Shown here: in pieces, positions 1-64,000 of the stretch | How positions within the stretch are numbered: the stretch's first letter is position 1 | Layout: every line of letters starts with the position of its first letter | From: Alphaproteobacteria bacterium | GTDB lineage: Bacteria; Pseudomonadota; Alphaproteobacteria; ATCC43930; CGMCC-115725 | Direction of reading: 5' to 3' | DNA: 64,000 bases | Assembly: GCA_030041335.1 (NCBI GenBank) | Contig: JASHOB010000057.1 | Span: forward strand, 1 to 64,000 | Program-made: the position numbers and the translations under genes | The notes under the pieces: model-generated | Database searches by the model: none | What the model was told of the DNA's origin: nothing | The model's input: only the letters and a program-made list of their open reading frames with translations

Positions 1-95
1 CAGTCGAAGCCCTTCCCGAAGGTTTTGTCGTCGATCTCCTTCCACATGTCGAGAAGCCACTGTGGCGGTTCGGTCTTCGTAAAAGCGACTTGCAT
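1..95 (-). CDS. N-terminal fragment of a possible NTF2/SnoaL-like protein (cut by window edge)
   Basis: Only the first 31 codons lie in the window. The reading frame starts at an ATG read on the minus strand at base 95, with a clear AGGAGG ribosome site 6 bases upstream, so it is a real gene start. The visible peptide begins MQVAFTKTEPPQWLLDMW and continues with KEIDDKTFGKGFD. A short helix followed by an acidic D-x-K-x-F element is common at the start of SnoaL/NTF2-fold proteins, but the fragment is too short to be sure. The function is unknown. Confidence 0.5.
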   Translation of the reverse strand, partial: MQVAFTKTEPPQWLLDMWKEIDDKTFGKGFD

Positions 96-364
96 GTCTG
101 CCTCCTGGATTTTAGCTCGAGCAATGTCCGTGCCGCGCCCAAAGGTACTGAAAATTTGGGCACCACTAGGGCGGGCGCGCCGCCGACCCGGCTCGCAATG
201 CGGCGCTCGCGGTCAAATCCATCGAAAGCGGTGGCGCCATGCCGGCCGCCAACTCGAGCCGCCACGGTGATCAGTGATTCGCCCGCCAGCGGAGTCCTAA
301 ACCCACGCCGCCTAATCAAAGCCAAGTCTCACGGGCGCTTGAGCCCTTGACGTTCGGCGCGACG
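96..364. other. Intergenic region between two minus-strand genes
   Basis: It holds the ribosome site of the truncated gene to the left, and presumably that gene's promoter. The rest is GC-rich with no convincing ORF. Short frames on the plus strand here lack ribosome sites and have Arg/Pro-rich, non-protein-like composition. No hairpin with a T tract was seen after the NmrA-type gene. Confidence 0.4.
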
Positions 365-1234
365 CTACGACTTCAGCGTCTTCTGCACTTCGCGCCTGAT
401 GAAGGCGAGCCCATCCTCGGCCGCAATGCCGGTGAGGTCGCCGATTGTGTAGCTGACCTCGGCGAGATAGCCGCCCTTCACCGTGGCGGCGGCGCCGGTC
501 ATGAAGGCGACGAGACCGGGCGGCGTATTGGCGGCTTCGAGCTGGGCCTTGTAGCTCTCGGGCGAAATGTCCTCGTAGACGATCCTGGTACCGGTCGCTT
601 CCGAAAGCATGGCCGCCAGTTCGGCGTGGCCATAGGCCTTGGGGCCGGTCAGCGCGAAGCTTTTGCCCTCATTGCCGGACTCGGTGAGGATGCGCGCCGT
701 CGCGCGGGCCAGATCGCGCCGCGTCACGTAGGAAATTTTGCCGTTGCCCGCGGGGGAAACGATCTTCCCGGATTGGAGGGCCCGCGTCGCCGTCATCAAT
801 CCGGCTTCGGCGTAATTGCCGTTGCGCAGATTGATCGGCGCGAACCCCTCCTCGCGCATGTAGGCGAGCGCCTGGCGGATCGAGGGGGTCGAGGGAAACG
901 GCGATTCCGCCTGGTCGGCGATATAGCCGACAAAGGCTATCCGCTTGGTGCCCTGCCGCCTGGCCGCATCGATCACGTTCTTGTATTGCTTCACCCGCTG
1001 CTCGGTTGAGCCGAGAGTCGCCATCAGCAGGATTGTGTCGGCGCCCTCGATGGCGCGCGCCACTTCCTCGGGCTTGTCGAAATCGCCGGCCTTGACGGTG
1101 ATACCCAGCGCCACCAGATCGGCGGCTTTTGCCGGCTCGCGCACGGTGACGGTGAAGCCGTTGCCGATGCGCTCGCTCAATGCCCTTACGATCTGCCGAC
1201 CGAGTTGGCCATTGCCGCCGGTGACGACGATCAT
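365..1234 (-). CDS. NmrA-like / atypical short-chain NAD(P)-binding oxidoreductase
   Basis: This 289-residue protein begins with a Rossmann glycine motif, TGGNGQLG, at residues 5-12. The rest resembles NmrA/QOR2-type NAD(P)H-dependent reductases: a variable substrate region, no Tyr-x3-Lys active site in the usual place, and a conserved Pro/Asn-rich middle section. Members reduce quinones or dyes, or act as redox sensors; the substrate here cannot be read. The ATG has an excellent AGGAGGAA site and lies 10 bases after the leuB stop codon, so it is probably the last gene of the leu transcription unit. A link to leucine synthesis is not implied by its family. Confidence 0.8.
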   Translation of the reverse strand: MIVVTGGNGQLGRQIVRALSERIGNGFTVTVREPAKAADLVALGITVKAGDFDKPEEVARAIEGADTILLMATLGSTEQRVKQYKNVIDAARRQGTKRIAFVGYIADQAESPFPSTPSIRQALAYMREEGFAPINLRNGNYAEAGLMTATRALQSGKIVSPAGNGKISYVTRRDLARATARILTESGNEGKSFALTGPKAYGHAELAAMLSEATGTRIVYEDISPESYKAQLEAANTPPGLVAFMTGAAATVKGGYLAEVSYTIGDLTGIAAEDGLAFIRREVQKTLKS

Positions 1235-1244
1235 GCGATTCCTC

Positions 1245-2354
1245 CTAGCCTAGTTTGTCGAGTTCGCGCAGCAGCGTGTCGCCCATGACGCTGGTCGAAA
1301 CACGCGCGGTATTGGCTTGAAGAATATCCGAGGTGCGCACGCCGAGCGCGAGCGCGTTTTTCACCGCCTGCTCGACCATGTCCGCCTGCTCCGTCATGTC
1401 AAAGGAGTAGCGCAGCATCATGGCGAATGACAGGACCGAAGCCAGCGGATTCGCCATGTCCTTGCCGGCGATGTCGGGTGCCGAGCCGTGGACCGGCTCG
1501 TAAAGCGCCTTGCGTTGCCCGGTCGAGTCCGCGGCGCCGAGAGAGGCCGAAGGCAACATGCCGAGCGAGCCGGTCAACATCGCCGCGCAATCCGAGAGAA
1601 TGTCGCCGAACAGATTGTCTGTAACGATAACGTCGAACTGTTTGGGGTTGCGCACCAGCTGCATGGCGCAATTGTCGGCATACATGTGGTGCAGCTCGAC
1701 GTCCTGGTATTCGGCATCGTGCAGCTTCTGAATTTCTTCGCGCCACAACTCTCCCGATTCCATGACGTTGGCCTTTTCGACCGAGCACACTTTGTTGCGC
1801 CGTTTGCGCGCCAGCTCGAAGGCCACCCGGCCGACGCGCACAATCTCCGAGGTGGTGTAGACCTGGGTGTTGACGCCGCGCCGCTGGCCGTCGGGCAAGG
1901 TGGCGACACCGCGCGGCTCCCCGAAATAAACGCCGCCCGTCAGCTCGCGAAGGATCATGATGTCGAGGCCGCTGATGACCTCCGGCTTCAAGGTCGATGC
2001 CCCGAGCAGCGGCTCGAAAACGACGGCGGGACGCAGATTGGCAAAGAGGCCGAGCTCCTTGCGCAAGCGCAGCAGCCCGCGCTCGGGCCGCATCGCAAAC
2101 GGCAAGGATTCCCATTTCGGCCCGCCAACCGCGCCGAAGAGTACCGCATCGGCGTCTTGCGCCTTGGCCATGGTCGCATCCGAAACGGGCGCGCCCTCGA
2201 CGTCGTAGGCACAGCCGCCGACCAGCGCCTCGCTGGTGTCGAAGCGCACCAGGCGCTTGCGGTCGAACCATTCGATGACGCGCTCGACCTGGTGCATCAC
2301 CTCGGGGCCGATGCCGTCGCCCGCCAGGATCAGCAGCTTTTTGTTGGCGCTCAC
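1245..2354 (-). CDS. leuB: 3-isopropylmalate dehydrogenase
   Basis: LeuB oxidatively decarboxylates 3-isopropylmalate to 2-oxoisocaproate with NAD, the third step specific to leucine synthesis in the cytoplasm. The protein starts near [14 protein letters not shown], contains the substrate Arg/Tyr region ([11 protein letters not shown]), and carries the metal-binding element NLFGDILSD and the adenine-binding [10 protein letters not shown] segment. I chose a GTG start at base 2354, whose GTGA overlaps the leuD stop by 4 bases, giving 369 residues. An ATG at 2369 would add five residues and deepen the overlap. It is coupled to leuD and leuC upstream. Confidence 0.95.
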
Positions 2355-2971
2355 TGCGGTCGCGCCCACAGCCAGGGTTGGGCTGCGCGGTGCCTGCCCT
2401 CGAACGCGCCGATGGCCTGGCTCTGCTGCTCGGTCAGACCGATGTCATCGAGGCCGTTGAGAAGGCAATGCTTGCGAAACGGATCGATCTCGAATTTGAC
2501 GATGCTGCCGTCGGGCCGCGCGATGGTCTGCGCCTCGAGATCGACGGTGAGGCGCGCGTTGGCACCGTTGCGGGCATCGTCCATGAGCTGGTCGCAGGCG
2601 TCGCGGGGCAGCACGATCGGCAACACGCCGTTCTTGAAGCAATTGTTATAGAAAATATCGGCAAAGCTTGGCGCGATGACGCAGCGGATACCGAAATCGA
2701 GGAGCGCCCAGGGCGCGTGCTCGCGCGACGAGCCGCAGCCGAAGTTCGCTCCGGCCACTAGAATCTGCGACTGGCGGTAGGCCGGCCGGTTAAGCACGAA
2801 GTCTGGACGCTCGCGGCCATCGGGCGCGAAGCGCTGCGCATAAAATAAAGCCTTTCCCAGGCCGCTCCGCTCAATGGTTTTCAGGTAGCGTGCCGGGATG
2901 ATCATGTCGGTGTCGACATTGGTCTGCGGCAGCGGCGCTGCGATTCCGGTCAAGGTGGTGAATCGATCCAT
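2351..2971 (-). CDS. leuD: 3-isopropylmalate dehydratase small subunit
   Basis: LeuD is the swivelling small subunit that pairs with LeuC to isomerise 2- to 3-isopropylmalate. The protein of 206 residues starts MDRFTTLTG, followed by the typical [14 protein letters not shown] segment and the [14 protein letters not shown] loop that contacts the substrate. The ATG at 2971 has a GAGGAGA site directly upstream and starts 11 bases after the leuC stop. A TTG at 2986 in the same frame would add five residues but is unlikely. Its stop overlaps the GTG start of leuB. Confidence 0.95.
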
Positions 2972-2982
2972 GCCGTCTCTCC

Positions 2983-4395
2983 TCAAGCCATCTCGCGCAC
3001 ATCGGCGAGTTTGCCGGCAACCGCCGCGGCGACAGCCATCGCCGGCGAGACCAGATGCGTGCGCCCGCCCGGGCCTTGCCGGCCTTCGAAATTGCGGTTC
3101 GACGTCGAGGCGCAGCGTTCACCCGGCAGCAGCTTGTCGGCGTTCATGGCAATACACATCGAGCAACCGGGCTCGCGCCATTCGAAACCTGCCGCGATCA
3201 GAATCTTGTCGAGCCCTTCCTCTTCGGCCTGATGCTTGACCAGCCCCGAGCCCGGCACCGCCATGGCGCGCACGCCTTGGGCGACTCTCTTGCCCTTCGC
3301 CACCGCCGCCGCCGCCCGGAAATCCTCGATACGGCCATTGGTGCAGGAGCCGATGAAGACATGATCGACCGCGATGTCGGTGACCCGCGTGCCCGGCGCC
3401 AGGCCCATATAATCGAGGGCGCGCATCATGCCACTGCGCCGCTCCTCGTCGGGTTCGTCGGCGGGGTCGGGAATGACGCCGGTGACCGGGACAACATGCT
3501 CGGGCTTGGTGCCCCACGTGACAAGCGGCGAAATCTGCGAGGCGTCGAGCGACACCGCGGTGTCGTAATGCGCGCCCGGATCGGACGGCAGGGTCTTCCA
3601 GAACGCCACCGCCTGTTCCCAGGCGCCGGCCTTGGGCGCGTAGGGTCGGCCCTTGAGATAGGCGAAGGTGGTGGCATCGGGCGCGATCAGCCCGGCGCGC
3701 GCGCCGGCCTCGATCGACATATTGCACACTGTCATGCGCCCTTCCATCGAGAGCGCGCGAATGGCGTCGCCCGCATATTCGATGACATGGCCGGTGCCGC
3801 CGGCGACGCCGATCTTCGCGATCACCGCCAAGATCAGATCCTTCGCCGTGACGCCGAAGCCGAGCGTGCCGGTCACCGTCACCAGCATGTTCTTGGCGTG
3901 CCGCTGGATCAGCGTCTGGGTCGCCAGCACATGCTCGACTTCCGACGTGCCGATACCGAACGCCAGCGCGCCGAACGCGCCATGGGTCGCGGTATGGCTG
4001 TCACCGCAAACGATGGTCATGCCGGGCTGCGTCAGCCCCTGCTCGGGTCCGATGATATGGACGATGCCCTGACGAATATCGGTCATGCCGAAATACGGAA
4101 TGCCGAAATCCTTGGCGTTGCGCTCGAGGGTTTCGACCTGCAGCCGGCTCTCCTCATCGCCGATGCCGAGCGCGCGGTCGGATGTCGGGACGTTGTGATC
4201 GGGCACCGCGATCGTCGCTTCGGGTCGGCGCACCTTGCGGCCCGCCGCGCGCAGCCCTGCGAAGGCCTGCGGGCTGGTGACCTCGTGCGTCAGATGCCGG
4301 TCGATGTAGAGGAGTCCGGTGCCGTCTGCGCGCAGATCGACCAAATGACTGTCCCAGATCTTGTCGAACAGCGTGCGTGGTTTGGCCATGCCCAT
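2983..4395 (-). CDS. leuC: 3-isopropylmalate dehydratase large subunit
   Basis: LeuC holds the [4Fe-4S] cluster of isopropylmalate isomerase. The 470-residue sequence is aconitase-like. It has [14 protein letters not shown] near residue 130, the first cluster cysteine in FIGSCTNGR, and the other two in EPGCSMC near the C terminus. The start is either MGMAK (4395) or the second ATG 6 bases later; both follow a GCGAG-type site. It begins 6 bases after the rplS stop codon, so leucine genes follow the ribosomal/tRNA-modification genes in one direction without a visible terminator. Confidence 0.95.
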
Positions 4396-4401
4396 TCTCG
4401 C

Positions 4402-4827
4402 TTACTCTGAGGTCGCCGGGTCGGCGGCCGGTGCCGTTTCGGTTTGCGGCTCGGCCACGAGGCCGAATTCGCGGGCGCGTTCCTGGATCCGGGCCTTCTT
4501 GCCGGTAAGGCCGCGCAGGTAATAGAGCTTGGCGCGCCGCACGGCGCCGCGGCGCACCACTTCGATGGCGGTAATGCGCGGCGAATAGAGCGGGAAAATG
4601 CGCTCGACGCCCTCGCCGTAGGAGACCTTGCGCAGGGTGAAGCTCGAATTCGTCCCGGCGCTCTTGCGGGCGATGCAGACGCCTTCGAAGGCCTGGATGC
4701 GTTCGCGTTCGCCCTCGACCACCTTGACGCTGACCTTGACGGTGTCGCCCGGGCCAAAATCCGGCACGGCGCGCGCCGCGCTCAATTTGCGGGCGGCCTC
4801 GCGGTCGATGGTTTCCATGGGGTTCAT
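4402..4827 (-). CDS. rplS: 50S ribosomal protein L19
   Basis: L19 sits at the 30S-50S interface. The protein of about 141 residues has the family core: [51 protein letters not shown] and [14 protein letters not shown]. An alanine/glutamate-rich tail follows, as in many alphaproteobacteria. I place the start at the ATG at 4827 ([10 protein letters not shown]), because its ATGA overlaps the trmD stop by 4 bases. An in-frame ATG at 4884 would intrude 60 bases into trmD and is less likely. Confidence 0.95.
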
Positions 4828-5543
4828 GATGCATCTCCGATTTTGTGCTCGACCCGAACCTTGCGGGCGAGATATTGCGTCCATAGATCGGTGCGACGCT
4901 CGCGCGTCGTGCGTTCCGCCTCGGCAAGACGCCAGCGGCGAATCTCTTCGTGGTGCCCCGACAATAGTACCGGCGGCACCGCGCGGCCCTGCCAGGTCTG
5001 CGGGCGGGTATAGTGCGGATATTCGAGCAGGCCGGCGGTGAAACTCTCTTCGGCAAGCGAGGCGGCGTCGCCGGCGACGCCCGGCAGCAGGCGAACGCAG
5101 GCATCGATCAACGCGATCGCAGCCGGTTCGCCGCCTGACAGAATGAAATCGCCGAGGCTGACTTCCTCGAGCTGACGCGCTTCGATGACGCGCTGATCGA
5201 CGCCCTCAAAACGGCCGCACAAGAGGCCGACGCCGGGTCCGGCCGCGAGATCGCGGACGCGCGCCTGATCGAGCCGCCGGCCGCGCGGCGAGAGAAACCA
5301 GAGCGGCCCCGCGAAATCGGTCGCGGCGATGGCGCGGTCGACGATGTCGGGCCGCATCACCATGCCCGGACCGCCGCCAAATGGCGTATCGTCGACCGTG
5401 TGGTGCTTGTCCGCGGCAAAACCGCGGATGTCGACGGCCTTGACCGCCCAGCGGCCGGCGTCGAGTGCCTTGCCGGCGAGCGAATGGGCGAGCGGTCCCG
5501 GAAACATCTCCGGGTAGAGGGTGAGCACGGTCGCCGTCCACAT
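4824..5543 (-). CDS. trmD: tRNA (guanine-N1)-methyltransferase
   Basis: TrmD methylates G37 next to the anticodon of tRNAs reading CNN codons, preventing +1 frameshifting. The 239-residue protein belongs to the SPOUT (trefoil knot) class. Visible signatures are the N-terminal [33 protein letters not shown], and the knot loop [11 protein letters not shown] that binds S-adenosylmethionine. It starts 7 bases after the rimM stop and overlaps rplS by 4 bases, the conserved rpsP-rimM-trmD-rplS order. Confidence 0.96.
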
Positions 5544-5550
5544 CGCCGTC

Positions 5551-6057
5551 TCACTCGCTCAACAGTCCGATCGGGGGGTCGAGCATGAGGAAGCCGCCCT
5601 CGATATCGACCACCGGCACCGCTGCTGTGGTAAAGGGTACCATCACCTCGCCGTGCTTGCCCGCGATCTCGAGCGCGTCGCCGGCGCCAAAATCGTGCAC
5701 CGCCCGTACCGTGCCGAAGACACTGCCGTCCTGAAGCCGCACCTCGAGCCCAACCAGATCGGCATGATAGAACTCGCCTGACCCGGTCGCGGGCAGCGCG
5801 TCGCGCGGCACGAACAATTGGGTGCCCTTCAACCGCGCGGCCTGGTCGCGGTCGCTCACGCCGTCGATAGCCGCGATCAGCATATCGCCGGTGCCGCTCT
5901 TGAGCGTCAGCCGATAGGGGCGGCCGTGCTTATCCTCGAGCGGTCCGTAGGCGGCGATGGCACCCGGCGTCGCGGCGAAGCTCTTGACCCGCACCAGGCC
6001 GCGCACGCCGTGGGCGGCCGCGATCACCCCCATCAGCACGCGGTCGCGCGGCAACAT
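5551..6057 (-). CDS. rimM: 16S rRNA processing / ribosome maturation factor RimM
   Basis: RimM binds S19 and helps mature the 30S head. The 168-residue protein from the ATG at 6057 begins [12 protein letters not shown] and continues with [14 protein letters not shown], the typical RimM N-terminal beta barrel. It is followed by the PRC-barrel segment with [12 protein letters not shown] and the C-terminal [11 protein letters not shown]. The longer frame to 6228 only reads through rpsP. It starts 4 bases after the rpsP stop, with no strong ribosome site, so translation is probably coupled. Confidence 0.93.
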
Positions 6058-6061
6058 TGCA

Positions 6062-6418
6062 TCAGGCCGAAGCCGCGTCACCTGCTGCTCCCGCGGCGCT
6101 CGCAGCCCGTGCCTGCGCCTTCTTGCGCGGCGCCGATTGCTTCGGTGTCTCGCGACGCGGCGGTTTCTCGCGCAAGCCGGCATCGCCGAGAAAGCGCGCG
6201 ACGCGGTCGCTCGGCAACGCACCGACACTGAGCCAGTGCTGCACGCGCTCGGCTTTGAGCTTCACCCGCTCCGGATGGTCCTTCGCCAGCATTGGATTGT
6301 AGCTGCCAAGCTTTTCGATGAAGCGGCCGTCGCGCGGGCTGCGGCTGTCCGCGACCACGATGCTGTAGAAGGGCCGTTTCTTGGCGCCGGCCCGGGCCAT
6401 GCGAATCTTGAGTGCCAT
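6062..6418 (-). CDS. rpsP: 30S ribosomal protein S16
   Basis: S16 is needed for 30S assembly. The 118-residue protein starts [18 protein letters not shown], with [19 protein letters not shown] typical of the family. It ends in an Ala/Lys-rich tail of about 30 residues that lengthens alphaproteobacterial S16. The ATG at 6418 has a strong AGGAGA site. A longer in-frame start at 6457 would overlap ffh and is not needed. It starts 28 bases after the ffh stop. Confidence 0.96.
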
Positions 6419-6446
6419 GTGTCTCCTGGTGATTGCTGTGAGTGAT

Positions 6447-7808
6447 CTACCGCCCAAAACCGCCGCCCGGCAAAAGCGCGCCCAAACCGTGACGCATCAA
6501 TCCCTTTTGTCCAAGCTTGTTCATTTTTTTCATCATCGTCGCCATGTCCTGATACTGCTTCAGGAGACGATTAATCTCCGGCACGGTCGTGCCCGATCCT
6601 GCGGCAATGCGTCGCCGCCGCGACGCGTTCAGGAGGCGCGGATCGCGGCGCTCCTTCCTGGTCATCGAGCCGATGATCGCCTCCTGCCGCTTGATCAAAC
6701 CCTCGTCGAGATTGGCGTCGTTGATCTGGCGTTTGATCTTCTGCACGCCGGGCAACATGCCGATGACGCCGCCCATGCCGCCCATCTTGCGCAGCTGGCG
6801 CAGCTGGGCTGCGAGATCGTCGAGATCGAACTGACCCTTGGCCAGCTTTTTCGCCAACTTCTCGGCATCTTCCTGCTCGATGGTCTCGGCAGCCTTTTCC
6901 ACCAGGCTGACGACATCGCCCATGTCCAGGATCCGGTTGGCGATACGCTCCGGCCGGAAGGCTTCGAGGGCGTCAAGCTTTTCCCCCGTGCCGAGGTACT
7001 TGATCGGCCGGCCCGTGACACTGCGCATCGACAGCGCCGCGCCGCCACGCGCATCGCCGTCGACCCGGGTCAAAACGATGCCGGTAATGCCGACGCGTTC
7101 CGAAAAGCTTTTGGCGAGATTGACGGCGTCCTGGCCCGTCATTGCGTCGGAAACGAGCAGGCTCTCCGCGGGTTTCACTTCCTGGCTCACCGCCGCGACC
7201 TCGAACATCAGCGCGTCGTCGATATGGAGGCGGCCGGCGGTATCGAGGATCACGGCGTCATAGGCCTCGCGTCGCGCCACATCCACGGCCCGTTTCGCGA
7301 TCGCGACCGGCTGCTCACCGGCCACCACCGGCAGCGCCGGCACGTTGATCTGCTGCGCCAGCACGGCAAGTTGCTCCTGTGCAGCCGGGCGGTGGACGTC
7401 GAGCGAGGCGAGCAGCACCTTCTTGCGCTCGCGTTCCTTCAAGAGCCGTGCCAGCTTCGCCGCGGTCGTGGTCTTGCCCGAGCCTTGCAATCCCAGCATC
7501 AGGATCGGCACCGGGGGCACGGCATTGAGATTGAGCGGCTCGCCCGCGCCTAACGTCTCGACGAGATGATCGTGGACGATTTTGACCACCATCTGCGCCG
7601 GCGTGATCGAGCGCAGCACGTCCTGGCCGACCGCTTTGGGCCGAACCCCGTCGATGAATTGCTTGACGACGGGAAGGGCAACATCGGCTTCGAGCAGCGC
7701 GATGCGAATTTCGCGCAGCGCCGCGACCACATCCTCTTCGGAAAGCGCGCCGCGCTTCTTGAGGCGGTCGAAGGTGTCGCCCAGCCGCTGGCTTAGATTC
7801 TCGAACAT
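6447..7808 (-). CDS. ffh: Signal recognition particle GTPase
   Basis: Ffh binds signal peptides and the 4.5S RNA and delivers ribosomes to FtsY at the membrane. The 453-residue protein has the N helical bundle (residues 1-90), the G domain with GLQGSGKT (106-113), DTAGRL and [10 protein letters not shown], and a methionine-rich M domain with [11 protein letters not shown]. It ends in a glycine-rich LLPGGGFGR tail. It is the first gene of the ffh-rpsP-rimM-trmD-rplS-leuCDB run. A perfect 12-base palindrome sits about 60 bases upstream of its start. Confidence 0.97.
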
Positions 7809-8455
7809 GCTTATCCCATCGTCGTCAACGCGTCACGGGCCGGTGCGCGACACTCGCGGACCCGCCGTCCCCCATGGGGGTAGACACTCGCCAAGCTTCC
7901 CGAGAAGCGCCGGGAAACTAGGCGGGACTGCGTCGCAAGTCAATGAAGCTGGCGCCGCCATCGCTGCCCAACGCTTGTTAACCATGTTTGCCGTGACAAA
8001 GACGGGCGTGGGCCGGTTTATTCGGAATATGGGTGAACGCGGCGCAAGGCCGAATCGGCGGGTCGAAGAAGCCCTCCACCACAGTCCGGCAACCTCCATC
8101 GTCGATGCCATCATCTTGAGCGAGATCCGGCGCATGTGTTGCCGTGGCGACGAATTGGCGGCGGCGCATCGGACCGCCATCCAGATTTCGGCGCATCTCA
8201 CCGCGATCGCGCGCCGCGGAGCGCAAAAAGATCTGGCTTAGCTAACTTGCGACGCGGGCGTCCCGGCACTTTGATTTGAGATGTCGACGATCCGGCACGG
8301 TGTGCTGGCTCGCCTGGTGCCGCTATTCCGGGACCGGTATCCGGGGCGCATCCCGCGCACGCTCGCGCACCTACGACCAGGGCCAGCATGGGAGAGGGGC
8401 CGAGGACGAGCCAAAGAAGCGCCAACCGCGCCTGGTTGGCGGGAGAAGTGCCGCG
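7809..8455. other. Intergenic region upstream of ffh
   Basis: About 650 bases between the ffh start and the end of the ABC ATPase gene, both on the minus strand. The ffh promoter must lie in the left part. The palindrome CCCCCATGGGGG at 7869-7880 is the only notable symmetry. A small plus-strand ORF (7984-8241) is listed separately. No tRNA or other RNA gene was recognised. Confidence 0.4.
7984..8241 (+). CDS. Possible small hypothetical protein (85 residues)
   Basis: The frame runs from an ATG at 7984, with an alternative start at 8029 giving 70 residues, to TAG. Its second half (TSIVDAIILSEIRRM, then AHRTAIQISAHLTAIARR) has the high third-codon G+C of neighbouring genes and looks like amphipathic helix, which favours coding. 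Against it, there is no clear ribosome site and I do not recognise the family. The complementary strand is also open. Function unknown. Confidence 0.3.
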   Translation: MFAVTKTGVGRFIRNMGERGARPNRRVEEALHHSPATSIVDAIILSEIRRMCCRGDELAAAHRTAIQISAHLTAIARRGAQKDLA

Positions 8456-9247
8456 TCAGCGCGCGAACGGCTTCCGACCCCGTGCCGGAACCGCGGTATG
8501 GGTCTGGTGGTCAGGCAGCTCGACGACCTCGACCGCCACGCCATAGAGCGCAGCCAGCGCCTCTTCCGTGATGACCAGCGAGGGCGGGCCCAGTGCCACC
8601 AGGCGGCCGTCGCGCAGCAGGGCCGCCCGGTCGCCGCAGAGAAAGACATGGTCGGGATCGTGGGTCGACAAGACCACCGCCATGCCGCGCCGGGCGAGAG
8701 CCGTGATCTGGTCGAGGACGCGGAGCTGGTTGCCGAAATCGAGACTCGCGGTCGGTTCGTCCATCACCAACAGCTGTGGCTCCTGTGCCAGCGCCCGCGC
8801 GATCAGGGCAAGCTGGCGTTCGCCGCCGCTGATCTCGGTATAAACGCGGTCGCGCAAATGCGCGATGCCAAGCGCCGCGAGCGCGCGCTCGGCGGTGGCA
8901 ACGTCCTTCTTCCCGGGCGAGGCAAAGAGACCGATATGCGCGACGCGGCCCATGAGCACGATATCGATGACGTTGAAGGGGAAAAAGTTGGTGCCGGCCT
9001 GTGGGACATAGCCGACGATCTTGGCGAGCTCGGCGCGCGAAAACGAAGCGATGTCCCGGCCGCGAAGCTTGACCGTGCCGCCCAAGGCCGGCAGCAGGCC
9101 GAGCAGCGTCTTCATCAACGTGGTCTTGCCGCCGCCGTTGGGCCCCAGCAGGCACAGCACCTCGCCCTCGCGAATATCGAGATCGATGCCGTGCCCGATC
9201 TTGGTTCGGCGATAGCCGATGTCCAGTCTTTCGGCGGCGAGGATCAT
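8456..9247 (-). CDS. ABC transporter ATP-binding protein, iron-chelate/cobalamin type
   Basis: This is the cytoplasmic ATPase of a FecBCDE/BtuCDF-type importer. The 263-residue protein has Walker A GPNGGGKTT (35-43), a Q-loop in VGYVPQAG, the signature ISGGERQ, Walker B LLVMDEPT, and the switch histidine in LSTHDPDH. The ATG at 9247 overlaps the permease stop as ATGA. The same frame stays open far upstream on the antisense of the permease codons, but that is not a fusion. It is the last gene of the four-gene minus-strand unit. Confidence 0.93.
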   Translation of the reverse strand: MILAAERLDIGYRRTKIGHGIDLDIREGEVLCLLGPNGGGKTTLMKTLLGLLPALGGTVKLRGRDIASFSRAELAKIVGYVPQAGTNFFPFNVIDIVLMGRVAHIGLFASPGKKDVATAERALAALGIAHLRDRVYTEISGGERQLALIARALAQEPQLLVMDEPTASLDFGNQLRVLDQITALARRGMAVVLSTHDPDHVFLCGDRAALLRDGRLVALGPPSLVITEEALAALYGVAVEVVELPDHQTHTAVPARGRKPFAR

Positions 9248-10257
9248 TGCCAGCCTCGCCGCGAGGAAGCGAGCAGCCAAAGAAAGAACGGCGCGCCAAT
9301 AAAGGCGGTCAGTACGCCAATCGGAATCTCGATCGTCGCCATGGTTCGCGCCAGCGTATCGACCAAGAGCAGATAGGCAGCGCCCATCAGCATCGACACC
9401 GGCAACAGGCGCGAAAATTCCGGCCCGGCGATAAGCCGTGCCACATGCGGAATGATCAGGCCGATCCAGCCGATGATGCCGGAGATTGAAACCGCCGCCG
9501 AGGTGATCAGGGTGGCGCCGGCGATGAACAGAAAGCGCAGCAGTGTGGTATTGACCCCAAGCGACCGCGCCTCTTCCTCGCCGAGCGTCATCACATTCAT
9601 GCGCCAGCGCAGAAGATAGAGCGGGACCAGCCCGACCAGAATCGCCGGCACCGCCGCCGCCAGATCGGGCAGCGTCACCGCGGTGAGGCTGCCCAAGAGC
9701 CAGAAGGTAATGGCGGGAAGCTGGTTGTAGGGGTCGGCAAAGACTTTGACCAAGGCGATGGCGGCGCCAAGGAGAGTGCCCATCGCCACCCCCGCCAGCA
9801 CCAACACCAGGATCGGGTCGCGGCCGCGCATCGCCGTGCCAATGAGATAGACGACCGCCACCGCGCCAAGCCCGCCGGCGAAGGCCAAGACCTCGACGGT
9901 GATGATCGAAACCGAGAGGAAAATCCCGAACACGGCGCCGAGCCCGGCGCCCGCGGCAACGCCAAGTATATCGGGCGAGACCAGCGGATTGCGAAACAGG
10001 CCCTGATAGGTCGAACCGGCGCCCGCAAGGGCCGCGCCCACCAACACCGCGGCGGCGATACGCGGCAGCCGGACGTGCCAAATCACGGCATCGACGGTCG
10101 GGGCCACGCCGCTGGCGCTCCCCGAGATCCTGGCCCACAGCACGGCAAAGAGATCGTGCGGCGAGACCGGAAACTGACCCACGGCAAACGCGCCGATGCA
10201 CAGCAGGATCAAGAGGCCAAGCGGCAGTCCGATATCGACCGCCAGGCTGCGTTTCAA
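9244..10257 (-). CDS. FecCD-family ABC transporter permease
   Basis: The 337-residue, highly hydrophobic inner-membrane permease is of the FecCD/BtuC class, which normally has about ten helices and works as a homodimer. Diagnostic segments are WHVRLPRIAAAVLVGAALA with GSTYQGLFRNPL, and the late IGWIGLIIPHVARL loop that couples to the ATPase. Its ATGA overlaps the binding-protein stop and its own stop overlaps the ATPase start, so the three genes are translationally coupled. Substrate class: ferric siderophore, heme, cobalamin or another metal chelate. Confidence 0.93.
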   Translation of the reverse strand: MKRSLAVDIGLPLGLLILLCIGAFAVGQFPVSPHDLFAVLWARISGSASGVAPTVDAVIWHVRLPRIAAAVLVGAALAGAGSTYQGLFRNPLVSPDILGVAAGAGLGAVFGIFLSVSIITVEVLAFAGGLGAVAVVYLIGTAMRGRDPILVLVLAGVAMGTLLGAAIALVKVFADPYNQLPAITFWLLGSLTAVTLPDLAAAVPAILVGLVPLYLLRWRMNVMTLGEEEARSLGVNTTLLRFLFIAGATLITSAAVSISGIIGWIGLIIPHVARLIAGPEFSRLLPVSMLMGAAYLLLVDTLARTMATIEIPIGVLTAFIGAPFFLWLLASSRRGWQ

Positions 10258-11300
10258 GCGGCCGGCTCCAAGAGGGCGGCCACCTGCGCTTGGGTCAGGT
10301 CAATATGATAGAAGCGCCGATAAAAATCTCGTGTATCGGCGCCAAGATCACCCGTGAACAAGCCGTTGTAGAGCTTGCTGCACAGCCATTTGAGGCCGAT
10401 GAGCCGATTGGTCGCCGGCGGCGTATCGAACCAGCCGAACGGCTTGTCGGGTGCCAGGAAAACGCGCTTGAACTTGACCGCGTCAACCTCCTCCCAGATC
10501 GGATCGTGCCACACGCCCTGGTAAAAACGCCGGTCGATGGTCACGACATCCTCCGGGTTCCAGCTCAGGATCTGCTCGGGCGACACGGTGGCGATATTGC
10601 GCTTCTCGCCAGTGGCGGCGACATTCTGGGCACCGACGAAATCGAGCATTTCGGCGTTGATCGAGCCGGCGAGACCGGTCTCGAGCCCTTCGGGTCCGCG
10701 CGCATAATAGACCCGGGCGCGCTCGCTGCGCGGCACATAAGAGACCCGGGCTTTCACCTGCGCCAGCAGGTCGGCAGCATAGCCCGCAAGCGCCGCCGCC
10801 GCTGTGCCGGCATCGAGGATTTGGCCGAGCTCGCGATAGAGCGCCGGCGTCCTCGCCAGTGCACCGTCGAGCAGGATATAGGGAATGCTGGTTTGCTGCT
10901 GCACCCGGTCGGCGAGCGAGGCATAGATCGGTGCGACCGTGCCGATATCGAGCACCAAATCGGGCTTGGCGGCCAGCACCGACTCGACATTGGCGGTATT
11001 GGCGCGGCCGGTGAGCCGCCCGGTGACGGGCAATGCCGCATATTTGGGGGGCAAATAAGCCAGGCGGTCCTGGCGGATCGGGTCAGGCCAGCCGGCCAGC
11101 AGGTCGGGCGCCAGCGTGTAAAGCGTGATCGCGGCCGGCGTGCCGGCGGCGAACACTTTGTTGATCTTTGCCGGGACCGTGACCTTGCGCCCCGCGGCAT
11201 CGGTGACCGTGCGCGCGCCGGTTTGCGCCAACGCCGGGCCGGAACTCAGCGCTGCGATCGAACCGCCGATGAACCAGAGCGCGTCGCGGCGTGAAATCAT
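10254..11300 (-). CDS. Periplasmic metal-chelate binding protein with Tat-like signal
   Basis: This 348-residue protein is the FecB/BtuF-type (class III) solute-binding partner of the permease and ATPase that follow. The chosen ATG at 11300 gives an N terminus MISRRDALWFIGG with twin arginines, a hydrophobic stretch and an ALA-Q cleavage site. This suggests export folded by the Tat system. The mature part starts RTVTDAAGRKVTVPAKI, typical of the family, and ends with a FYHIDLTQAQV element seen in iron-complex binders. No cobalamin riboswitch was visible in the 52 bases upstream. Substrate uncertain. Confidence 0.88.
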   Translation of the reverse strand: MISRRDALWFIGGSIAALSSGPALAQTGARTVTDAAGRKVTVPAKINKVFAAGTPAAITLYTLAPDLLAGWPDPIRQDRLAYLPPKYAALPVTGRLTGRANTANVESVLAAKPDLVLDIGTVAPIYASLADRVQQQTSIPYILLDGALARTPALYRELGQILDAGTAAAALAGYAADLLAQVKARVSYVPRSERARVYYARGPEGLETGLAGSINAEMLDFVGAQNVAATGEKRNIATVSPEQILSWNPEDVVTIDRRFYQGVWHDPIWEEVDAVKFKRVFLAPDKPFGWFDTPPATNRLIGLKWLCSKLYNGLFTGDLGADTRDFYRRFYHIDLTQAQVAALLEPAA

Positions 11301-11352
11301 GGTTGCAAATGTAACAGCGATGCCGAGGCTTTCAAGCGCTATAGCCCTGCGA

Positions 11353-12219
11353 CTATAGCCAATAGGCGACCGAGCGGAACTCGATGCTTTGGCGCGTATG
11401 GGTCCCGCGCCGGGCTTCGTCATGAAATGCGGTATGGGGCGCGAACCAAGCCTGGTCGTGATCCGAATCGTGCAGCTTCAGGATCACGATCTCGTCGCGG
11501 TTCATATCGGGGAAATAATAGAAGCGATGATGCGGGGCATGACGGAAGATCAGTGCCGCCGGCAATTCTTGCTCGTTGGGAATATCGGCCCGCATTTCCG
11601 CCGCGTCGGGACGCGATTGGCAGCGCACCAGGTAATTGTGGACGCCCTCTTGGGGCGCGATGCTGTTGCCGTCGCAGAGCGCGAGCGGCCAGTCCTGCGG
11701 CGGCAAGGAATAGACCCGCCACAGCGACGTGACGAGAAAACGGCGATAGGTCGTGCTCCGGGCGGCGTCAGACGGAAACAGCGTGTGCGCGAGCCGCGGC
11801 GCAAAGCTCGGTGAGGTGTCGACATGGACATCGGCCGCCGGTGGCTGCGCCGTCCCGGCGCTGGTGTCCGCCGAACTGCGCCAGGTCGCACCCATGGTCA
11901 CCACCAGATCGGCTCCAGTGAAGCGTTTGATTGCGGCGACCACCTCGCCCGGATAAATCGCATCGACTTCACCGCGGTCGGCGAAATCCGTCACCGCGCT
12001 CGGGTAGTCGAACAGCTCGAACCCGTGGCTCGCGAGGGTCGGTCGTTTAGAGACCAGCCGCGCATTGCGGATCATGACTCGATGCGGCTCGAATCGTCCG
12101 GTGTTGACTTCATCGCCGGGGAAGACGAAGCGGCGGTTGACGGTCGAATCGGGCCTGACAAAGTTCAGCGTCGCCTCGACGGCGGCGCCTGCCGTTTCAG
12201 TGCCGGCCAAGACACTCAT
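11353..12219 (-). CDS. CmcJ/NvfI-family oxidoreductase (putative 2-oxoglutarate-type hydroxylase)
   Basis: The 288-residue protein matches the CmcJ/NvfI/GsfB2-like family, named for the cephamycin 7-alpha-hydroxylase component. It has the hallmark HVDTSPS, then WRVYSLPPQDWPLALCD, YYFPDMNRDEIVILK, and a C-terminal FAPHTAF...RQSIEFRSVAYW block. Members act on small secondary metabolites; the substrate here is unknown. The ATG at 12219 has a GGAG site 8 bases upstream. It is the first gene of a unit that continues into the chelate ABC transporter, suggesting it may modify or release the imported compound; that is inference. Confidence 0.82.
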   Translation of the reverse strand: MSVLAGTETAGAAVEATLNFVRPDSTVNRRFVFPGDEVNTGRFEPHRVMIRNARLVSKRPTLASHGFELFDYPSAVTDFADRGEVDAIYPGEVVAAIKRFTGADLVVTMGATWRSSADTSAGTAQPPAADVHVDTSPSFAPRLAHTLFPSDAARSTTYRRFLVTSLWRVYSLPPQDWPLALCDGNSIAPQEGVHNYLVRCQSRPDAAEMRADIPNEQELPAALIFRHAPHHRFYYFPDMNRDEIVILKLHDSDHDQAWFAPHTAFHDEARRGTHTRQSIEFRSVAYWL

Positions 12220-12297
12220 GGCGATCTCCGGAAGCGGTTTTGCTGCTACGCTATCGGCATACCAGGCAACCGACAAGGCTTGTGATAGGCTCGAGCC
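12220..12297. promoter_or_regulatory. Divergent promoter region
   Basis: This 78-base gap separates the start of the CmcJ-family gene (minus) from the methyltransferase gene (plus), so promoters for both must lie here or inside the genes. The sequence is less GC-rich than its surroundings, but no clear -35/-10 pair could be assigned. Confidence 0.4.
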
Positions 12298-12885
12298 ATG
12301 GCCGTTCAATCGCGCTGGAACGACTATTACCGCAACACCGAAGGGCGGCCGCCGCGGACCACCCTGAGGTTCGCGCTCGACCGTTTCGCGGCGCCGGGTT
12401 TCGCGGTCGATCTCGGCTGCGGCGAAGGGCGCGATACGATCGAACTCCTGCGGCGCAATTGGACGGTGCTGGCGATCGACAGCGAACCCGCAGCGATCGG
12501 CCGCCTGCTGGCGCGGCGCGATCTGCCGCCGGGCAGCCGACTCGAGACCAAGGTGGCGCGTTTCGAGGACGCGGTCTGGCCTGGGGCCAACCTGGTCAAT
12601 GCCAGCTTCGCCCTGTTCTTCTGCGCGGCGGGCACTTTCGATCCGCTATGGCGCAAGATGATTGGCACACTCAAGCCCGGCGGCCGCTTCGCGGGCCAAC
12701 TGCTCGGCGAAAACGACAGCTGGGCACCGCGACGCAACGTCGTGGTTCACGACGGCGCCGCGATCGACCGGTTGCTCGACGGCCTTAATACGGAACTGCA
12801 TGAGATCGAAGAGACAGATGCAGTGACGCCGCGCGGCGAAGCGAAGCACTGGCACATTCACCATCTGGTCTTGAGTCGACCCTAA
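12298..12885 (+). CDS. Class I SAM-dependent methyltransferase
   Basis: This small (195 residues) Rossmann-fold methyltransferase has motif I VDLGCGEGRDT at residues 37-47, an acidic residue ending strand 2 (LAIDSEP), and the conserved late LKPGG turn. It resembles TehB/tellurite-resistance-like and other single-domain enzymes. No accessory domain shows what is methylated. It is divergent from the CmcJ/transporter unit and may or may not be functionally related. Confidence 0.85.
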   Translation: MAVQSRWNDYYRNTEGRPPRTTLRFALDRFAAPGFAVDLGCGEGRDTIELLRRNWTVLAIDSEPAAIGRLLARRDLPPGSRLETKVARFEDAVWPGANLVNASFALFFCAAGTFDPLWRKMIGTLKPGGRFAGQLLGENDSWAPRRNVVVHDGAAIDRLLDGLNTELHEIEETDAVTPRGEAKHWHIHHLVLSRP

Positions 12886-13136
12886 ATGCCGGTTCTGATG
12901 GTCGGACCGACAGGCTTGCAGTGGGATGTTTCTATCAAAGAGTGTATAATTAACGGGATCTCTACTTAAGGCGCAGGGCATCGGATCGGGAGCGCCCAGG
13001 CAGGCCCGCTTGTGCTCCGGAGCCGAGGGTCGTGGCCGGATCGTCAATCCGCGACTTGCCGCATTCCCGGCATAGCGGGCCCGTACTCTTGAGGGTAGCG
13101 CCGCCGCACGGCTTCTGGTCAATTACGCCCCCGCCC
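12886..13136. promoter_or_regulatory. Upstream region of the MFS transporter gene with an AT-rich island
   Basis: A short AT-rich patch within GC-rich DNA contains a perfect TATAAT at 12945-12950. The best -35-like hexamer (TTGCAG, 12916-12921) is 23 bases away, too far for a standard sigma-70 promoter, so the assignment is weak. The patch still stands out as the likely transcription start zone of the pump gene. Confidence 0.3.
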
Positions 13137-14663
13137 ATGGACGACGCCCTAACCGCACCCGCTCGAAGCGAGCGCATCGAGACCACGCCGCTCGCCCATC
13201 CGCACCGGCCTTTGGTGCTGGTCTGCCTGATGCTTGCCTTGTTCATGGCGGCGGTCGAGGCGACCGTCGTCTCCACCGCGATGCCACGCATCATCGGTGC
13301 GCTTGGCGGGTTCGCGCTCTATAGCTGGGTGTTTTCGGCCTTTCTTTTACCGCAGGCGATTACCGCGATCCTCTATGGCAAGCTCGCCGACCTTTATGGC
13401 CGACGGCCGGTGCTGGTGTTCGGCGTCATCCTGTTTCTCGCCGGCTCGATCGCCTGCGGTTTTGCCGCATCGATGCCGGCCTTGATCCTGTTCCGCCTGA
13501 TCCAGGGATTCGGCGCGGGCGCCATCCTGCCGATCGCCACCACCATCGCCGGCGACATCTACACCCAGGAAGAGCGGATGAGGGTGCAGGGCTACCTGTC
13601 GAGCGTGTGGGGTTTTGCCGCGATCATCGGTCCCCTGGTTGGCGGCATCATCGTTCAAACCTTATCCTGGCGCTGGATCTTCTGGATCAATGTGCCGTTC
13701 GGCGTGCTCACCGTGGTCGGACTTCTGGCCTATCACCGTGAACAGGTGCGGCATCGCGCCGTCAAGCTCGACATCGCCGGCGCCCTCTATTTCAGCGTCT
13801 CGCTGACCGCCTTGTTGTTGGTGGTGATCCAGGGCGGCCATCAATGGCCGTGGAACTCGGCGCCGATTTTCGCGCTTGTCGGCACTTTTCTGGCCGGTCT
13901 TATCCTCTTTCTCTGGCAGGAGAATCGAGCCCCCGAGCCGATTCTGTCGCTAAGCCTGTGGCGGCAGCGCGTGGTCGCGATCTGCAATGCCGCGACCATG
14001 ATCGCCGGCATGGGCATCATCGGCGTGAGCGCCCTGATCCCAACCTACGTCCAGGGCGTCATGGGGGACTCGGCCATCATCGCCGGCTTTTCCGTGACCG
14101 CGCTGTCGGTAGCGTGGTCGCTGGCTTCTTGGGTCTTCGCCCGCATTGCTCACTTTGTCGGGGGGCGCGGCGTCGCCCAGATGGGCGGTCTCTCTTGTCT
14201 CTTGGGCGGCGTGGTGTTCTGGCTCTTGCGCCCGAGTTGGAACGCCTTCTTTCCCGGTTTCGGCTCGTTTCTGTTCGGCTTTGGCATGGGGCTCCTGACC
14301 ACCACTTCCACAGTGATGATTCAGTCGAGCGTCGATTGGACCAAACGCGGCAGTGCCACCGCTTCAAACATCTTTTCGCGGTTGCTTGGCAGCACGCTCG
14401 GCGTCGCCATTCTGGGCGGCGTCCTCAACAACGCCTTGCAGCGTGAGCTTAGCGGCTCGGGCATTGCCGGTGTCACCCTCGATAGCGTCCGCGAAGTGCT
14501 GCAAAGCCATGCCGCGGGCCACGTCGACCCGAAGCAATTCGCATTGCTGCAACACGCGCTCGACAACGGTCTGCATCAGGCCTTCATCGCCGTGGTGGCG
14601 GTGTCCGCTGTGGCCTTCCTCATCACCTTGTTCCTGCCACGCCGGCCGCTCGGCGGCTACTAG
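13137..14663 (+). CDS. MFS drug-efflux transporter, DHA2 (EmrB/QacA) family
   Basis: The 508-residue membrane protein has about 14 predicted helices. It carries the loop 2-3 motif GKLADLYGRRPVLV and the DHA2 motif near PLVGG in helix 5. It begins after a hydrophilic leader (MDDALTAPARSE). Such pumps exchange protons for drugs or toxic metabolites at the inner membrane. No EmrA-like adaptor is adjacent. I use the ATG at 13137; the frame extends to 13032, but the extra residues do not look like protein. Its stop codon overlaps the stop of a small convergent ORF. Confidence 0.92.
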   Translation: MDDALTAPARSERIETTPLAHPHRPLVLVCLMLALFMAAVEATVVSTAMPRIIGALGGFALYSWVFSAFLLPQAITAILYGKLADLYGRRPVLVFGVILFLAGSIACGFAASMPALILFRLIQGFGAGAILPIATTIAGDIYTQEERMRVQGYLSSVWGFAAIIGPLVGGIIVQTLSWRWIFWINVPFGVLTVVGLLAYHREQVRHRAVKLDIAGALYFSVSLTALLLVVIQGGHQWPWNSAPIFALVGTFLAGLILFLWQENRAPEPILSLSLWRQRVVAICNAATMIAGMGIIGVSALIPTYVQGVMGDSAIIAGFSVTALSVAWSLASWVFARIAHFVGGRGVAQMGGLSCLLGGVVFWLLRPSWNAFFPGFGSFLFGFGMGLLTTTSTVMIQSSVDWTKRGSATASNIFSRLLGSTLGVAILGGVLNNALQRELSGSGIAGVTLDSVREVLQSHAAGHVDPKQFALLQHALDNGLHQAFIAVVAVSAVAFLITLFLPRRPLGGY

Positions 14664-14833
14664 ACCTCAACCCGTTCCGGCGCGTCGTCGGCATGAAGCC
14701 GCGGTGCCTGATCGGGCTGATGCGCCGGATCGGACTCATTATTGTTTGCCGGCGCGACGCACATAATCTCGGCCGCCAGCATCACCGGTGCCTTATTCCG
14801 GGTCAGAGTCCGTTCCAACCACTCTCTCCACAT
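14660..14833 (-). CDS. Small hypothetical protein (57 residues), convergent with the MFS gene
   Basis: A 57-codon frame starts at ATG 14833 after a GGGAGGG ribosome site and stops at a TAG that overlaps the pump gene's TAG by 3 bases. The peptide starts MWREWLERTLTRNKAPVM, contains an Ala/Met-rich middle and an NNNESD turn, and ends in an acidic tail. Third-codon G+C is near 70%, like neighbouring genes. I know no family. It could be a soluble small protein. It lies downstream (minus strand) of a strong terminator, so it would need its own promoter between 14834 and 14870. Confidence 0.5.
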   Translation of the reverse strand: MWREWLERTLTRNKAPVMLAAEIMCVAPANNNESDPAHQPDQAPRLHADDAPERVEV

Positions 14834-14870
14834 CGCGCCCTCCCGCCGTGCAGCGATCGGAATACGGCAA

Positions 14871-14902
14871 TAAAAAAGCCGCCTCGCGGTCGCTGGCGGC
14901 TT
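14871..14902 (-). terminator. Rho-independent terminator (minus strand)
   Basis: A perfect 8-base stem (AAGCCGCC at 14876-14883 pairing with GGCGGCTT at 14895-14902) has an 11-base loop. Read on the minus strand it is followed by a run of six T then ATT. It would end minus-strand transcripts coming from rmuC or from the tiny transcription unit at 14924-15050. The T tract is only on this strand. Confidence 0.75.
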
Positions 14903-14923
14903 CGGTTTGGGATCTACCCGCTG

Positions 14924-15013
14924 CTACAATTCGGGATCGACTCCATCATAGCCGCACGCCGGCAACGGTTGGTGCCAGCGCATAAGACAGTTCATGGTGT
15001 CGATAACCTTCAT
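14924..15013 (-). CDS. Candidate 29-residue micropeptide or small RNA just before a terminator
   Basis: A minus-strand ATG at 15013 opens 29 codons (MKVIDTMNCLMRWHQPLP, then ACGYDGVDPEL). It ends in TAG 22 bases before the terminator stem. Upstream on the same strand, TTGCCA and CATAGT are spaced by 17 bases, a plausible promoter, and would start transcription almost at the ATG. A tandem repeat CCCGATATGG x2 overlaps that promoter. There is no ribosome site. It could be a leaderless micropeptide, a small RNA, or chance. Confidence 0.2.
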   Translation of the reverse strand: MKVIDTMNCLMRWHQPLPACGYDGVDPEL

Positions 15014-15112
15014 GGGGAAACTATGCCCGATATGGCCCGATATGGCAACCATGATATAACGCCCGTCATGCCGCTGACACACACCGCCATCGTTGCCAGG
15101 TAAAACAGGTTG

Positions 15113-16357
15113 CTATTTCACCAAACGCGGCGGTGCCGGCGGCAGCGGCAGCTCCTCCGCCTCTCCTTCGATGACGCGGTCTTCGGCCTGAACGGTAAAG
15201 ACCGGGAGCGGCCCCGGCACTGGCTTGCTCGGCTGGATCCCCAGGCTGATCAGGGTCCGCGCCCGCGGCAACAGTGAGCGATTAACCGAGCGACCGAAAT
15301 CGTCGAAGCTTTTGGCGGCCCGCTTGATGCTTTCGCCGACGCTGTCGGCCTTGTCGAGCGCCACGGCGACACCGTCGAGCAGGTGGCGCGTGCGGTCGAT
15401 GATCTTCTGATGGTTTTCGACCTGGCGGGACAGCGAGATTTGCGCCGAAGCGACTTGCAGGGCGCTGTAAAGGGCACTTGGACCGCCGACGACGATGTCG
15501 AGTTCCTTTGCGCGCCCGCGAAACGTCGCGTCGGCGCGAGCGAGTTTTTCCATCGCCGCGTCATTGGGCAGGAACATCATCAGCAATGCCCGCGGCGCGC
15601 CCTCCCCGCGGCCGGCTTCGCGCCGCGCGGCGAGCACGGCGGCGCGATAGTTTTTGTCATCCAGCGCGCGAAGATGGTTGTTCATGGTCTGCGCGAAGGC
15701 GGCGCAGGCTTGGGCTTCACCGTCGGCTCCTTGCGCACCGGCGATATCGAGCAGAAATTTCGACGCCTTGCAGTCGATCACCAGGACATTGTCGCCCGGC
15801 AGGAATACCACCGCGTCGGGACGCAGGCGCTTGCCTGTCTCTTCGTCCTCGGTTGAGTATTGCAAGACGTAGTCGCGCCCCTCCACGAGGCCAAAGGATT
15901 TGAGCGTGTTGCCGAGCACGATCTCGGTCATGGCGCCGACGCTGCCTGGATTCTCCAAGACGCGCTTCAGCGTGTCGACAATCTCGCCCTTTTCCTTGAG
16001 CTGGGCATGAAGCGCGGCTACGACATCGCCTAAATCCTTGAACTGTCGGGTCAGGGTCTCGTTGGTCTCGCGGGTCTCGCCGAGCGAGGCCTTCCGCGCG
16101 GCGTCGGTCTCACGCTTATGATCCTCGAGCAGCTTCGATGAGATGCTCTGCGCCGCTTCGAGCGAGGCCGCCTTGGCGGCGTCGCGTACCGCGCCGATAT
16201 TGTCGTGGCGCAGACGCTCGGCCTCGGCGCTCAAGTATTGCGCCGCTTCGTATCGGAGGCGCCATTTGGTCGCCGCCATCCGCATCGCCACTGCGTACCA
16301 AGCCAGTGCCGCCGCAGCCAGCGCCGCCACCCCCGCCACCATCAGCGCAAGTTCCAT
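15113..16357 (-). CDS. rmuC: DNA recombination protein RmuC homolog
   Basis: RmuC limits inversions at short repeats and is thought to be a PD-(D/E)xK-type nuclease. The 414-residue protein has an N-terminal membrane anchor (residues about 5-25), a long coiled coil (about 40-130), then the conserved core with GSVGAMTEIVLGNTLK, RPDAVVFLPGDNVLVIDCKAS (nuclease-like D...DxK) and MNNHLRAL. A Pro-rich tail ends it. It reads toward the terminator at 14871-14902. A cytoplasmic-membrane-anchored location is likely. Confidence 0.92.
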   Translation of the reverse strand: MELALMVAGVAALAAAALAWYAVAMRMAATKWRLRYEAAQYLSAEAERLRHDNIGAVRDAAKAASLEAAQSISSKLLEDHKRETDAARKASLGETRETNETLTRQFKDLGDVVAALHAQLKEKGEIVDTLKRVLENPGSVGAMTEIVLGNTLKSFGLVEGRDYVLQYSTEDEETGKRLRPDAVVFLPGDNVLVIDCKASKFLLDIAGAQGADGEAQACAAFAQTMNNHLRALDDKNYRAAVLAARREAGRGEGAPRALLMMFLPNDAAMEKLARADATFRGRAKELDIVVGGPSALYSALQVASAQISLSRQVENHQKIIDRTRHLLDGVAVALDKADSVGESIKRAAKSFDDFGRSVNRSLLPRARTLISLGIQPSKPVPGPLPVFTVQAEDRVIEGEAEELPLPPAPPRLVK

Positions 16358-16399
16358 CCCGCAATGGTAGCGCGATTCGTCCGCTGTCGAGAGGCAATG

Positions 16400-16831
16400 T
16401 CAGGCGTGCGAGATCATCTCCCGCATCGCCTCGGATTCGGACTCGACTTCTTCGATCCGACTCTTCACCACATCGCCGATACTGACGATGCCGACGAGCG
16501 CGCCGCGCTCGATCACGGGCAGGTGACGGATGCGCCGCTCGGTCATGAGCCGGGCGAGATCGCCGATACTGTCGACTTCCGTGCAGCTCACCACCTCGCG
16601 GCTCATCAGCGCCGCCACCTGCATGCCGCCAATATCGGTTCCCCATTCGGCCAACGCGCGGACGATGTCGCGCTCAGAAATGATGCCCTCGACGATGGTT
16701 CCATCGCGGCTCACCACCAGCGCGCCAACGCCCTTGTGGCGTAACTGCGCCACCGCTTCCGCAATGCCCGCCTCGGGACGGATCGTCGCGACGGCGCGGC
16801 CCTTATGTTCCAGGATCGTGCGAACGTTCAT
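16400..16831 (-). CDS. CBS-domain pair protein
   Basis: This 143-residue protein is made of two CBS motifs: the first ends in GALVVSRDGTIVEGIISERDIVRAL and the second in RHLPVIERGALVGIVSIGDVVK. It is a stand-alone Bateman module, which typically binds adenosine nucleotides and regulates partners. The partner is unknown. The ATG at 16831 has a textbook GGAGGAA site; the in-frame extension upstream is not used. It lies 42 bases upstream of rmuC on the same strand and could be co-transcribed with it. Confidence 0.92.
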   Translation of the reverse strand: MNVRTILEHKGRAVATIRPEAGIAEAVAQLRHKGVGALVVSRDGTIVEGIISERDIVRALAEWGTDIGGMQVAALMSREVVSCTEVDSIGDLARLMTERRIRHLPVIERGALVGIVSIGDVVKSRIEEVESESEAMREMISHA

Positions 16832-17625
16832 GGTTTCCTCCATCGGGCAGGGCGGGATGGACACCGATTCGGCTCGGGCCTTCCGGCGCCAGGCGCCCGC
16901 TCGCCCCAACCCATCCTATTATGGGATAGCGCCAGCGCCGAGCAAGCGGGGGGTAGCCCTTGCCGGATTTTGCCCCCGGCATCGAGAAGCTGACCACGCC
17001 TTGGTCGCGTGCGGCGGCACGATGATTTGGGGCAGGGACCGCGAAGGCAGCCGCCACCGCGGACCCGCATCGGCGGCTGGTCGAAGCAGTTCCCCGGCCG
17101 GTTAGCGATGGCGCCGCGGCTATGGTCAGGATGGGTAAACGTCTCCGGCGAGGGTTGCGTCGAGAACTTTAGCACCGCGAACCCGCCGGGCACGGCGTCA
17201 AGCGCCGCGCCCGCCTGACTGCTTTGCCCGGAAGGGCGGACGAAATGGCGGCGATAACGGGGAACTCTCACATGTCGGTTGGTTGGGTTAGCAGGCCTGG
17301 GCGGATTTGATCGGGCTAGGCGACGATCCTGTTCGAATCCGACCTTGGAGCGCATCCGAGGCTCGCGTGGTCTCATTGTGCTGGCGTCGGCGCTCGCACT
17401 CGCGGAGGTTCGCAAAACGTCGAATCCATTCGCGAGTATCTGAACCCACACGCATCGAGGCTGATCCCGTTAGGCCGCACTCAATAGCTTTGCGCGCTGC
17501 GGCTAAACCCCTTGTCGGCGCGACGCGGCACCCGCAGCGCCGCTCCCATCCCATGGCTTTTCGTAGCGAGCGGCGCCGTGCATGGTTATCATTGCCGGCA
17601 ATCGACGTGACAATCGGAGGCTCCG
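16832..17625. other. Long intergenic region without a convincing gene
   Basis: Nearly 800 bases between the divergent CBS gene (minus) and the flavoenzyme gene (plus). Several frames are open on both strands, but all are Arg/Pro/Ser-rich shadows without ribosome sites. A GTTCGAATCC string at 17331-17340 recalls a tRNA T-loop but has no pairing stem. The last bases hold the ATCGGAGG ribosome site of the next gene. It marks the left border of the catabolic region. Confidence 0.4.
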
Positions 17626-18873
17626 ATGGCGGTACGGATGGCGGCACGAAGGAACGAGGCGATCATCGCGCCACCGGAACCCGAGCTGACCCCCGACGAA
17701 ATGCTGCGCCGCGCGATCGCCATGCGGCCGAGATTGCGCGAGCGCCAAGACGCAACCGAGGCGCTGGGCTCGATCCTGCCCGAGACCAACCTCGATTTCA
17801 TCAAGGCCGGGTTCTACCGCATCATGCAGCCGCGCCGTTTCGGCGGTTACGAATTCGACATGGTCACCTTCGTCAAGGTGATGATGGAAATTGCGCGCGG
17901 CTGCCCGTCGAGCGGCTGGGTCCTGGCGCTCACCGCCGGCCATCCGTTGATCCTCGCCGTGTTCGGCGACGAGACGCAGTTCGACGCCTATGGCGACGAC
18001 GGCGAGTTCCGCTGCCCCGCGGTCGGCTCCCCCGCGATGATGACGCCCGCTGAAGGCGGCTGGCGCTGCAACGGCGCCTGGGACTACGCCTCCGGCTGTG
18101 ACATGGCGACCCATCTCCTTGGCGGGGCGATGCGCATGGGCCGGGACGGCCACCCCGTCCACATGCATGTGTTGTTGAAGCGCGACGAATTCTCGATCGT
18201 CAACAACTGGGACATGATCGGGATGCAGGGCACCGGCTCGAAGCGCGCGGTCGCCGACAATGTCTTCGTGCCGGCACATCGTGCGGTCGATTGGACCATC
18301 TGGCAGGCACCGCCGGAACGGGACCTGGCCAACCGGCTGTTGCGCAATCCGATTTATCACGGCCGCAAATCGACCTTCCTCATTGGCGAGGCCGCTGCCG
18401 TTGCCATCGGCATTGCGCGCGGAGCGCTCGATCACTTCGAGGAGATTCTGGCCAAGCCGCAACGCGGCTTGGCGGCCGCCGCACCCGGCGGCAGCCGCCT
18501 CGACTTGCAGGAATATCAAGAATATTGGGGCTTGGCGCGCGCCTGGATCGATACCGCCGAGAATGCAATGCTTCAGGTCGCCCGCGACTATACCGAGCAT
18601 TGCCGCGCCTTTATCGAGGAGAACGTGCCGTTCAGCGATGAGGCCGATCGCGGCATGATCCTCGTCGAACAGCATTGCGTGAAGTTGGCCTGGGAGGCGA
18701 CCGACCTGCTGTTTACCTCCGCCGGCACGTCGAGCAGCCGGAAGGACGCCAAAATCGCCCGCCACTTCCGCGATCTGGCGGTGCTCAGAACTCACGGCAC
18801 CATGCGTTATATGCGCACGGCACCCAATCGCACCCGCCTTCATTTCGGCATGCCGCCGCTGTCGCCACTCTAA
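17626..18873 (+). CDS. Acyl-CoA dehydrogenase-fold flavin monooxygenase-like protein
   Basis: The 415-residue protein has the acyl-CoA dehydrogenase fold as used by flavin-dependent hydroxylases (HsaA, HpaB/DszC-like). It has an N-terminal helical domain (LRERQDATEALGSILPET), a middle beta domain with WDYASGCDMATH and MIGMQGTGSKRA, and a C-terminal four-helix bundle including a TSAGTSSSRKDAKI segment near the end. This subgroup uses reduced flavin from a partner reductase to hydroxylate phenols or other rings, or to oxidise S/N atoms. No reductase is adjacent. The ribosome site is ATCGGAGG. It opens a three-gene plus-strand unit. Confidence 0.82.
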   Translation: MAVRMAARRNEAIIAPPEPELTPDEMLRRAIAMRPRLRERQDATEALGSILPETNLDFIKAGFYRIMQPRRFGGYEFDMVTFVKVMMEIARGCPSSGWVLALTAGHPLILAVFGDETQFDAYGDDGEFRCPAVGSPAMMTPAEGGWRCNGAWDYASGCDMATHLLGGAMRMGRDGHPVHMHVLLKRDEFSIVNNWDMIGMQGTGSKRAVADNVFVPAHRAVDWTIWQAPPERDLANRLLRNPIYHGRKSTFLIGEAAAVAIGIARGALDHFEEILAKPQRGLAAAAPGGSRLDLQEYQEYWGLARAWIDTAENAMLQVARDYTEHCRAFIEENVPFSDEADRGMILVEQHCVKLAWEATDLLFTSAGTSSSRKDAKIARHFRDLAVLRTHGTMRYMRTAPNRTRLHFGMPPLSPL

Positions 18874-18879
18874 ACGGCT

Positions 18880-19623
18880 TTGGCGCCGGCACGCATCACG
18901 GTCGCCTGTCTCGGTGCCAGCAGCACGGCAGGCAAAGGTCAGGCGTTCGATTGGATCGGCGAACTGCGCCGGCGGCCCGCCAATGCCCATATCCGCTTCG
19001 TCAATCTGGGTGTCGGCGGCGACTTCGCCGGCGACGCGCTGCGCCGCGTGCCGCAAGTGCTTGCCTGCAGTCCGGACCGAATCATTGTCTGGGTCGGCGG
19101 CAACGATGTGTTGGCGGCGCTGTCGCGCCATTTCTACCGCGCGGCGCGGCTGCTGCTGCGCAAGACCGTGCCGCGTCCGCCGTCGCCCGAGGCCTTCCGC
19201 GATGCCTTGCAGGCGACCGCCCGGGCGCTCGGATCCGGCACTGCGGCGCGGCTCGCGCTCTGTTCGCTGGCGCCGGTCGGCGAAGCGCCGAACGCCACCC
19301 TGCCCTTCCAAGCCGCGCTCAACCGTCGCGTCGCGGAATATTCCGGCATCGTCGCCGCGCTCGCCCGCGCCGAAGGTGTCGCCTACATTCCCATCTACGA
19401 GGCGCTCTCGGACGAAATCCGCAAAGCACCCGGCCAGGCCTTCACCGGTTTCCGCTTTTTGCCGTTCTATCGCGATGCCTTCCGAACCATGGTGCTGCGC
19501 CAGAGCGTCGACACGGTGGCGCGGCGCAACGGCTGGCGCTTCCATAGCGACGGGATGCATCTCAACAGCCGCGGCGGCATGATGGTCGCGGACCTCGTTC
19601 AGGAGTTCATCGATGGCGGATAA
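18880..19623 (+). CDS. SGNH/GDSL-type hydrolase
   Basis: The 247-residue protein shows all blocks of the SGNH fold: block I CLGASSTAGKG with the nucleophile Ser, block II around NLGVGGDFAG, block III VGGNDVL, and the catalytic SDGMHLNSRGG near the C terminus. It would be an esterase, thioesterase or lipase; no signal peptide is evident. The start appears to be TTG at 18880, 6 bases after the previous stop; no ATG fits before block I. It overlaps the next gene by 11 bases. Confidence 0.85.
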   Translation: MAPARITVACLGASSTAGKGQAFDWIGELRRRPANAHIRFVNLGVGGDFAGDALRRVPQVLACSPDRIIVWVGGNDVLAALSRHFYRAARLLLRKTVPRPPSPEAFRDALQATARALGSGTAARLALCSLAPVGEAPNATLPFQAALNRRVAEYSGIVAALARAEGVAYIPIYEALSDEIRKAPGQAFTGFRFLPFYRDAFRTMVLRQSVDTVARRNGWRFHSDGMHLNSRGGMMVADLVQEFIDGG

Positions 19624-20533
19624 GGCGACCGGCGAGCGATTGGGCTTCATCGGGCTTGGCGTGATGGGCACGCCGATGGCGGGGCACCTTGCCAAGGCGG
19701 GCTACCGCCTGACCGTGCACGACCTCAACCCCGACGCAGCGAAGCGTGTCGCTCAACCCTATAACAATGTCGCGGTCGCGCACTCGCCGAAAGAGGTCGG
19801 TGCCGCCTCGGACATCGTCATCACCATGCTGCCGTCGGGAAACGAAGTGCGCGCGGTGGCGCTTGGCGAGGATGGATTGCGGCATGGTCTTCGTCCCGGC
19901 AGCCTGCTGCTCGACACGTCGTCGGCGGAACCGTGGCACACAATGGAGGTCGCGACGCACCTCGCCGACGCCGGCATCGCCATGGTCGATGCCCCGGTTT
20001 CGGGCGCCGAGCCCGGTGCGAAGGCGGCGGAACTCGTTTTCATGGTTGGCGGCGCCGCGAACGACGTGGCGCGGGTGCTGCCGCTCTTCGCCGTCCTTGG
20101 TCAGAAGTATTTTCACCTCGGCCCGGTCGGATCGGGCCATACGATGAAGGCGATCAATAATTTCATTTCCGCGATCACCTTGATGGCGACGACGGAAGGG
20201 CTGATCGCCGGCACCAAGAGCGGCCTCGATCCCGTTGCCATGAACGACGTTATCGATGCCTCTACCGCCGGGTCATGGATCAGCCGTACGCAATTCCGCC
20301 AGCGCATCTTCAATCGCCGCTACGACGATGCATTCAAGCTGGCCTTGATGATGAAGGACATCAACATCGCCGGCCGCATTATCGCGGCTGCCGAACTCGA
20401 GCTGCCGCTCGCGGCCGCGGCGCAACGACTCTGGGCCGAGATTCAGGCGCACCAGCCCGCTGCTGCCAGTCTCAGCGAGCTGGTGCGGGCGCTCGAAATC
20501 CGCACCGGCGTGGAATTGAAGCCGCGGGAATAG
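19613..20533 (+). CDS. 3-hydroxyisobutyrate dehydrogenase-family oxidoreductase
   Basis: This 306-residue beta-hydroxyacid dehydrogenase has the Rossmann motif GFIGLGVMGTPMA (11-23), the substrate loop DAPVSGAEPGA (126-136) and the catalytic lysine K179 in GSGHTMKAINNF. Relatives reduce tartronate semialdehyde or oxidise hydroxyisobutyrate and similar short hydroxyacids; the exact acid is unknown. Its start lies within the end of the SGNH gene, indicating coupling. It may process a small acid released by the catabolic pathway here (inference). Confidence 0.88.
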   Translation: MADKATGERLGFIGLGVMGTPMAGHLAKAGYRLTVHDLNPDAAKRVAQPYNNVAVAHSPKEVGAASDIVITMLPSGNEVRAVALGEDGLRHGLRPGSLLLDTSSAEPWHTMEVATHLADAGIAMVDAPVSGAEPGAKAAELVFMVGGAANDVARVLPLFAVLGQKYFHLGPVGSGHTMKAINNFISAITLMATTEGLIAGTKSGLDPVAMNDVIDASTAGSWISRTQFRQRIFNRRYDDAFKLALMMKDINIAGRIIAAAELELPLAAAAQRLWAEIQAHQPAAASLSELVRALEIRTGVELKPRE

Positions 20534-20539
20534 CTGCGC

Positions 20540-20775
20540 CGCCGCGTCCGCGAGCGTCGGGTAATCCGTGTCGCCCCTTGGGCCCCTCGGCGTCGAAGCG
20601 CGCAGCTCCACGGATTGAGCGGCGCCTTCAACGCGAAGCGGCGTGGCAGATCGGGATGGGCGCGGAACAGCTTGCCGAATGCCACGGCGTCCGCCTCGCC
20701 GACGGCCGGCACGGCCTCGACGCTCGCCGATCGGAGCCTTCATTCGCGACACATGCCGCCTTGAGCTCTGGACCG
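20540..20775 (-). pseudogene. Remnant of an Old Yellow Enzyme (NADH:flavin oxidoreductase) C terminus
   Basis: Minus-strand translation in shifted frames gives the last part of an OYE/NemA-type protein. One frame reads VANEGSD, the next frame reads EADAVAFGKLFRAHPDL and APLNP, and after another shift GDTDYPTLAD. In the known family these are contiguous (active-site-side glycine strand, ADAVAFGK/RxFIANPDL, then the terminal TDYPTL). The pieces are in order but broken by at least two frameshifts, and the N-terminal barrel is missing. The adjoining binding-protein gene starts right after it, so the rest was probably deleted. Confidence 0.75.
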
Positions 20776-20851
20776 AGGCGCGGTTCCGCTACCTTCTCGC
20801 GGGCGCAGCGAAAGGCGAGGCGGCGCGCTCGATTGCAACGAGAGGAGATCG

Positions 20852-22363
20852 TCACGGGGCAAGCGACACCCTGTCGAGCGTCAGCACGGCATTGCGGTGC
20901 TGCATCGGCGCGTAGGCGAATTTCGCGTTCATGGCGTATTCCGAGACCGAGTCCCAGATCGGAATGTTGACGGCTTCGTCGTGAACGATGCGAATCGCCT
21001 GGCGAACCAGCGCCGCGCGACCGTCGCTGTCGAAAGTGCCCAGCATTTTATGGATCACCGCGTCGAGCTCGGGGTTGCGGTAATTGCTGACCGCGCCGGT
21101 CGACAAATACATCAGCCCCACGGACTCGGTCGGATCCATGCCGGTATTGGTGATCGGCATCGCCATCACCCCGGCATAAACCTGATGCGTGTCCACGGCA
21201 CTCCGCCGCAGCATCGCCATCACCTTGGTCGGATCGAGGCCCTCGGGCTGGGCGGCGACGCCGACATTCCTCAGATAGAGTGCCACCGCCTCCGCCGTCT
21301 CGCGTATGCCGTAGAAGGTGCCGGCCCAGTAGTAGAGCGGCATGGTGAAGCCCCGAGGATAACCGGCTTCGGCCAACAACCGCTTCGCCAAAGCCGGGTC
21401 GTAGCGATATGGCGGCAGGTCCGGATCGTAGCCGAACTCGCCCGGGGCAAGGTAGGCATAGCGTTTGGGAATCCCCTGCAAGAGCCCCTTGACGATGGCA
21501 TCGCCGTCAATGGCGTGCGCGATTGCCAACCGCACGCGCTTGTCATGCCATGGCGAATCCGGATTGTTCAGTTGGAACTGGACGGCGCAGACCGGCCACG
21601 ATTCGGCGCCGACGACGCGGTACCCGTGAGTCTGCAGGTCCGCGATCGCAGGATAGGGCGTGTCCGTAATGAGGTCGACTTCGCCCGCTTTCAGCTTGGC
21701 AATGCGCGTCTCCTCGTCCTTGACGAAAAGGATCCGTGCCGTGCGCACCGCCGGCTTCTTGCCGTAATAGGTTTCGGAGGCGGCGAGGTCGACATATTGC
21801 GCCGGCCTGTAGGCGACAAATTTGTAGGGACCGATGCCATTCGGGTGAGCGGTGAATACGGCCTCGCCGACGCGAGCCAGATACGGTTTCGATTGGAGCT
21901 CGACGATCGCCGAATGGAAGAACCCGAAATAGGGGGTGTTGAAGGTGAAGCGCACGGTGTAGCGGTCAAGTGCCTCGACCCGGTCCACGAGCTTCGCGTC
22001 GCGACGGTACATCGGCGAGTGCGCCGCGATGCGGTTGAAGCTGAACACGACGTCATCGGCCGTGAGCTCGTCGCCCGACTGGAATTTGATGCCCGGTCTG
22101 ATGCGGAAGGTGATCGTGCGCCAGTCCGGTGCGATCGTCCAATCGGCCACCGATTTGGCCGGGCGGTTGTCGGCATCCATGCGCCACAGCTGTTCGTAGA
22201 TGTTTTGCAGTACGACATAGGAGCCGCCGGGGTCCTTGGTCGAGGTGATGTCGAGCGTGTCGGGCTCGCTCGGCGTCGCCGCCGTGAAATGTGCGATCTC
22301 CGCGGCGCTGGCCGGAGCCGCGGCCAGCAACATGAGGGCGGCGAATAGGAACCGAAGGCGCAT
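20852..22363 (-). CDS. Orphan dipeptide/nickel-type ABC substrate-binding protein (SBP_bac_5)
   Basis: The 503-residue periplasmic protein has a Sec signal (residues 1-20, ending ASA-A). The mature part is of the DppA/OppA class: SEPDTLDITSTKDPGG near the N terminus, then ADDVVFSFNRIAAHSP, LVDRVEALDRYTVRFTF and PNGIGPYKFVAY. Members bind peptides, but also opines, heme, nickel and many small aromatics or sugars. No permease or ATPase is encoded anywhere nearby. It starts 2 bases after the upstream amidohydrolase and ends a four-gene catabolic unit, so it probably captures that unit's substrate. Confidence 0.88.
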   Translation of the reverse strand: MRLRFLFAALMLLAAAPASAAEIAHFTAATPSEPDTLDITSTKDPGGSYVVLQNIYEQLWRMDADNRPAKSVADWTIAPDWRTITFRIRPGIKFQSGDELTADDVVFSFNRIAAHSPMYRRDAKLVDRVEALDRYTVRFTFNTPYFGFFHSAIVELQSKPYLARVGEAVFTAHPNGIGPYKFVAYRPAQYVDLAASETYYGKKPAVRTARILFVKDEETRIAKLKAGEVDLITDTPYPAIADLQTHGYRVVGAESWPVCAVQFQLNNPDSPWHDKRVRLAIAHAIDGDAIVKGLLQGIPKRYAYLAPGEFGYDPDLPPYRYDPALAKRLLAEAGYPRGFTMPLYYWAGTFYGIRETAEAVALYLRNVGVAAQPEGLDPTKVMAMLRRSAVDTHQVYAGVMAMPITNTGMDPTESVGLMYLSTGAVSNYRNPELDAVIHKMLGTFDSDGRAALVRQAIRIVHDEAVNIPIWDSVSEYAMNAKFAYAPMQHRNAVLTLDRVSLAP

Positions 22364-22365
22364 CG

Positions 22366-23523
22366 CTAAACGTCGAGCTGATAGAGCTTCGCGGCGTTGT
22401 CATGGGTGATTTTCTTGCGCAGCGCCGGCGATAATTTGCCCATTTGCCGTTCGATCGCGCCGTTGCTGTCGGGCCAGACGCTGTCCGGATGCGGATAGTC
22501 CGACCCCCACATCAGGTTGTCGGCGCCGTAAAACTCGACCAGCGCCATCGCCGCGTGATCCTCCTGAAAGGTCGGATAGATCTGGCGGCGGAATATGTCG
22601 GACGGCTTTTCCCGCAGCGGAATGCCGCCCTTATCGGCCCAGTAATCCTTGGCTTCCCACAGGCGCCAGTGCCGATAGTCGAGTTCCTCGACCACCCAGG
22701 GCAGCCAGCCGGTGCCGCACTCCGCCAGCACGATGCGGATCTTGGGATGGCGCTCGAGGATGCCCCAGGCGAACAGATCGACGAACGGGTCGAGGAACGC
22801 GCCGACGAAATTCTTGGTGATGGAAAAGGTGCCGGCATAGGTACCCACGGCCGGGTCGGGACGCGGCGGCCGGCCGGCAAACGCGGCGACATGAAACGAC
22901 AGGATCATGCCGGTCTCTTCGAGCGCGTTCCAGAACGGCTCCCACGCGGGATCGGAGATGCGCGGCTCGGCGCCGTTGAGCTGGAGATTGGCCTGCTTGA
23001 AACTGCCGGTCTGGGCGAGGCGCCATAATTCCCTGGTCGCCGATTCCGGACCCCAGGGCAACATCGGCACGCCGAGGAAGCGCTGCGGCGCCGGCGCCGA
23101 CGCGATGAATGCGGCGAGCCAATCATTGTAGGCGCGGTGACAAGCGTCGCGGAATTCGGCGTCGTCGGCCAGAATCGAGGTGATCGGGCCAAACAGCGAC
23201 TGGATGTAGACGCCGTCGCGGTCCATGTCCTCGAGGCGGAGCTTGAGGTTGCCCGGCCGCATTTCGCTGTTGTCCCAATGGCCGCCGCGATTAAGCGCGG
23301 TCAGGTAGGGCGGCGGTGCGTCCGAGGGCGGCGGCTTGATGCCGTGCCAGCCGCCCCACAATTTGCCGTCGCTGATCCAGTGGCCGCGGCCGTCCCGCTC
23401 CTCGATATGGGGCGCGCGCTCCGCATATTTCGCGGGTAGCCGCGCGGTCCAGACATCGCGCGGCAAATAGCCGAGATCGAGGTGGTCGTCACAGGAGATG
23501 AGTCGATAACCGTCGCCGTCCAT
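22366..23523 (-). CDS. Amidohydrolase-family enzyme (ACMSD/decarboxylase-like)
   Basis: The 385-residue TIM-barrel protein is of the amidohydrolase-2 family, which includes aminocarboxymuconate-semialdehyde, 5-carboxyvanillate and gamma-resorcylate decarboxylases and some hydrolases. The N-terminal metal motif is unusual: SCDDHLDLGY instead of DxHxH. Later elements are LSFHVAAF (His), VLAECGTGWLPW (Glu where many have His) and WGSDYPHPDS (catalytic Asp). A single divalent metal is likely. It follows the Rieske gene in the unit and could decarboxylate or hydrolyse its product. Confidence 0.85.
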   Translation of the reverse strand: MDGDGYRLISCDDHLDLGYLPRDVWTARLPAKYAERAPHIEERDGRGHWISDGKLWGGWHGIKPPPSDAPPPYLTALNRGGHWDNSEMRPGNLKLRLEDMDRDGVYIQSLFGPITSILADDAEFRDACHRAYNDWLAAFIASAPAPQRFLGVPMLPWGPESATRELWRLAQTGSFKQANLQLNGAEPRISDPAWEPFWNALEETGMILSFHVAAFAGRPPRPDPAVGTYAGTFSITKNFVGAFLDPFVDLFAWGILERHPKIRIVLAECGTGWLPWVVEELDYRHWRLWEAKDYWADKGGIPLREKPSDIFRRQIYPTFQEDHAAMALVEFYGADNLMWGSDYPHPDSVWPDSNGAIERQMGKLSPALRKKITHDNAAKLYQLDV

Positions 23524-23537
23524 TTTTCGTCCTCTTG

Positions 23538-24809
23538 CTATTGGGCAGGCGTGAGCTCGGGCGCCCTGGCGGGCGGCGGCTCGACCGTCACCTCGACGCG
23601 CATCTCGGCCAAGGCATCGGGCGCGCCGTCGCGCTCGACGAACTGCGGATCGCGGCCCTCGGCGACATCGCGCACCGCCTGCAGCAACAGCCGACGCATC
23701 AGCATCAGTGGCCGGTCGGTGGTGCCAAGATGCTCCTGGCTGCGATCGATGATCGCGCCCGCCCCCTGCACTTCGGTCACGAGCTTGTCATGGTCGAAGA
23801 AGTTGCGGCCGACGCCGGCAAAGCTTTGGCGCCGCATTTCCTCGCGATCCTGCAGATGATGATTGGCCCGGGTGCGTCGAGAGTAAAACGTCTTCTGCTC
23901 GCCGAACAGTTTGTCGGTGATAAAGCGCTTGTCGAGCGCCCGCTCGCGGTTGAAGAGCACCGTGTACTTCCAGTGCGAATTGTCGTCGATCGGGACATGC
24001 CAGTGCAATTGATAGCCGGAATTCTCGTGCGGTGGCGGACCGGCAGCGGGATCGAACATGGGCACGCCGCCAAAGGATCCGCAATTCGGCATGACATGGT
24101 TGGTGACGCGCACATAGCGGCCGCCACCGGTGAGGGTGCGCACCGTCCTGATGCGCATGCCGTAGCGAGTCTCCTCGGGCTCAATGTCTGGTGCGACATC
24201 GTCCACTACCAGCGCGTTGCCGCCGGGGTCGAGCGCCGCTGCCGCCGACATGAAGCGATGCAGAAAGGAGAGATGCTGCGGGTCGACATTCCCCTCATGA
24301 CCCTGCAGCCAGTTGCACTCGTGATAGAGCTTTCCGGCCCACACGCCGGCGGCATGCCGCGGGTCGAAAAATTCGAATTGCGGCCGTCGCGGCGGCGGAC
24401 CCTCGCCGAGATAGGCGAAGATCAGCCCCGCCGCCTCGAAGCACGGATAGGCTGGATGACGAATCCGATCTTTGAAGCCGGCATGGCCGCGCTCGCCCGG
24501 CTGCTCGAGGCAGCGGCCGTCCCCGGACAACAGCCAACCATGATAGATGCAGCGCAGGCCGCCACCCTCGACGCGACCATAGGACAGATCGACAAGGCGA
24601 TGCGGACAATAGCGACCGATCAGATGCGGCGCGCCGGCGGCATCGCGGAACAGCACCAGATCCTCGCTCAAAACCCGTACCGCCAGGGGCACGTCGGAGA
24701 GCAGCTCGCCGACCAAGGCCACCGGTTGCCAATAGGCGCGCATCATCCTGCCGCCCGGCGTGGCGGGGCCGGTCTCAGTCAAAAGGTCGTTGTCACTCTT
24801 GCTTAGCAT
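23538..24809 (-). CDS. Rieske non-heme iron oxygenase, catalytic subunit
   Basis: The 423-residue protein resembles phthalate 4,5-dioxygenase/vanillate O-demethylase-type oxygenases. Rieske [2Fe-2S] ligands are C68 and H70 (YCPHR) and C87 and H90 (CIYHGW). The mononuclear iron site includes D176, H179 and H184 in NVDPQHLSFLH. These enzymes hydroxylate rings or remove O-methyl groups, using electrons from a separate ferredoxin reductase; none is encoded here. Start ATG 24809 has an AGGA site. It lies 17 bases after one amidohydrolase and 14 bases before another. Confidence 0.9.
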   Translation of the reverse strand: MLSKSDNDLLTETGPATPGGRMMRAYWQPVALVGELLSDVPLAVRVLSEDLVLFRDAAGAPHLIGRYCPHRLVDLSYGRVEGGGLRCIYHGWLLSGDGRCLEQPGERGHAGFKDRIRHPAYPCFEAAGLIFAYLGEGPPPRRPQFEFFDPRHAAGVWAGKLYHECNWLQGHEGNVDPQHLSFLHRFMSAAAALDPGGNALVVDDVAPDIEPEETRYGMRIRTVRTLTGGGRYVRVTNHVMPNCGSFGGVPMFDPAAGPPPHENSGYQLHWHVPIDDNSHWKYTVLFNRERALDKRFITDKLFGEQKTFYSRRTRANHHLQDREEMRRQSFAGVGRNFFDHDKLVTEVQGAGAIIDRSQEHLGTTDRPLMLMRRLLLQAVRDVAEGRDPQFVERDGAPDALAEMRVEVTVEPPPARAPELTPAQ

Positions 24810-24826
24810 CGTCGCCGTCCTTTGCC

Positions 24827-25927
24827 TCACGCCAACCCTGCCCTGCCTTTGAGCAAGGGAAAAACGCGCAGCGGGTTATCATGAACGATCGCTTTCTTGT
24901 CTCGTTCGGTGAGAAAATCGAATCGGTCAATCAGCGCCAGCACATCATCCGAGGCTTTGCCGGTGTCGGGATTGCGGATCGCGGTGCCGGAGCCCGGCGC
25001 TTCGGTGCCGAACACCATGCGGCGCGGACCGTTCTGGCGGATCGCGGCGCCAAGGAACCACGGATCGTAGGCGCAAGTGTCGAAGAACAGGTTGTCGCTC
25101 CAATCGGGCCTCGCTGCCGTGTGCGTCGCCGCCGCCGCGATCAGCGTGCCGACCTGGCCACCCCCCTGTTCGCCCGACGGCCCGATCACCGCGGCCTTCG
25201 GGTCGGTGGCGTCGATGACATCGCCCATCGCAAGGAGGCGGCGCAAAGCGCCGCCGCAATGGCACACGACGATGCGTAGCCTGGGAAAGCGCTTGAACAC
25301 GTCGCTTTGCTCATAGAGCAGCGTCGCCAGCGCCTCCTCCGTCAGGTTGTTGTACTGGTAGGAATGGGGGATGCGCTCGACGCGCGGGTCGCGGGTAATC
25401 GAGGGATGGATTACGAGGGTGGCGTTCAGCCTCTCCGCTGCCTCGTAGAGCGGAAACCAGGCCGGACCGTCGACCCCGGGCGCCTGCCGGTCGCCGCCTG
25501 GATCGGGGTTGAGGATGGCGCCGACAAATCCCAACTCGGCCACCCCCCGGGTCAGCTCGTCAATGCAAGCCCTGATATTGAGCGCCGGCGACTGGGGTAG
25601 CTGTGCCACGCCGGCAAAGCGGTTGGGGTAGAGCCGGCACTGGTCGGCGATGACGTCGTTGGTTGTGCGGCTCCAGGCCTCTACCAGGAAGGGCCGCTCC
25701 CAATGCAGCATCGCCACGGGGCGTGGCGAGATCAGCTGCACATCGATATTGCGCTCGTCCATGATGCGCAGATGCCGATCGAGCGCCTGCTTCATCGCCG
25801 CCTCGGGAATGGCGAGGGCGCTGTCCCCGGGCGTGCGCAATGCCACCAGGTTCATGGCATGGGCTCGAAAATGTGGCGGCGTCGACAGATGGCCGTGCAC
25901 ATCGATGACCGAAACCCCTTGGTACAT
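24827..25927 (-). CDS. Amidohydrolase-family enzyme (ACMSD-like)
   Basis: The 366-residue protein carries the canonical N-terminal motif VIDVHGHL (HxH pair), then VIHPS, VVCHCGGALRR and, where most have GSDxP, the variant FGTEAPGSGT. This places it among ACMSD-type decarboxylases/hydrolases with one Zn or Mn. The ATG at 25927 (MYQGVSV) sits close to an AAGGAGG and an earlier GGAGGGAG; an ATG at 25957 is possible. It is the first gene of the unit amidohydrolase-Rieske-amidohydrolase-binding protein. Confidence 0.87.
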   Translation of the reverse strand: MYQGVSVIDVHGHLSTPPHFRAHAMNLVALRTPGDSALAIPEAAMKQALDRHLRIMDERNIDVQLISPRPVAMLHWERPFLVEAWSRTTNDVIADQCRLYPNRFAGVAQLPQSPALNIRACIDELTRGVAELGFVGAILNPDPGGDRQAPGVDGPAWFPLYEAAERLNATLVIHPSITRDPRVERIPHSYQYNNLTEEALATLLYEQSDVFKRFPRLRIVVCHCGGALRRLLAMGDVIDATDPKAAVIGPSGEQGGGQVGTLIAAAATHTAARPDWSDNLFFDTCAYDPWFLGAAIRQNGPRRMVFGTEAPGSGTAIRNPDTGKASDDVLALIDRFDFLTERDKKAIVHDNPLRVFPLLKGRAGLA

Positions 25928-26159
25928 GCCTCCTTGCTCCCTCCATTGAGGCGTCATTGTTTTGCGCCAGTACATCGACGCGGCCGCACAGCGTCAAGCG
26001 CGACGACATTTAAGCCGCAACCGCACGGCCCGGCCGAGCGTCGGCAACGGGGCGAAAGCGCCTTTGCCCCGGCGCGGCAATCCCCAGAACAGCGGCAGCG
26101 GAAAAACCGCGGGGCCGCCCTATCTAAAGCAGGGCTCAACCTTCGGAGCGCAAGGGCGC

Positions 26160-26579
26160 ATGCGCCAGGCGACGCACATCCTGACGATCGTGACGAAAGG
26201 GCGCGGCTTTGTCGACATCACCGACAGGATCGGTTCTTTCCTGACCGAAACCGGCATCAAAACCGGCATCCTGACCGTGTTTTGCCGGCATACATCGGCA
26301 TCCCTACTGATCCAGGAGAATGCCGATCCGGCCGTTCTCGCCGACCTCCAAGCCTGGTTGGAACGTGCGGCGCCCGAGGAACGCGACCGCTACCGCCACG
26401 AGGCCGAAGGACCCGACGACATGCCGAGCCATATCCGCGCGGCCTTGACGGCAACCTCGCTTGCGATTCCGGTGCTTGGCGGCGGCGTTGCCCTCGGCAC
26501 CTGGCAGGGCGTCTATCTCGTCGAACACCGCCGCAACCCGCATCGCCGCGAGGTCGTGCTGCATCTCATCGGCGACTAG
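26160..26579 (+). CDS. YjbQ/UPF0047-family protein
   Basis: The 139-residue protein matches the YjbQ family (secondary thiamine-phosphate synthase-like fold). It has FCRHTSASLLIQENAD with the conserved His, a DMPSHIRAALT loop, and LGTWQGVYLVEHR followed by a C-terminal beta strand. E. coli YjbQ has weak thiamine-phosphate synthase activity in vitro; its true role is unclear. I start at ATG 26160 because the in-frame upstream part is not protein-like. It is divergent from the amidohydrolase unit and convergent with the next small gene. Confidence 0.9.
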   Translation: MRQATHILTIVTKGRGFVDITDRIGSFLTETGIKTGILTVFCRHTSASLLIQENADPAVLADLQAWLERAAPEERDRYRHEAEGPDDMPSHIRAALTATSLAIPVLGGGVALGTWQGVYLVEHRRNPHRREVVLHLIGD

Positions 26580-26582
26580 CCG

Positions 26583-26840
26583 TTAAGGACAAATCGACAT
26601 TTGCGGCGGTCCGACGCGGACACGGCCACGATCGTCGTCGCTCATTTCCTCAAGCAGCCCGTGATCGCCGCCGCAGGCATGTTCGTCGTAGGTTTCGTCG
26701 CCCGGTTTGGGTGCACCGGGCAGGAATGCCGGGCCGGTCGCAACACGATTGCTCGCTTCCCGCGCTGTCGGCGGGGACGCCGCGCAGGCGGCAACCGCCA
26801 GCGCCGCGGCAAGACCGGCACCGATCACGCGCCCGGTCAT
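26583..26840 (-). CDS. Small putative lipoprotein (85 residues)
   Basis: Starting at ATG 26840, the first 19 residues form a lipoprotein signal with a LAVAAC lipobox (Cys19). The mature part, about 66 residues, is Pro/Gly- and Asp/Glu-rich, with a CGGDHGLLEEMSDDDRGR stretch and a final Cys. No family is recognised. It ends 3 bases from the YjbQ stop (convergent). The ribosome site is weak (GCGGG-like region), so confidence is moderate. Likely an outer-membrane-anchored small protein of unknown role. Confidence 0.45.
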   Translation of the reverse strand: MTGRVIGAGLAAALAVAACAASPPTAREASNRVATGPAFLPGAPKPGDETYDEHACGGDHGLLEEMSDDDRGRVRVGPPQMSICP

Positions 26841-27234
26841 GGCGGGATCGACACGGGTGCCGTGCCGTGGCCCGATCCGCAGAGACCGAGTCAAGTCAGT
26901 GGCCGCTCCCATGCCGCGACGCGCGCGCCCCTCTGGCGCGGGCGGCGACAGCCGCTTCAACGCCGCGCGCACGACAGCATGGTGGAGGCCGCAACGATCG
27001 TGCAATCGCCAGCCGCATGGGGCGAGGTTATGCCGCCCATGGCCGGCAGACGATTAAAAAGCGATTGAAACTATTGACTTTGCCCGTCCGCGGTCGGCGA
27101 CAAATCAGTGCCGGGTCCCCGGCGTCCTGATGGCCAAGCCGCCTGCTCAGATCGCAATTCTCTTTCGCCCGGAAATCACCACATAATCGCCAAGCCGTTC
27201 TGATGCATTGACGCGTCCCACGAAGGATGGCGGG
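26841..27234. other. Divergent intergenic region
   Basis: It separates the small lipoprotein (minus) from the large oxidoreductase (plus). The right half has an AT-richer stretch (27050-27085) with TTGAAA and TTGACT hexamers that may belong to the oxidoreductase promoter, but no matching -10 was clear. No convincing ORF or RNA gene. Confidence 0.35.
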
Positions 27235-30200
27235 ATGGAAACTATGCCGGAAGATGCCACTGAAGCGCGTACGAGCGCGTCCCACGCCCCATCGGCCGAA
27301 ACGGAGGCTGCGGTCAGCTCCCCGCAGCCGGCTCGCGACCCTGAACCGTCAGCACCCGATCGTGGCTCTTTCGTGCCGGCTCAAACCGGTCGCGGTGGTC
27401 AGGCGCAAGACTCATCCTCCGGCGCCCAAGCCGAGCTGGCGTTGGCCGAGCCGGCGGCACCCCGGGCTCTATCCGACGAGGCCAGCAAGGTCTCGCTTGA
27501 CGATGTTTACACAAAGAGCGAGGGCACGGTTTTCCTCAACGGCATCCAGGCGCTGGTGCGCCTGCCGCTGGTGCAAATCGCCCGGGACCGCGCGGCCGGG
27601 TTGAACACGGCCGGCTTGGTTACCGGCTACCGCGGTTCGCCGCTGGGCGGCTTGGATTTGGCGCTCGGCAAGGCAAAGCGGCATCTCGAAGCGCATGGGG
27701 TCGTGTTCCGCCCGGCGGTGAACGAGGATCTGGCGGCAACCGCGCTTCAAGGTTCACAGCAGCTCGGCCTGTCACCTGGCGCGCGCTACGATGGCGTGTT
27801 CGGTATCTGGTATGGCAAAGGGCCGGGTGCGGATCGCACCGGCGACGCATTCAAGCACGGCAATGCCATGGGCAGCGCCAAGCATGGCGGCGTATTGTGC
27901 ATCGTCGGCGATGATCACGGCGCCAAATCATCCACCATTCCGCACCAGTCCGAACACACATTTGCGGCGGCGACGATCCCGGTGCTCTACCCTTCTTCGG
28001 TGCACGAGTTCGTCCGCTTCGGCCTCCTCGGCATCGCCATGTCGCGCTACTCGGGCTGCTGGGTCGGGCTCAAGACCATCGCCGACACGGTCGAATCGAC
28101 CGCAACGGTGGATTTAGCGAATGAGCACCTCAACATCGTTTTCCCCGGCGAGAACGAGTTCAGGATACCGGCTGACGGGCTGAACTATCGCTGGCCCGAC
28201 GATCGTTGGAGCCAGGACCACCGCTTGCAGAATTACAAAGCCTATGCGGCGCTCGCCTTCGCCCGGGCCAACCAGATCGACCGCATTGTCATCAACCCGG
28301 TGCGCGCACAATACGGCATCGTCGCTTCGGGCAAAGCCTATGAGGAAACGCGCGAGGCGCTGGCCTGGCTCGGCGTCGACGACGCGTTGGCGGAGAGGAT
28401 CGGCCTGCGCCTCTACAAGGTCGGCATGCCATGGCCGCTGGAACCGCATGGCGTCCGTGCCTTCTCGCAGGGCCTCACCGAGATTCTTATCGTCGAAGAG
28501 CGTCGCGAAATGGTCGAGAACCAGATCAAGCAGGCGCTCTTCAATTGGCCCTCCGACACACGGCCGCGGATCGTCGGCAAGTTCGACGAAAGGGATCAGC
28601 CGGTTTTTCCACTCGACGCCGAATTGCCGGCCGAAGGCATTGCCGAGATTCTGGTGTCCCGTTTGCTGAAGCTCGACCTGCCGCACGACATACGCCGCCA
28701 CCTGGTTGACGCGATCGAGGTCTGGCACCGTCGCCGCAAGCAGCTCGACAGATATCTGCCGCCGTCGCTACGCACGCCGCATTTCTGTCCCGGCTGCCCG
28801 CACAACACCGGCACGCGCGTGCCGGCGGGAAGCCGCGCTTCGGCCGGTATCGGGTGCCATTTCATGGCGACCTGGATGGACCGCAACACCGAGACCTTCA
28901 CCCAGATGGGCGGCGAAGGCGCCAACTGGCTTGGCGTCGCACCGTTCACGAACGAAAAGCACATTTTCGCCAACCTCGGCGACGGCACCTATTTCCACAG
29001 CGGCGTCCTCGCCGTGCGCCAGGCAGTCGCGTCCGGCGCCAACATCACCTACAAGATTCTGTTCAATGACGCCGTCGCCATGACGGGCGGGCAGATGATC
29101 GATGGTACGCTCTCGGTGCCGCAGCTTACCCGTCAGCTCCGCGCCGAAGGCGTCAAGGACATTTACGTTCTCTCGGCGCATCCGGAAAGTTACCGGGGTG
29201 CTGAATTCGCCCCCGGCACCATCCTGAGGGAGCGCGATGCCATCGATCGCGTGCAGGAAGTGCTGCGCGGAACTCCCGGCTGTTCGGTCATGATCTACGA
29301 CCAGACCTGCGCCACCGAGCTGCGGCGCAAACGCGTGCGCGGCCAGCGTCCGGCGCCGACCGAGCGCGCGCTCATCAACAGCGCGGTGTGCGAAGGCTGC
29401 GGCGATTGCTCGGTGCAAAGCAACTGCATCGCGATCGAACCGCTCGAAACCGCGATGGGACGCAAGCGCGCCATCGACCAGAATGCCTGCAATGTCGATC
29501 TGTCCTGCCTCAAGGGCTTCTGCCCGTCCTTCGTTACGGTAAAAGGCGCCACTTTGCGTAAAGGCATGGGCATGGCGCTGCCGGCGGCGCGCTTGCCGGA
29601 GCCGAGCCTGCCAGCGCTGCCGCGCGGGATCGCCGCCTACAATGTCGCGGTTGCCGGCGTCGGCGGTACGGGCGTGCTGACGGTGGGGCGCGTCATCGGC
29701 ATGGCGGCGTCGCTCGACGGCGTCGGCGCCCTGGTGCAGGATGTCTCCGGCCTTGCCCAAAAGGGCGGTGCCGTCATTTCCCATATCCGGCTCGGCCAGC
29801 GCGCCGAAAACATCGCGGCGCCGCACATTCCCTTGGGCCATGCGGATCTGCTGTTGGCGGCGGACCGGGTCGTTGGCTCGTCGAGGGAGGCGCTGACGCT
29901 GATCTCGCCGCTGCGCAGCCTTGCCGTCGTCGACGCGCACAATACGCCGGTCGCCAATTTCATCTTCGACCGCAATTTTGATTTTCGCGCGAAGGATTCC
30001 CTCGACGAGATTGAGGCCTCGACACGCGACACGATGGTGTTTGATTTCCACCGTCTGGCCGTCAAAGCGCTGGGCGACGAGATCGCGGCGAACCTGATGA
30101 TGGTCGGGTTTGCCTACCAGCGCGGTCTGTTGCCGATCGCGGCGGCGAGCCTGCGCCGCGCCATCGAGCTCAACGGCGTCGCGGTACCGTTCAACCTCGC

Positions 30201-30972
30201 CGCGTTCGACTGGGGCCGCCACGCCGCCGCCTATCCCGACAAGATCAGGGCCCTGCTCGACGGCGAGCGCATAGCGCGGACCCTGGATGACATGTCGCTC
30301 GACGAGGTGATCGAGCACCGCGTGGCGCATCTCAGGGCATATCAAGGTCGCAGCCTCGCGAGCCGCTATCGCAAGCTCGTCGACAAGGTGCGCGCCAAAG
30401 CAGTGAGCGCCGGTGCCGGCGACGATCTGGTGCGTGCCGTCGCGGTCAACTACGCGAAAGTGCTGGCCTATAAGGACGAATACGAAGTCGCGCGCCTTTT
30501 CCTCCATCCCGATTTCGCCGCGCAGATGGTGCAGACCTTCGACGGCTCGCCACCGGTGACATTCCATCTGGCGCCGCCGTTGCTGGCGCGGTTCGACAAG
30601 AATCTCGGCCGCCCGCGCAAGCTGCGGTTCGGCCCCTATCTCTGGCACGTATTCCGCGTTCTCAAGGCGATGAAATGGCTGCGCGGCACCCCGCTCGATC
30701 CGTTCGGCTGGTCCGCGGACCGCAAGCGCGAGCGCGCGCTGATCCGAACCTACGAGCGCGGCATCGATCGGATGCTGGCGAAACTCAACGCGGAAAATTG
30801 CGCGGCCGCGGTGGCGATCGCGCAAGCGCCCGATGCGGTGCGCGGCTTCGGCCCGGTCAAGAGTGCCGCCCTCGACGAGTTCGATCGGGATTGGCCGACG
30901 CTCTTGGCGGCCATGGACGCGCCGGCGCCGCCCAGCGCCACACCGGCACGGGAGTTGGCGCCAGTGGAGTAG
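27235..30972 (+). CDS. Fused indolepyruvate:ferredoxin oxidoreductase
   Basis: This single 1245-residue chain oxidatively decarboxylates aryl pyruvates (or other 2-oxo acids) to acyl-CoA with ferredoxin. Residues about 85-510 are the pyrimidine and transketolase-C-like part, with KSEGTVFLNGIQALVRLPL and TGYRGSPLGGLD. Next is the thiamine-diphosphate domain starting HFCPGCPHNTG (C518, C521). Two Cys groups (C719, C722, C725, C731; C752, C758, C763) probably bind Fe-S. The gamma part begins VAGVGGTGVLTVGR. Known homologs start almost at the KSEG-like segment; here about 80 extra low-complexity residues precede it. The ATG follows AAGGATGGCGGG. Confidence 0.92.
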   Translation: METMPEDATEARTSASHAPSAETEAAVSSPQPARDPEPSAPDRGSFVPAQTGRGGQAQDSSSGAQAELALAEPAAPRALSDEASKVSLDDVYTKSEGTVFLNGIQALVRLPLVQIARDRAAGLNTAGLVTGYRGSPLGGLDLALGKAKRHLEAHGVVFRPAVNEDLAATALQGSQQLGLSPGARYDGVFGIWYGKGPGADRTGDAFKHGNAMGSAKHGGVLCIVGDDHGAKSSTIPHQSEHTFAAATIPVLYPSSVHEFVRFGLLGIAMSRYSGCWVGLKTIADTVESTATVDLANEHLNIVFPGENEFRIPADGLNYRWPDDRWSQDHRLQNYKAYAALAFARANQIDRIVINPVRAQYGIVASGKAYEETREALAWLGVDDALAERIGLRLYKVGMPWPLEPHGVRAFSQGLTEILIVEERREMVENQIKQALFNWPSDTRPRIVGKFDERDQPVFPLDAELPAEGIAEILVSRLLKLDLPHDIRRHLVDAIEVWHRRRKQLDRYLPPSLRTPHFCPGCPHNTGTRVPAGSRASAGIGCHFMATWMDRNTETFTQMGGEGANWLGVAPFTNEKHIFANLGDGTYFHSGVLAVRQAVASGANITYKILFNDAVAMTGGQMIDGTLSVPQLTRQLRAEGVKDIYVLSAHPESYRGAEFAPGTILRERDAIDRVQEVLRGTPGCSVMIYDQTCATELRRKRVRGQRPAPTERALINSAVCEGCGDCSVQSNCIAIEPLETAMGRKRAIDQNACNVDLSCLKGFCPSFVTVKGATLRKGMGMALPAARLPEPSLPALPRGIAAYNVAVAGVGGTGVLTVGRVIGMAASLDGVGALVQDVSGLAQKGGAVISHIRLGQRAENIAAPHIPLGHADLLLAADRVVGSSREALTLISPLRSLAVVDAHNTPVANFIFDRNFDFRAKDSLDEIEASTRDTMVFDFHRLAVKALGDEIAANLMMVGFAYQRGLLPIAAASLRRAIELNGVAVPFNLAAFDWGRHAAAYPDKIRALLDGERIARTLDDMSLDEVIEHRVAHLRAYQGRSLASRYRKLVDKVRAKAVSAGAGDDLVRAVAVNYAKVLAYKDEYEVARLFLHPDFAAQMVQTFDGSPPVTFHLAPPLLARFDKNLGRPRKLRFGPYLWHVFRVLKAMKWLRGTPLDPFGWSADRKRERALIRTYERGIDRMLAKLNAENCAAAVAIAQAPDAVRGFGPVKSAALDEFDRDWPTLLAAMDAPAPPSATPARELAPVE

Positions 30973-31023
30973 TTGCGCTCTCCCCGGTGGCGCCGAGGGG
31001 AGGAAATCAGCTGAGGAGGAGCG

Positions 31024-32193
31024 ATGCTGCTGAGCCGCGATCGGATTCTTACCACCCATGTCGGCAGCCTGCCGCGCAGCGAGAGACTGAGCGAACTCCT
31101 CATCGCCCGCGAAGCCGGCGAGCCGATTGACGAAGCGGAATTCTCTGCCGCGCGCACCGCCGCCGTGCGCGACGTCGTGGCGAAACAGAAGGCGGCTGGT
31201 ATCGACGTCGGCAATGATGGCGAGCAACAGCGCGTCGGCTTCCAGACCTATATTCCGCAGCGCATGTCGGGCTTCGCCGGCGAGTCGAAGCGCCGCCGCG
31301 GCCGCGACTATGAGGAATTTCCCGAATTGACGGAGGCGCTGCTGCGCCGCTTCCCGCGCCGCTCGCGCATGCAAAACGCGCCCGAGGCGCAGGCCGAAAT
31401 CCGCTATACCGGCGATGACGCCATCGGCTCCGAAATCGCCCGGTTCCAGGCGGCGGTGAAGGCGCTCGACGCCTTTCCCGAATCCTTCATGACGGCGCCG
31501 TCGCCGGGCATCTGTTCCTCGACCATGCTCAACGCGCATTACCCCAGCCACGAGGCCTATCTCATGGCGCTGGCGCGCGAGTTGGCCCACGAGTATCGGG
31601 CCATCGTCGACGCCGGGCTGGTATTGCAAATAGACGCCCCCGACCTGGCAATGGACCGGGCGATGTTTTATCGCGACCTCTCCGACACCGATTTTGTCAA
31701 GGCGTGCGAACTCCATGTCGCCGCCATCAACAAGGGAATCGAAGACCTGCCCGCGGAGCGCGTGCGTCTCCATGTGTGCTGGGGCAATTGGGACGGGCCG
31801 CATATCCATGACGTGCCGCTCGACCTGATTTTGCCGGCGCTTTACCAATGCAAAGCCGGTGCGCTCTCGCTCGAATTTTCCAACCCTCGGCATCAGCACG
31901 AATACGAAGCGCTGAAGCGCCACAAGCTGCCGCCGCACCTGGCGCTGATTCCGGGCGTGGTCGACTCGACCAACAATTTCGTCGAACATCCGCGGGTGGT
32001 GGCGCGGCGCCTCGAGGAGGCGGTCGCGGTGGTCGGCGATCGCGAGCGCGTCATCGCCGGCGCCGATTGCGGTTTCGGCACCTTCACCGGCCGCGAATGG
32101 GTAATCGCCCCGGTGGTGTGGCTCAAGCTCAAATCCATCCGCGACGGCGCCGACCTCGCTTCGCGTGCGCTCTGGGGCAAAAGCGCCGCCTAG
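31024..32193 (+). CDS. Cobalamin-independent methionine synthase II-like methyltransferase
   Basis: The 389-residue protein has only the C-terminal, catalytic MetE-type barrel. It begins ILTTHVGSLPRS, a hallmark of the stand-alone group. Likely Zn ligands are H250 and C252 in HVCWGN and C349 in ADCGFG. Family members include archaeal methionine synthases and alkyl-transfer enzymes such as epoxyalkane:coenzyme M transferase; the thiol acceptor here is unknown. It follows the oxidoreductase by 51 bases with a GAGGAGG site. In a catabolic setting it could accept a methyl or alkyl group (inference). Confidence 0.85.
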   Translation: MLLSRDRILTTHVGSLPRSERLSELLIAREAGEPIDEAEFSAARTAAVRDVVAKQKAAGIDVGNDGEQQRVGFQTYIPQRMSGFAGESKRRRGRDYEEFPELTEALLRRFPRRSRMQNAPEAQAEIRYTGDDAIGSEIARFQAAVKALDAFPESFMTAPSPGICSSTMLNAHYPSHEAYLMALARELAHEYRAIVDAGLVLQIDAPDLAMDRAMFYRDLSDTDFVKACELHVAAINKGIEDLPAERVRLHVCWGNWDGPHIHDVPLDLILPALYQCKAGALSLEFSNPRHQHEYEALKRHKLPPHLALIPGVVDSTNNFVEHPRVVARRLEEAVAVVGDRERVIAGADCGFGTFTGREWVIAPVVWLKLKSIRDGADLASRALWGKSAA

Positions 32194-32328
32194 AACGCAA
32201 ACGCGCCGCCGGTCGATGGCAATGACCTGTGGACGCGCGCTCTGGGCGCGGGATTGGCGCAAAAACGCTCCCGCGCGACGCGCGCTTTGCTCCAGGGCCC
32301 GCGCGCCTGCCGAGCGGCGATCGAGCGC

Positions 32329-32790
32329 CTATTTCTGCTCGGCCGGTATCACCGTGGCGGGGCCGATGCCCACGATTTCGATGACGGCCTCCGCGTCCTT
32401 GGCGCCGTCATAGTGAATTTGGCGGGCAAAATGGGTGACAAAGCTCCCGGCCGGCATCGGCACCGTTTTGTCGGGGTCGAATCGTGAGCCGGTGCCGACC
32501 CACCAGGTGCCGGATAGCACCGTAATGTAGCGGGCGTTCGGATGGTAATGCGGCCGGCTCATGGTGTGCGGCGGCCAGTGGATGAGCTGGATGTAAAGCT
32601 CCGATTTGGAGGCGTCGCCAAGGAGATTGGCGATCCGCAGCCCCGGTATGGCCGAGACATCGTGCCACGGGATTTGGGCCGGCAGATCGAAGACCACGGC
32701 CTTCGGATTGAGCTGCACCGGCGCATCGGCGGCGGTAAGGGGCAAGAGCAGGGCCGCCGCCACGGCCACGCGCCACAGGTCCATCCTCAT
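32329..32790 (-). CDS. Secreted cupin-domain protein
   Basis: From ATG 32790, a Sec signal of about 22 residues (MRMDLWRVAVAAALLLPLTA) precedes a single cupin barrel. The metal motif is SRPHYHPNARYITVLSGTWWVG, with the second half PAGSFVTHFARQIHY. The total is 153 residues. Small periplasmic cupins of this type have no assigned activity. It lies 131 bases downstream of a VOC gene and may belong to that unit. A GGAG-type ribosome site is 9 bases before the start. Confidence 0.8.
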   Translation of the reverse strand: MRMDLWRVAVAAALLLPLTAADAPVQLNPKAVVFDLPAQIPWHDVSAIPGLRIANLLGDASKSELYIQLIHWPPHTMSRPHYHPNARYITVLSGTWWVGTGSRFDPDKTVPMPAGSFVTHFARQIHYDGAKDAEAVIEIVGIGPATVIPAEQK

Positions 32791-32921
32791 GAGAGCGTCT
32801 CCGCAAAAAACGCCACAGCCAGATGTCGGCCACCCGACCTCGCCTTCGGCGCCCATAGGGCTGCCTTTTCGCGCACCGGCGTTCTTCCCGGTGGCGCCTT
32901 TAGGCGGTTTGTTCGCGGCCG

Positions 32922-33464
32922 CTATTCCGCCGCCAGCACATCGCGCATGCGCGCGTTCCAATTCTCGACTTTGGTGAAAGTCGGATCGTCACGGCACACG
33001 CTTTCGGTCCAGCGCAAGATCTCCTCGTCGGACATCGACAGGTCGAGCTTGTCGGCGTGCGGCTGGGCGGTATGGAACGGGGTGTCGAGATAGATTTCGA
33101 CGGTGTTGCCTTCGGGATCATCGAAGTAGATCGACCACGCATTGCCGTGGCTCACCGGTCGGATTCGGGTGATGCCGTAGTCGACAACGCGCCGGTGCAT
33201 TTCGCGCAACTCGGCGAGGCTCGAAACCTTGAAGGATAGCTGGTTGACCGTGCTCCGCTGTGCCCGTTCGCCGCGGCCGGTGGCGAGAATCAGTTGATGA
33301 TGAATCGTGGGGTTGGCCGACAGGAAGACAAAGTCGTTGTTGAAGGTGAAGCCATGACCGCTATCGGTTTCGATCAGGCCCATCACGCCGACGTAGAAGT
33401 CGCGCATCTTGGCGATATCCTCGACATAGATGCCGGCATGAGTGAGTTGCGGACGGATCGGCAT
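32922..33464 (-). CDS. Single-domain VOC (glyoxalase/extradiol-fold) protein
   Basis: The 180-residue protein has one vicinal-oxygen-chelate module plus a C-terminal helical tail. It resembles one-domain type I extradiol dioxygenases: H9 (LTHAGIYV), then FDDPEGNTVEIY with E123. The position of the second iron His is Gln (N74-Q75, STVNQLSFKV), so the classical 2-His-1-carboxylate triad is incomplete. It starts 6 bases after the tandem-VOC gene and is clearly co-transcribed. Activity is therefore uncertain. Confidence 0.85.
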   Translation of the reverse strand: MPIRPQLTHAGIYVEDIAKMRDFYVGVMGLIETDSGHGFTFNNDFVFLSANPTIHHQLILATGRGERAQRSTVNQLSFKVSSLAELREMHRRVVDYGITRIRPVSHGNAWSIYFDDPEGNTVEIYLDTPFHTAQPHADKLDLSMSDEEILRWTESVCRDDPTFTKVENWNARMRDVLAAE

Positions 33465-33470
33465 GGTGCC

Positions 33471-34694
33471 CTAGCCCAACGGACCTTGGAACGTCTGGTC
33501 GGCGTAAGTGTCGGAGAGCGGCGCCAGGGTTTCGGGCCAATCGGCGCCGACCCGGCGGCGCAGTGCCGCGGGGCGCGGTTTCCCGTCCCAGCCGATCTGC
33601 TCCATGTAGCAGTAGAGTTGCAGGCAATGACCGTCGAAGTCGAGCGCATGCGCGGCATAGTCGATGCCGGGGTAAAGCTCGGGCGGCACGGCATCGGTGA
33701 AGCGCACGCCCTGGCCGCGCAAATAGGCGATCGCGTCGCGCAGCTGCTGATAGGAGCCGAGCTCCAGCCCCAAGCTCATGCAGCTCGAATGACGGCTCAG
33801 GCCGAGCGTGTCACGCAAGCCCCGCGGCGCCAGCACCAAGGAATGGTGCTCGGTGCCGTTGCGCAGATAGAGCACACGCTGCCCGCGATAGCTCACTTCC
33901 TCGGTCGGAATGAAACCGAGCGTCTCGACGTAGAATTTTTCCGACGCCGCCAAATCCCTGACGAAGAGCGCCATCGGTCCGATGCGCGTCACCTTGAAGG
34001 GGCGCGGCAGGGTGACGCCGCCGACATTGTAGGCGCCGTCGCCGCGGTCTTCGCGCTGATAGCCGCTGAAGATATCGACACCGCGCGCGATCGCCTCCTC
34101 GACCTCGCGCTTTTCCGAGATTTGCGGCAATTCGGGCTTGATGTCGAAGCGCCGATCGTACATCGCGCGAGGCTTGCTGCGCCCATCCCATCCGACCTGC
34201 TCGATGCCGTAATAGAGCTCGACGGTATGGCCGTCGGGATCGCCGAAATAGCAATGCCAGTTGCTGCCCGGCATGTCGCGGCCGGTGCGCAGGATTTTGA
34301 TGCCTTTGTCGCGCAAATAGGCCTCGGCTGCCATCACTTCCTCGAGGGTGCCGACCTGCCATGTGATCTGATTGAGGGTGACATCGGTCGCCGCGGGATC
34401 GGCGATCAGGAAGGCGCCGAGCGTGCGGTCAGCCAGGAGCAGGGCGTGATGATCCGAACCGTATGTCATGAAGAAGATGCGGCGGTCCTTGAGGCGCTGC
34501 GCCATCTCCTTGGCGAACGCGAACAGGTCGAGTTCGATCGCATCGGTCAGGCGGAAGCCGAAGAGCCGATTGTAGAAATCGACCCCCTGGTCGAGGTCGC
34601 TGAGATTGAAGCCGAAATGGCCGAGGCGCCGGATCTTGAAAGGTTGCGGCAAAATCACGCCGCCGACATTGTAACCGCCCGAGGGTGCGTTCAT
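33471..34694 (-). CDS. Tandem VOC protein (extradiol-dioxygenase-like, two long repeats)
   Basis: The 407-residue protein has two homologous halves, each introduced by YNVGGVxLPxPFK, at about residues 8 and 223. Half 1 keeps H26 and E159 (HTVELYYG) but has N108-Q109 where the second iron His is expected. Half 2 has no His at the first position (RIGPMAL) and Gln in place of Glu (HCLQLY), so it is probably structural. The protein is longer than BphC-type dioxygenases (about 300 residues). It opens a minus-strand unit divergent from an amidohydrolase gene. Confidence 0.85.
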   Translation of the reverse strand: MNAPSGGYNVGGVILPQPFKIRRLGHFGFNLSDLDQGVDFYNRLFGFRLTDAIELDLFAFAKEMAQRLKDRRIFFMTYGSDHHALLLADRTLGAFLIADPAATDVTLNQITWQVGTLEEVMAAEAYLRDKGIKILRTGRDMPGSNWHCYFGDPDGHTVELYYGIEQVGWDGRSKPRAMYDRRFDIKPELPQISEKREVEEAIARGVDIFSGYQREDRGDGAYNVGGVTLPRPFKVTRIGPMALFVRDLAASEKFYVETLGFIPTEEVSYRGQRVLYLRNGTEHHSLVLAPRGLRDTLGLSRHSSCMSLGLELGSYQQLRDAIAYLRGQGVRFTDAVPPELYPGIDYAAHALDFDGHCLQLYCYMEQIGWDGKPRPAALRRRVGADWPETLAPLSDTYADQTFQGPLG

Positions 34695-34905
34695 CGCTTG
34701 AGCCTCCTCGCACCATCATAGCGTCGATTGGGCCGCGATCGAAGCCCGTTGCTGCGCGGTCGCGGGGTGGGGTCGCAGACCGCAACCTTGGACGCACATC
34801 TGGGCGCCACGTTCCCGCCGTGGGCGAGAGCGGATCAGCAACACGAAGCGGTTCCCGCCGGCGCGCGCCGGGGTTAGACTGGCCGCCAAAATTCGGGAGA
34901 AAGAC
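34695..34905. promoter_or_regulatory. Divergent promoter region of two catabolic units
   Basis: This 211-base gap lies between the tandem-VOC gene (minus) and the amidohydrolase gene (plus). The plus-strand gene has a GGGAGAAAG ribosome site. Both promoters must lie here, and any shared regulation would act here. No clear palindrome or sigma-70 pair was identified. Confidence 0.4.
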
Positions 34906-36339
34906 ATGGGCCAGTTCAAACCGGTCGTCGGCGCCGAGCTCCGCGCCAAGCTCGATCATCCGGTGATCGATGGCGACGGCCATATCGCCGAATGCACCTT
35001 CGCGCTTGACGATTTCCTGAAGCAGGTGGCCGGTCCCGAACTGGCGGCCCGGGCCAGGCAAGCGCGGCCCACCGGCGGGCCCCACGGCGCCACGGTGAAA
35101 GGCTTTTGGTGGGGTATGCCGTCGGGCGCCCATACCGGGGACCGCGCGCTCGCCATGCTGCCGCGCTACCTGCGCTCCCGGCTCGATGACCTCGGTTTCG
35201 ACTTTGCCCACTGCTATACCTCGGTCGGTCTCGGCCAGGTCTATCTTTTCGATGCCGAGATTCGCCGTGCCTCGTGCCGCGCGCTTAACACCATGTATGC
35301 CGACATGTTTCGCGGCACCGGCGACCGGCTGCGCCCGGTCGCGGTGATTCCGACCTACACCCCGGCGGAGGCGATCGCGGAACTCGAATTCGCGGTCACC
35401 GAACTGGGCTTCAAGGCAGTGATGATCGGCACCGAAATCCGCGGCGCCCCGCGCCCCGACGATGGCGGCGACCCGTTCCGCCACGGCACGCAGTCGACCC
35501 GCTCCATCGTGATGGATTCGCCCTACGATTACGATCCGTTCTGGCGCAAATGCCTGGAGCTCAGAGTAACGCCGGTGTGTCATACTTCATCGCGCGGCCT
35601 GGGCATGCGCGCCTCGCCCAGCAACTATGTGTTCAATCACCTTGGCGACTTCGCCGAAGGCGCCAATTTTTTCTGCCGCTCGCTGATTTTCAGCGGCGTG
35701 ACGAGACGCTTTCCGCAGCTGACATTCGGCTTTCTCGAAGGCGGTGTCGCCTGGGCGCTCAATCTCTTGAACGATCTGATCGAGCATTGGGAAAAGCGCA
35801 ACATCGATGCGCTTTTGGAGAATCTCGATCCCGCCAAGCTCGACATTCCGCTGCTGGCGAACCTGTTCGCCGAATTCGGCGATGCCCATCTGACGCCGGA
35901 ACGAATTCGCGCGACGCCCATTGACGGCATGGCGGTGGCGCGCCCGGCGGTGTTCGACGAATTCGCGGCCTGCGAGCTGCGGCAGATGTCGGACCTCAAA
36001 CCGCTCTTTGTCGATCCGTTCTATTTCGGCTGCGAGGGCGACGACCGGCTCATTTCGCTGGCCTTTAATCGCGAGCTCAACCCGCTCGGTCTGCCGCTTA
36101 AGGCGGTGTTCGGCTCCGATATCGGCCATTGGGACGTGCATGACGCCCCTACCATCCTGTCCGAGGCGTGGGGCTTGGTCGATGCCGGCATGCTCGATCG
36201 CGACGCGTTTCGCGATTTCACCTTCACCAACCCGGCGATGATGCACCTAGCGATGAACCCCGATTATTTCGCCGGCACGGTGCTGGCCGACGAGGCGAAG
36301 AAACTGCTGGCCCAGCACCGGCCGGCGAAGGCAGCCTGA
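34906..36339 (+). CDS. Amidohydrolase-family enzyme, long form
   Basis: The 477-residue protein is larger than the other two amidohydrolases here. Its N-terminal metal segment reads VIDGDGHIAEC (D-x-D-x-H, no second His). Later come VCHTSSRGLGM (His), GFLEGGVAW (Glu) and VFGSDIGHWDVHD (catalytic Asp plus extra His residues). This pattern is seen in amidohydrolase-2 proteins from aromatic and steroid-like catabolic clusters whose reactions are mostly undetermined. It begins the plus-strand unit amidohydrolase-P450-extradiol dioxygenase; the P450 ATG follows its stop by 2 bases. Confidence 0.83.
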   Translation: MGQFKPVVGAELRAKLDHPVIDGDGHIAECTFALDDFLKQVAGPELAARARQARPTGGPHGATVKGFWWGMPSGAHTGDRALAMLPRYLRSRLDDLGFDFAHCYTSVGLGQVYLFDAEIRRASCRALNTMYADMFRGTGDRLRPVAVIPTYTPAEAIAELEFAVTELGFKAVMIGTEIRGAPRPDDGGDPFRHGTQSTRSIVMDSPYDYDPFWRKCLELRVTPVCHTSSRGLGMRASPSNYVFNHLGDFAEGANFFCRSLIFSGVTRRFPQLTFGFLEGGVAWALNLLNDLIEHWEKRNIDALLENLDPAKLDIPLLANLFAEFGDAHLTPERIRATPIDGMAVARPAVFDEFAACELRQMSDLKPLFVDPFYFGCEGDDRLISLAFNRELNPLGLPLKAVFGSDIGHWDVHDAPTILSEAWGLVDAGMLDRDAFRDFTFTNPAMMHLAMNPDYFAGTVLADEAKKLLAQHRPAKAA

Positions 36340-36341
36340 CC

Positions 36342-37565
<1,224 letters not shown>

Positions 37566-37596
37566 CGAACGAGCCCGCGATCAACGGAGGACAGGG

Positions 37597-38505
37597 ATGA
37601 GCCTAATTAAAGTCGAGGACATCGCCTATGTGCGGTTCAGCGCGCCCGACCTTGATGCAATGGAGGAATTTCTCGTCGATTTCGGACTGGTTCGCGCGGC
37701 GCGCACCGACGCCACGCTCTTTATGCGCGGCACCGGGCCGGAGCCCTACGCTCATGTCACGCACAAGGGGGCGCCGGGATTCGTCGGCGTCGCGTTTCGC
37801 GCCGGCGGGGTCGCCGACCTGGAAAAATTGGCGCGGGCCGAAAACCGCGGCGTCGAAGCGCTCGACGGTCCGGGCGGCGGCCGCGTGGTGACGCTGCGCG
37901 ACCCCGATGGCCATCGCCTCGAAATCGTGGCCGGACGGGAACCGGCGAGCGAAATCGTCGTGACCCGCGAGTTCGCAACCAACGATGCGTTCGGGTATCC
38001 GCGCTTCAACCGGCCAAAGCGGGTGGGGCAGGGACCGTCGCGCGTCAAGCGGCTCGGTCATCTCGTCCTTGGCGTCACCGATTTCGCCCGCGCCAAAGAA
38101 TGGTGGTCGTCGCGATTGGGCTTCATCTCCTCGGACGAATGGCCGGAACAGAATCCCCGCGGCGCCTTCATGCGCTGCGATCGCGGCGCCACGCTCGTCG
38201 ACCATCACACGGTCGGTCTGATGAGCGGCGGCGTCCGGTTCGGCCACGCCGCGTTCGAGGTTACCGACTTCGACGATCTGATGCGCGGCAACGCCCATCT
38301 TTACGCCAGGACGCGCCACCATGAGTGGGGCGTCGGCCGCCACTATCTCGGCAGCCAGATTTTCGATTACTGGTCCGACCCTTGGGGCCACACCGTCGAA
38401 CACTGGACCGACGGCGACCTGATGGACGCCGATTGGGGCACGCGTCACGTCGCGCCGGAAATCGTTCCGGCGGTGCAATGGGGCGAAGGGCGCCCGCCAC
38501 GCTAA
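37597..38505 (+). CDS. Two-domain type I extradiol (catechol) dioxygenase
   Basis: The 302-residue protein has two VOC modules. The C-terminal module keeps the full iron triad: H155 (RLGHLVL), H217 (FGHAAFEV) and E268 (HTVEHW). The spacing is close to H146, H210 and E260 of BphC. It should open a catechol-type ring next to a hydroxyl, using Fe(II) and O2; the ring substrate is unknown. The ribosome site is GGAGGACAGGG. It follows the P450 by 31 bases, and its stop directly abuts the convergent hpnR-like gene. Confidence 0.9.
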   Translation: MSLIKVEDIAYVRFSAPDLDAMEEFLVDFGLVRAARTDATLFMRGTGPEPYAHVTHKGAPGFVGVAFRAGGVADLEKLARAENRGVEALDGPGGGRVVTLRDPDGHRLEIVAGREPASEIVVTREFATNDAFGYPRFNRPKRVGQGPSRVKRLGHLVLGVTDFARAKEWWSSRLGFISSDEWPEQNPRGAFMRCDRGATLVDHHTVGLMSGGVRFGHAAFEVTDFDDLMRGNAHLYARTRHHEWGVGRHYLGSQIFDYWSDPWGHTVEHWTDGDLMDADWGTRHVAPEIVPAVQWGEGRPPR

Positions 38506-40044
38506 TCACTGCGGCGCGTTCGCGCTTTCATTGACGAAGCGCTGTGTCGCCGCGTCGAGCGCATGGCTGCGCTGGCGGGCGCGATGGATGAAGAGCTCGT
38601 CGTGTTTGACCTTGGCCTGCGGCGCCGGCGGCAGCGGCATCTCGTAATGCACCGGCGAAGCGTGATCCGCCAATAACAGCGCCGGGTTGTAGACGCTGTT
38701 GAACTTGAACAGGCTCTTGGCGAAATTGGTCTGGCCATGCAGCAAATGCTGCACGAGGATGTGGCTGGCTTCGCCGAGGTTGCGCCAACTCAAGTGCTTT
38801 CGCGCCAGCACGCGCTGCGTCGTTACCAGCTCCTCGTAGAACCGGGCGAGCGGCAACCGCGTCGGCAGCACGCAATGCTGAATGTCATAGAGCCGGTAAT
38901 CCCGGGTGGCGATCCGCCTGGCGTCGGTGAGCCAGGTCTCGGTACCGGGGTAGGGGGTGTTGACGCTGATATTCACGACCTCCGGGACATCGATGCACCA
39001 CTCGCGCACCACGGCGAAGCGGCGCTCGTCCCAATCAGGATCGGCGATGATGTTGATCGCGACCTGGACGCCGAGCGAGCGCGCGAATTCCAGCGCCTCG
39101 AAATTCGCCCCGAGCGAGGTCCGTTTGCGGTATTTGCGCAAACCTTCCTCGTCGATCGCTTCGAGACCGAGAAAAATGTATTCGAGGCCGATCTTGTGCC
39201 AGAACCGGAACACGTCTTTGTTGCGCAACAGCACATCGCCGCGCGTCTCAAGGTAGTAGCGCTTGTTGATGCCGCGGCGCATGATGCCTTCGCCGATGGC
39301 CTGGCCGTGTTCTTGATGGATGAAGGCCACATCGTCGACGATGAAGACGCCGCTCTCCCGGATCGACTCGAGTTCGTCGAGAATCGCCTCCGGCTTGCGC
39401 AGACGATAAGAGCGGCCATAAAACGTCCAGGCGCTGCAAAAGGCGCAATCCCACGGACAGCCGCGCGAGAACTCGATCGAGGCGCAGGGATCGAGCACGC
39501 CGATGAAATATTTGCGGCGATGGCGCAGCAGATCGCGGGCCGGCTGCAGCGCGTCGAGATCGGCGACAAAGCCCGCGGGCGGGCCATCGCCTGCGGCGGT
39601 GATGGTCCCCGGCACTGAGGCGACCGCGGCGCCGCCCGCGGTCACTGCCGCCAACAACAACGGCATTCCGGCCTCGCCTTCGCCCTTCAAGACGCAATCG
39701 ATTGCCCCCTCGCCGTGCACCAGGATCGCCCGCGCGGTGAAAGACGCGCTGTGGCCGCCAACCACGATGAAGCACTGGGGCAACGTCGCCTTGGTCGCCT
39801 TGGCGAGGTCGATGATCTCCGGCACGTTGGCGAGGTAGTTGCACGAAAAGGCGATGACGTCGGGCCGCCAACGCGCAACCCTGCGGTGATAGGCGGCGTG
39901 GTCCTCGACCTGCAGGTCGAGCAATTGCACCTCATGTCCCGCGGCCCGCGCCGCGGCCGCCACCAGCTCCAGCCCAAGCGGCTCCAGTCGCAAAAACACT
40001 TTCGTGTACATCAGCGGGCCGGGGTGGACGCCAAGAACTTTCAT
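38506..40044 (-). CDS. hpnR: B12-binding radical SAM protein, probable hopanoid C-3 methylase
   Basis: The 512-residue protein starts KVLGVHPGPLMYTKVFLRLE PLGLELV, the start I associate with HpnR. A cobalamin-binding Rossmann domain (to about residue 150) follows, then a radical SAM barrel with C196, C200 and C203 (CPWDCAFC), and a long C-terminal region. HpnR adds a methyl group at C-3 of hopanoid ring A. No squalene/hopene gene is near, so the assignment rests on sequence resemblance alone. Another B12-radical SAM methylase is the alternative. The ATG has a GGGAG site. Confidence 0.68.
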   Translation of the reverse strand: MKVLGVHPGPLMYTKVFLRLEPLGLELVAAAARAAGHEVQLLDLQVEDHAAYHRRVARWRPDVIAFSCNYLANVPEIIDLAKATKATLPQCFIVVGGHSASFTARAILVHGEGAIDCVLKGEGEAGMPLLLAAVTAGGAAVASVPGTITAAGDGPPAGFVADLDALQPARDLLRHRRKYFIGVLDPCASIEFSRGCPWDCAFCSAWTFYGRSYRLRKPEAILDELESIRESGVFIVDDVAFIHQEHGQAIGEGIMRRGINKRYYLETRGDVLLRNKDVFRFWHKIGLEYIFLGLEAIDEEGLRKYRKRTSLGANFEALEFARSLGVQVAINIIADPDWDERRFAVVREWCIDVPEVVNISVNTPYPGTETWLTDARRIATRDYRLYDIQHCVLPTRLPLARFYEELVTTQRVLARKHLSWRNLGEASHILVQHLLHGQTNFAKSLFKFNSVYNPALLLADHASPVHYEMPLPPAPQAKVKHDELFIHRARQRSHALDAATQRFVNESANAPQ

Positions 40045-40108
40045 CACGCGCGCTCCCGGTTGCGATGCCCCCGCCGACTTCCGACGAACCGACACATCGC
40101 CCGGGCCC

Positions 40109-41215
40109 CTATTCTTCGACGACGATGCGGGGCGGGGCCGGTCCTTCGGCGCCGAGCTCGCCCGCGATCGTCGCCGCCATGCGACGGAAAATCAACGCAT
40201 TCTCGCTCTCCGGCTCGGAGACAACGATCGGTTTGCCGCCGTCCGATGTTTCACGGATGGCGACATCGAGCGGAACCTCGCCGAGGAACGGCACGCCCAG
40301 CCGCTGCGCTTCAGAGCGGGCGCCGCCATGGGCGAAGATTTCGGTCCGCTCGCCACAATGCGGGCACCGGAAATAGCTCATATTCTCCACAATCCCGAGT
40401 ACCGGCACCTCGACCTTGCGAAACATCGATATACCCTTGCGGGCGTCGAGCAGCGCCAGGTCCTGCGGCGTCGAGACGATAACCGCGCCCGCGAGCGGGA
40501 CTTGCTGCGCCATGGTGAGCTGGGCGTCGCCGGTGCCGGGCGGCATGTCGACCACCAGCACATCGAGCGCGCCCCAATTGACGTCGCGCAGCATCTGTTG
40601 CAAGGCGCTCATCACCATCGGTCCGCGCCAGATCATCGCCTGGTCTTCATTGACCAGGAAGCCGATCGACATGGTCTTGACCCCGAAGGCTTCCATCGGC
40701 TCAAGCATCCTGCCGTCTTTGGTCTTGGGCCGGCCGGTCAGGCCGAGGAGGCGCGGCTGCGACGGCCCGTAAATGTCGGCGTCGAGCAGGCCCACCCGCA
40801 GCCCGTTCGCGGCCAGCGCCAACGCCAGATTGACGGCGATTGTCGATTTGCCGACCCCGCCCTTGCCGGAGGCCACCGCGACAATCGAGCGCACCTGCGG
40901 CACCAGCGGCTCGCGCGAGGCTTGGCGATGGGCGGGCCGCGGCGCCGGCTGCGGCGGTGCGCGACGCTTTTCCGCGGTCAGCACGACCGATGCGCTGAGC
41001 ACGCCGTCGAGATCGCCGACCGCTTTCTCCGCCGCCTTGCGCAGCGGTTCGAGGCGCGGGCCCCGCTCCGGCTCGACCTCGATGGCGAACCCGACATGAC
41101 CCTCGCGAATCTGAATCCCCGACACCATGCCCAGGCTGACGATGTCGCCGCCACGCTCCGGATCCTGCACCTGGCGCAGCGCCGCAAGAATCCGTTCGGG
41201 AGTGATGTCGCTCAT
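40109..41215 (-). CDS. apbC: Mrp/ApbC (NBP35-type) Fe-S cluster carrier ATPase
   Basis: This 368-residue protein has an N-terminal MIP18/DUF59 domain (about 1-90: QVQDPERGGDIVSLGMV), a Pro/Arg-rich linker, and a deviant Walker A P-loop SGKGGVGKST. It also has DADIYGPSQPRLLG, VVDMPPGTGDAQL, and the cluster-binding CPHC pair in YFRCPHCG. It is a homodimeric scaffold/carrier that passes [4Fe-4S] clusters to apo-proteins in the cytoplasm. The start is ATG 41215; the 10-residue upstream extension is not needed. It is divergent from hflK. Confidence 0.95.
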   Translation of the reverse strand: MSDITPERILAALRQVQDPERGGDIVSLGMVSGIQIREGHVGFAIEVEPERGPRLEPLRKAAEKAVGDLDGVLSASVVLTAEKRRAPPQPAPRPAHRQASREPLVPQVRSIVAVASGKGGVGKSTIAVNLALALAANGLRVGLLDADIYGPSQPRLLGLTGRPKTKDGRMLEPMEAFGVKTMSIGFLVNEDQAMIWRGPMVMSALQQMLRDVNWGALDVLVVDMPPGTGDAQLTMAQQVPLAGAVIVSTPQDLALLDARKGISMFRKVEVPVLGIVENMSYFRCPHCGERTEIFAHGGARSEAQRLGVPFLGEVPLDVAIRETSDGGKPIVVSEPESENALIFRRMAATIAGELGAEGPAPPRIVVEE

Positions 41216-41337
41216 CGTGGACTGAAGGCCTCGCAACCTTGACAAGCCGGGCGTCGGCTGAGCTTATCGAGCGCCGAAGCGCAATTTCGATATAGAGAAA
41301 GCACCGGCTTTCGTAAAGCGTCCCTGAGGGAACGGAC
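41216..41337. promoter_or_regulatory. Divergent promoter region (apbC / hflK)
   Basis: A 122-base gap with an AT-richer patch (TTTCGATATAGAGAAAG, about 41284-41300). GATATA resembles a -10 element for the hflK side. A GAGGGA ribosome site precedes the TTG start of hflK. Confidence 0.4.
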
Positions 41338-42453
41338 TTGTCCTGGAACAACCAAGGCGGCGGCGGTGGACCATGGGGCGGCCCCGGCGGGCAAAGCCCG
41401 TGGGGCGGCCGCGGCCGGCCGCGGCCGCCGCAGCTCGAAGAAATGCTGCGCCGCGGCCAGGACCGATTTCGCGGCCTGTTGCCCGGCGGCTGGGGACGCG
41501 GTCGCTGGGTGCTTCTCGGCATCGCCGCCCTCATCGTGATTTGGTTGGCGAGCGGCTTTTATCGCGTCGAGCCCGACGAGCAGGGGGTGGTGCTGCGCTT
41601 CGGCGCGCTCAACCGCATCACCGAGCCCGGCCTCAACTATCATCTGCCGGCACCGATCGAAAGCGTGCTCCTGCCCAAGGTGACGCGCGTCAATCCGATC
41701 GAAATCGGCTTCCGCCTCAACAATCCGAGCGAATTCGGCGAGAACACCGGCGGCGAGGTGCCGGAGGAATCGCTGATGCTCACCGGCGACGAGAACATCG
41801 TCGACATCAATTTCACCGTATTCTGGGTGATCAAGGACGCCACCAAATATCTCTTCAACATCCGCAATCCCGCCTTGGTGGTGAAGGCCGCGGCCGAAAG
41901 CGCAATGCGTGAAGTGATCGGCCATACCGATATCGCGCGCGCCTTCGCCGAAGCCCGCGGCCAGATCAAGCTCGACACCGAAAAGCTGACGCAGCAGATT
42001 CTGGATTCCTACGACGCCGGTATCGCCATCACCGACCTGCAATTGCAGAAGGTCGATCCGCCTGGCCAGGTGATCGATGCCTTCCGCGACGTGCAAAGCG
42101 CCAAGATCGATCTCAACACCTTGGTCAATCAGGCGCAGGCCTATCGCAACGACGTCGTGCCGCGCGCCCGTGGCGACGCCGCGCGCGTCGTCCAGGAGGC
42201 CGAGGCCTATCGCCGACAGGTCGTGCTGCAGGCGGAGGGCGAGGCGAGCCGCTTCAACTCGGTCTATAAGGCCTATCAAGCCGCCAAGGACGTCACCACG
42301 ACCCGGCTCTATCTCGAAACGCTGGAAAAGGTCCTCAAAGGCACCAACAAGGTTATTCTCGACAAGGGTGTCGCCAACGGTGTCCTGCCCTACCTGCCGT
42401 TGCCGGCGCTGCAGGCGCCGCCCCCTACAGCGGCGAAGCGCGGTAGCCCATGA
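41338..42453 (+). CDS. hflK: FtsH protease modulator HflK
   Basis: HflK forms, with HflC, the large periplasmic-side cage that regulates FtsH at the inner membrane. The 371-residue protein starts at TTG 41338 (MSWNNQGGGGGPWGG), the Gly/Trp/Pro-rich opening typical of alphaproteobacterial HflK. One transmembrane helix follows at about residues 56-75 (WVLLGIAALIVIWLAS), then the SPFH/band-7 domain (EQGVVLRFG onward) and a coiled coil (QAQAYRNDVVPRARGDA). Its TGA overlaps the hflC ATG by 4 bases. Confidence 0.95.
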   Translation: MSWNNQGGGGGPWGGPGGQSPWGGRGRPRPPQLEEMLRRGQDRFRGLLPGGWGRGRWVLLGIAALIVIWLASGFYRVEPDEQGVVLRFGALNRITEPGLNYHLPAPIESVLLPKVTRVNPIEIGFRLNNPSEFGENTGGEVPEESLMLTGDENIVDINFTVFWVIKDATKYLFNIRNPALVVKAAAESAMREVIGHTDIARAFAEARGQIKLDTEKLTQQILDSYDAGIAITDLQLQKVDPPGQVIDAFRDVQSAKIDLNTLVNQAQAYRNDVVPRARGDAARVVQEAEAYRRQVVLQAEGEASRFNSVYKAYQAAKDVTTTRLYLETLEKVLKGTNKVILDKGVANGVLPYLPLPALQAPPPTAAKRGSP

Positions 42454-43340
42454 ACGAGCTGCGCCGCCGCTTCATCCTGTTCGCCGCCGCGGTCATCGTG
42501 ATCGTCGCCGTCATCCTGCTCTTCACCGTGCCCTTCATCGTCGATCAGACCGAGCAGGCATTGGTGCTGTCGTTCGGCCGGCCGGTACGGCTGGTTGAAC
42601 GACCGGGTCTCAGCTTCAAGGAGCCGTGGCAAAGCACGATCACCTACGATAAGCGGCTTCTCGATTACGAGCCACCGGCCGAAGAAGTGATCGCGGCCGA
42701 TCAGAAACGGCTTGTCGTCGACGCCTATTGCCGCTTCAAGATCGTCAATCCGCTGTTGTTCTTTCAGACCATGGGAACGGAGCTGGTGGCGCGGACACGG
42801 CTCAATTCTGTGATCAGCGATTCGCTGCGCCGTGTCATCGGTGGGGTCGAACTGCAAGCGGTGGTGTCGTCGAAGCGGGCCGCGATCATGCGTCAGATTC
42901 GCGATGAGGTGAACGACCAGGCCAAGGGATTCGGCATCGATGTCGTCGATGTGCGGATTCGCCGCGCCGATCTGCCGGAGGAAAATTCCAAGGCAATTTA
43001 CGAGCGCATGATCGCCGAACGCCAGCGCGAGGCGGCACAGTTCCGCGCGCAGGGCGCGCAACAGTCGCAAGAGATACGCGCCGAGGCCGACAAAGAGCGC
43101 ATCGAAATCCTCGCCAACGCCCAAAAGCAGGGCCAGATTCTGCGCGGGCAGGGCGATGCCGATTCGACCAAAATCTACGCCCAGGCGTTCGAACAGAATC
43201 CCGGCTTTTATGCGTTCTACCGTTCGCTCCAGGCCTACCGGCAGGCGCTGGACGGGTCGAACACGACTTTTGTACTGTCGCCGCAGAACGAGTTCTTCAA
43301 ATATTGGAACGGTGCCCCGGCGCCGTCGTCGGGAAAATAG
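42450..43340 (+). CDS. hflC: FtsH protease modulator HflC
   Basis: The 296-residue partner of HflK has an N-terminal membrane anchor (residues about 8-28), the band-7 start DQTEQALVLSFGRP, the helical segment RIRRADLPEENSKAIYERM, and a C-terminal coiled coil ending QNEFFKYW. It is coupled to hflK by an ATGA overlap. Confidence 0.95.
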   Translation: MNELRRRFILFAAAVIVIVAVILLFTVPFIVDQTEQALVLSFGRPVRLVERPGLSFKEPWQSTITYDKRLLDYEPPAEEVIAADQKRLVVDAYCRFKIVNPLLFFQTMGTELVARTRLNSVISDSLRRVIGGVELQAVVSSKRAAIMRQIRDEVNDQAKGFGIDVVDVRIRRADLPEENSKAIYERMIAERQREAAQFRAQGAQQSQEIRAEADKERIEILANAQKQGQILRGQGDADSTKIYAQAFEQNPGFYAFYRSLQAYRQALDGSNTTFVLSPQNEFFKYWNGAPAPSSGK

Positions 43341-43342
43341 GC

Positions 43343-43528
43343 ATGCGTGATTTGGCGACCGCGATCGCATTGGTATTCGTGATCGAGGGGATTCTCTACT
43401 CGCTGTTTCCGCTCGGCATGAAGCGTATGGTGGCGCAGGTCGCGGTCGTGCCGGCCCCGGCGTTGCGGGCGACCGGTCTCTTGGCCGCGGCACTCGGCGT
43501 CGCCGCGGTTTGGCTGATTCGGGGATGA
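43343..43528 (+). CDS. DUF2065-family small membrane protein
   Basis: This 61-residue protein, starting MRDLATAIALVFVIEG, has two hydrophobic helices (about 4-22 and 40-58) with a basic loop. It matches the YjeT/DUF2065 family, which in many proteobacteria sits beside hflKC. Its function is unknown; a role with the HflKC-FtsH complex is inferred only from position. It starts 2 bases after the hflC stop. Confidence 0.88.
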   Translation: MRDLATAIALVFVIEGILYSLFPLGMKRMVAQVAVVPAPALRATGLLAAALGVAAVWLIRG

Positions 43529-43549
43529 TGCGGTTCGCCTTGGCTTGGC

Positions 43550-45100
43550 ATGGGGTTCTCTCGTAATATCCTGGCCGCCTTTGCCGCAATGGAGTCTTCA
43601 GTGGTACGTGGTGGTGCCGTTAGCCCGACTGTTGCGCGTTTTCTTGCGCTGCTCATGGCCGTGACGCTGGCGTGGGCGCCCGGCCTCGCTGTGGGGAAGC
43701 CCGCGCCCGACGGCTTTGCCGATCTCGCGGCCAAGCTGTTGCCCTCGGTCGTCAACATCTCGACCACGCAGACGATCAAACCTGACAAATTGGCCAAGGG
43801 CGACAAGCCGGCGCCCCATGCGGATCCCGACGACAATCCGCCGACCGACCAGGGCTCGCCTTTCGACGACTTCCTCAAGGAATTTTTCGACAAGCAGGGC
43901 AAGACGCCGATGCCGCGCCACGCAATCTCGCTGGGCTCGGGCTTCGTCGTCGATCCCTCCGGCATCGTTGTCACCAACAATCACGTCATCGCCGATGCCG
44001 ATGCCATTACCGTGACCTTCCAGGACGGTAGCGACTACAAGGCCGAAGTGATCGGCAAGGACGCCAAGATCGATCTCGCCGTTTTGCGCATCAAGCCGGC
44101 GAAGCCGCTGCCGGCCCTGAAATTCGGCAACAGCGACGGCACCCGGGTCGGCGACTGGGTCTTGGCGATCGGCAATCCGTTCGGGCTCGGCGGCAGCGTG
44201 ACCGCCGGCATTCTTTCCGCCCGCGCCCGCGAGATCAATGCCGGGCCCTATGACGATTTTCTGCAGACCGACGCCGCCATCAACCGTGGCAATTCCGGCG
44301 GACCGATGTTCAACATGGCGGGCGAGGTTATCGGTATCAATACCGCGATCTATTCTCCCACCGGCGGCTCGATTGGCATCGGCTTCGCCATTCCTTCCAA
44401 TCTCGCAAAACCGATCATCGACCAGCTCGAGATTTATCACCATGCGCGCCGCGGTTGGCTCGGCGTCAATATCCAGTCGGTGAACGACGAGATCGCCGAA
44501 ACCCTGGGCCTTCCCGGCAAGGCGCGCGGCGCCCTGGTCGCCGCCGTGCAGGATAATGGACCGGCAAAGACCGCCGGCATCCGCCCGGGCGACATCGTGC
44601 TCAGCTTCGATGGCCATGACATTCCCGACATGCACCATCTGCCGCGCGTCGTCGCCGAAACACCGATCGATAAATCGGTGAAGGTGGTGGTGTGGCGCGC
44701 CAAGAAAATGGTGACGCTCGATGTCAAGGTCGGCGAACTGAAAGAGACCGTGCAGCCCGCAACCGTAACCAAGGAAGCGCCGCCGCCGCCGCGCGGCGGC
44801 ACCAAGATCTTGGGCCTCACCGTCTCCGACCTGACCCCCGACTTGCGCTCGCGTTTCTCGATCTCGGACTCGACCTCGGGCGTTGTGGTGACGGAGGTGG
44901 CGCACGACAGCCCGGCCTTGGACAAGGGCATCCGCGCCGGTGACGTCATTGTCGAAGTGACGCAACAGGAAGTGAAAACGCCTTCCCAGATCACAGCGAA
45001 GATCGATGAGGCGCGCAAAGAGGGCCATAAATCGGTGCTACTGTTGGTGGATCATGGCGGCGACCTGCACTTCGTCGTTCTCAAGATCGACAAGGGCTGA
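43550..45100 (+). CDS. degP: Periplasmic serine protease, DegP/HtrA family
   Basis: The 516-residue Do-type protease has a signal peptide (hydrophobic core FLALLMAVTLAWAPG, about 31-45). Its trypsin-like domain has triad H145 (TNNHVI), D175 (IDLAVLRI) and S249 (GNSGGP). Two PDZ domains follow: the first around RRGWLGVNIQ and GIRPGDIVLS, the second after LGLTVSDLTP and GIRAGDVIVE. The start could be ATG 43550 or ATG 43589; neither has a good ribosome site. It probably works with HflKC in envelope quality control. Confidence 0.94.
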   Translation: MGFSRNILAAFAAMESSVVRGGAVSPTVARFLALLMAVTLAWAPGLAVGKPAPDGFADLAAKLLPSVVNISTTQTIKPDKLAKGDKPAPHADPDDNPPTDQGSPFDDFLKEFFDKQGKTPMPRHAISLGSGFVVDPSGIVVTNNHVIADADAITVTFQDGSDYKAEVIGKDAKIDLAVLRIKPAKPLPALKFGNSDGTRVGDWVLAIGNPFGLGGSVTAGILSARAREINAGPYDDFLQTDAAINRGNSGGPMFNMAGEVIGINTAIYSPTGGSIGIGFAIPSNLAKPIIDQLEIYHHARRGWLGVNIQSVNDEIAETLGLPGKARGALVAAVQDNGPAKTAGIRPGDIVLSFDGHDIPDMHHLPRVVAETPIDKSVKVVVWRAKKMVTLDVKVGELKETVQPATVTKEAPPPPRGGTKILGLTVSDLTPDLRSRFSISDSTSGVVVTEVAHDSPALDKGIRAGDVIVEVTQQEVKTPSQITAKIDEARKEGHKSVLLLVDHGGDLHFVVLKIDKG

Positions 45101-45106
45101 TTTTCG

Positions 45107-46894
45107 GTGACGGTAACGGCGGACCGTCTCGCCAGCCTGCGCGGTGAATTGGCGCGACAGGGCGTGCACGGCTTTCTCGTGCCCCGGGCCGACGAGCACC
45201 AGAACGAGTACGTCCCGGCCAGCGCCGAACGCCTGGCTTGGCTTACCGGGTTTACCGGATCGGCGGGTCTTGCGGTGGTGCTGCCGGAAACCGCGGCGAT
45301 CTTTGTCGATGGCCGCTACACGCTGCAGGCGAGGAACGAAGTCGACGGCAAGCTCTATCAGCAGCGCCACATAACGGACGCGCCGGCGACCGAGTGGATT
45401 GCCAAGAATCTGCAGCCCGCCCAGGTCCTGGGCTATGACCCGCGTCTCCACACCTTGCCCGAGATCGAGCGCTATGCGGCGGCGACCGAGAGGGCCGGCG
45501 GCAAGCTGCAATCACTGGACCGCAATCCGCTCGACGCGGTTTGGCGTGAGCGGCCGCCGCCGCCGATGCAACCGGCGGTGCCCCATGAGTTGCGCTTTGC
45601 CGGCCGCTCCAGCGACGACAAGCGGCGCCAGATCGCAACGGCACTCGCCGAGGATAAGATCGACGCCGTGGTCCTAACCCTGCCCGACTCCATCGCCTGG
45701 CTCCTTAACATTCGCGGCGCAGACGTGCCCTACACGCCGCTGCCGTTGTGCTTCGCCGTTCTCAGGGCGGACCGAACGGTCACGCTCTTCATCGAGGAAG
45801 CCAAACTGCCGCCGCCGACCCGCGCCTTCCTCGGCACCGCGGTCACCACCGACCGACCCCAAAATTTCGGCGCGGCGCTCGAGGCTCTGGGCCGAGGCGG
45901 ACGGCGCATCCAGGCCGATCCCGCTTCCGCTTCGGCCTGGATTTTCGACCGGCTCAGCGCCGGCGGCGCCACGATTGTGCGCGCGCCTGATCCCTGTGTC
46001 CTGCTCAAGGCGACGAAGAACGAGACCGAACTCGCCGGCGCCCGGGCCGCGCATCGGCGCGACGGCGCCGCGGTGACGCGCTTTCTTGCTTGGCTCGCCG
46101 CGGCGGCGCCAAACGGGAGTTTGCGCGAAATCGCCGCCAGCGATCAGCTCGAACAATTCCGGCGCGACGGCGAACATTTCCGCGGCCTTTCCTTCCCGAC
46201 CATTTCCGGAGCCGGATCGAACGGCGCCATCGTGCATTACCGCGCCTCGGCGGCAAGCGAGCGAACGCTGGCGCCGGGCTCCTTTTATCTGGTCGATTCC
46301 GGTGCCCAATATCTCGACGGCACCACCGACGTGACGCGCACCATCGCGATCGGGGAACCGTCACCGGAAATGCGCGACCGCTTCACCCGCGTGCTCAAAG
46401 GCCACATCGCACTCGCCTCCTGCCGGTTCCCGCAGGGCACGACCGGCTCGCAGCTCGACGCGCTCGCGCGGCACGCGTTGTGGCAGGCGGGCCTCGATTA
46501 CGATCACGGCACCGGCCACGGCGTCGGCTCCTATCTCGCGGTGCATGAAGGGCCCCAGCGCATTTCCAAGGTGGCGAGCGCGCAGCCGCTGATGCCGGGC
46601 ATGATCGTGTCGGACGAGCCCGGCTATTACCGCCCCGGCGCCTACGGTATCCGCATCGAGAATCTGATCGCGGTCGTTCCCGTCGAAAACGAAACGGCGG
46701 AACGACGCTTGTTCGGGTTCGAGACCCTCACCTTGGCGCCTATCGATCGCAACGCCATCGAGCCCGCTCTGATGAGCGACGAGGAAATCAATTGGCTCGA
46801 CACCTATCATGCGAGAGTACGCGAGACATTGACGCCACTGGTTGATCCGGCCGCCGCCGCCTGGCTCGCAGCGGCGACGCAACCCTTGACCTAA
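45107..46894 (+). CDS. pepP: Xaa-Pro aminopeptidase (M24B family)
   Basis: The 595-residue enzyme removes N-terminal residues preceding proline. It is the long, three-domain form: two creatinase-N-type domains (about 1-300) and the pita-bread catalytic domain. Metal ligands are visible as DSGAQYLDGTTDVTR (two Asp), GHGVGSYLAVHEGP (His), SDEPGYY (Glu) and GIRIENL (Glu). A C-terminal M24 extension with LAPIDRNAI and TYHARVRE ends it. The GTG start lies 6 bases after the degP stop. Its stop overlaps that of the convergent phoH-like gene. Confidence 0.93.
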   Translation: MTVTADRLASLRGELARQGVHGFLVPRADEHQNEYVPASAERLAWLTGFTGSAGLAVVLPETAAIFVDGRYTLQARNEVDGKLYQQRHITDAPATEWIAKNLQPAQVLGYDPRLHTLPEIERYAAATERAGGKLQSLDRNPLDAVWRERPPPPMQPAVPHELRFAGRSSDDKRRQIATALAEDKIDAVVLTLPDSIAWLLNIRGADVPYTPLPLCFAVLRADRTVTLFIEEAKLPPPTRAFLGTAVTTDRPQNFGAALEALGRGGRRIQADPASASAWIFDRLSAGGATIVRAPDPCVLLKATKNETELAGARAAHRRDGAAVTRFLAWLAAAAPNGSLREIAASDQLEQFRRDGEHFRGLSFPTISGAGSNGAIVHYRASAASERTLAPGSFYLVDSGAQYLDGTTDVTRTIAIGEPSPEMRDRFTRVLKGHIALASCRFPQGTTGSQLDALARHALWQAGLDYDHGTGHGVGSYLAVHEGPQRISKVASAQPLMPGMIVSDEPGYYRPGAYGIRIENLIAVVPVENETAERRLFGFETLTLAPIDRNAIEPALMSDEEINWLDTYHARVRETLTPLVDPAAAAWLAAATQPLT

Positions 46895-47625
46895 AGCACC
46901 GTCAACATGCCGGCGACCAGCGGGTGCCGGACAATGTCCTTGTCGGTAAGCCGGATCACGGCGATGTCGCTGAGCGCGTCGAGCCGCGATGCGATGTCGC
47001 GCAAGCCCGAGAGGCCGTCGAGCAGGTCGGTCTGGTCGGGATCGCCGGTGACGACCATGGTCGAATGCCAGCCAAGGCGCGTCAGCAGCATTTTAATCTG
47101 GCCATAGGTGCAGTTCTGCGCCTCGTCGATGACGATGAAGGCATTGTTGAGGGTGCGACCACGCATGAACGCGACCGGCGCAATCTCGATGGCGCCTTCG
47201 ACGATCAACTGCTTGACCCGCTTACCGCCGATGCGCTCGTTGAGCGCATCGTAGAGCGGGCGCAGATAGGGTGCGAGCTTGTCCTCCATTTCGCCGGGGA
47301 GGAAACCGAGATTTTCACCCGCTTCGACCGCCGGGCGCGTCAGCACGATGCGCCCGACCCGTCCCGCGTTCAGTGCCTCGACCGCGGCGGCAATGGCCAG
47401 ATAGGTCTTGCCGCTGCCGGCTGGACCGAGGGCGAGGATCAGATTGTGGTGCTCAAGCGCTGCCATCAGTTCGCCCTGACCGGCGCTCTGCGGTCTGATC
47501 CTGGCTAAATAGGACCGTTCGCGCGCCGGTTCTTCAGCGGCGAAGAAGGGAGGACCCGGAACTCGCGCCGAGGAGAACGCTGCGATTTCGTTGGCGTGCG
47601 CGGTCGCGTGGCGGCGTCTGGCCAT
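46891..47625 (-). CDS. PhoH-family P-loop ATPase
   Basis: The 244-residue protein has Walker A ALGPAGSGKT, the conserved LTRPAVEAGENLGFLPG and ERIGGKRVKQLIVEG region, Walker B FIVIDEAQNCT, and the helicase-like VVTGDPDQTDL. This is the single-domain PhoH type related to the helicase half of toxin-linked PhoH2 proteins; the role is presumably RNA-related but unproven. I start at ATG 47625 (MARRRHATAH); the extra 20 upstream residues are Arg/Pro-rich and doubtful. Confidence 0.9.
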   Translation of the reverse strand: MARRRHATAHANEIAAFSSARVPGPPFFAAEEPARERSYLARIRPQSAGQGELMAALEHHNLILALGPAGSGKTYLAIAAAVEALNAGRVGRIVLTRPAVEAGENLGFLPGEMEDKLAPYLRPLYDALNERIGGKRVKQLIVEGAIEIAPVAFMRGRTLNNAFIVIDEAQNCTYGQIKMLLTRLGWHSTMVVTGDPDQTDLLDGLSGLRDIASRLDALSDIAVIRLTDKDIVRHPLVAGMLTVL

Positions 47626-48009
47626 GCCCCGTTCCCCTGTTTCTGGCGATCTCGGCGATCGTCGAAGCGGCGGCTGCGGCGGCACATGTCGTCGGCAGGT
47701 GATTGGACCTGCCCGAGGAGCGTATGAGAGCCGGAAGCGAACCCATTCGACGCCTCTGATACTAGCTTAGATATGCCCGCTAGTCACCAGAAATAGCGAA
47801 CATTATGCGCCCTATCCCCAACCTCTTGTGAGCCCGGCGACAACGCCGATTTCCGCGGACCGCCAGATCGATTAGGGTGGTCGGGGGCGCGCACGGCCGA
47901 GCCGGCCCACGTCCCAACGGTTGGTGACCGTGGCGGGCCTCCGCTGGCGGCGTCGATGCCAATCCCGGTCGCCGTCCTCGCGATCGGCATGTCTCAAGGG
48001 AGGTCGCGA
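47626..48009. other. Divergent intergenic region with an inverted repeat
   Basis: It separates the PhoH-type gene (minus) from the binding-protein gene (plus). An AT-rich island (47755-47815) contains a perfect inverted repeat, described separately. The rest is GC-rich and holds no credible ORF. The plus-strand gene's GGGAGG ribosome site is at the right edge. Confidence 0.4.
47761..47784. promoter_or_regulatory. Inverted repeat ACTAGC-N12-GCTAGT, candidate operator
   Basis: Two perfect 6-base arms (47761-47766 and 47779-47784) flank an AT-rich 12-base spacer (TTAGATATGCCC). They lie in the only AT-rich stretch between two divergent genes. Total span is 24 bases, suitable for a dimeric repressor or activator. 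The spacer TTAGATAT could include a -10. There is no experimental or family evidence for a specific regulator. Confidence 0.3.
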
Positions 48010-49221
48010 ATGGTTGCTGTGACGAGCCGAAGCCTGATAGTGACCGCGTTGCTCGCGTGCCTTGGCCCGAGGGCGCTGGCCGAAAACGCACCCGGCATCA
48101 CCGCAACCGAGATCAAAATCGGCCAGAACATGCCCTATAGCGGCGTCGTCTCCGCCTACGGCATTTTGGGCAAGGGCCACCTTGCCTTTATCCATTGGTA
48201 CAACGACACCTATGGCGGCGTGAACGGGCGCAAGATCAACCTGTTGTCGATGGATGACGGTTACAACCCCGCCAAGTCACTGGAGAATGTGCGCGAGATG
48301 GTCGAGGAAGACCACGTCGCCTTCATCTTCGGCTCGATCGGCACCGCGACCAACACGGCGGTCCGTAAATATCTTAACGACCATCACGTGCCGCAGCTGT
48401 TCCTGGCAAGCGGCGCCGACAAATGGGGCGATTACCGGCATTTCCCATGGACCATGAGCTGGCAGGCAACGTTCCGCACCGAGGCGCAGATCTACGCCAA
48501 GTACATTCTGAAACATGAGCCCGACGCCAAGGTTGCGATCCTTTATCAGCATGACGATTTCGGCAAGGACTATGTCACCGGCATCCACGACGTATTCGGT
48601 GATCGCTTCGACGCGCGCGTTATCACGGCAACCTACGAGGTCTCCGACCCGACCGTCGACAGCCAGGTATTGGAGCTGCACGATTCGGGCGCCAACGTGC
48701 TGATCTTTGCCGGCACGCCAAAATTCGCGGCACAGGCAATCGGTAAGGTGCACGCCATCGGCTGGAAGCCGATGTTCTTCATGGACAATGTCTCAATCGC
48801 GATCGACAGCGTCATGCGGCCGGCGGGACCCGAAAAATCGATCGGCATGCTGTCCTCAACCTACAGCAAGGATCCGGGCGATCCGGCCTGGGCCAAGGAT
48901 CCGGGTACCGACCTCTATCGTGCCATCGTACGCAAATACATTCCTGGCGAGAACCCCAACGATTTCAATTATGAGAACTCATGGGGCATGGTGCTGACGC
49001 TGGTGCAAGTGCTGAAGCAATGCGGCGACGATCTGTCGCGCGAAAATATCATGCGCCAGGCGGCTAACTTGCATGACCTCGAACTGCCGTCGCAGCTCCC
49101 CGGCATCAAAATCAACACCAGCCCGACCGATTACCATCCCATCAAGCAGATGCAGCTGCAGCGCTGGAACGGCAAGAGCTGGATACGTTTCGGCGACCTC
49201 ATCACCGGCGGCGGCTCGTGA
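48010..49221 (+). CDS. Branched-chain amino acid-type ABC substrate-binding protein
   Basis: The 403-residue periplasmic protein of the LivK/periplasmic-binding-protein-type-1 family has a Sec signal (about residues 1-24, ending ALA-E). The body shows IKIGQNMPYSGVVSAYG, NGRKINLLSMDDGYNPAKSLENVR and ILYQHDDFGKDYV. Members often bind aromatic acids or other compounds rather than Leu/Ile/Val. No LivHMGF partner lies nearby, so it is an orphan. ATG 48010 with GGGAGG is preferred over the upstream start at 47956. Confidence 0.9.
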   Translation: MVAVTSRSLIVTALLACLGPRALAENAPGITATEIKIGQNMPYSGVVSAYGILGKGHLAFIHWYNDTYGGVNGRKINLLSMDDGYNPAKSLENVREMVEEDHVAFIFGSIGTATNTAVRKYLNDHHVPQLFLASGADKWGDYRHFPWTMSWQATFRTEAQIYAKYILKHEPDAKVAILYQHDDFGKDYVTGIHDVFGDRFDARVITATYEVSDPTVDSQVLELHDSGANVLIFAGTPKFAAQAIGKVHAIGWKPMFFMDNVSIAIDSVMRPAGPEKSIGMLSSTYSKDPGDPAWAKDPGTDLYRAIVRKYIPGENPNDFNYENSWGMVLTLVQVLKQCGDDLSRENIMRQAANLHDLELPSQLPGIKINTSPTDYHPIKQMQLQRWNGKSWIRFGDLITGGGS

Positions 49222-49342
49222 TTCCGGTCAGGCCAAAAGGCTGGGCCGCCCGGTCCATGAAGGGCGCGTCGCAACACCCGCCGCCGACGTCAACGACGGG
49301 CTTGTCTTGACCGGTGCCGCGACCCGACGACCGGCGCGATGC

Positions 49343-49858
49343 CTAGGCCCTGATCTCGACCGGCGTGCCGATATCGACCGCGAACCAGATGCGCTCGATC
49401 GACTTGTTGCCAACCGAGATGCAGCCGTCGGTCCAATCCCTGAAATAGCCGACCGGGTCAGTGTAACCGAACCGAAGCGGCATGCCGTGAATGCAGATAT
49501 CGCCGCCGGCCTGCACGCCTTCCTCTTCGGAAAGGATGCGGTCGATCTCGTTCGGGTAATTGAGGTGGAGCGACAAAAAGTAAGGCGAATGAGGATTGAG
49601 GCCGTCGATCATATAGAAGCCTTCGGGCGTGCGCCCGTCGCTCTTCTCCAGTTTCGGTCCGATCGGATGTTCGCCTAGAGCGACGCGGAAGCTTTCCATG
49701 ACCGTGCCGGCGCGAACCAACTCCAACACGCGCCGCGCCTTGTAAACCATGATCTTGTCGGCTTTGACCAGCTGGGCCCCGGCGCCGCGCGGCACAAATC
49801 CGGTAAGCCCCAGAGCCAGCGCGGACATAATCGTCCGCCGCGAATGTTTTTGAGACAC
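49343..49858 (-). CDS. L,D-transpeptidase (YkuD family) with Tat-like signal
   Basis: The 171-residue protein has an N terminus with twin Arg (KHSRRTIMSALALGLTGF) and an AGA cleavage site, then a YkuD domain. Catalytic residues are visible as H124 (ICIHGMP) and C146 in DWTDGCISVGN. These enzymes form 3-3 peptidoglycan cross-links or attach proteins to the wall. The start is GTG 49858 with GGAGGG 11 bases upstream. Confidence 0.9.
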   Translation of the reverse strand: MSQKHSRRTIMSALALGLTGFVPRGAGAQLVKADKIMVYKARRVLELVRAGTVMESFRVALGEHPIGPKLEKSDGRTPEGFYMIDGLNPHSPYFLSLHLNYPNEIDRILSEEEGVQAGGDICIHGMPLRFGYTDPVGYFRDWTDGCISVGNKSIERIWFAVDIGTPVEIRA

Positions 49859-49938
49859 TGTTGATTGATCCCTCCTGAGTGACGCCTCCCGCTTCTCTTT
49901 TATACCGTAAACGGGATTCCGCCGGCAAAGCCATTATC

Positions 49939-50304
49939 CTATTGCGAATCACCGTGCTCCGTGCCGCGATGGCGTTTCACCATGCCCTTGAGGCGGTGGG
50001 AATAGTCTTCGAGCTGGCGGCGCGCCTCGTCAAAGGCGTCGCGGACCGCCACATAAATGTCCTCGTGCGCGTGATGCGCGTCCGGGTGGCGCTTTGACAC
50101 GATCTGCTTTCCCGGTACGGTCAGATCAACGCGCAGATAATAAAGTTTCCCTTTTTGATGGCCACGCGCGGTCGACTCGACCACCACCTTGCATGCCACG
50201 ATGTTCGGGAAGAACTTGTCGAGCGCCACGGCTCGCTCGCGGATTTTGGCCTCGACAGCTTCCGAGACAGACATATTGCGGAAGGTTATCTGCGGCGCCG
50301 GCAT
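49939..50304 (-). CDS. hpf: Ribosome hibernation promoting factor / ribosome-associated inhibitor A family
   Basis: This 121-residue short-form HPF/YfiA protein starts MPAPQITFRNM, with AVEAKIRERAVALDKFFPNI, RVDLTVPGKQIV and the basic HAHEDIYVAVRDAFDEARRQLEDY helix that occupies the mRNA/tRNA channel. It lacks the C-terminal dimerisation domain of long HPF. It starts 6 bases after the DoxX gene stop. Short-form HPF normally works with RMF or alone in stationary phase. Confidence 0.92.
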   Translation of the reverse strand: MPAPQITFRNMSVSEAVEAKIRERAVALDKFFPNIVACKVVVESTARGHQKGKLYYLRVDLTVPGKQIVSKRHPDAHHAHEDIYVAVRDAFDEARRQLEDYSHRLKGMVKRHRGTEHGDSQ

Positions 50305-50310
50305 GGTCCC

Positions 50311-50688
50311 TCAGATCGGCGTGAATGCCAGAATAAGGAATGCGCCGGCGATAGCAATATTTCCGAACCAGAGGTTCTTATGGAGGAATTGTTCGAAGCT
50401 CGGTGGCATTCGCCACCATGGATGGGCCAGCGTCGGCGCCACCACGCAAAACAGCGCGAGGACCAGCGCGGAATAGGTCGCGGTCTGCGGAATGAAGAGG
50501 CAGATCACCGAGACAATTTCATAAACGATCACGATCGGTAGCAAAATCTGCGGCACGGGCAGGCCGATCTCTTTTGCCATCATCTGAACGGTGTCGCCAA
50601 ACCCGGTCGTATTGTTCCACACCCCCACTAGCATATAGAGTGCCAGCAGCACGCGGCCCGCCAATTGCGCGATATGCTCCCAGCCCAT
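50311..50688 (-). CDS. DoxX-like small membrane protein
   Basis: The 125-residue protein with four hydrophobic helices (about 6-22, 45-66, 70-88 and 105-123) resembles the DoxX/SURF4 family. An early GRVLLALYMLVGV and a central EIVSVICLFIPQ are visible. DoxX relatives act in quinone or thiosulfate redox chains or are of unknown function. Its ATG is preceded by GGGGGAACGTC. It is just upstream of hpf on the same strand. Confidence 0.78.
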   Translation of the reverse strand: MGWEHIAQLAGRVLLALYMLVGVWNNTTGFGDTVQMMAKEIGLPVPQILLPIVIVYEIVSVICLFIPQTATYSALVLALFCVVAPTLAHPWWRMPPSFEQFLHKNLWFGNIAIAGAFLILAFTPI

Positions 50689-50945
50689 GACGTTCCCCCA
50701 TTTTCTTGGTCAGCGACTCTAGCGCGGATCTCGGCGGCAGGAAATATGAGGCCGGTCCCCGACCTGGATGAACCCCGGGGCTCGTCTCGCGTGACCATGA
50801 TCGCGCGGCCGCTTTTTCTTGCGGCTTGCTGGCGGCGCGCCGATCGCGGCCGGCGCCTGTGGTCGCGCTCCTCTTCGGATCGGTCTCGCGACGGTGGTGA
50901 GCGGCCGAAAGCGGCGGGCGCAGAGCGTCGCCGGCGGCGAGCGGG

Positions 50946-51245
50946 CTAGCCTTCGATCACGGGGACCCAATCGGCAACGCGCCGGGTTGTCGCCACTTCC
51001 TCATAGAGCAGCCGCGCTTCCGCCGCGGGGCCACGACGCTGGCCCAGAGCACGTATCTCGACGGTATGGTCGGCGGCCCCCGATCGCAGCAACACGCGGT
51101 CGCCAATTCGCGCGCGCTGCGCGGGCTTTACCGCCCGGCCGTCGAGCAACACAAGACCGTCCGCGATCTGCCGCGCCGCCAGCGACCGCGTCTTGGCGAA
51201 GCGAGCCTGCCAGAGCCATTTGTCGAGACGGACTCCGTCGCTCAT
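50946..51245 (-). CDS. hslR: Hsp15-type S4-domain RNA-binding protein
   Basis: The 99-residue protein consists of an S4 domain: VRLDKWLWQARFAKTRSLAARQIADGLVLLDGRAVKPAQ. HslR binds free 50S subunits carrying stalled nascent chains after heat shock and aids recycling. The ATG overlaps the helicase stop by 4 bases, an alphaproteobacterial pairing. Confidence 0.9.
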   Translation of the reverse strand: MSDGVRLDKWLWQARFAKTRSLAARQIADGLVLLDGRAVKPAQRARIGDRVLLRSGAADHTVEIRALGQRRGPAAEARLLYEEVATTRRVADWVPVIEG

Positions 51246-53728
51246 CGTCCTAGGTTCAGCTCCTTGAGTTTGGCGAAAGGATGGTCGCTCGCCACCTCGG
51301 CGCGATGCGCGCGCCGTGCTGCGGGCCGGTGCCGTTTGGCAGGGTGACCGGGCCGCGGGTGGAATGTCACCGCACCGGCGGCGTCGGCGACCGCACGATA
51401 GCCCAGGGCCGGCAACATCGTTGGCAATTCCTCGAGCCGCGCGCCGGCGAGCTTCGCGAGCTCCACCGTTGCCGCAAACGGGCCCTGCCGCGCCAGACGC
51501 CGCAGCGTTGCGTCGAGGGTCTCGGCGCGATCAACGCGCAGGAGGCGCTCGCCCAGAAGGACGAAGCCGAGCGCCGCATAAAATTCCTCCGATACCGCCG
51601 GGTCACGCGTCGCCGCCGTCCCCGAAGGCAGGGCGGGCACGGAGGCGCCGCGTGCAGCCGACCACAAGGCAGCGCGCAGCGCCTGCCCCCTTGGTTTGAG
51701 CAACACCGGCACATAGAGGTTGCGCGCGCCGAAATGCAGGCCGCGCCGCGCCAGCGCCTTGCGCTCGCCCGGCGGCAGCGCCGCGACCGCATCGGCAATG
51801 GCAACCCTGGGCAGCACCCCCAGCCCCTCGCGCAGGCGGAACAGGATCGCACGGGCGTGACCGGACCATGCGCTCTCGTCTTCACCGGCAAGGAGCGGGC
51901 CCAGCCCGCGGTGCAGTTCTGCGCGCACGAAGCTGGTGACTCGGCGCCTGACGCGCGCGCGCGCATCGCCCTCGAGGCTCTCGACGGCGCGCAGCGCCGC
52001 TTGCGGGTGCAACATATCGTCGCCCGGGGCAAGATGCGCGACTTCTTCTCCCCGCCACAGGACTTTGCCGTCGGCCACCAGGCAAAATTCCATATCCGGA
52101 GCGTCGGACAATCGCCGCACCCGCATCGCGATCTCGCTCCGCAACGCGCCCTGTGCCGCCGCCAATAGCGGTTTGGGCAGGTCACCGTCGGGCTCAAAGC
52201 GAAAACCGTGGAGTCGGCCGATCGCCTGACCCTCGACCTGGACCTCGCCCGCGGCGTCGACCGACGCCAAGAGATCGGCGCGGTCATGGCGCCGCCGCGC
52301 CATGATGCCGGAATGACGATCGACGAAACGCTGCGTCAGCCGATCGTGCAACGCGTCCGACAGCCGGTCCTCGATGGCGCGGGCGCGCTCTTGCCATGAT
52401 GCTGCGTCGGGAAGCCAATCGGGCCGGTGCGCGATATAGGTCCAGGTGCGGATGTGGGCGATGCGGTTCATCAACGTGTCGATGTCGCCATCGGCACGAT
52501 CGAGACGACTGACCTGCGCCGCCACCCAGTCGATCGGCAGCCGCCCGGTTGGTCCGCACAGATGGCGGAAGATCTGACCCAGGAGGCGCGCGTGCTGTTC
52601 CGACATCACCTTGCGGAAATCCGGAATTTGGCAGACCTCCCACAGGAGCCGCACCAGATCGCGCGTCGGCGCCAGCGTCGCAATGTCGGCGTCGCGCGCC
52701 AGCGTCGCCAGTGCCTGATGATCATCGGCGTCGCGGGTGGTGATCAGGCCGGGCTGGCGCGGCCGCGCCTCGAGGCTCCGCAGCAGTGCAGTCAGCGAAG
52801 AAAAATCGAGCCGCGCGTTGCGCCAATAGAGCCGCGTCAGCGGATCAAAACGATGCTCCTCGATCGCGGCGACCAGCTCCGGCGTCAACGACGACTCGTC
52901 GGCGGTGACGCCGAAAGTGCCGTCGCTCATATGACGCCCCGCGCGGCCGGCGATCTGCGCGATCTCGGGCGCCGCGAGACGGCGGGGCACGCGGCCGTCG
53001 AACTTCACCAGCTTGGCGAAGGCGACATGGTCGAGGTCCATGTTGAGGCCCATGCCGATCGCGTCGGTCGCAACCATGTAGTCGACCTCGCCAGCCTGGA
53101 ACATGCCGACCTGTGCGTTGCGTGCCCGCGGACTGAGCGCGCCCATCACCACCGCGGTGCCGCCGCGCCGGCGGCGGATCGCCTCCGCCAGTTCGAACAC
53201 CTCGGCAACGGCGAAGGCCACCACGGCGCTGCGTGGCGGCAAGCGCTGCAGCTTCTTCTCGCCGGTATAGGTCAGCGTGGAAAAACGCGGCCGCGATACG
53301 AGCTGCGCTTCGGGCACCAGGCGCTTCAGCAACGGCTTGATCGTGTCGGCGCCCAAAAACATGGTTTCGGCGGTGCCGCGCGCATGCAGGAGCCGGTCGG
53401 TGAAGACGTGGCCCCGCTCCGGATCCCCGCAAAGCTGGATTTCGTCGATCGCCATGAATTCGACGGCGCGGTCGAGCGGCATCGATTCGACCGTACAGAC
53501 GAAATAGGCCGGATTAGGCGGCAGGATCTTCTCCTCGCCGGTGATCAGCGCGACCTTGCGCGCGCCCTTGAGGCGCACCACCCGGTCGTAGTTTTCCCGC
53601 GCCAGCAGCCGCAAAGGAAAGCCGATCATGCCGTTTTGATGACCGAGCATGCGCTCGATGGCGAGGTGGGTCTTGCCGGTATTGGTAGGCCCGAGAACGG
53701 CCGTCACGCGCGGGGCGGTGGAAGACAC
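51242..53728 (-). CDS. Suv3/Mgs1-like superfamily 2 helicase
   Basis: The 828-residue helicase has motif I AVLGPTNTGKTH, motif II AIDEIQL, motif Ia-like GFPLRLLARE, the VATDAIGMGLNMD segment (motif V) and QIAGRAGR (motif VI). An alphaproteobacteria-specific C-terminal domain follows. It resembles mitochondrial RNA helicase Suv3, so RNA unwinding or turnover is likely. I take the GTG at 53728, a few residues before motif I. ATG 53794 is an alternative. The frame remains open to 53938, but that part is not protein-like. It is coupled to hslR. Confidence 0.88.
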   Translation of the reverse strand: MSSTAPRVTAVLGPTNTGKTHLAIERMLGHQNGMIGFPLRLLARENYDRVVRLKGARKVALITGEEKILPPNPAYFVCTVESMPLDRAVEFMAIDEIQLCGDPERGHVFTDRLLHARGTAETMFLGADTIKPLLKRLVPEAQLVSRPRFSTLTYTGEKKLQRLPPRSAVVAFAVAEVFELAEAIRRRRGGTAVVMGALSPRARNAQVGMFQAGEVDYMVATDAIGMGLNMDLDHVAFAKLVKFDGRVPRRLAAPEIAQIAGRAGRHMSDGTFGVTADESSLTPELVAAIEEHRFDPLTRLYWRNARLDFSSLTALLRSLEARPRQPGLITTRDADDHQALATLARDADIATLAPTRDLVRLLWEVCQIPDFRKVMSEQHARLLGQIFRHLCGPTGRLPIDWVAAQVSRLDRADGDIDTLMNRIAHIRTWTYIAHRPDWLPDAASWQERARAIEDRLSDALHDRLTQRFVDRHSGIMARRRHDRADLLASVDAAGEVQVEGQAIGRLHGFRFEPDGDLPKPLLAAAQGALRSEIAMRVRRLSDAPDMEFCLVADGKVLWRGEEVAHLAPGDDMLHPQAALRAVESLEGDARARVRRRVTSFVRAELHRGLGPLLAGEDESAWSGHARAILFRLREGLGVLPRVAIADAVAALPPGERKALARRGLHFGARNLYVPVLLKPRGQALRAALWSAARGASVPALPSGTAATRDPAVSEEFYAALGFVLLGERLLRVDRAETLDATLRRLARQGPFAATVELAKLAGARLEELPTMLPALGYRAVADAAGAVTFHPRPGHPAKRHRPAARRAHRAEVASDHPFAKLKELNLGR

Positions 53729-54044
53729 GTCCCTTACATCATCACGATTTGCGCGAAAGGCAAGAGGGCGCAATGGCGCGGCGTCAGGGACCATAAGCCC
53801 GGTGACCAACCCGGTCGCGCCGCGGCTGAGCAGTGGCACCGGCCGACATCGAAACCCCGAAGCGACGACGCCACGACCGCAACCTCTGGAAGCGGCCGAG
53901 GGCGCGCGTCGCGCGCCGGCAATTGGCGGCTCGGGCACAGGGTCACCGACCGTTCCGGCGGCATCGCGGCTGCCGCAACGTTCCGCCCGAATCGTCGGTT
54001 GAATTCGCGTCCCCCGCCGCCCTTGCCGCGGGGAGCGCTGCGGT
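53729..54044. other. Intergenic region upstream of the helicase
   Basis: GC-rich and between two minus-strand genes. It may contain the real helicase start (ATG 53794) and its promoter. Open frames on both strands are Arg/Pro-rich shadows. No RNA gene or terminator was seen. Confidence 0.35.
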
Positions 54045-54251
54045 TCAATCGATGCCGATCATGACGTCGGAGGCCTTGATCACGGCATAGGCCTCTTGGC
54101 CACGCTTCAGCTTCAACGCGGCGACGGCTTCATTGGTGATCGAAGCGGTGATGGTGGTGTCACCGGCCGTGAGCACGACGTGCGAGGTGGTCGCGCCCTT
54201 CTTGATGGTCTTGATCCGGCCCTTGATGACGTTGCGTGCGCTGAGTTTCAT
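54045..54251 (-). CDS. Mop-type molybdate-binding protein (single TOBE domain)
   Basis: The 68-residue protein starts MKLSARNVIKGRIKTIKKGAT, with TNEAVAALKLKRGQEAYAVIKASDVMIGID. It is the classic molbindin/TOBE fold seen as the C-terminal part of ModE and ModC. Stand-alone Mop proteins form hexamers that store molybdate or tungstate in the cytoplasm. No mod transporter genes are nearby. The ribosome site is GGGGTTAGGAG. Confidence 0.93.
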   Translation of the reverse strand: MKLSARNVIKGRIKTIKKGATTSHVVLTAGDTTITASITNEAVAALKLKRGQEAYAVIKASDVMIGID

Positions 54252-54615
54252 CTCCTAACCCCTCGAATGACCATGCCAACCATCCATGCGATCCCCTATG
54301 GTGCCTTGGTCGCCGACGGGGCGGGAGCCCCCCGAAAGCAACGGCAATCGGCGCGACAAGTCGTTGAACGCCGCGGGGTGCGGCCTAAATGATACGCATC
54401 CGGCGTAAATCGCCGGTCGCATCGCGGCCAAGAAACCGAGCGCATGCGGAAGAATTCGCGACCCATCCCCGCTGCCGCCGCGCGCGCATGAAGCAATCGG
54501 TACCGGTCTTATTGACCGCTGACCTGACGGTGCCGTTCTCGCGCCTCCTGACCCTTGAACGGACGGTACCGTTTGCCCCATATCTTCGCCGGTCGCACAG
54601 AGGAATAGGAAACCG
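54252..54615. other. Promoter and operator region of htpG
   Basis: This region between the divergent Mop and htpG genes holds three short palindromes (separate entry) and a plausible plus-strand promoter. TTGAAC at 54555-54560 and CATATC at 54579-54584 have an 18-base spacer, about 30 bases before the ATG. An AGAGGAATAGGA ribosome site follows. No ORF is supported. Confidence 0.5.
54498..54584 (+). promoter_or_regulatory. Three palindromes and promoter upstream of htpG
   Basis: CGGTACCG at 54498-54505, ACGGTGCCGT at 54527-54536 (one mismatch from perfect) and ACGGTACCGT at 54563-54572 share one consensus. Their centres are 30 and 36 bases apart. The third lies exactly in the spacer between the -35-like TTGAAC and -10-like CATATC, so a bound protein would block RNA polymerase. 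This is not a CIRCE element, the usual HrcA site. Which protein binds is unknown. Confidence 0.45.
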
Positions 54616-56481
54616 ATGCCCCAAGAAACCCGGACTTTCCAGGCGGAAGTCAGCCGCCTGTTAGACATTGTCGCCCACTCGCTTTACAGCCAAAAGGAAA
54701 TCTTCCTGCGTGAGCTGATTTCCAATGCCTCCGACGCCTGTGACCGGCTGCGTTATCTGGCGCTGACCAGGCCGGAGCTGATCGCCGATGATCCCGAGCT
54801 GGCCGTCACGCTCACGCCTGACAAGAAAGCCAATACGCTCACGGTCGCCGATAACGGCATCGGCATGTCGCACGACGAGCTGGTGGAGAATCTCGGCACG
54901 ATCGCCCGCTCCGGCACGGCGTCTTTCGTCCAGAGCCTTTCGGGCGACGCCAAGAAAGATATGGCGCTGATCGGTCAATTCGGGGTCGGCTTCTACTCTG
55001 CCTTCATGGTGGCAAAGCGGGTCGATGTGGTGTCGCGCAAAGCCGGCGAAAGCGCGGCCTGGCGCTGGTCGTCCGACGGCAAGGGCGAATTCACCATCGA
55101 ACCCGCCGAGCACGCGGGCCGCGGCACCACCATCACCCTGTTCCTCAATGACGACGAGAAGGACTTTCTCGAGGACTACCGCATCCGCAACGTGGTGAAG
55201 ACCTATTCCGACCATATCGCGCTGCCGATCCGTCTCATCAGCGACGACAAGACATCGACAATCAACGCCGCCTCCGCGCTGTGGACACGGCCAAAAGGCG
55301 AGATCACGCCGGAGCAATACAAGGAATTCTATCACGATGCCGCCCACCAGTTCGACGAACCGTGGCTGACGATTCACGCCAAGGCCGAAGGCAAGCTCGA
55401 ATATACCAGCCTGCTGTTCATCCCCTCGACCAAGCCGTTCGATCTGTTCGACGTCGATCGCAAGGCCCGGGTGAAACTCTATGTCCGCCGCGTCTACATC
55501 ACCGACGAGGCGCCCGGCCTGGTGCCGCCTTATCTGCGCTTCCTCAAAGGCATCGTCGATTCGGAAGATCTGCCGCTCAACATCAGCCGCGAGATGCTGC
55601 AGCACAACCCGATGGTGGCGCGGATGAAAAGCCAGATCGTGAAGCGCGTGATCTCGGAGCTGGCGAAAAGGGCCAAGGATGAGCCCGCGGAGTACGCCAA
55701 ATTCTGGGATAATTTGGGGGTGGTGCTGAAAGAGGGCATTTACGAAGATTTCGAAAATCGCGAGGCCTTGGTGCCGTTGGTGCGCTTCCACTCGACGGCG
55801 GTGGAGGGACTGACCTCGCTCGACGACTATATTGCGCGGATGAAGCCCGGCCAGAAGGCGATCTACTTCATCACCGGCGACAGGCTCGAGACGCTGCAAA
55901 AATCACCGCAGCTCGAGGGTTTCCGCGCCAAGGGCGTCGAGGCCATGTTGTTGACCGATCCCGTCGACGAGTTCTGGCTGCCGGCGCTTGGCGAATATCA
56001 GAAGCACGAATTCCACTCGGTCACGCGCGGCGCGCCCGAACTCGACCAGATCGAGGCGCCGGACCAGGAAGCGCATGAACAAAAGCAGGAGGCGCCGAAA
56101 ACCGACCTCGCCAGTCTCATCGCCTTGTTCAAGCTGACGCTCGGCGACGCGGTGCGCGACGTGCGTCCCTCCGAGCGCCTGACCGAGAGCGCCGTGTGCC
56201 TGGTCGCCGATAAAGAAGATATGGATCTCCATATGGAGCGCCTGTTGCGGCAGCATCGCCGTACCGTTGGCGACGTGAAGCGCATTCTCGAAATCAACCC
56301 GAAGCACAAGCTGATCGCCCGCCTGGCCGACCGGGCCGGCAAGGACGGCGCCGCCGATGCGCTCGAGGATTTCGTCTGGCTGTTGTTCGACCAGGCGCGG
56401 CTGTTGGAGGGCGAGGTGCTGCCCGATCCGACCGCTTTCGCCACGCGCATGTCGGCGGCTCTGGAAAAGGGGTTGGGGTAA
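54616..56481 (+). CDS. htpG: Molecular chaperone HtpG (Hsp90)
   Basis: The 621-residue bacterial Hsp90 has the GHKL ATP-binding N domain with IFLRELISNASDACDRLRY, TVADNGIGM and IGQFGVGFYSAFMVA. The middle domain carries LPLNISREMLQ, and a C-terminal dimerisation domain ends at about residue 620. It works in the cytoplasm with DnaK. The ATG has a strong AGGAATAGGA site. The promoter carries an unusual row of palindromes. Confidence 0.97.
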   Translation: MPQETRTFQAEVSRLLDIVAHSLYSQKEIFLRELISNASDACDRLRYLALTRPELIADDPELAVTLTPDKKANTLTVADNGIGMSHDELVENLGTIARSGTASFVQSLSGDAKKDMALIGQFGVGFYSAFMVAKRVDVVSRKAGESAAWRWSSDGKGEFTIEPAEHAGRGTTITLFLNDDEKDFLEDYRIRNVVKTYSDHIALPIRLISDDKTSTINAASALWTRPKGEITPEQYKEFYHDAAHQFDEPWLTIHAKAEGKLEYTSLLFIPSTKPFDLFDVDRKARVKLYVRRVYITDEAPGLVPPYLRFLKGIVDSEDLPLNISREMLQHNPMVARMKSQIVKRVISELAKRAKDEPAEYAKFWDNLGVVLKEGIYEDFENREALVPLVRFHSTAVEGLTSLDDYIARMKPGQKAIYFITGDRLETLQKSPQLEGFRAKGVEAMLLTDPVDEFWLPALGEYQKHEFHSVTRGAPELDQIEAPDQEAHEQKQEAPKTDLASLIALFKLTLGDAVRDVRPSERLTESAVCLVADKEDMDLHMERLLRQHRRTVGDVKRILEINPKHKLIARLADRAGKDGAADALEDFVWLLFDQARLLEGEVLPDPTAFATRMSAALEKGLG

Positions 56482-56529
56482 ACCCGGGTGCCGCGGAAGG
56501 CTGCGGGCCTCAACCGGTGGCGGGCTCGC

Positions 56530-57249
56530 CTAGCTCGACGGACCGGATAGCGCCGCCGCCCTAAGAATCGGGCCGGTGCCACCGACCTGCAACAGCACCG
56601 CGATCTCGTCGCCGGTGGCGCTGGCTTCGGGAACATCGAGATCGAGCGGCGGGCCGTGCCAGGTACCGACGGACGTGAAGCTGCGCACCACCTGATAATC
56701 GTTTGCCGTGGCGCCCTCATTCTCGCCACGCAACACCTTGGTCTGGCGCTGCCGGTCGATGCCGACCAGCCACACCGTTGCCGCCGCCGCGGTGTTGCCG
56801 GCGCCGACATGAATGTGATAGCCGCGGTCCCGCTTCTCGACGGACAAGGCTGGGCCGAGCCGGAGCTGCTGCCGGGCCGTTGCGAGCAATGGCGCAATCT
56901 TCTTGGGCTCGGAGCCCACCCCTTCGCTGCCGCCGTCGATCACCATTTGCGGCGTATAGACATAGTGCAGGCCAAGCCGTTCGCCATAAGCGCGTTGGCG
57001 CGCCGCCGCGAGCGGCAAGGAATAGGGATCGGTCCAGCCGATATAGTTCCAGTAGTCGATGTGGAAACCGAGCGCCAGAATCCCCGGCTGGCGCGCCAGT
57101 TGGCCGAGATAAGCATCCGCCGGCGGGCAGGAACTGCAGCCCTGGCTGGTAAAGAGCTCGACGACAACCGGCGGGTTCGAAGCCGTCTCGGCATGCGCCG
57201 GAAGGACCAGCGCCATCAGTGTCGCCGCGTGCCAGAACTCCCTAACCAT
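56530..57249 (-). CDS. DUF1223 (thioredoxin-like) secreted protein
   Basis: The 239-residue protein has a signal peptide (MVREFWHAATLMALVLPAHA), then VVVELFTSQGCSSCPPADAYL, the CxxC-bearing start of DUF1223, and GFHIDYWNYIGWTDPYS and YTPQMVIDG, all family hallmarks. It is a thioredoxin fold of unknown activity, probably periplasmic. A GTG at 57264 would add five residues. It is convergent with htpG. Confidence 0.9.
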   Translation of the reverse strand: MVREFWHAATLMALVLPAHAETASNPPVVVELFTSQGCSSCPPADAYLGQLARQPGILALGFHIDYWNYIGWTDPYSLPLAAARQRAYGERLGLHYVYTPQMVIDGGSEGVGSEPKKIAPLLATARQQLRLGPALSVEKRDRGYHIHVGAGNTAAAATVWLVGIDRQRQTKVLRGENEGATANDYQVVRSFTSVGTWHGPPLDLDVPEASATGDEIAVLLQVGGTGPILRAAALSGPSS

Positions 57250-57324
57250 GCTCGAATATTGCACGTCGGCGCCGCGCGCTGCCAGTCAATTGCAGTCACG
57301 AGCCAGTGATCGTTTGATAACCAA

Positions 57325-58038
57325 CTATTTTTCCGGGACCAGCGCGATGTCCGCATCGACGGTGAGCGTGACCGTGCCGTTGCCGGCGGCCACGGCCGGC
57401 GGCGGCATCGCGGCAGCGAAGGCGCGTGCCTCCATCATTACCGGACGCAGTCCCGGAGGCGGCTGCATTGCGTTGCCGACCCGCAAGTTGACGATGCGCG
57501 CCACCTTCAGTCGCAGGGTCGCCGCGATCTCGCCGGCGCGCGCGGTTAGCGCGTTGAGCGCGTCGTCGGTCAGCGACCGCTGCGCCGCGCGCAAGCTCTC
57601 GGGTGCGACGTCGAAATTCATGTCGGCAATCGTCAACCCGTCGGCCTGCAACTCGGCCGCGAGGTTCAAGAGCGTCCCGAAGTTGCGGCCGATCAGAAAA
57701 AGGTCCTGAACCGCGTGCCATTGCGGCGGCACCGGCTTGCCGTCGGAGCCGGACGTGCGCTCGTCGGTTTGATAGTTGCCGCTCGCGGCTGCGACGGTCG
57801 CCACCGTCTTCACCTTGGCAAGCGCCGTACTCATGCGGCGATTAAGTTCGGCCTGGACCCGAACCCGATCGGTGCCGGTCACCTCGACGCGCATCGCAAT
57901 CGTCAGCCGGTCGCGCGGCACCATCCGTTCGGCGGTTTCGTTGAGCTGCAGCAGGGTGGGGCTTGGCCCCGGCTCGGCAGCCTGTGCGGGCACCGCAACC
58001 GCAAGTATAGCCGCCACCGCAAGACCACCGATCCGCAT
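57325..58038 (-). CDS. SIMPL-domain (DUF541) periplasmic protein
   Basis: The 237-residue protein has a Sec signal (1-20, AQA-A). The SIMPL fold then starts LQLNETAERMVPRDRLTIAMRVEVTG, with LNALTARAGEIAATL near the middle. Relatives such as E. coli YggE reduce oxidative stress effects by an unknown mechanism. It lies 15 bases after the acnA stop on the same strand. Confidence 0.88.
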   Translation of the reverse strand: MRIGGLAVAAILAVAVPAQAAEPGPSPTLLQLNETAERMVPRDRLTIAMRVEVTGTDRVRVQAELNRRMSTALAKVKTVATVAAASGNYQTDERTSGSDGKPVPPQWHAVQDLFLIGRNFGTLLNLAAELQADGLTIADMNFDVAPESLRAAQRSLTDDALNALTARAGEIAATLRLKVARIVNLRVGNAMQPPPGLRPVMMEARAFAAAMPPPAVAAGNGTVTLTVDADIALVPEK

Positions 58039-58053
58039 GATGGTTTCCCAGTC

Positions 58054-60756
58054 CTAAGCTGCCTTTACCATATGACGCAGCACATATTGCAGGATGCCGC
58101 CATGGCGGAAATATTCGAGTTCGTCGAGCGTGTCGATCCGACACCGAACCTGGATCGTCTCGGTCGTACCATTGGCGCGATGGACCTGGCACGGCAGCTC
58201 GATCCGTGGCTTAAGGCCCGTCCTGATGTTGAGAATGTCGAATTTCTCCGTGCCGTCGAGCTTGAGGGTCTGCCGGTTCATGCCGCGGGTGAATTCAAGC
58301 GGCAGCACGCCCATGCCGATCAAATTGGAGCGATGGATGCGCTCGATGCTCTCGGCGATGACCGCACGCACGCCCAAGAGGCGTGTCCCTTTCGCGGCCC
58401 AGTCGCGCGACGACCCCATGCCGTAATCCTTTCCGGCGATGATCACCAGCGGCACGCCCGCGGCTTGATAGAGCATCGCCGCGTCGTAGATCGGCATCAC
58501 CTTGCCGTCGGGCTGATGCTTGGTCATGCCGCCCTCAATGCCCGGCACCATTTCGTTGCGAATCCGGATATTGGCGAAGGTGCCCCGCATCATCACCTGG
58601 TGATTGCCGCGGCGTGAACCGTAGGAGTTGAAATCCAGCGGCCGTACCTGGTGCTGCAAAAGGAAGGTGCCGGCCGGGCTGTCGACCTCGATGCTGCCCG
58701 CGGGCGAGATGTGATCGGTGGTGACGCTGTCGCCGAGAACCGCGAGCTCGCGCGCCTCGATCACGTCGGCGAGGGCGGGCGGCTCCTTCGGCATGTCGAC
58801 GAAATAGGGCGGTTCGGCGATGTAGGTGGAACCGCTGTCCCAGGTGAAAGTGGTGCCGCCGCCGACCTCGACCTTCCGCCATTCCTCCGGGCCCTTGAAG
58901 ACATCGCCGTAGCGCCGGCGGAACATCGCCGGGGTGAGGCTCCTGGCGATCGTGGCGTCGATCTCCTGGCGCGACGGCCAGATGTCGCGCAGGAAAACCG
59001 GCGTGCCGTCATCACCGCGGCCGAGCGGCTCGTTGACCAGGTCGAGCTTGACCGACCCCGCCAGCGCATAGGCGACGACCAGCGGCGGCGACGCCAGGTA
59101 GTTGGCCCGCACCTGCGGGTGGACGCGGCCCTCGAAATTGCGGTTGCCCGAGAGCACGGCGGCAACCACCAGCTCTTCCCGGTCGATGGTCTCGGCGATC
59201 GGCTCGGGCAGCGGGCCCGAATTGCCGATGCAGGTGGTGCAGCCATAACCCACGAGGTTGAAGCCCAGCGCATCGAGATCCTTGTTAAGACCCGAGGCCT
59301 CGTAATATTCCGTCACCACCTGGCTGCCCGGCGCCAGCGACGTCTTGACCCAGGGCTTGACCTTGAGGCCGCGCCGCAACGCGTTGCGTGCCAGGAGCCC
59401 GGCCGCCAGCATGACATTGGGATTGGACGTGTTGGTGCAACTCGTGATCGCAGCAATCACGACATCGCCGTCCTTCAGCGCATAATTCGTGCCCGGCACG
59501 GGCGCGGGCCCGCCGGTCTTGGCCTGGACGCGATTGGCGGCGAGTTTCGGCGCCTCGGCCGCGAAGCCCGCGGCCACCCCGCCCAATACCACGCGATCCT
59601 GCGGTCGCCGTGGTCCGGCCATCGCCGGCTCGACGTCTTTCAAATCAAGGGTCAGCGTATCGGTGAACAGCGGATCGGGCATGGCGGCGTCGTGCCACAG
59701 GCCTTGGGCCTTGGCATAGGCCTCGACCAGCGCGACCTGGGCGGCGTCGCGGCCGCTGAACCGGAGATAGTTCAAAGTCTCGGCATCGATCGGAAAAAAT
59801 CCGCATGTCGCGCCATATTCGGGCGCCATGTTGGCGATGGTTGCCCGATCGGGGAGGCTGAGGGCACCGAGGCCCGGACCGAAAAACTCGACGAATTTGC
59901 CAACCACGCCCTTCTTGCGCAGCATTTGCGTCACCGCCAGCACCAGATCGGTCGCGGTAGCGCCCTCGCCGAGCCTGCCGTCGAGGCGGAAGCCTACGAT
60001 CTCCGGCAGCAGCATGGAAATCGGTTGGCCCAACATTGCCGCTTCGGCTTCGATACCGCCAACGCCCCAGCCGAGAACGGCAAGGCCGTTGACCATGGTG
60101 GTGTGACTGTCGGTGCCGACGAGGGTGTCGGGATAGACAATGGTGCGACCGTTCTCTTCCGCGCGCCATACCACCCGTGCCAGATATTCGAGATTGACCT
60201 GATGGCAAATGCCGGTGCCCGGGGGCACGACGCGGAAATTGTCGAACGCCTCCTGGCCCCACTTCAAAAAAGCATAGCGCTCGTGATTGCGCTCGAATTC
60301 CAACGCGACATTGCGGCGAAAGGCGCGCTCATTGCCAAAGACATCGACCATGACCGAATGGTCGATGACGAGATCGACCGGCGATAGCGGATTGATCCGC
60401 TTCGGATCGCCGCCGAGCTTGACCATCGCTTGACGCATCGCCGCGAGATCGACCACCGCCGGCACGCCGGTAAAGTCCTGCATCAGCACCCGCGCCGGGC
60501 GAAACGCGATCTCGCGGTCGGACCGGCGGTCTCCGAGCCAGGCGGCAACCGCCTTGACGTCAGCAATCGACACCGTCGTGCCGTTTTCCAGCCGAACCAG
60601 ATTCTCGAGCAGCACCTTCATTGAATAGGGCAGGCGGGACAGGTCGCCGAGCTTGGCCTTTTCGCCCGCCGCGGGCAGGCTGAAATAATCGTAGTCCTTG
60701 CCATCAATCGTAAGAGTTGTCCTCGTCCCCAGCGAATCTTGTCCGGTAACTGACAC
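58054..60756 (-). CDS. acnA: Aconitate hydratase A
   Basis: The 900-residue enzyme interconverts citrate and isocitrate in the TCA cycle. It is the AcnA/IRP type. Cluster cysteines lie in [10 protein letters not shown] and [12 protein letters not shown], and substrate residues in [12 protein letters not shown] and [16 protein letters not shown] use the GTG at 60756 because a GGGGAGG ribosome site lies 8 bases upstream; the frame to 60786 is not supported. It is divergent from the structured RNA/ccm region. Confidence 0.96.
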
Positions 60757-61070
60757 GGGATTTGCCTCCCCTCTCGACAGCGGCAATGCGCAACGATAGA
60801 AACCGTAGCATAGGCATTGTTGCGGACGCTATGTCGCACCGCGCCGCACCCCGGGGCATGTCGCGGCGGGCGAAAAAACCATCATTTCGCCATCATTTCA
60901 TCGAACCACCGACAGATTCGGTTTTCATATTTTGCCGCAGGGACGATCTTATCGTCTCTTACCTCCGTAGCGGTCCATCCCCCCGACCGCTCGTCTCTGC
61001 GGCCCCGGTTTCCCCCAACCGGGGCCGTTACCTTTTGTGCGCTCGCGATCCCCGGTATCATCGGGTCACC
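60757..61070. other. Divergent region between acnA and ccmA
   Basis: The left part has the acnA ribosome site and presumably its promoter. The middle is AT-rich (60870-60935: runs such as AAAAAA and TTTTCATATTTT). The right part holds three consecutive perfect hairpins (separate entry), followed 43 bases later by the ccmA start. No ORF is supported. Confidence 0.5.
60938..61036 (+). ncRNA. Candidate small RNA or leader with three hairpins and terminator
   Basis: Three consecutive stem-loops occur. The first is GACGAT/ATCGTC (60942-60956), extendable to 8 pairs. The second is AGCGGTC/GACCGCT (60969-60991) with loop CATCCCCCC. The third is an 11-pair stem (61000-61027) with loop TCCCCC, followed by TTACCTTTT. 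The loops and linker (ACCTCCG, CCCCCC, CCCCC) are pyrimidine-rich and could pair with ribosome sites, as in the alphaproteobacterial CCUCC-loop sRNAs. An AT-rich CATATTTT lies just upstream as a possible -10. It is either a free sRNA or an attenuator of the ccm operon. Confidence 0.5.
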
Positions 61071-61724
61071 ATGGCAGACGAAACCAGGGCCGCGTTTGCC
61101 GGCAGCGATCTCGCCTGTCGGCGCGGCGAGCGTTTGATTTTCGCGGGCCTCGATTTCGCGTTGCCGGCGCGCGGTGTCTTGCTTCTGCGCGGCCCAAACG
61201 GCAGCGGCAAATCGAGCCTCTTGCGCCTGATGGCGGGTCTGTCACCGCCTGAAGCCGGCGTCATCAGCTGGAACGGCGACGGCATCTTCGACGATGCTGG
61301 CGCCCACCGCGCGCGGCTTCACTTCATCGGACATTCCGACGCCATAAAGCCGACGCTGAACGTCTTGGAGACACTTTCCTTCTGGGCGGAGATGCGTGGC
61401 AGCGGCGCAGCCGTTCCGGCAGCGCTCACGCATTTTCGCCTGTCCCGTCTTGCGCTGTTGCCGTGTCGCTTCCTGTCGGCGGGCGAGCGCAAACGTCTGG
61501 CACTCGCGCGCTTGATCGCAAGTCCGGCCACGCTCTGGTTGCTGGATGAGCCCACCACCAGTCTCGATGCCGCCGGCACGGAAGATTTGCTCCGCGCCAT
61601 CACGGCGCATCGCGCCGCCGGCGGGCGGGTCGTTATCGCCAGCCACGGGCCGCTCTCGCTCGAAAATGCGATGACTTTGGCGCTCGACGACTACACGCCC
61701 CGCGCCCGCGCGATCGCGGCGTGA
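61071..61724 (+). CDS. ccmA: Cytochrome c maturation ATPase CcmA
   Basis: The 217-residue ABC ATPase, with CcmB, drives release of holo-CcmE during heme delivery. It has Walker A LLRGPNGSGKSS, a signature-like FLSAGERKRLALARL, Walker B LWLLDEPTTSLD and the switch ASHGP. The ATG at 61071 is weakly preceded (TCGGGTC). Upstream in-frame sequence covers the hairpin region and is not coding. Its TGA overlaps the ccmB GTG. Confidence 0.95.
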   Translation: MADETRAAFAGSDLACRRGERLIFAGLDFALPARGVLLLRGPNGSGKSSLLRLMAGLSPPEAGVISWNGDGIFDDAGAHRARLHFIGHSDAIKPTLNVLETLSFWAEMRGSGAAVPAALTHFRLSRLALLPCRFLSAGERKRLALARLIASPATLWLLDEPTTSLDAAGTEDLLRAITAHRAAGGRVVIASHGPLSLENAMTLALDDYTPRARAIAA

Positions 61725-62386
61725 GCGGCTTTCTCCGGCTGGTGCGGCGCGATTTGCGCTTGGCGCTGCGTCAGGGCGGCGACGCGGCGATGGTGCTGGC
61801 GTTCTTCTTGTTGACGGTCGCCCTCTTCCCTTTCGGCGTGGGGCCGGAACCCGAGGTCCTGCGACGCATCGCCGCCGGCACCGTCTGGGTAACCGCGTTG
61901 TTGGCGGCGCTCTTGTCGCTCGAGCGTCTCTTCCTCGCCGATTACGAAGACGGCTCGCTTGAGGCCCTCGTCCTGATGCCGCTGCCCTTGGAGATCCAGG
62001 TGCTGGCCAAAGCGCTGGCGCATTGGCTCACCACCGGCCTGCCGCTGACGGTGGTGGCGCCGCTCCTGGCGCTGTTGCTGCATCTCGATCGCAGCGGTTA
62101 TGGCGCGCTCGTCATTGGCATGGCGCTCGGCACCCCGACCTTGAGCCTTATCGGTGCCGTCGGCGCGGCTCTGACCTTGGGCGCGCGACGCGGGGGCGTC
62201 CTTTTGTCGCTGCTGGTGCTGCCGCTTTACATTCCCGTGCTGATCTTTGGCGTGGGTGCGGTCGAAGCCCAGATAATCGGTGTCAGCGCGCGGCCCCACC
62301 TGCTATTGCTCGTGGCCCTGTTGCTCGCGGCCATCCCCCTGGCGCCGGTCGCGGCCGCTGCCGCCTTGCGCCAGGCGGTAGAGTAG
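61721..62386 (+). CDS. ccmB: Heme exporter permease CcmB
   Basis: The 221-residue inner-membrane protein with about six helices is the permease-like partner of CcmA. It has LVRRDLRLALRQGGDAAMVLAFF, LERLFLADYEDGSLE and the LPLYIPVLIFG helix with the conserved Pro residues. Start GTG 61721 overlaps the ccmA stop (GTGA). Confidence 0.95.
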   Translation: MSGFLRLVRRDLRLALRQGGDAAMVLAFFLLTVALFPFGVGPEPEVLRRIAAGTVWVTALLAALLSLERLFLADYEDGSLEALVLMPLPLEIQVLAKALAHWLTTGLPLTVVAPLLALLLHLDRSGYGALVIGMALGTPTLSLIGAVGAALTLGARRGGVLLSLLVLPLYIPVLIFGVGAVEAQIIGVSARPHLLLLVALLLAAIPLAPVAAAAALRQAVE

Positions 62387-62413
62387 CGGGATCGAATGCG
62401 CTAAAACCGGGCG

Positions 62414-63124
62414 ATGTTTCGCTTCGCCAATCCCGCCCGCTTCATGCGTTTCAGCGCCGCCATCCTGCCCTGGTGCGCGGGCGCAACCGCCCTATTGCTG
62501 GCGGCGGGGTTGGTGTTGGCCTTGTTCGTCTCTCCGCCCGACTATCAGCAGGGCGAGGCGGTGCGCATCATGTATGTCCATGTTCCCGCCGCCTACCTTG
62601 CGAGCCTGGCCTATGCCGTGGTTGCGGTCGCGAGCGCCGTCAGCTTGATTTGGCGCCATCCCCTGGCGGATATAGCGGCGCAAGAAGCGGCCCCGCTCGG
62701 CGCGGGCTTCACCCTCATCTGTCTCATCTCGGGATCGCTCTGGGGCGAGCCGATGTGGGGTACCTGGTGGGTCTGGGATGCCCGGCTCACCTCCGTGCTG
62801 GTGCTGTTCTTTCTCTATCTCGGCTATATCGCGCTGGTGCATGCGTTCGACGATCCAACCCGCGGCGCCCGGGCCGGCGCGATCCTGGCGCTCGTGGGCG
62901 TGGTCAACCTGCCGATCATCAAATTCTCGGTCGATTGGTGGAGCACGCTGCACCAGCCCGAGAGCATATTTCGCCTCGGCGGCCCAACCATAGCCGCCGC
63001 CATGCTCTGGCCGCTGGCGGTCATGGCGCTGGGTTTCACCTTGTTCTTCGTCACGTTGCTGCTGGTGCGGATGCGCAGTCGCTTGCTCGCCGCCAAGATC
63101 CGCGCTCTGCGCCTTGTCGGATGA
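62414..63124 (+). CDS. ccmC: Heme lyase component CcmC
   Basis: The 236-residue, six-helix protein loads heme on CcmE. Hallmarks are RIMYVHVPAAYL (a conserved His) and the tryptophan-rich WGTWWVWDARLTS periplasmic loop, then KFSVDWWSTLHQP with another His. The gap to ccmB is 27 bases. ATGA overlaps ccmD. Confidence 0.96.
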   Translation: MFRFANPARFMRFSAAILPWCAGATALLLAAGLVLALFVSPPDYQQGEAVRIMYVHVPAAYLASLAYAVVAVASAVSLIWRHPLADIAAQEAAPLGAGFTLICLISGSLWGEPMWGTWWVWDARLTSVLVLFFLYLGYIALVHAFDDPTRGARAGAILALVGVVNLPIIKFSVDWWSTLHQPESIFRLGGPTIAAAMLWPLAVMALGFTLFFVTLLLVRMRSRLLAAKIRALRLVG

Positions 63125-63288
63125 TGGTCGCGATCGAGCATTACTTGGCGATGGGCGGCTATGCGGTTTTTGTCTGGCCTGCCTTTGCGGTCGCCGTGCT
63201 GATCATGGCGGCACTGGCGATCGACAGCGTTGCCGGCTATCGTCGCCGCCTGCGCGAATTGGCGCTGCTTGAAGGCGATTTACCATGA
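63121..63288 (+). CDS. ccmD: Heme exporter small protein CcmD
   Basis: The 55-residue single-helix protein (HYLAMGGYAVFVWPAFAVAVLIMAAL, then a basic RRLRELALLE tail) stabilises the CcmABC complex. The start ATG 63121 overlaps the ccmC stop, and its own TGA overlaps ccmE. It is easily missed because a longer frame runs through it from inside ccmB. Confidence 0.93.
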   Translation: MMVAIEHYLAMGGYAVFVWPAFAVAVLIMAALAIDSVAGYRRRLRELALLEGDLP

Positions 63289-63737
63289 AACGCCAGCGCC
63301 GCCGTTTGCTCTATGTGGTGACCGGGCTGGTGTTGCTGGGGGGCGCCGCCGCGATCGTACTGAGCGTCCTGAGCGACAATCTCGTGTTCTTCTACAGCCC
63401 GACCGATCTCGCGACCCAACAGATCCCCGACGGACGACCGTTGCGCATCGGCGGTCTCGTCGCCGATGGCAGCGTCCACCGCTCGGCCGATGGCAAGAGC
63501 ACCACCTTTGACGTCACCGACAAGGTTCATCACGTTCAAATCATCTATTCGGGCCCGCTCCCCGACCTGTTTCGGGAGGGACAGGGCGTGGTGATCGAGG
63601 GCGTGCGCGAAGCGAACGGCACAATCATGGCTTCAACCGTGCTGGCGAAGCATGATGAGCGCTATATGCCGCCCGAGGTGGTTGACGCCCTGAAACGCGC
63701 GGGCCGTTGGCAAGAAAGCGCGGCAGCAGCGAGGTGA
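63285..63737 (+). CDS. ccmE: Heme chaperone CcmE
   Basis: The 150-residue membrane-anchored periplasmic protein has one N-terminal helix (about 8-29) and an OB-fold domain. The covalent heme-binding H123 lies in AKHDERYMPP, with Y127 in place. It passes heme to CcmF/CcmH. Confidence 0.96.
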   Translation: MKRQRRRLLYVVTGLVLLGGAAAIVLSVLSDNLVFFYSPTDLATQQIPDGRPLRIGGLVADGSVHRSADGKSTTFDVTDKVHHVQIIYSGPLPDLFREGQGVVIEGVREANGTIMASTVLAKHDERYMPPEVVDALKRAGRWQESAAAAR

Positions 63738-63840
63738 CGGTGAGACGTTCGATGCCGCAGCGTGTGCCGCGATCGCGGGCACTTTGCCCTGCCGGGCGGC
63801 GCGACCCGACACCGTGCAGCGGTGACCTGGGGCGGGCGGC
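63738..63840. other. Short gap between ccmE and ccmF
   Basis: 103 GC-rich bases without a terminator or ORF. A GGGGCGGGCGGC stretch precedes the ccmF ATG and may serve as a weak ribosome site. Confidence 0.35.
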
Positions 63841-64000
63841 ATGATCATCGAACTCGGACATTTTGCCCTGATATTGGCGCTGCCCTTGGCGCTGATCCAG
63901 GCAACCGTGCCGCTATGGGGCGCCGAACGCCGCCACGCCGGCATGATGGCGCTCGGCGACCTGACGGCACTTGCACAGTTCGCCCTGATCGCGCTCGCCT
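63841..64000 (+). CDS. ccmF: Heme lyase subunit CcmF, N-terminal part (cut by window edge)
   Basis: The first 53 codons start MIIELGHFALILALPLALIQA, with VPLWGAERRHAGMMALGD, which matches the first two helices of CcmF. The full protein (about 650 residues) attaches heme to apocytochrome c. It continues beyond the window and follows ccmE in the usual order. Confidence 0.9.
   Translation, partial: MIIELGHFALILALPLALIQATVPLWGAERRHAGMMALGDLTALAQFALIALA

Follow-up and report, generated by a model that had tools for sequence, protein, structure and literature searches.

The well-studied small RNAs (sRNAs) of Alphaproteobacteria that carry anti-Shine-Dalgarno sequences come from the Rhizobiales and the Rhodobacterales. 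The ar14 RNA forms three hairpins, and the motif CCUCCUCCC is present in the unpaired region of each of them (PMC10746234). NfeR1 is known to silence ntrB through redundant anti-Shine-Dalgarno loops (PMC10746234). In the SmelA075/099 families, CCUCCUCCC loops are carried on variable stems (PMC3927594). The 6C RNA of Actinobacteria is made up of two stem-loops with at least six C each (PMC8388888), and IsrR of Staphylococcus, which binds to Shine-Dalgarno regions, has three C-rich regions (PMC9410917).

The DNA considered here is a stretch of 64,000 nucleotides from an alphaproteobacterium, referred to as the window. In the spacer between its acnA and ccmA genes lies an element of three hairpins, for which structure, conservation, compensatory evolution, C-rich loops, a recurrent place before ccmA and a recurrent -10 motif were computed. 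The element is real, conserved and structurally constrained. With a probability of roughly 0.6, it is an uncatalogued, independent sRNA gene with C-rich loops, which would act in trans on G-rich ribosome-binding sites in the manner of alpha-r14, 6C and IsrR.

Structure of the element

The three hairpins and the TACCTTTT that follows them (Table 1) are seen in the sequence itself as well as in both the minimum free energy (MFE) and the centroid structures. This agrees with an earlier note on this DNA, in which three consecutive stem-loops with the loops CTT, CATCCCCCC and TCCCCC were described. The stem length given there was right for hairpin 2 (7 pairs), while hairpins 1 and 3, put at 6-8 and 11 pairs, are slightly longer (9 and 12). 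The stem of hairpin 3, GCGGCCCCGGTT-TCCCCC-AACCGGGGCCGT, includes a basal G-U. The segment ACCTCCG was expected to be single-stranded between stems 1 and 2, and ACCTCC is indeed unpaired at 60961-60966 in the predicted fold. The T-rich end that had been assigned to the last stem, shortly before ccmA, is also present as TACCTTTT, with the ATG of ccmA 42 nt past the stem. The MFE is -65.6 kcal/mol, compared with -48.6 +/- 4.1 kcal/mol for shuffled sequences (z -4.17), and none of the 200 shuffles was equally stable.

Table 1. Features of the acnA/ccmA region, in window coordinates.
Feature	Position	Strand	Description	Basis
acnA, aconitate hydratase	58054..60756	-	divergent neighbour; GTG start 60756	NCBIfam AcnA models; start from sequence
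TTTCGCCA block	60885..60892	+	possible regulator or promoter site (putative function)	family alignment
CATATT	60926..60931	+	candidate -10 of the small RNA; weak	by eye
Hairpin 1	60939..60959	+	9 pairs including one G-U; AGGGACGAT-CTT-ATCGTCTCT	fold
Linker TACCTCCGT	60960..60968	+	single-stranded; anti-Shine-Dalgarno CCUCC	fold, family comparison
Hairpin 2	60969..60991	+	7 pairs; AGCGGTC-CATCCCCCC-GACCGCT	fold, alignment
Hairpin 3 + TACCTTTT	60999..61036	+	intrinsic-terminator-like, C-rich loop; hairpin ends at 61028	fold, terminator scan, alignment
GGTATCATC	61054..61062	+	candidate -10 of a separate ccmA promoter	family alignment, motif discovery
ccmA, haem ABC exporter ATPase	61071..61724	+	followed by ccmB and ccmC	TIGR01189, 201.9 bits (cutoff 131.6)

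Conservation in the family

Relatives were collected by blastn, pattern and covariance-model searches. Within its family, the element almost always stands immediately 5' of ccmA, also in genomes where acnA is not adjacent, and its copy number in its own genome is one. At the place of hairpin 1, a hairpin is predicted in all 11 family members, with a differing sequence and no C-run. The linker of most family relatives contains a CUCC-like motif.

The two C-loop stems are preserved by paired changes. The arms of hairpin 2 are AGCGGTC/GACCGCT in almost all relatives; the exceptions are one relative with AGCGATC/GATCGCT and one with CGCGGTT/GACCGCG. Compensatory changes are counted in 2 of its 7 pairs, and the C-run of its loop is kept across the family. 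The arm of hairpin 3 reads GGCCCCGG, GGCCTTGG or GGCCTCGG, and its 3' arm changes to match; of the 11 pairs counted here, 4 have compensatory changes. Taken together, in a sequence-only alignment of 12 members (A4), all 214 of 214 cells of these stems are paired (100%), and two-sided changes are seen in 6 of the 18 pairs. When this alignment was slid, only 21-54% of the cells were paired, and 0-1 of 500 shuffles came as high. A second alignment, in which 37 matches were fitted to a model, is in agreement (98% paired; 15/17 pairs), even as it leans towards its model and includes two overlapping matches on opposite strands (L018, L021). Thus, the search for conservation and covariation in relatives, which had been proposed as the check, favours the element: the stems are kept, and compensatory changes are present.

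In one genome of the family, a match to the model R2 lies away from ccmA (L019:1501-1566, minus strand). Its neighbours are a phenylacetate-CoA-ligase-like gene on one side and, on the other, a PTS-IIA-like gene that follows a response-regulator gene, all named by their translations. The RNA may, therefore, occur detached from ccm too.

Occurrence before ccmA across the class

Class-wide genome searches with R2 and the 6C model score just a few of the candidates in each genome, and absences in them mean little; for this reason, a survey anchored on ccmA was used instead. The gene was located via CcmB, and the 300 nt upstream were scanned for hairpins with C-rich loops. In 93 loci, 69 such hairpins were found in the sense orientation and one in the antisense, where about seven are expected from dinucleotide shuffles, and 24 of the 93 loci have at least two. 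These loci comprise 17 relatives, mostly recruited by searches with the element, and an independent part of 76 named records, among which are several Azospirillum species. The named loci alone hold 40 hairpins, a rate 17 times that of the remaining, mostly coding parts of these loci. A further 96 genomes across the class, fetched by CcmB alone, gave 34 hairpins in sense and one in antisense. Just 24 of these 96 have at least one C-rich-loop hairpin before ccmA, which counts against the sRNA gene as the main reading; the window's own family has at least one in 15 of its 21 resolved loci.

Outside the family, the stem sequences are unrelated. Shared descent across the class, thus, rests on position and design and not on sequence similarity. 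A CCUCC-like motif is present 5' of the first C-hairpin in 34 of 70 loci, a count without a control.

Probable transcription units of the element and of ccmA

The RNA would be about 100 nt long and directed towards ccmA, with a promoter near 60926-60938 and its end at hairpin 3, near 61036. If CATATT serves as the -10, the RNA would start near 60937-60939. The promoter scan reported no sigma-70 consensus and no strong promoter 5' of hairpin 1, which counts against an sRNA gene, and the promoter of the small RNA is therefore an inferred one. About 45 nt 5' of the RNA, the TTTCGCCA block is conserved in 11 family relatives, even in those without an adjacent acnA. The T-run after hairpin 3 is interrupted (TACCTTTT), which also counts against an sRNA gene. 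A coding reading, or an extension of ccmA, was considered and rejected. Although the frame has no stop in the window, in-frame stops interrupt it in 9 of the 11 family members.

Another kind of explanation is a leader acting in cis. Here, the ccmABC transcript would start before hairpin 1, and a haem, iron or redox signal would control its attenuation at hairpin 3, while a protein or another RNA would bind the C-loops. Such a leader is unlikely, though some points favour it: the element stays with ccmA even where acnA is not its neighbour, the linkage reaches across the class, and the terminator-like hairpin 3 ends 42 nt 5' of the start codon. One point against it is a promoter motif. By motif discovery in the 70 nt before ccmA, an extended -10 box, TGCTATAG, was obtained with a log-likelihood of 102, compared with 18-24 for shuffles. 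Of the 70 loci with C-hairpins, 41 have it 3' of the terminator or of the last C-hairpin, against 15% in shuffled sequence. Moreover, no conserved antiterminator was seen: the obvious candidate, a loop C-run paired with GGGG in the arm of hairpin 3, does not survive in the relatives with GGCCTTGG or GGCCTCGG stems. The spacing from terminator to ATG also ranges from 19 to more than 100 nt. The attenuator of ccmA that the earlier note had offered as a second option is thus weakened by the recurrent motif 3' of the terminator.

Since TGCTATAG recurs between the terminator and ccmA, the element is probably a transcription unit of its own. Transcription of ccmA probably starts 3' of the terminator, as judged from these motifs, and the ccmABC genes would then be expressed from their own promoter rather than through a leader. 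In the window and its nearest relatives, the family alignment has a conserved GGYAYnATC-like block where other orders have TGCTATAG, and the window's own candidate, GGTATCATC, has no score with this class-wide motif, a further point against a separate sRNA gene.

In Azospirillum species (L115, L125, L131, L133, L134, L138), a near-identical extended -10, TGCTATAGCA, is located around 40-50 nt before ccmA. It is likely to be a ccm promoter.

The C-rich loops and their possible role

For the proposed sRNA, it is suggested that hairpins 2 and 3 act as rigid stems on which the C-runs of the loops are displayed, while CCUCC is offered by the linker after hairpin 1. Small RNAs that base-pair with Shine-Dalgarno sequences are built in this way, and an anti-ribosome-site mechanism is proposed on that ground. 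The exposed C-rich segments would pair with the G-rich ribosome-binding sites of several mRNAs, the translation of which would be blocked. Transcription, action in trans and targets are all putative at this stage. Within the window, the predicted partners are start regions with G-runs, and acnA ranks 5th of 46. As a target, acnA was set aside: its complementarity is strong here, but the relatives have ordinary AGGAG-type sites. As the complementarity is not conserved, no target is claimed, and no conserved target was found among the start regions of the window and the acnA start sites of the relatives. Two points go against an sRNA. Many G-rich start sites would be open to pairing with C-loops of this kind, and for an RNA acting purely in trans, the linkage with ccmA is unusual.

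It may also be argued that the hairpins are a mere array of terminators or insulators that keeps the transcription of the divergent region out of ccm, the C-loops being a by-product of GC-rich stems. Hairpin 3 is strongly terminator-like, and GGCC-stem terminators with C-loops do exist elsewhere in the class (L033, L039); even so, such an array is improbable. Hairpin 2 lacks a T-run, but compensatory change has preserved its stem, and the C-run is still present in its loop. The roughly 17-fold density of C-loops before ccmA does not suit a by-product either. Of the roughly 900 hairpins in the whole 64 kb window, just 9 have a CCCC loop, and no two of these are adjacent except hairpins 2 and 3; the remaining terminator-like hairpins are without C-loops. 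A sponge RNA, whose loops would sequester either a protein or some G-rich RNA and not the ribosome-binding sites of mRNAs, would fit the near-invariant sequence of the loop and hairpin 2 in the family and has a precedent in an alphaproteobacterial sRNA sponge (PMC12559287), but it is highly improbable.

An independent sRNA gene is, thus, the preferred reading, and a wider role can be imagined for it. The element could belong to an uncatalogued sRNA family that became fixed before the cytochrome c maturation operon in many families of Alphaproteobacteria, where its poly-C loops would coordinate the supply of haem or c-type cytochromes with the translation of mRNAs with G-rich starts, as a functional counterpart of IsrR or 6C. 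This extension is doubtful. The preferred reading itself, if right, would add to Alphaproteobacteria a widely conserved sRNA at a recurrent genomic position and link the maturation of cytochrome c with a regulator of the C-rich-loop kind. It would also suggest that C-loop sRNAs originated repeatedly, in Actinobacteria, Firmicutes and Alphaproteobacteria, for the targeting of ribosome-binding sites. A new Rfam family would follow, which could be tested in cultured Azospirillum.

Comparison with known RNA families

No known RNA at this locus was found in the literature searched. The earlier note could not match the element to a specific family, and Rfam scans in gathering and E-value modes likewise gave none at threshold. 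The closest family is the 6C RNA (RF01066), which scores 32.4 bits on hairpins 2 and 3 in E-value mode, with a gathering cutoff of 47; the relatives reach 33-43 bits, below the cutoff in every member scanned. The FsrA model gives 25 bits against the relatives (cutoff 80). For ar14 (RF02344), there is no match in the window, nor in its own genome even at E 0.1, and the best ccmA-linked relative attains 30.3 bits (gathering 58.8).

Two further observations concern other loci. One genome of the same family (G006) has three sub-threshold ar14-like matches, at L271 and two other places, of up to 38.4 bits. In an alphaproteobacterial genome, a 6C-like double hairpin of 45.7 bits (cutoff 47) lies beside a polysaccharide-deacetylase-like gene (L009:1501-1572, minus strand); this 3 kb locus has no ccmA, ccmB or acnA match.

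The element shares with 6C RNA its two successive C-rich-loop stems. Loop 2 contains seven C, six of them consecutive, and loop 3 has five C here and five to seven in the family relatives. Unlike 6C RNA, the element belongs to another phylum, has an extra first hairpin and is linked to ccmA, and the resemblance is inferred to be probably convergent. With the iron-sparing sRNAs IsrR (Staphylococcus) and FsrA (Bacillus), it has in common a terminator and C-rich regions that lie in loops and next to a stem; it differs from them in that there is no homology and no iron-regulated promoter motif was recognised at the element.

The likeness to alpha-r14/NfeR1 that was pointed out earlier holds for the general design, in view of conservation, covariation and position, and fails for membership in ar14, given the scores and the loops. 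Unlike alpha-r14, the element has plain C5-C6 loops in which the CCUCCUCCC motif is absent, with CCUCC in the linker only, a hairpin 1 without a C-run and a single copy before ccmA. As in alpha-r14/NfeR1 (RF02344 ar14; SmelA075/SmelA099; the CcsR-like RNAs of R. sphaeroides; and the cuckoo RNAs), three hairpins, anti-Shine-Dalgarno loops and variable stems come together in an alphaproteobacterial RNA. There is good support for a regulatory RNA that follows the general plan of alpha-r14/NfeR1, with C-rich loops of the anti-ribosome-site kind.
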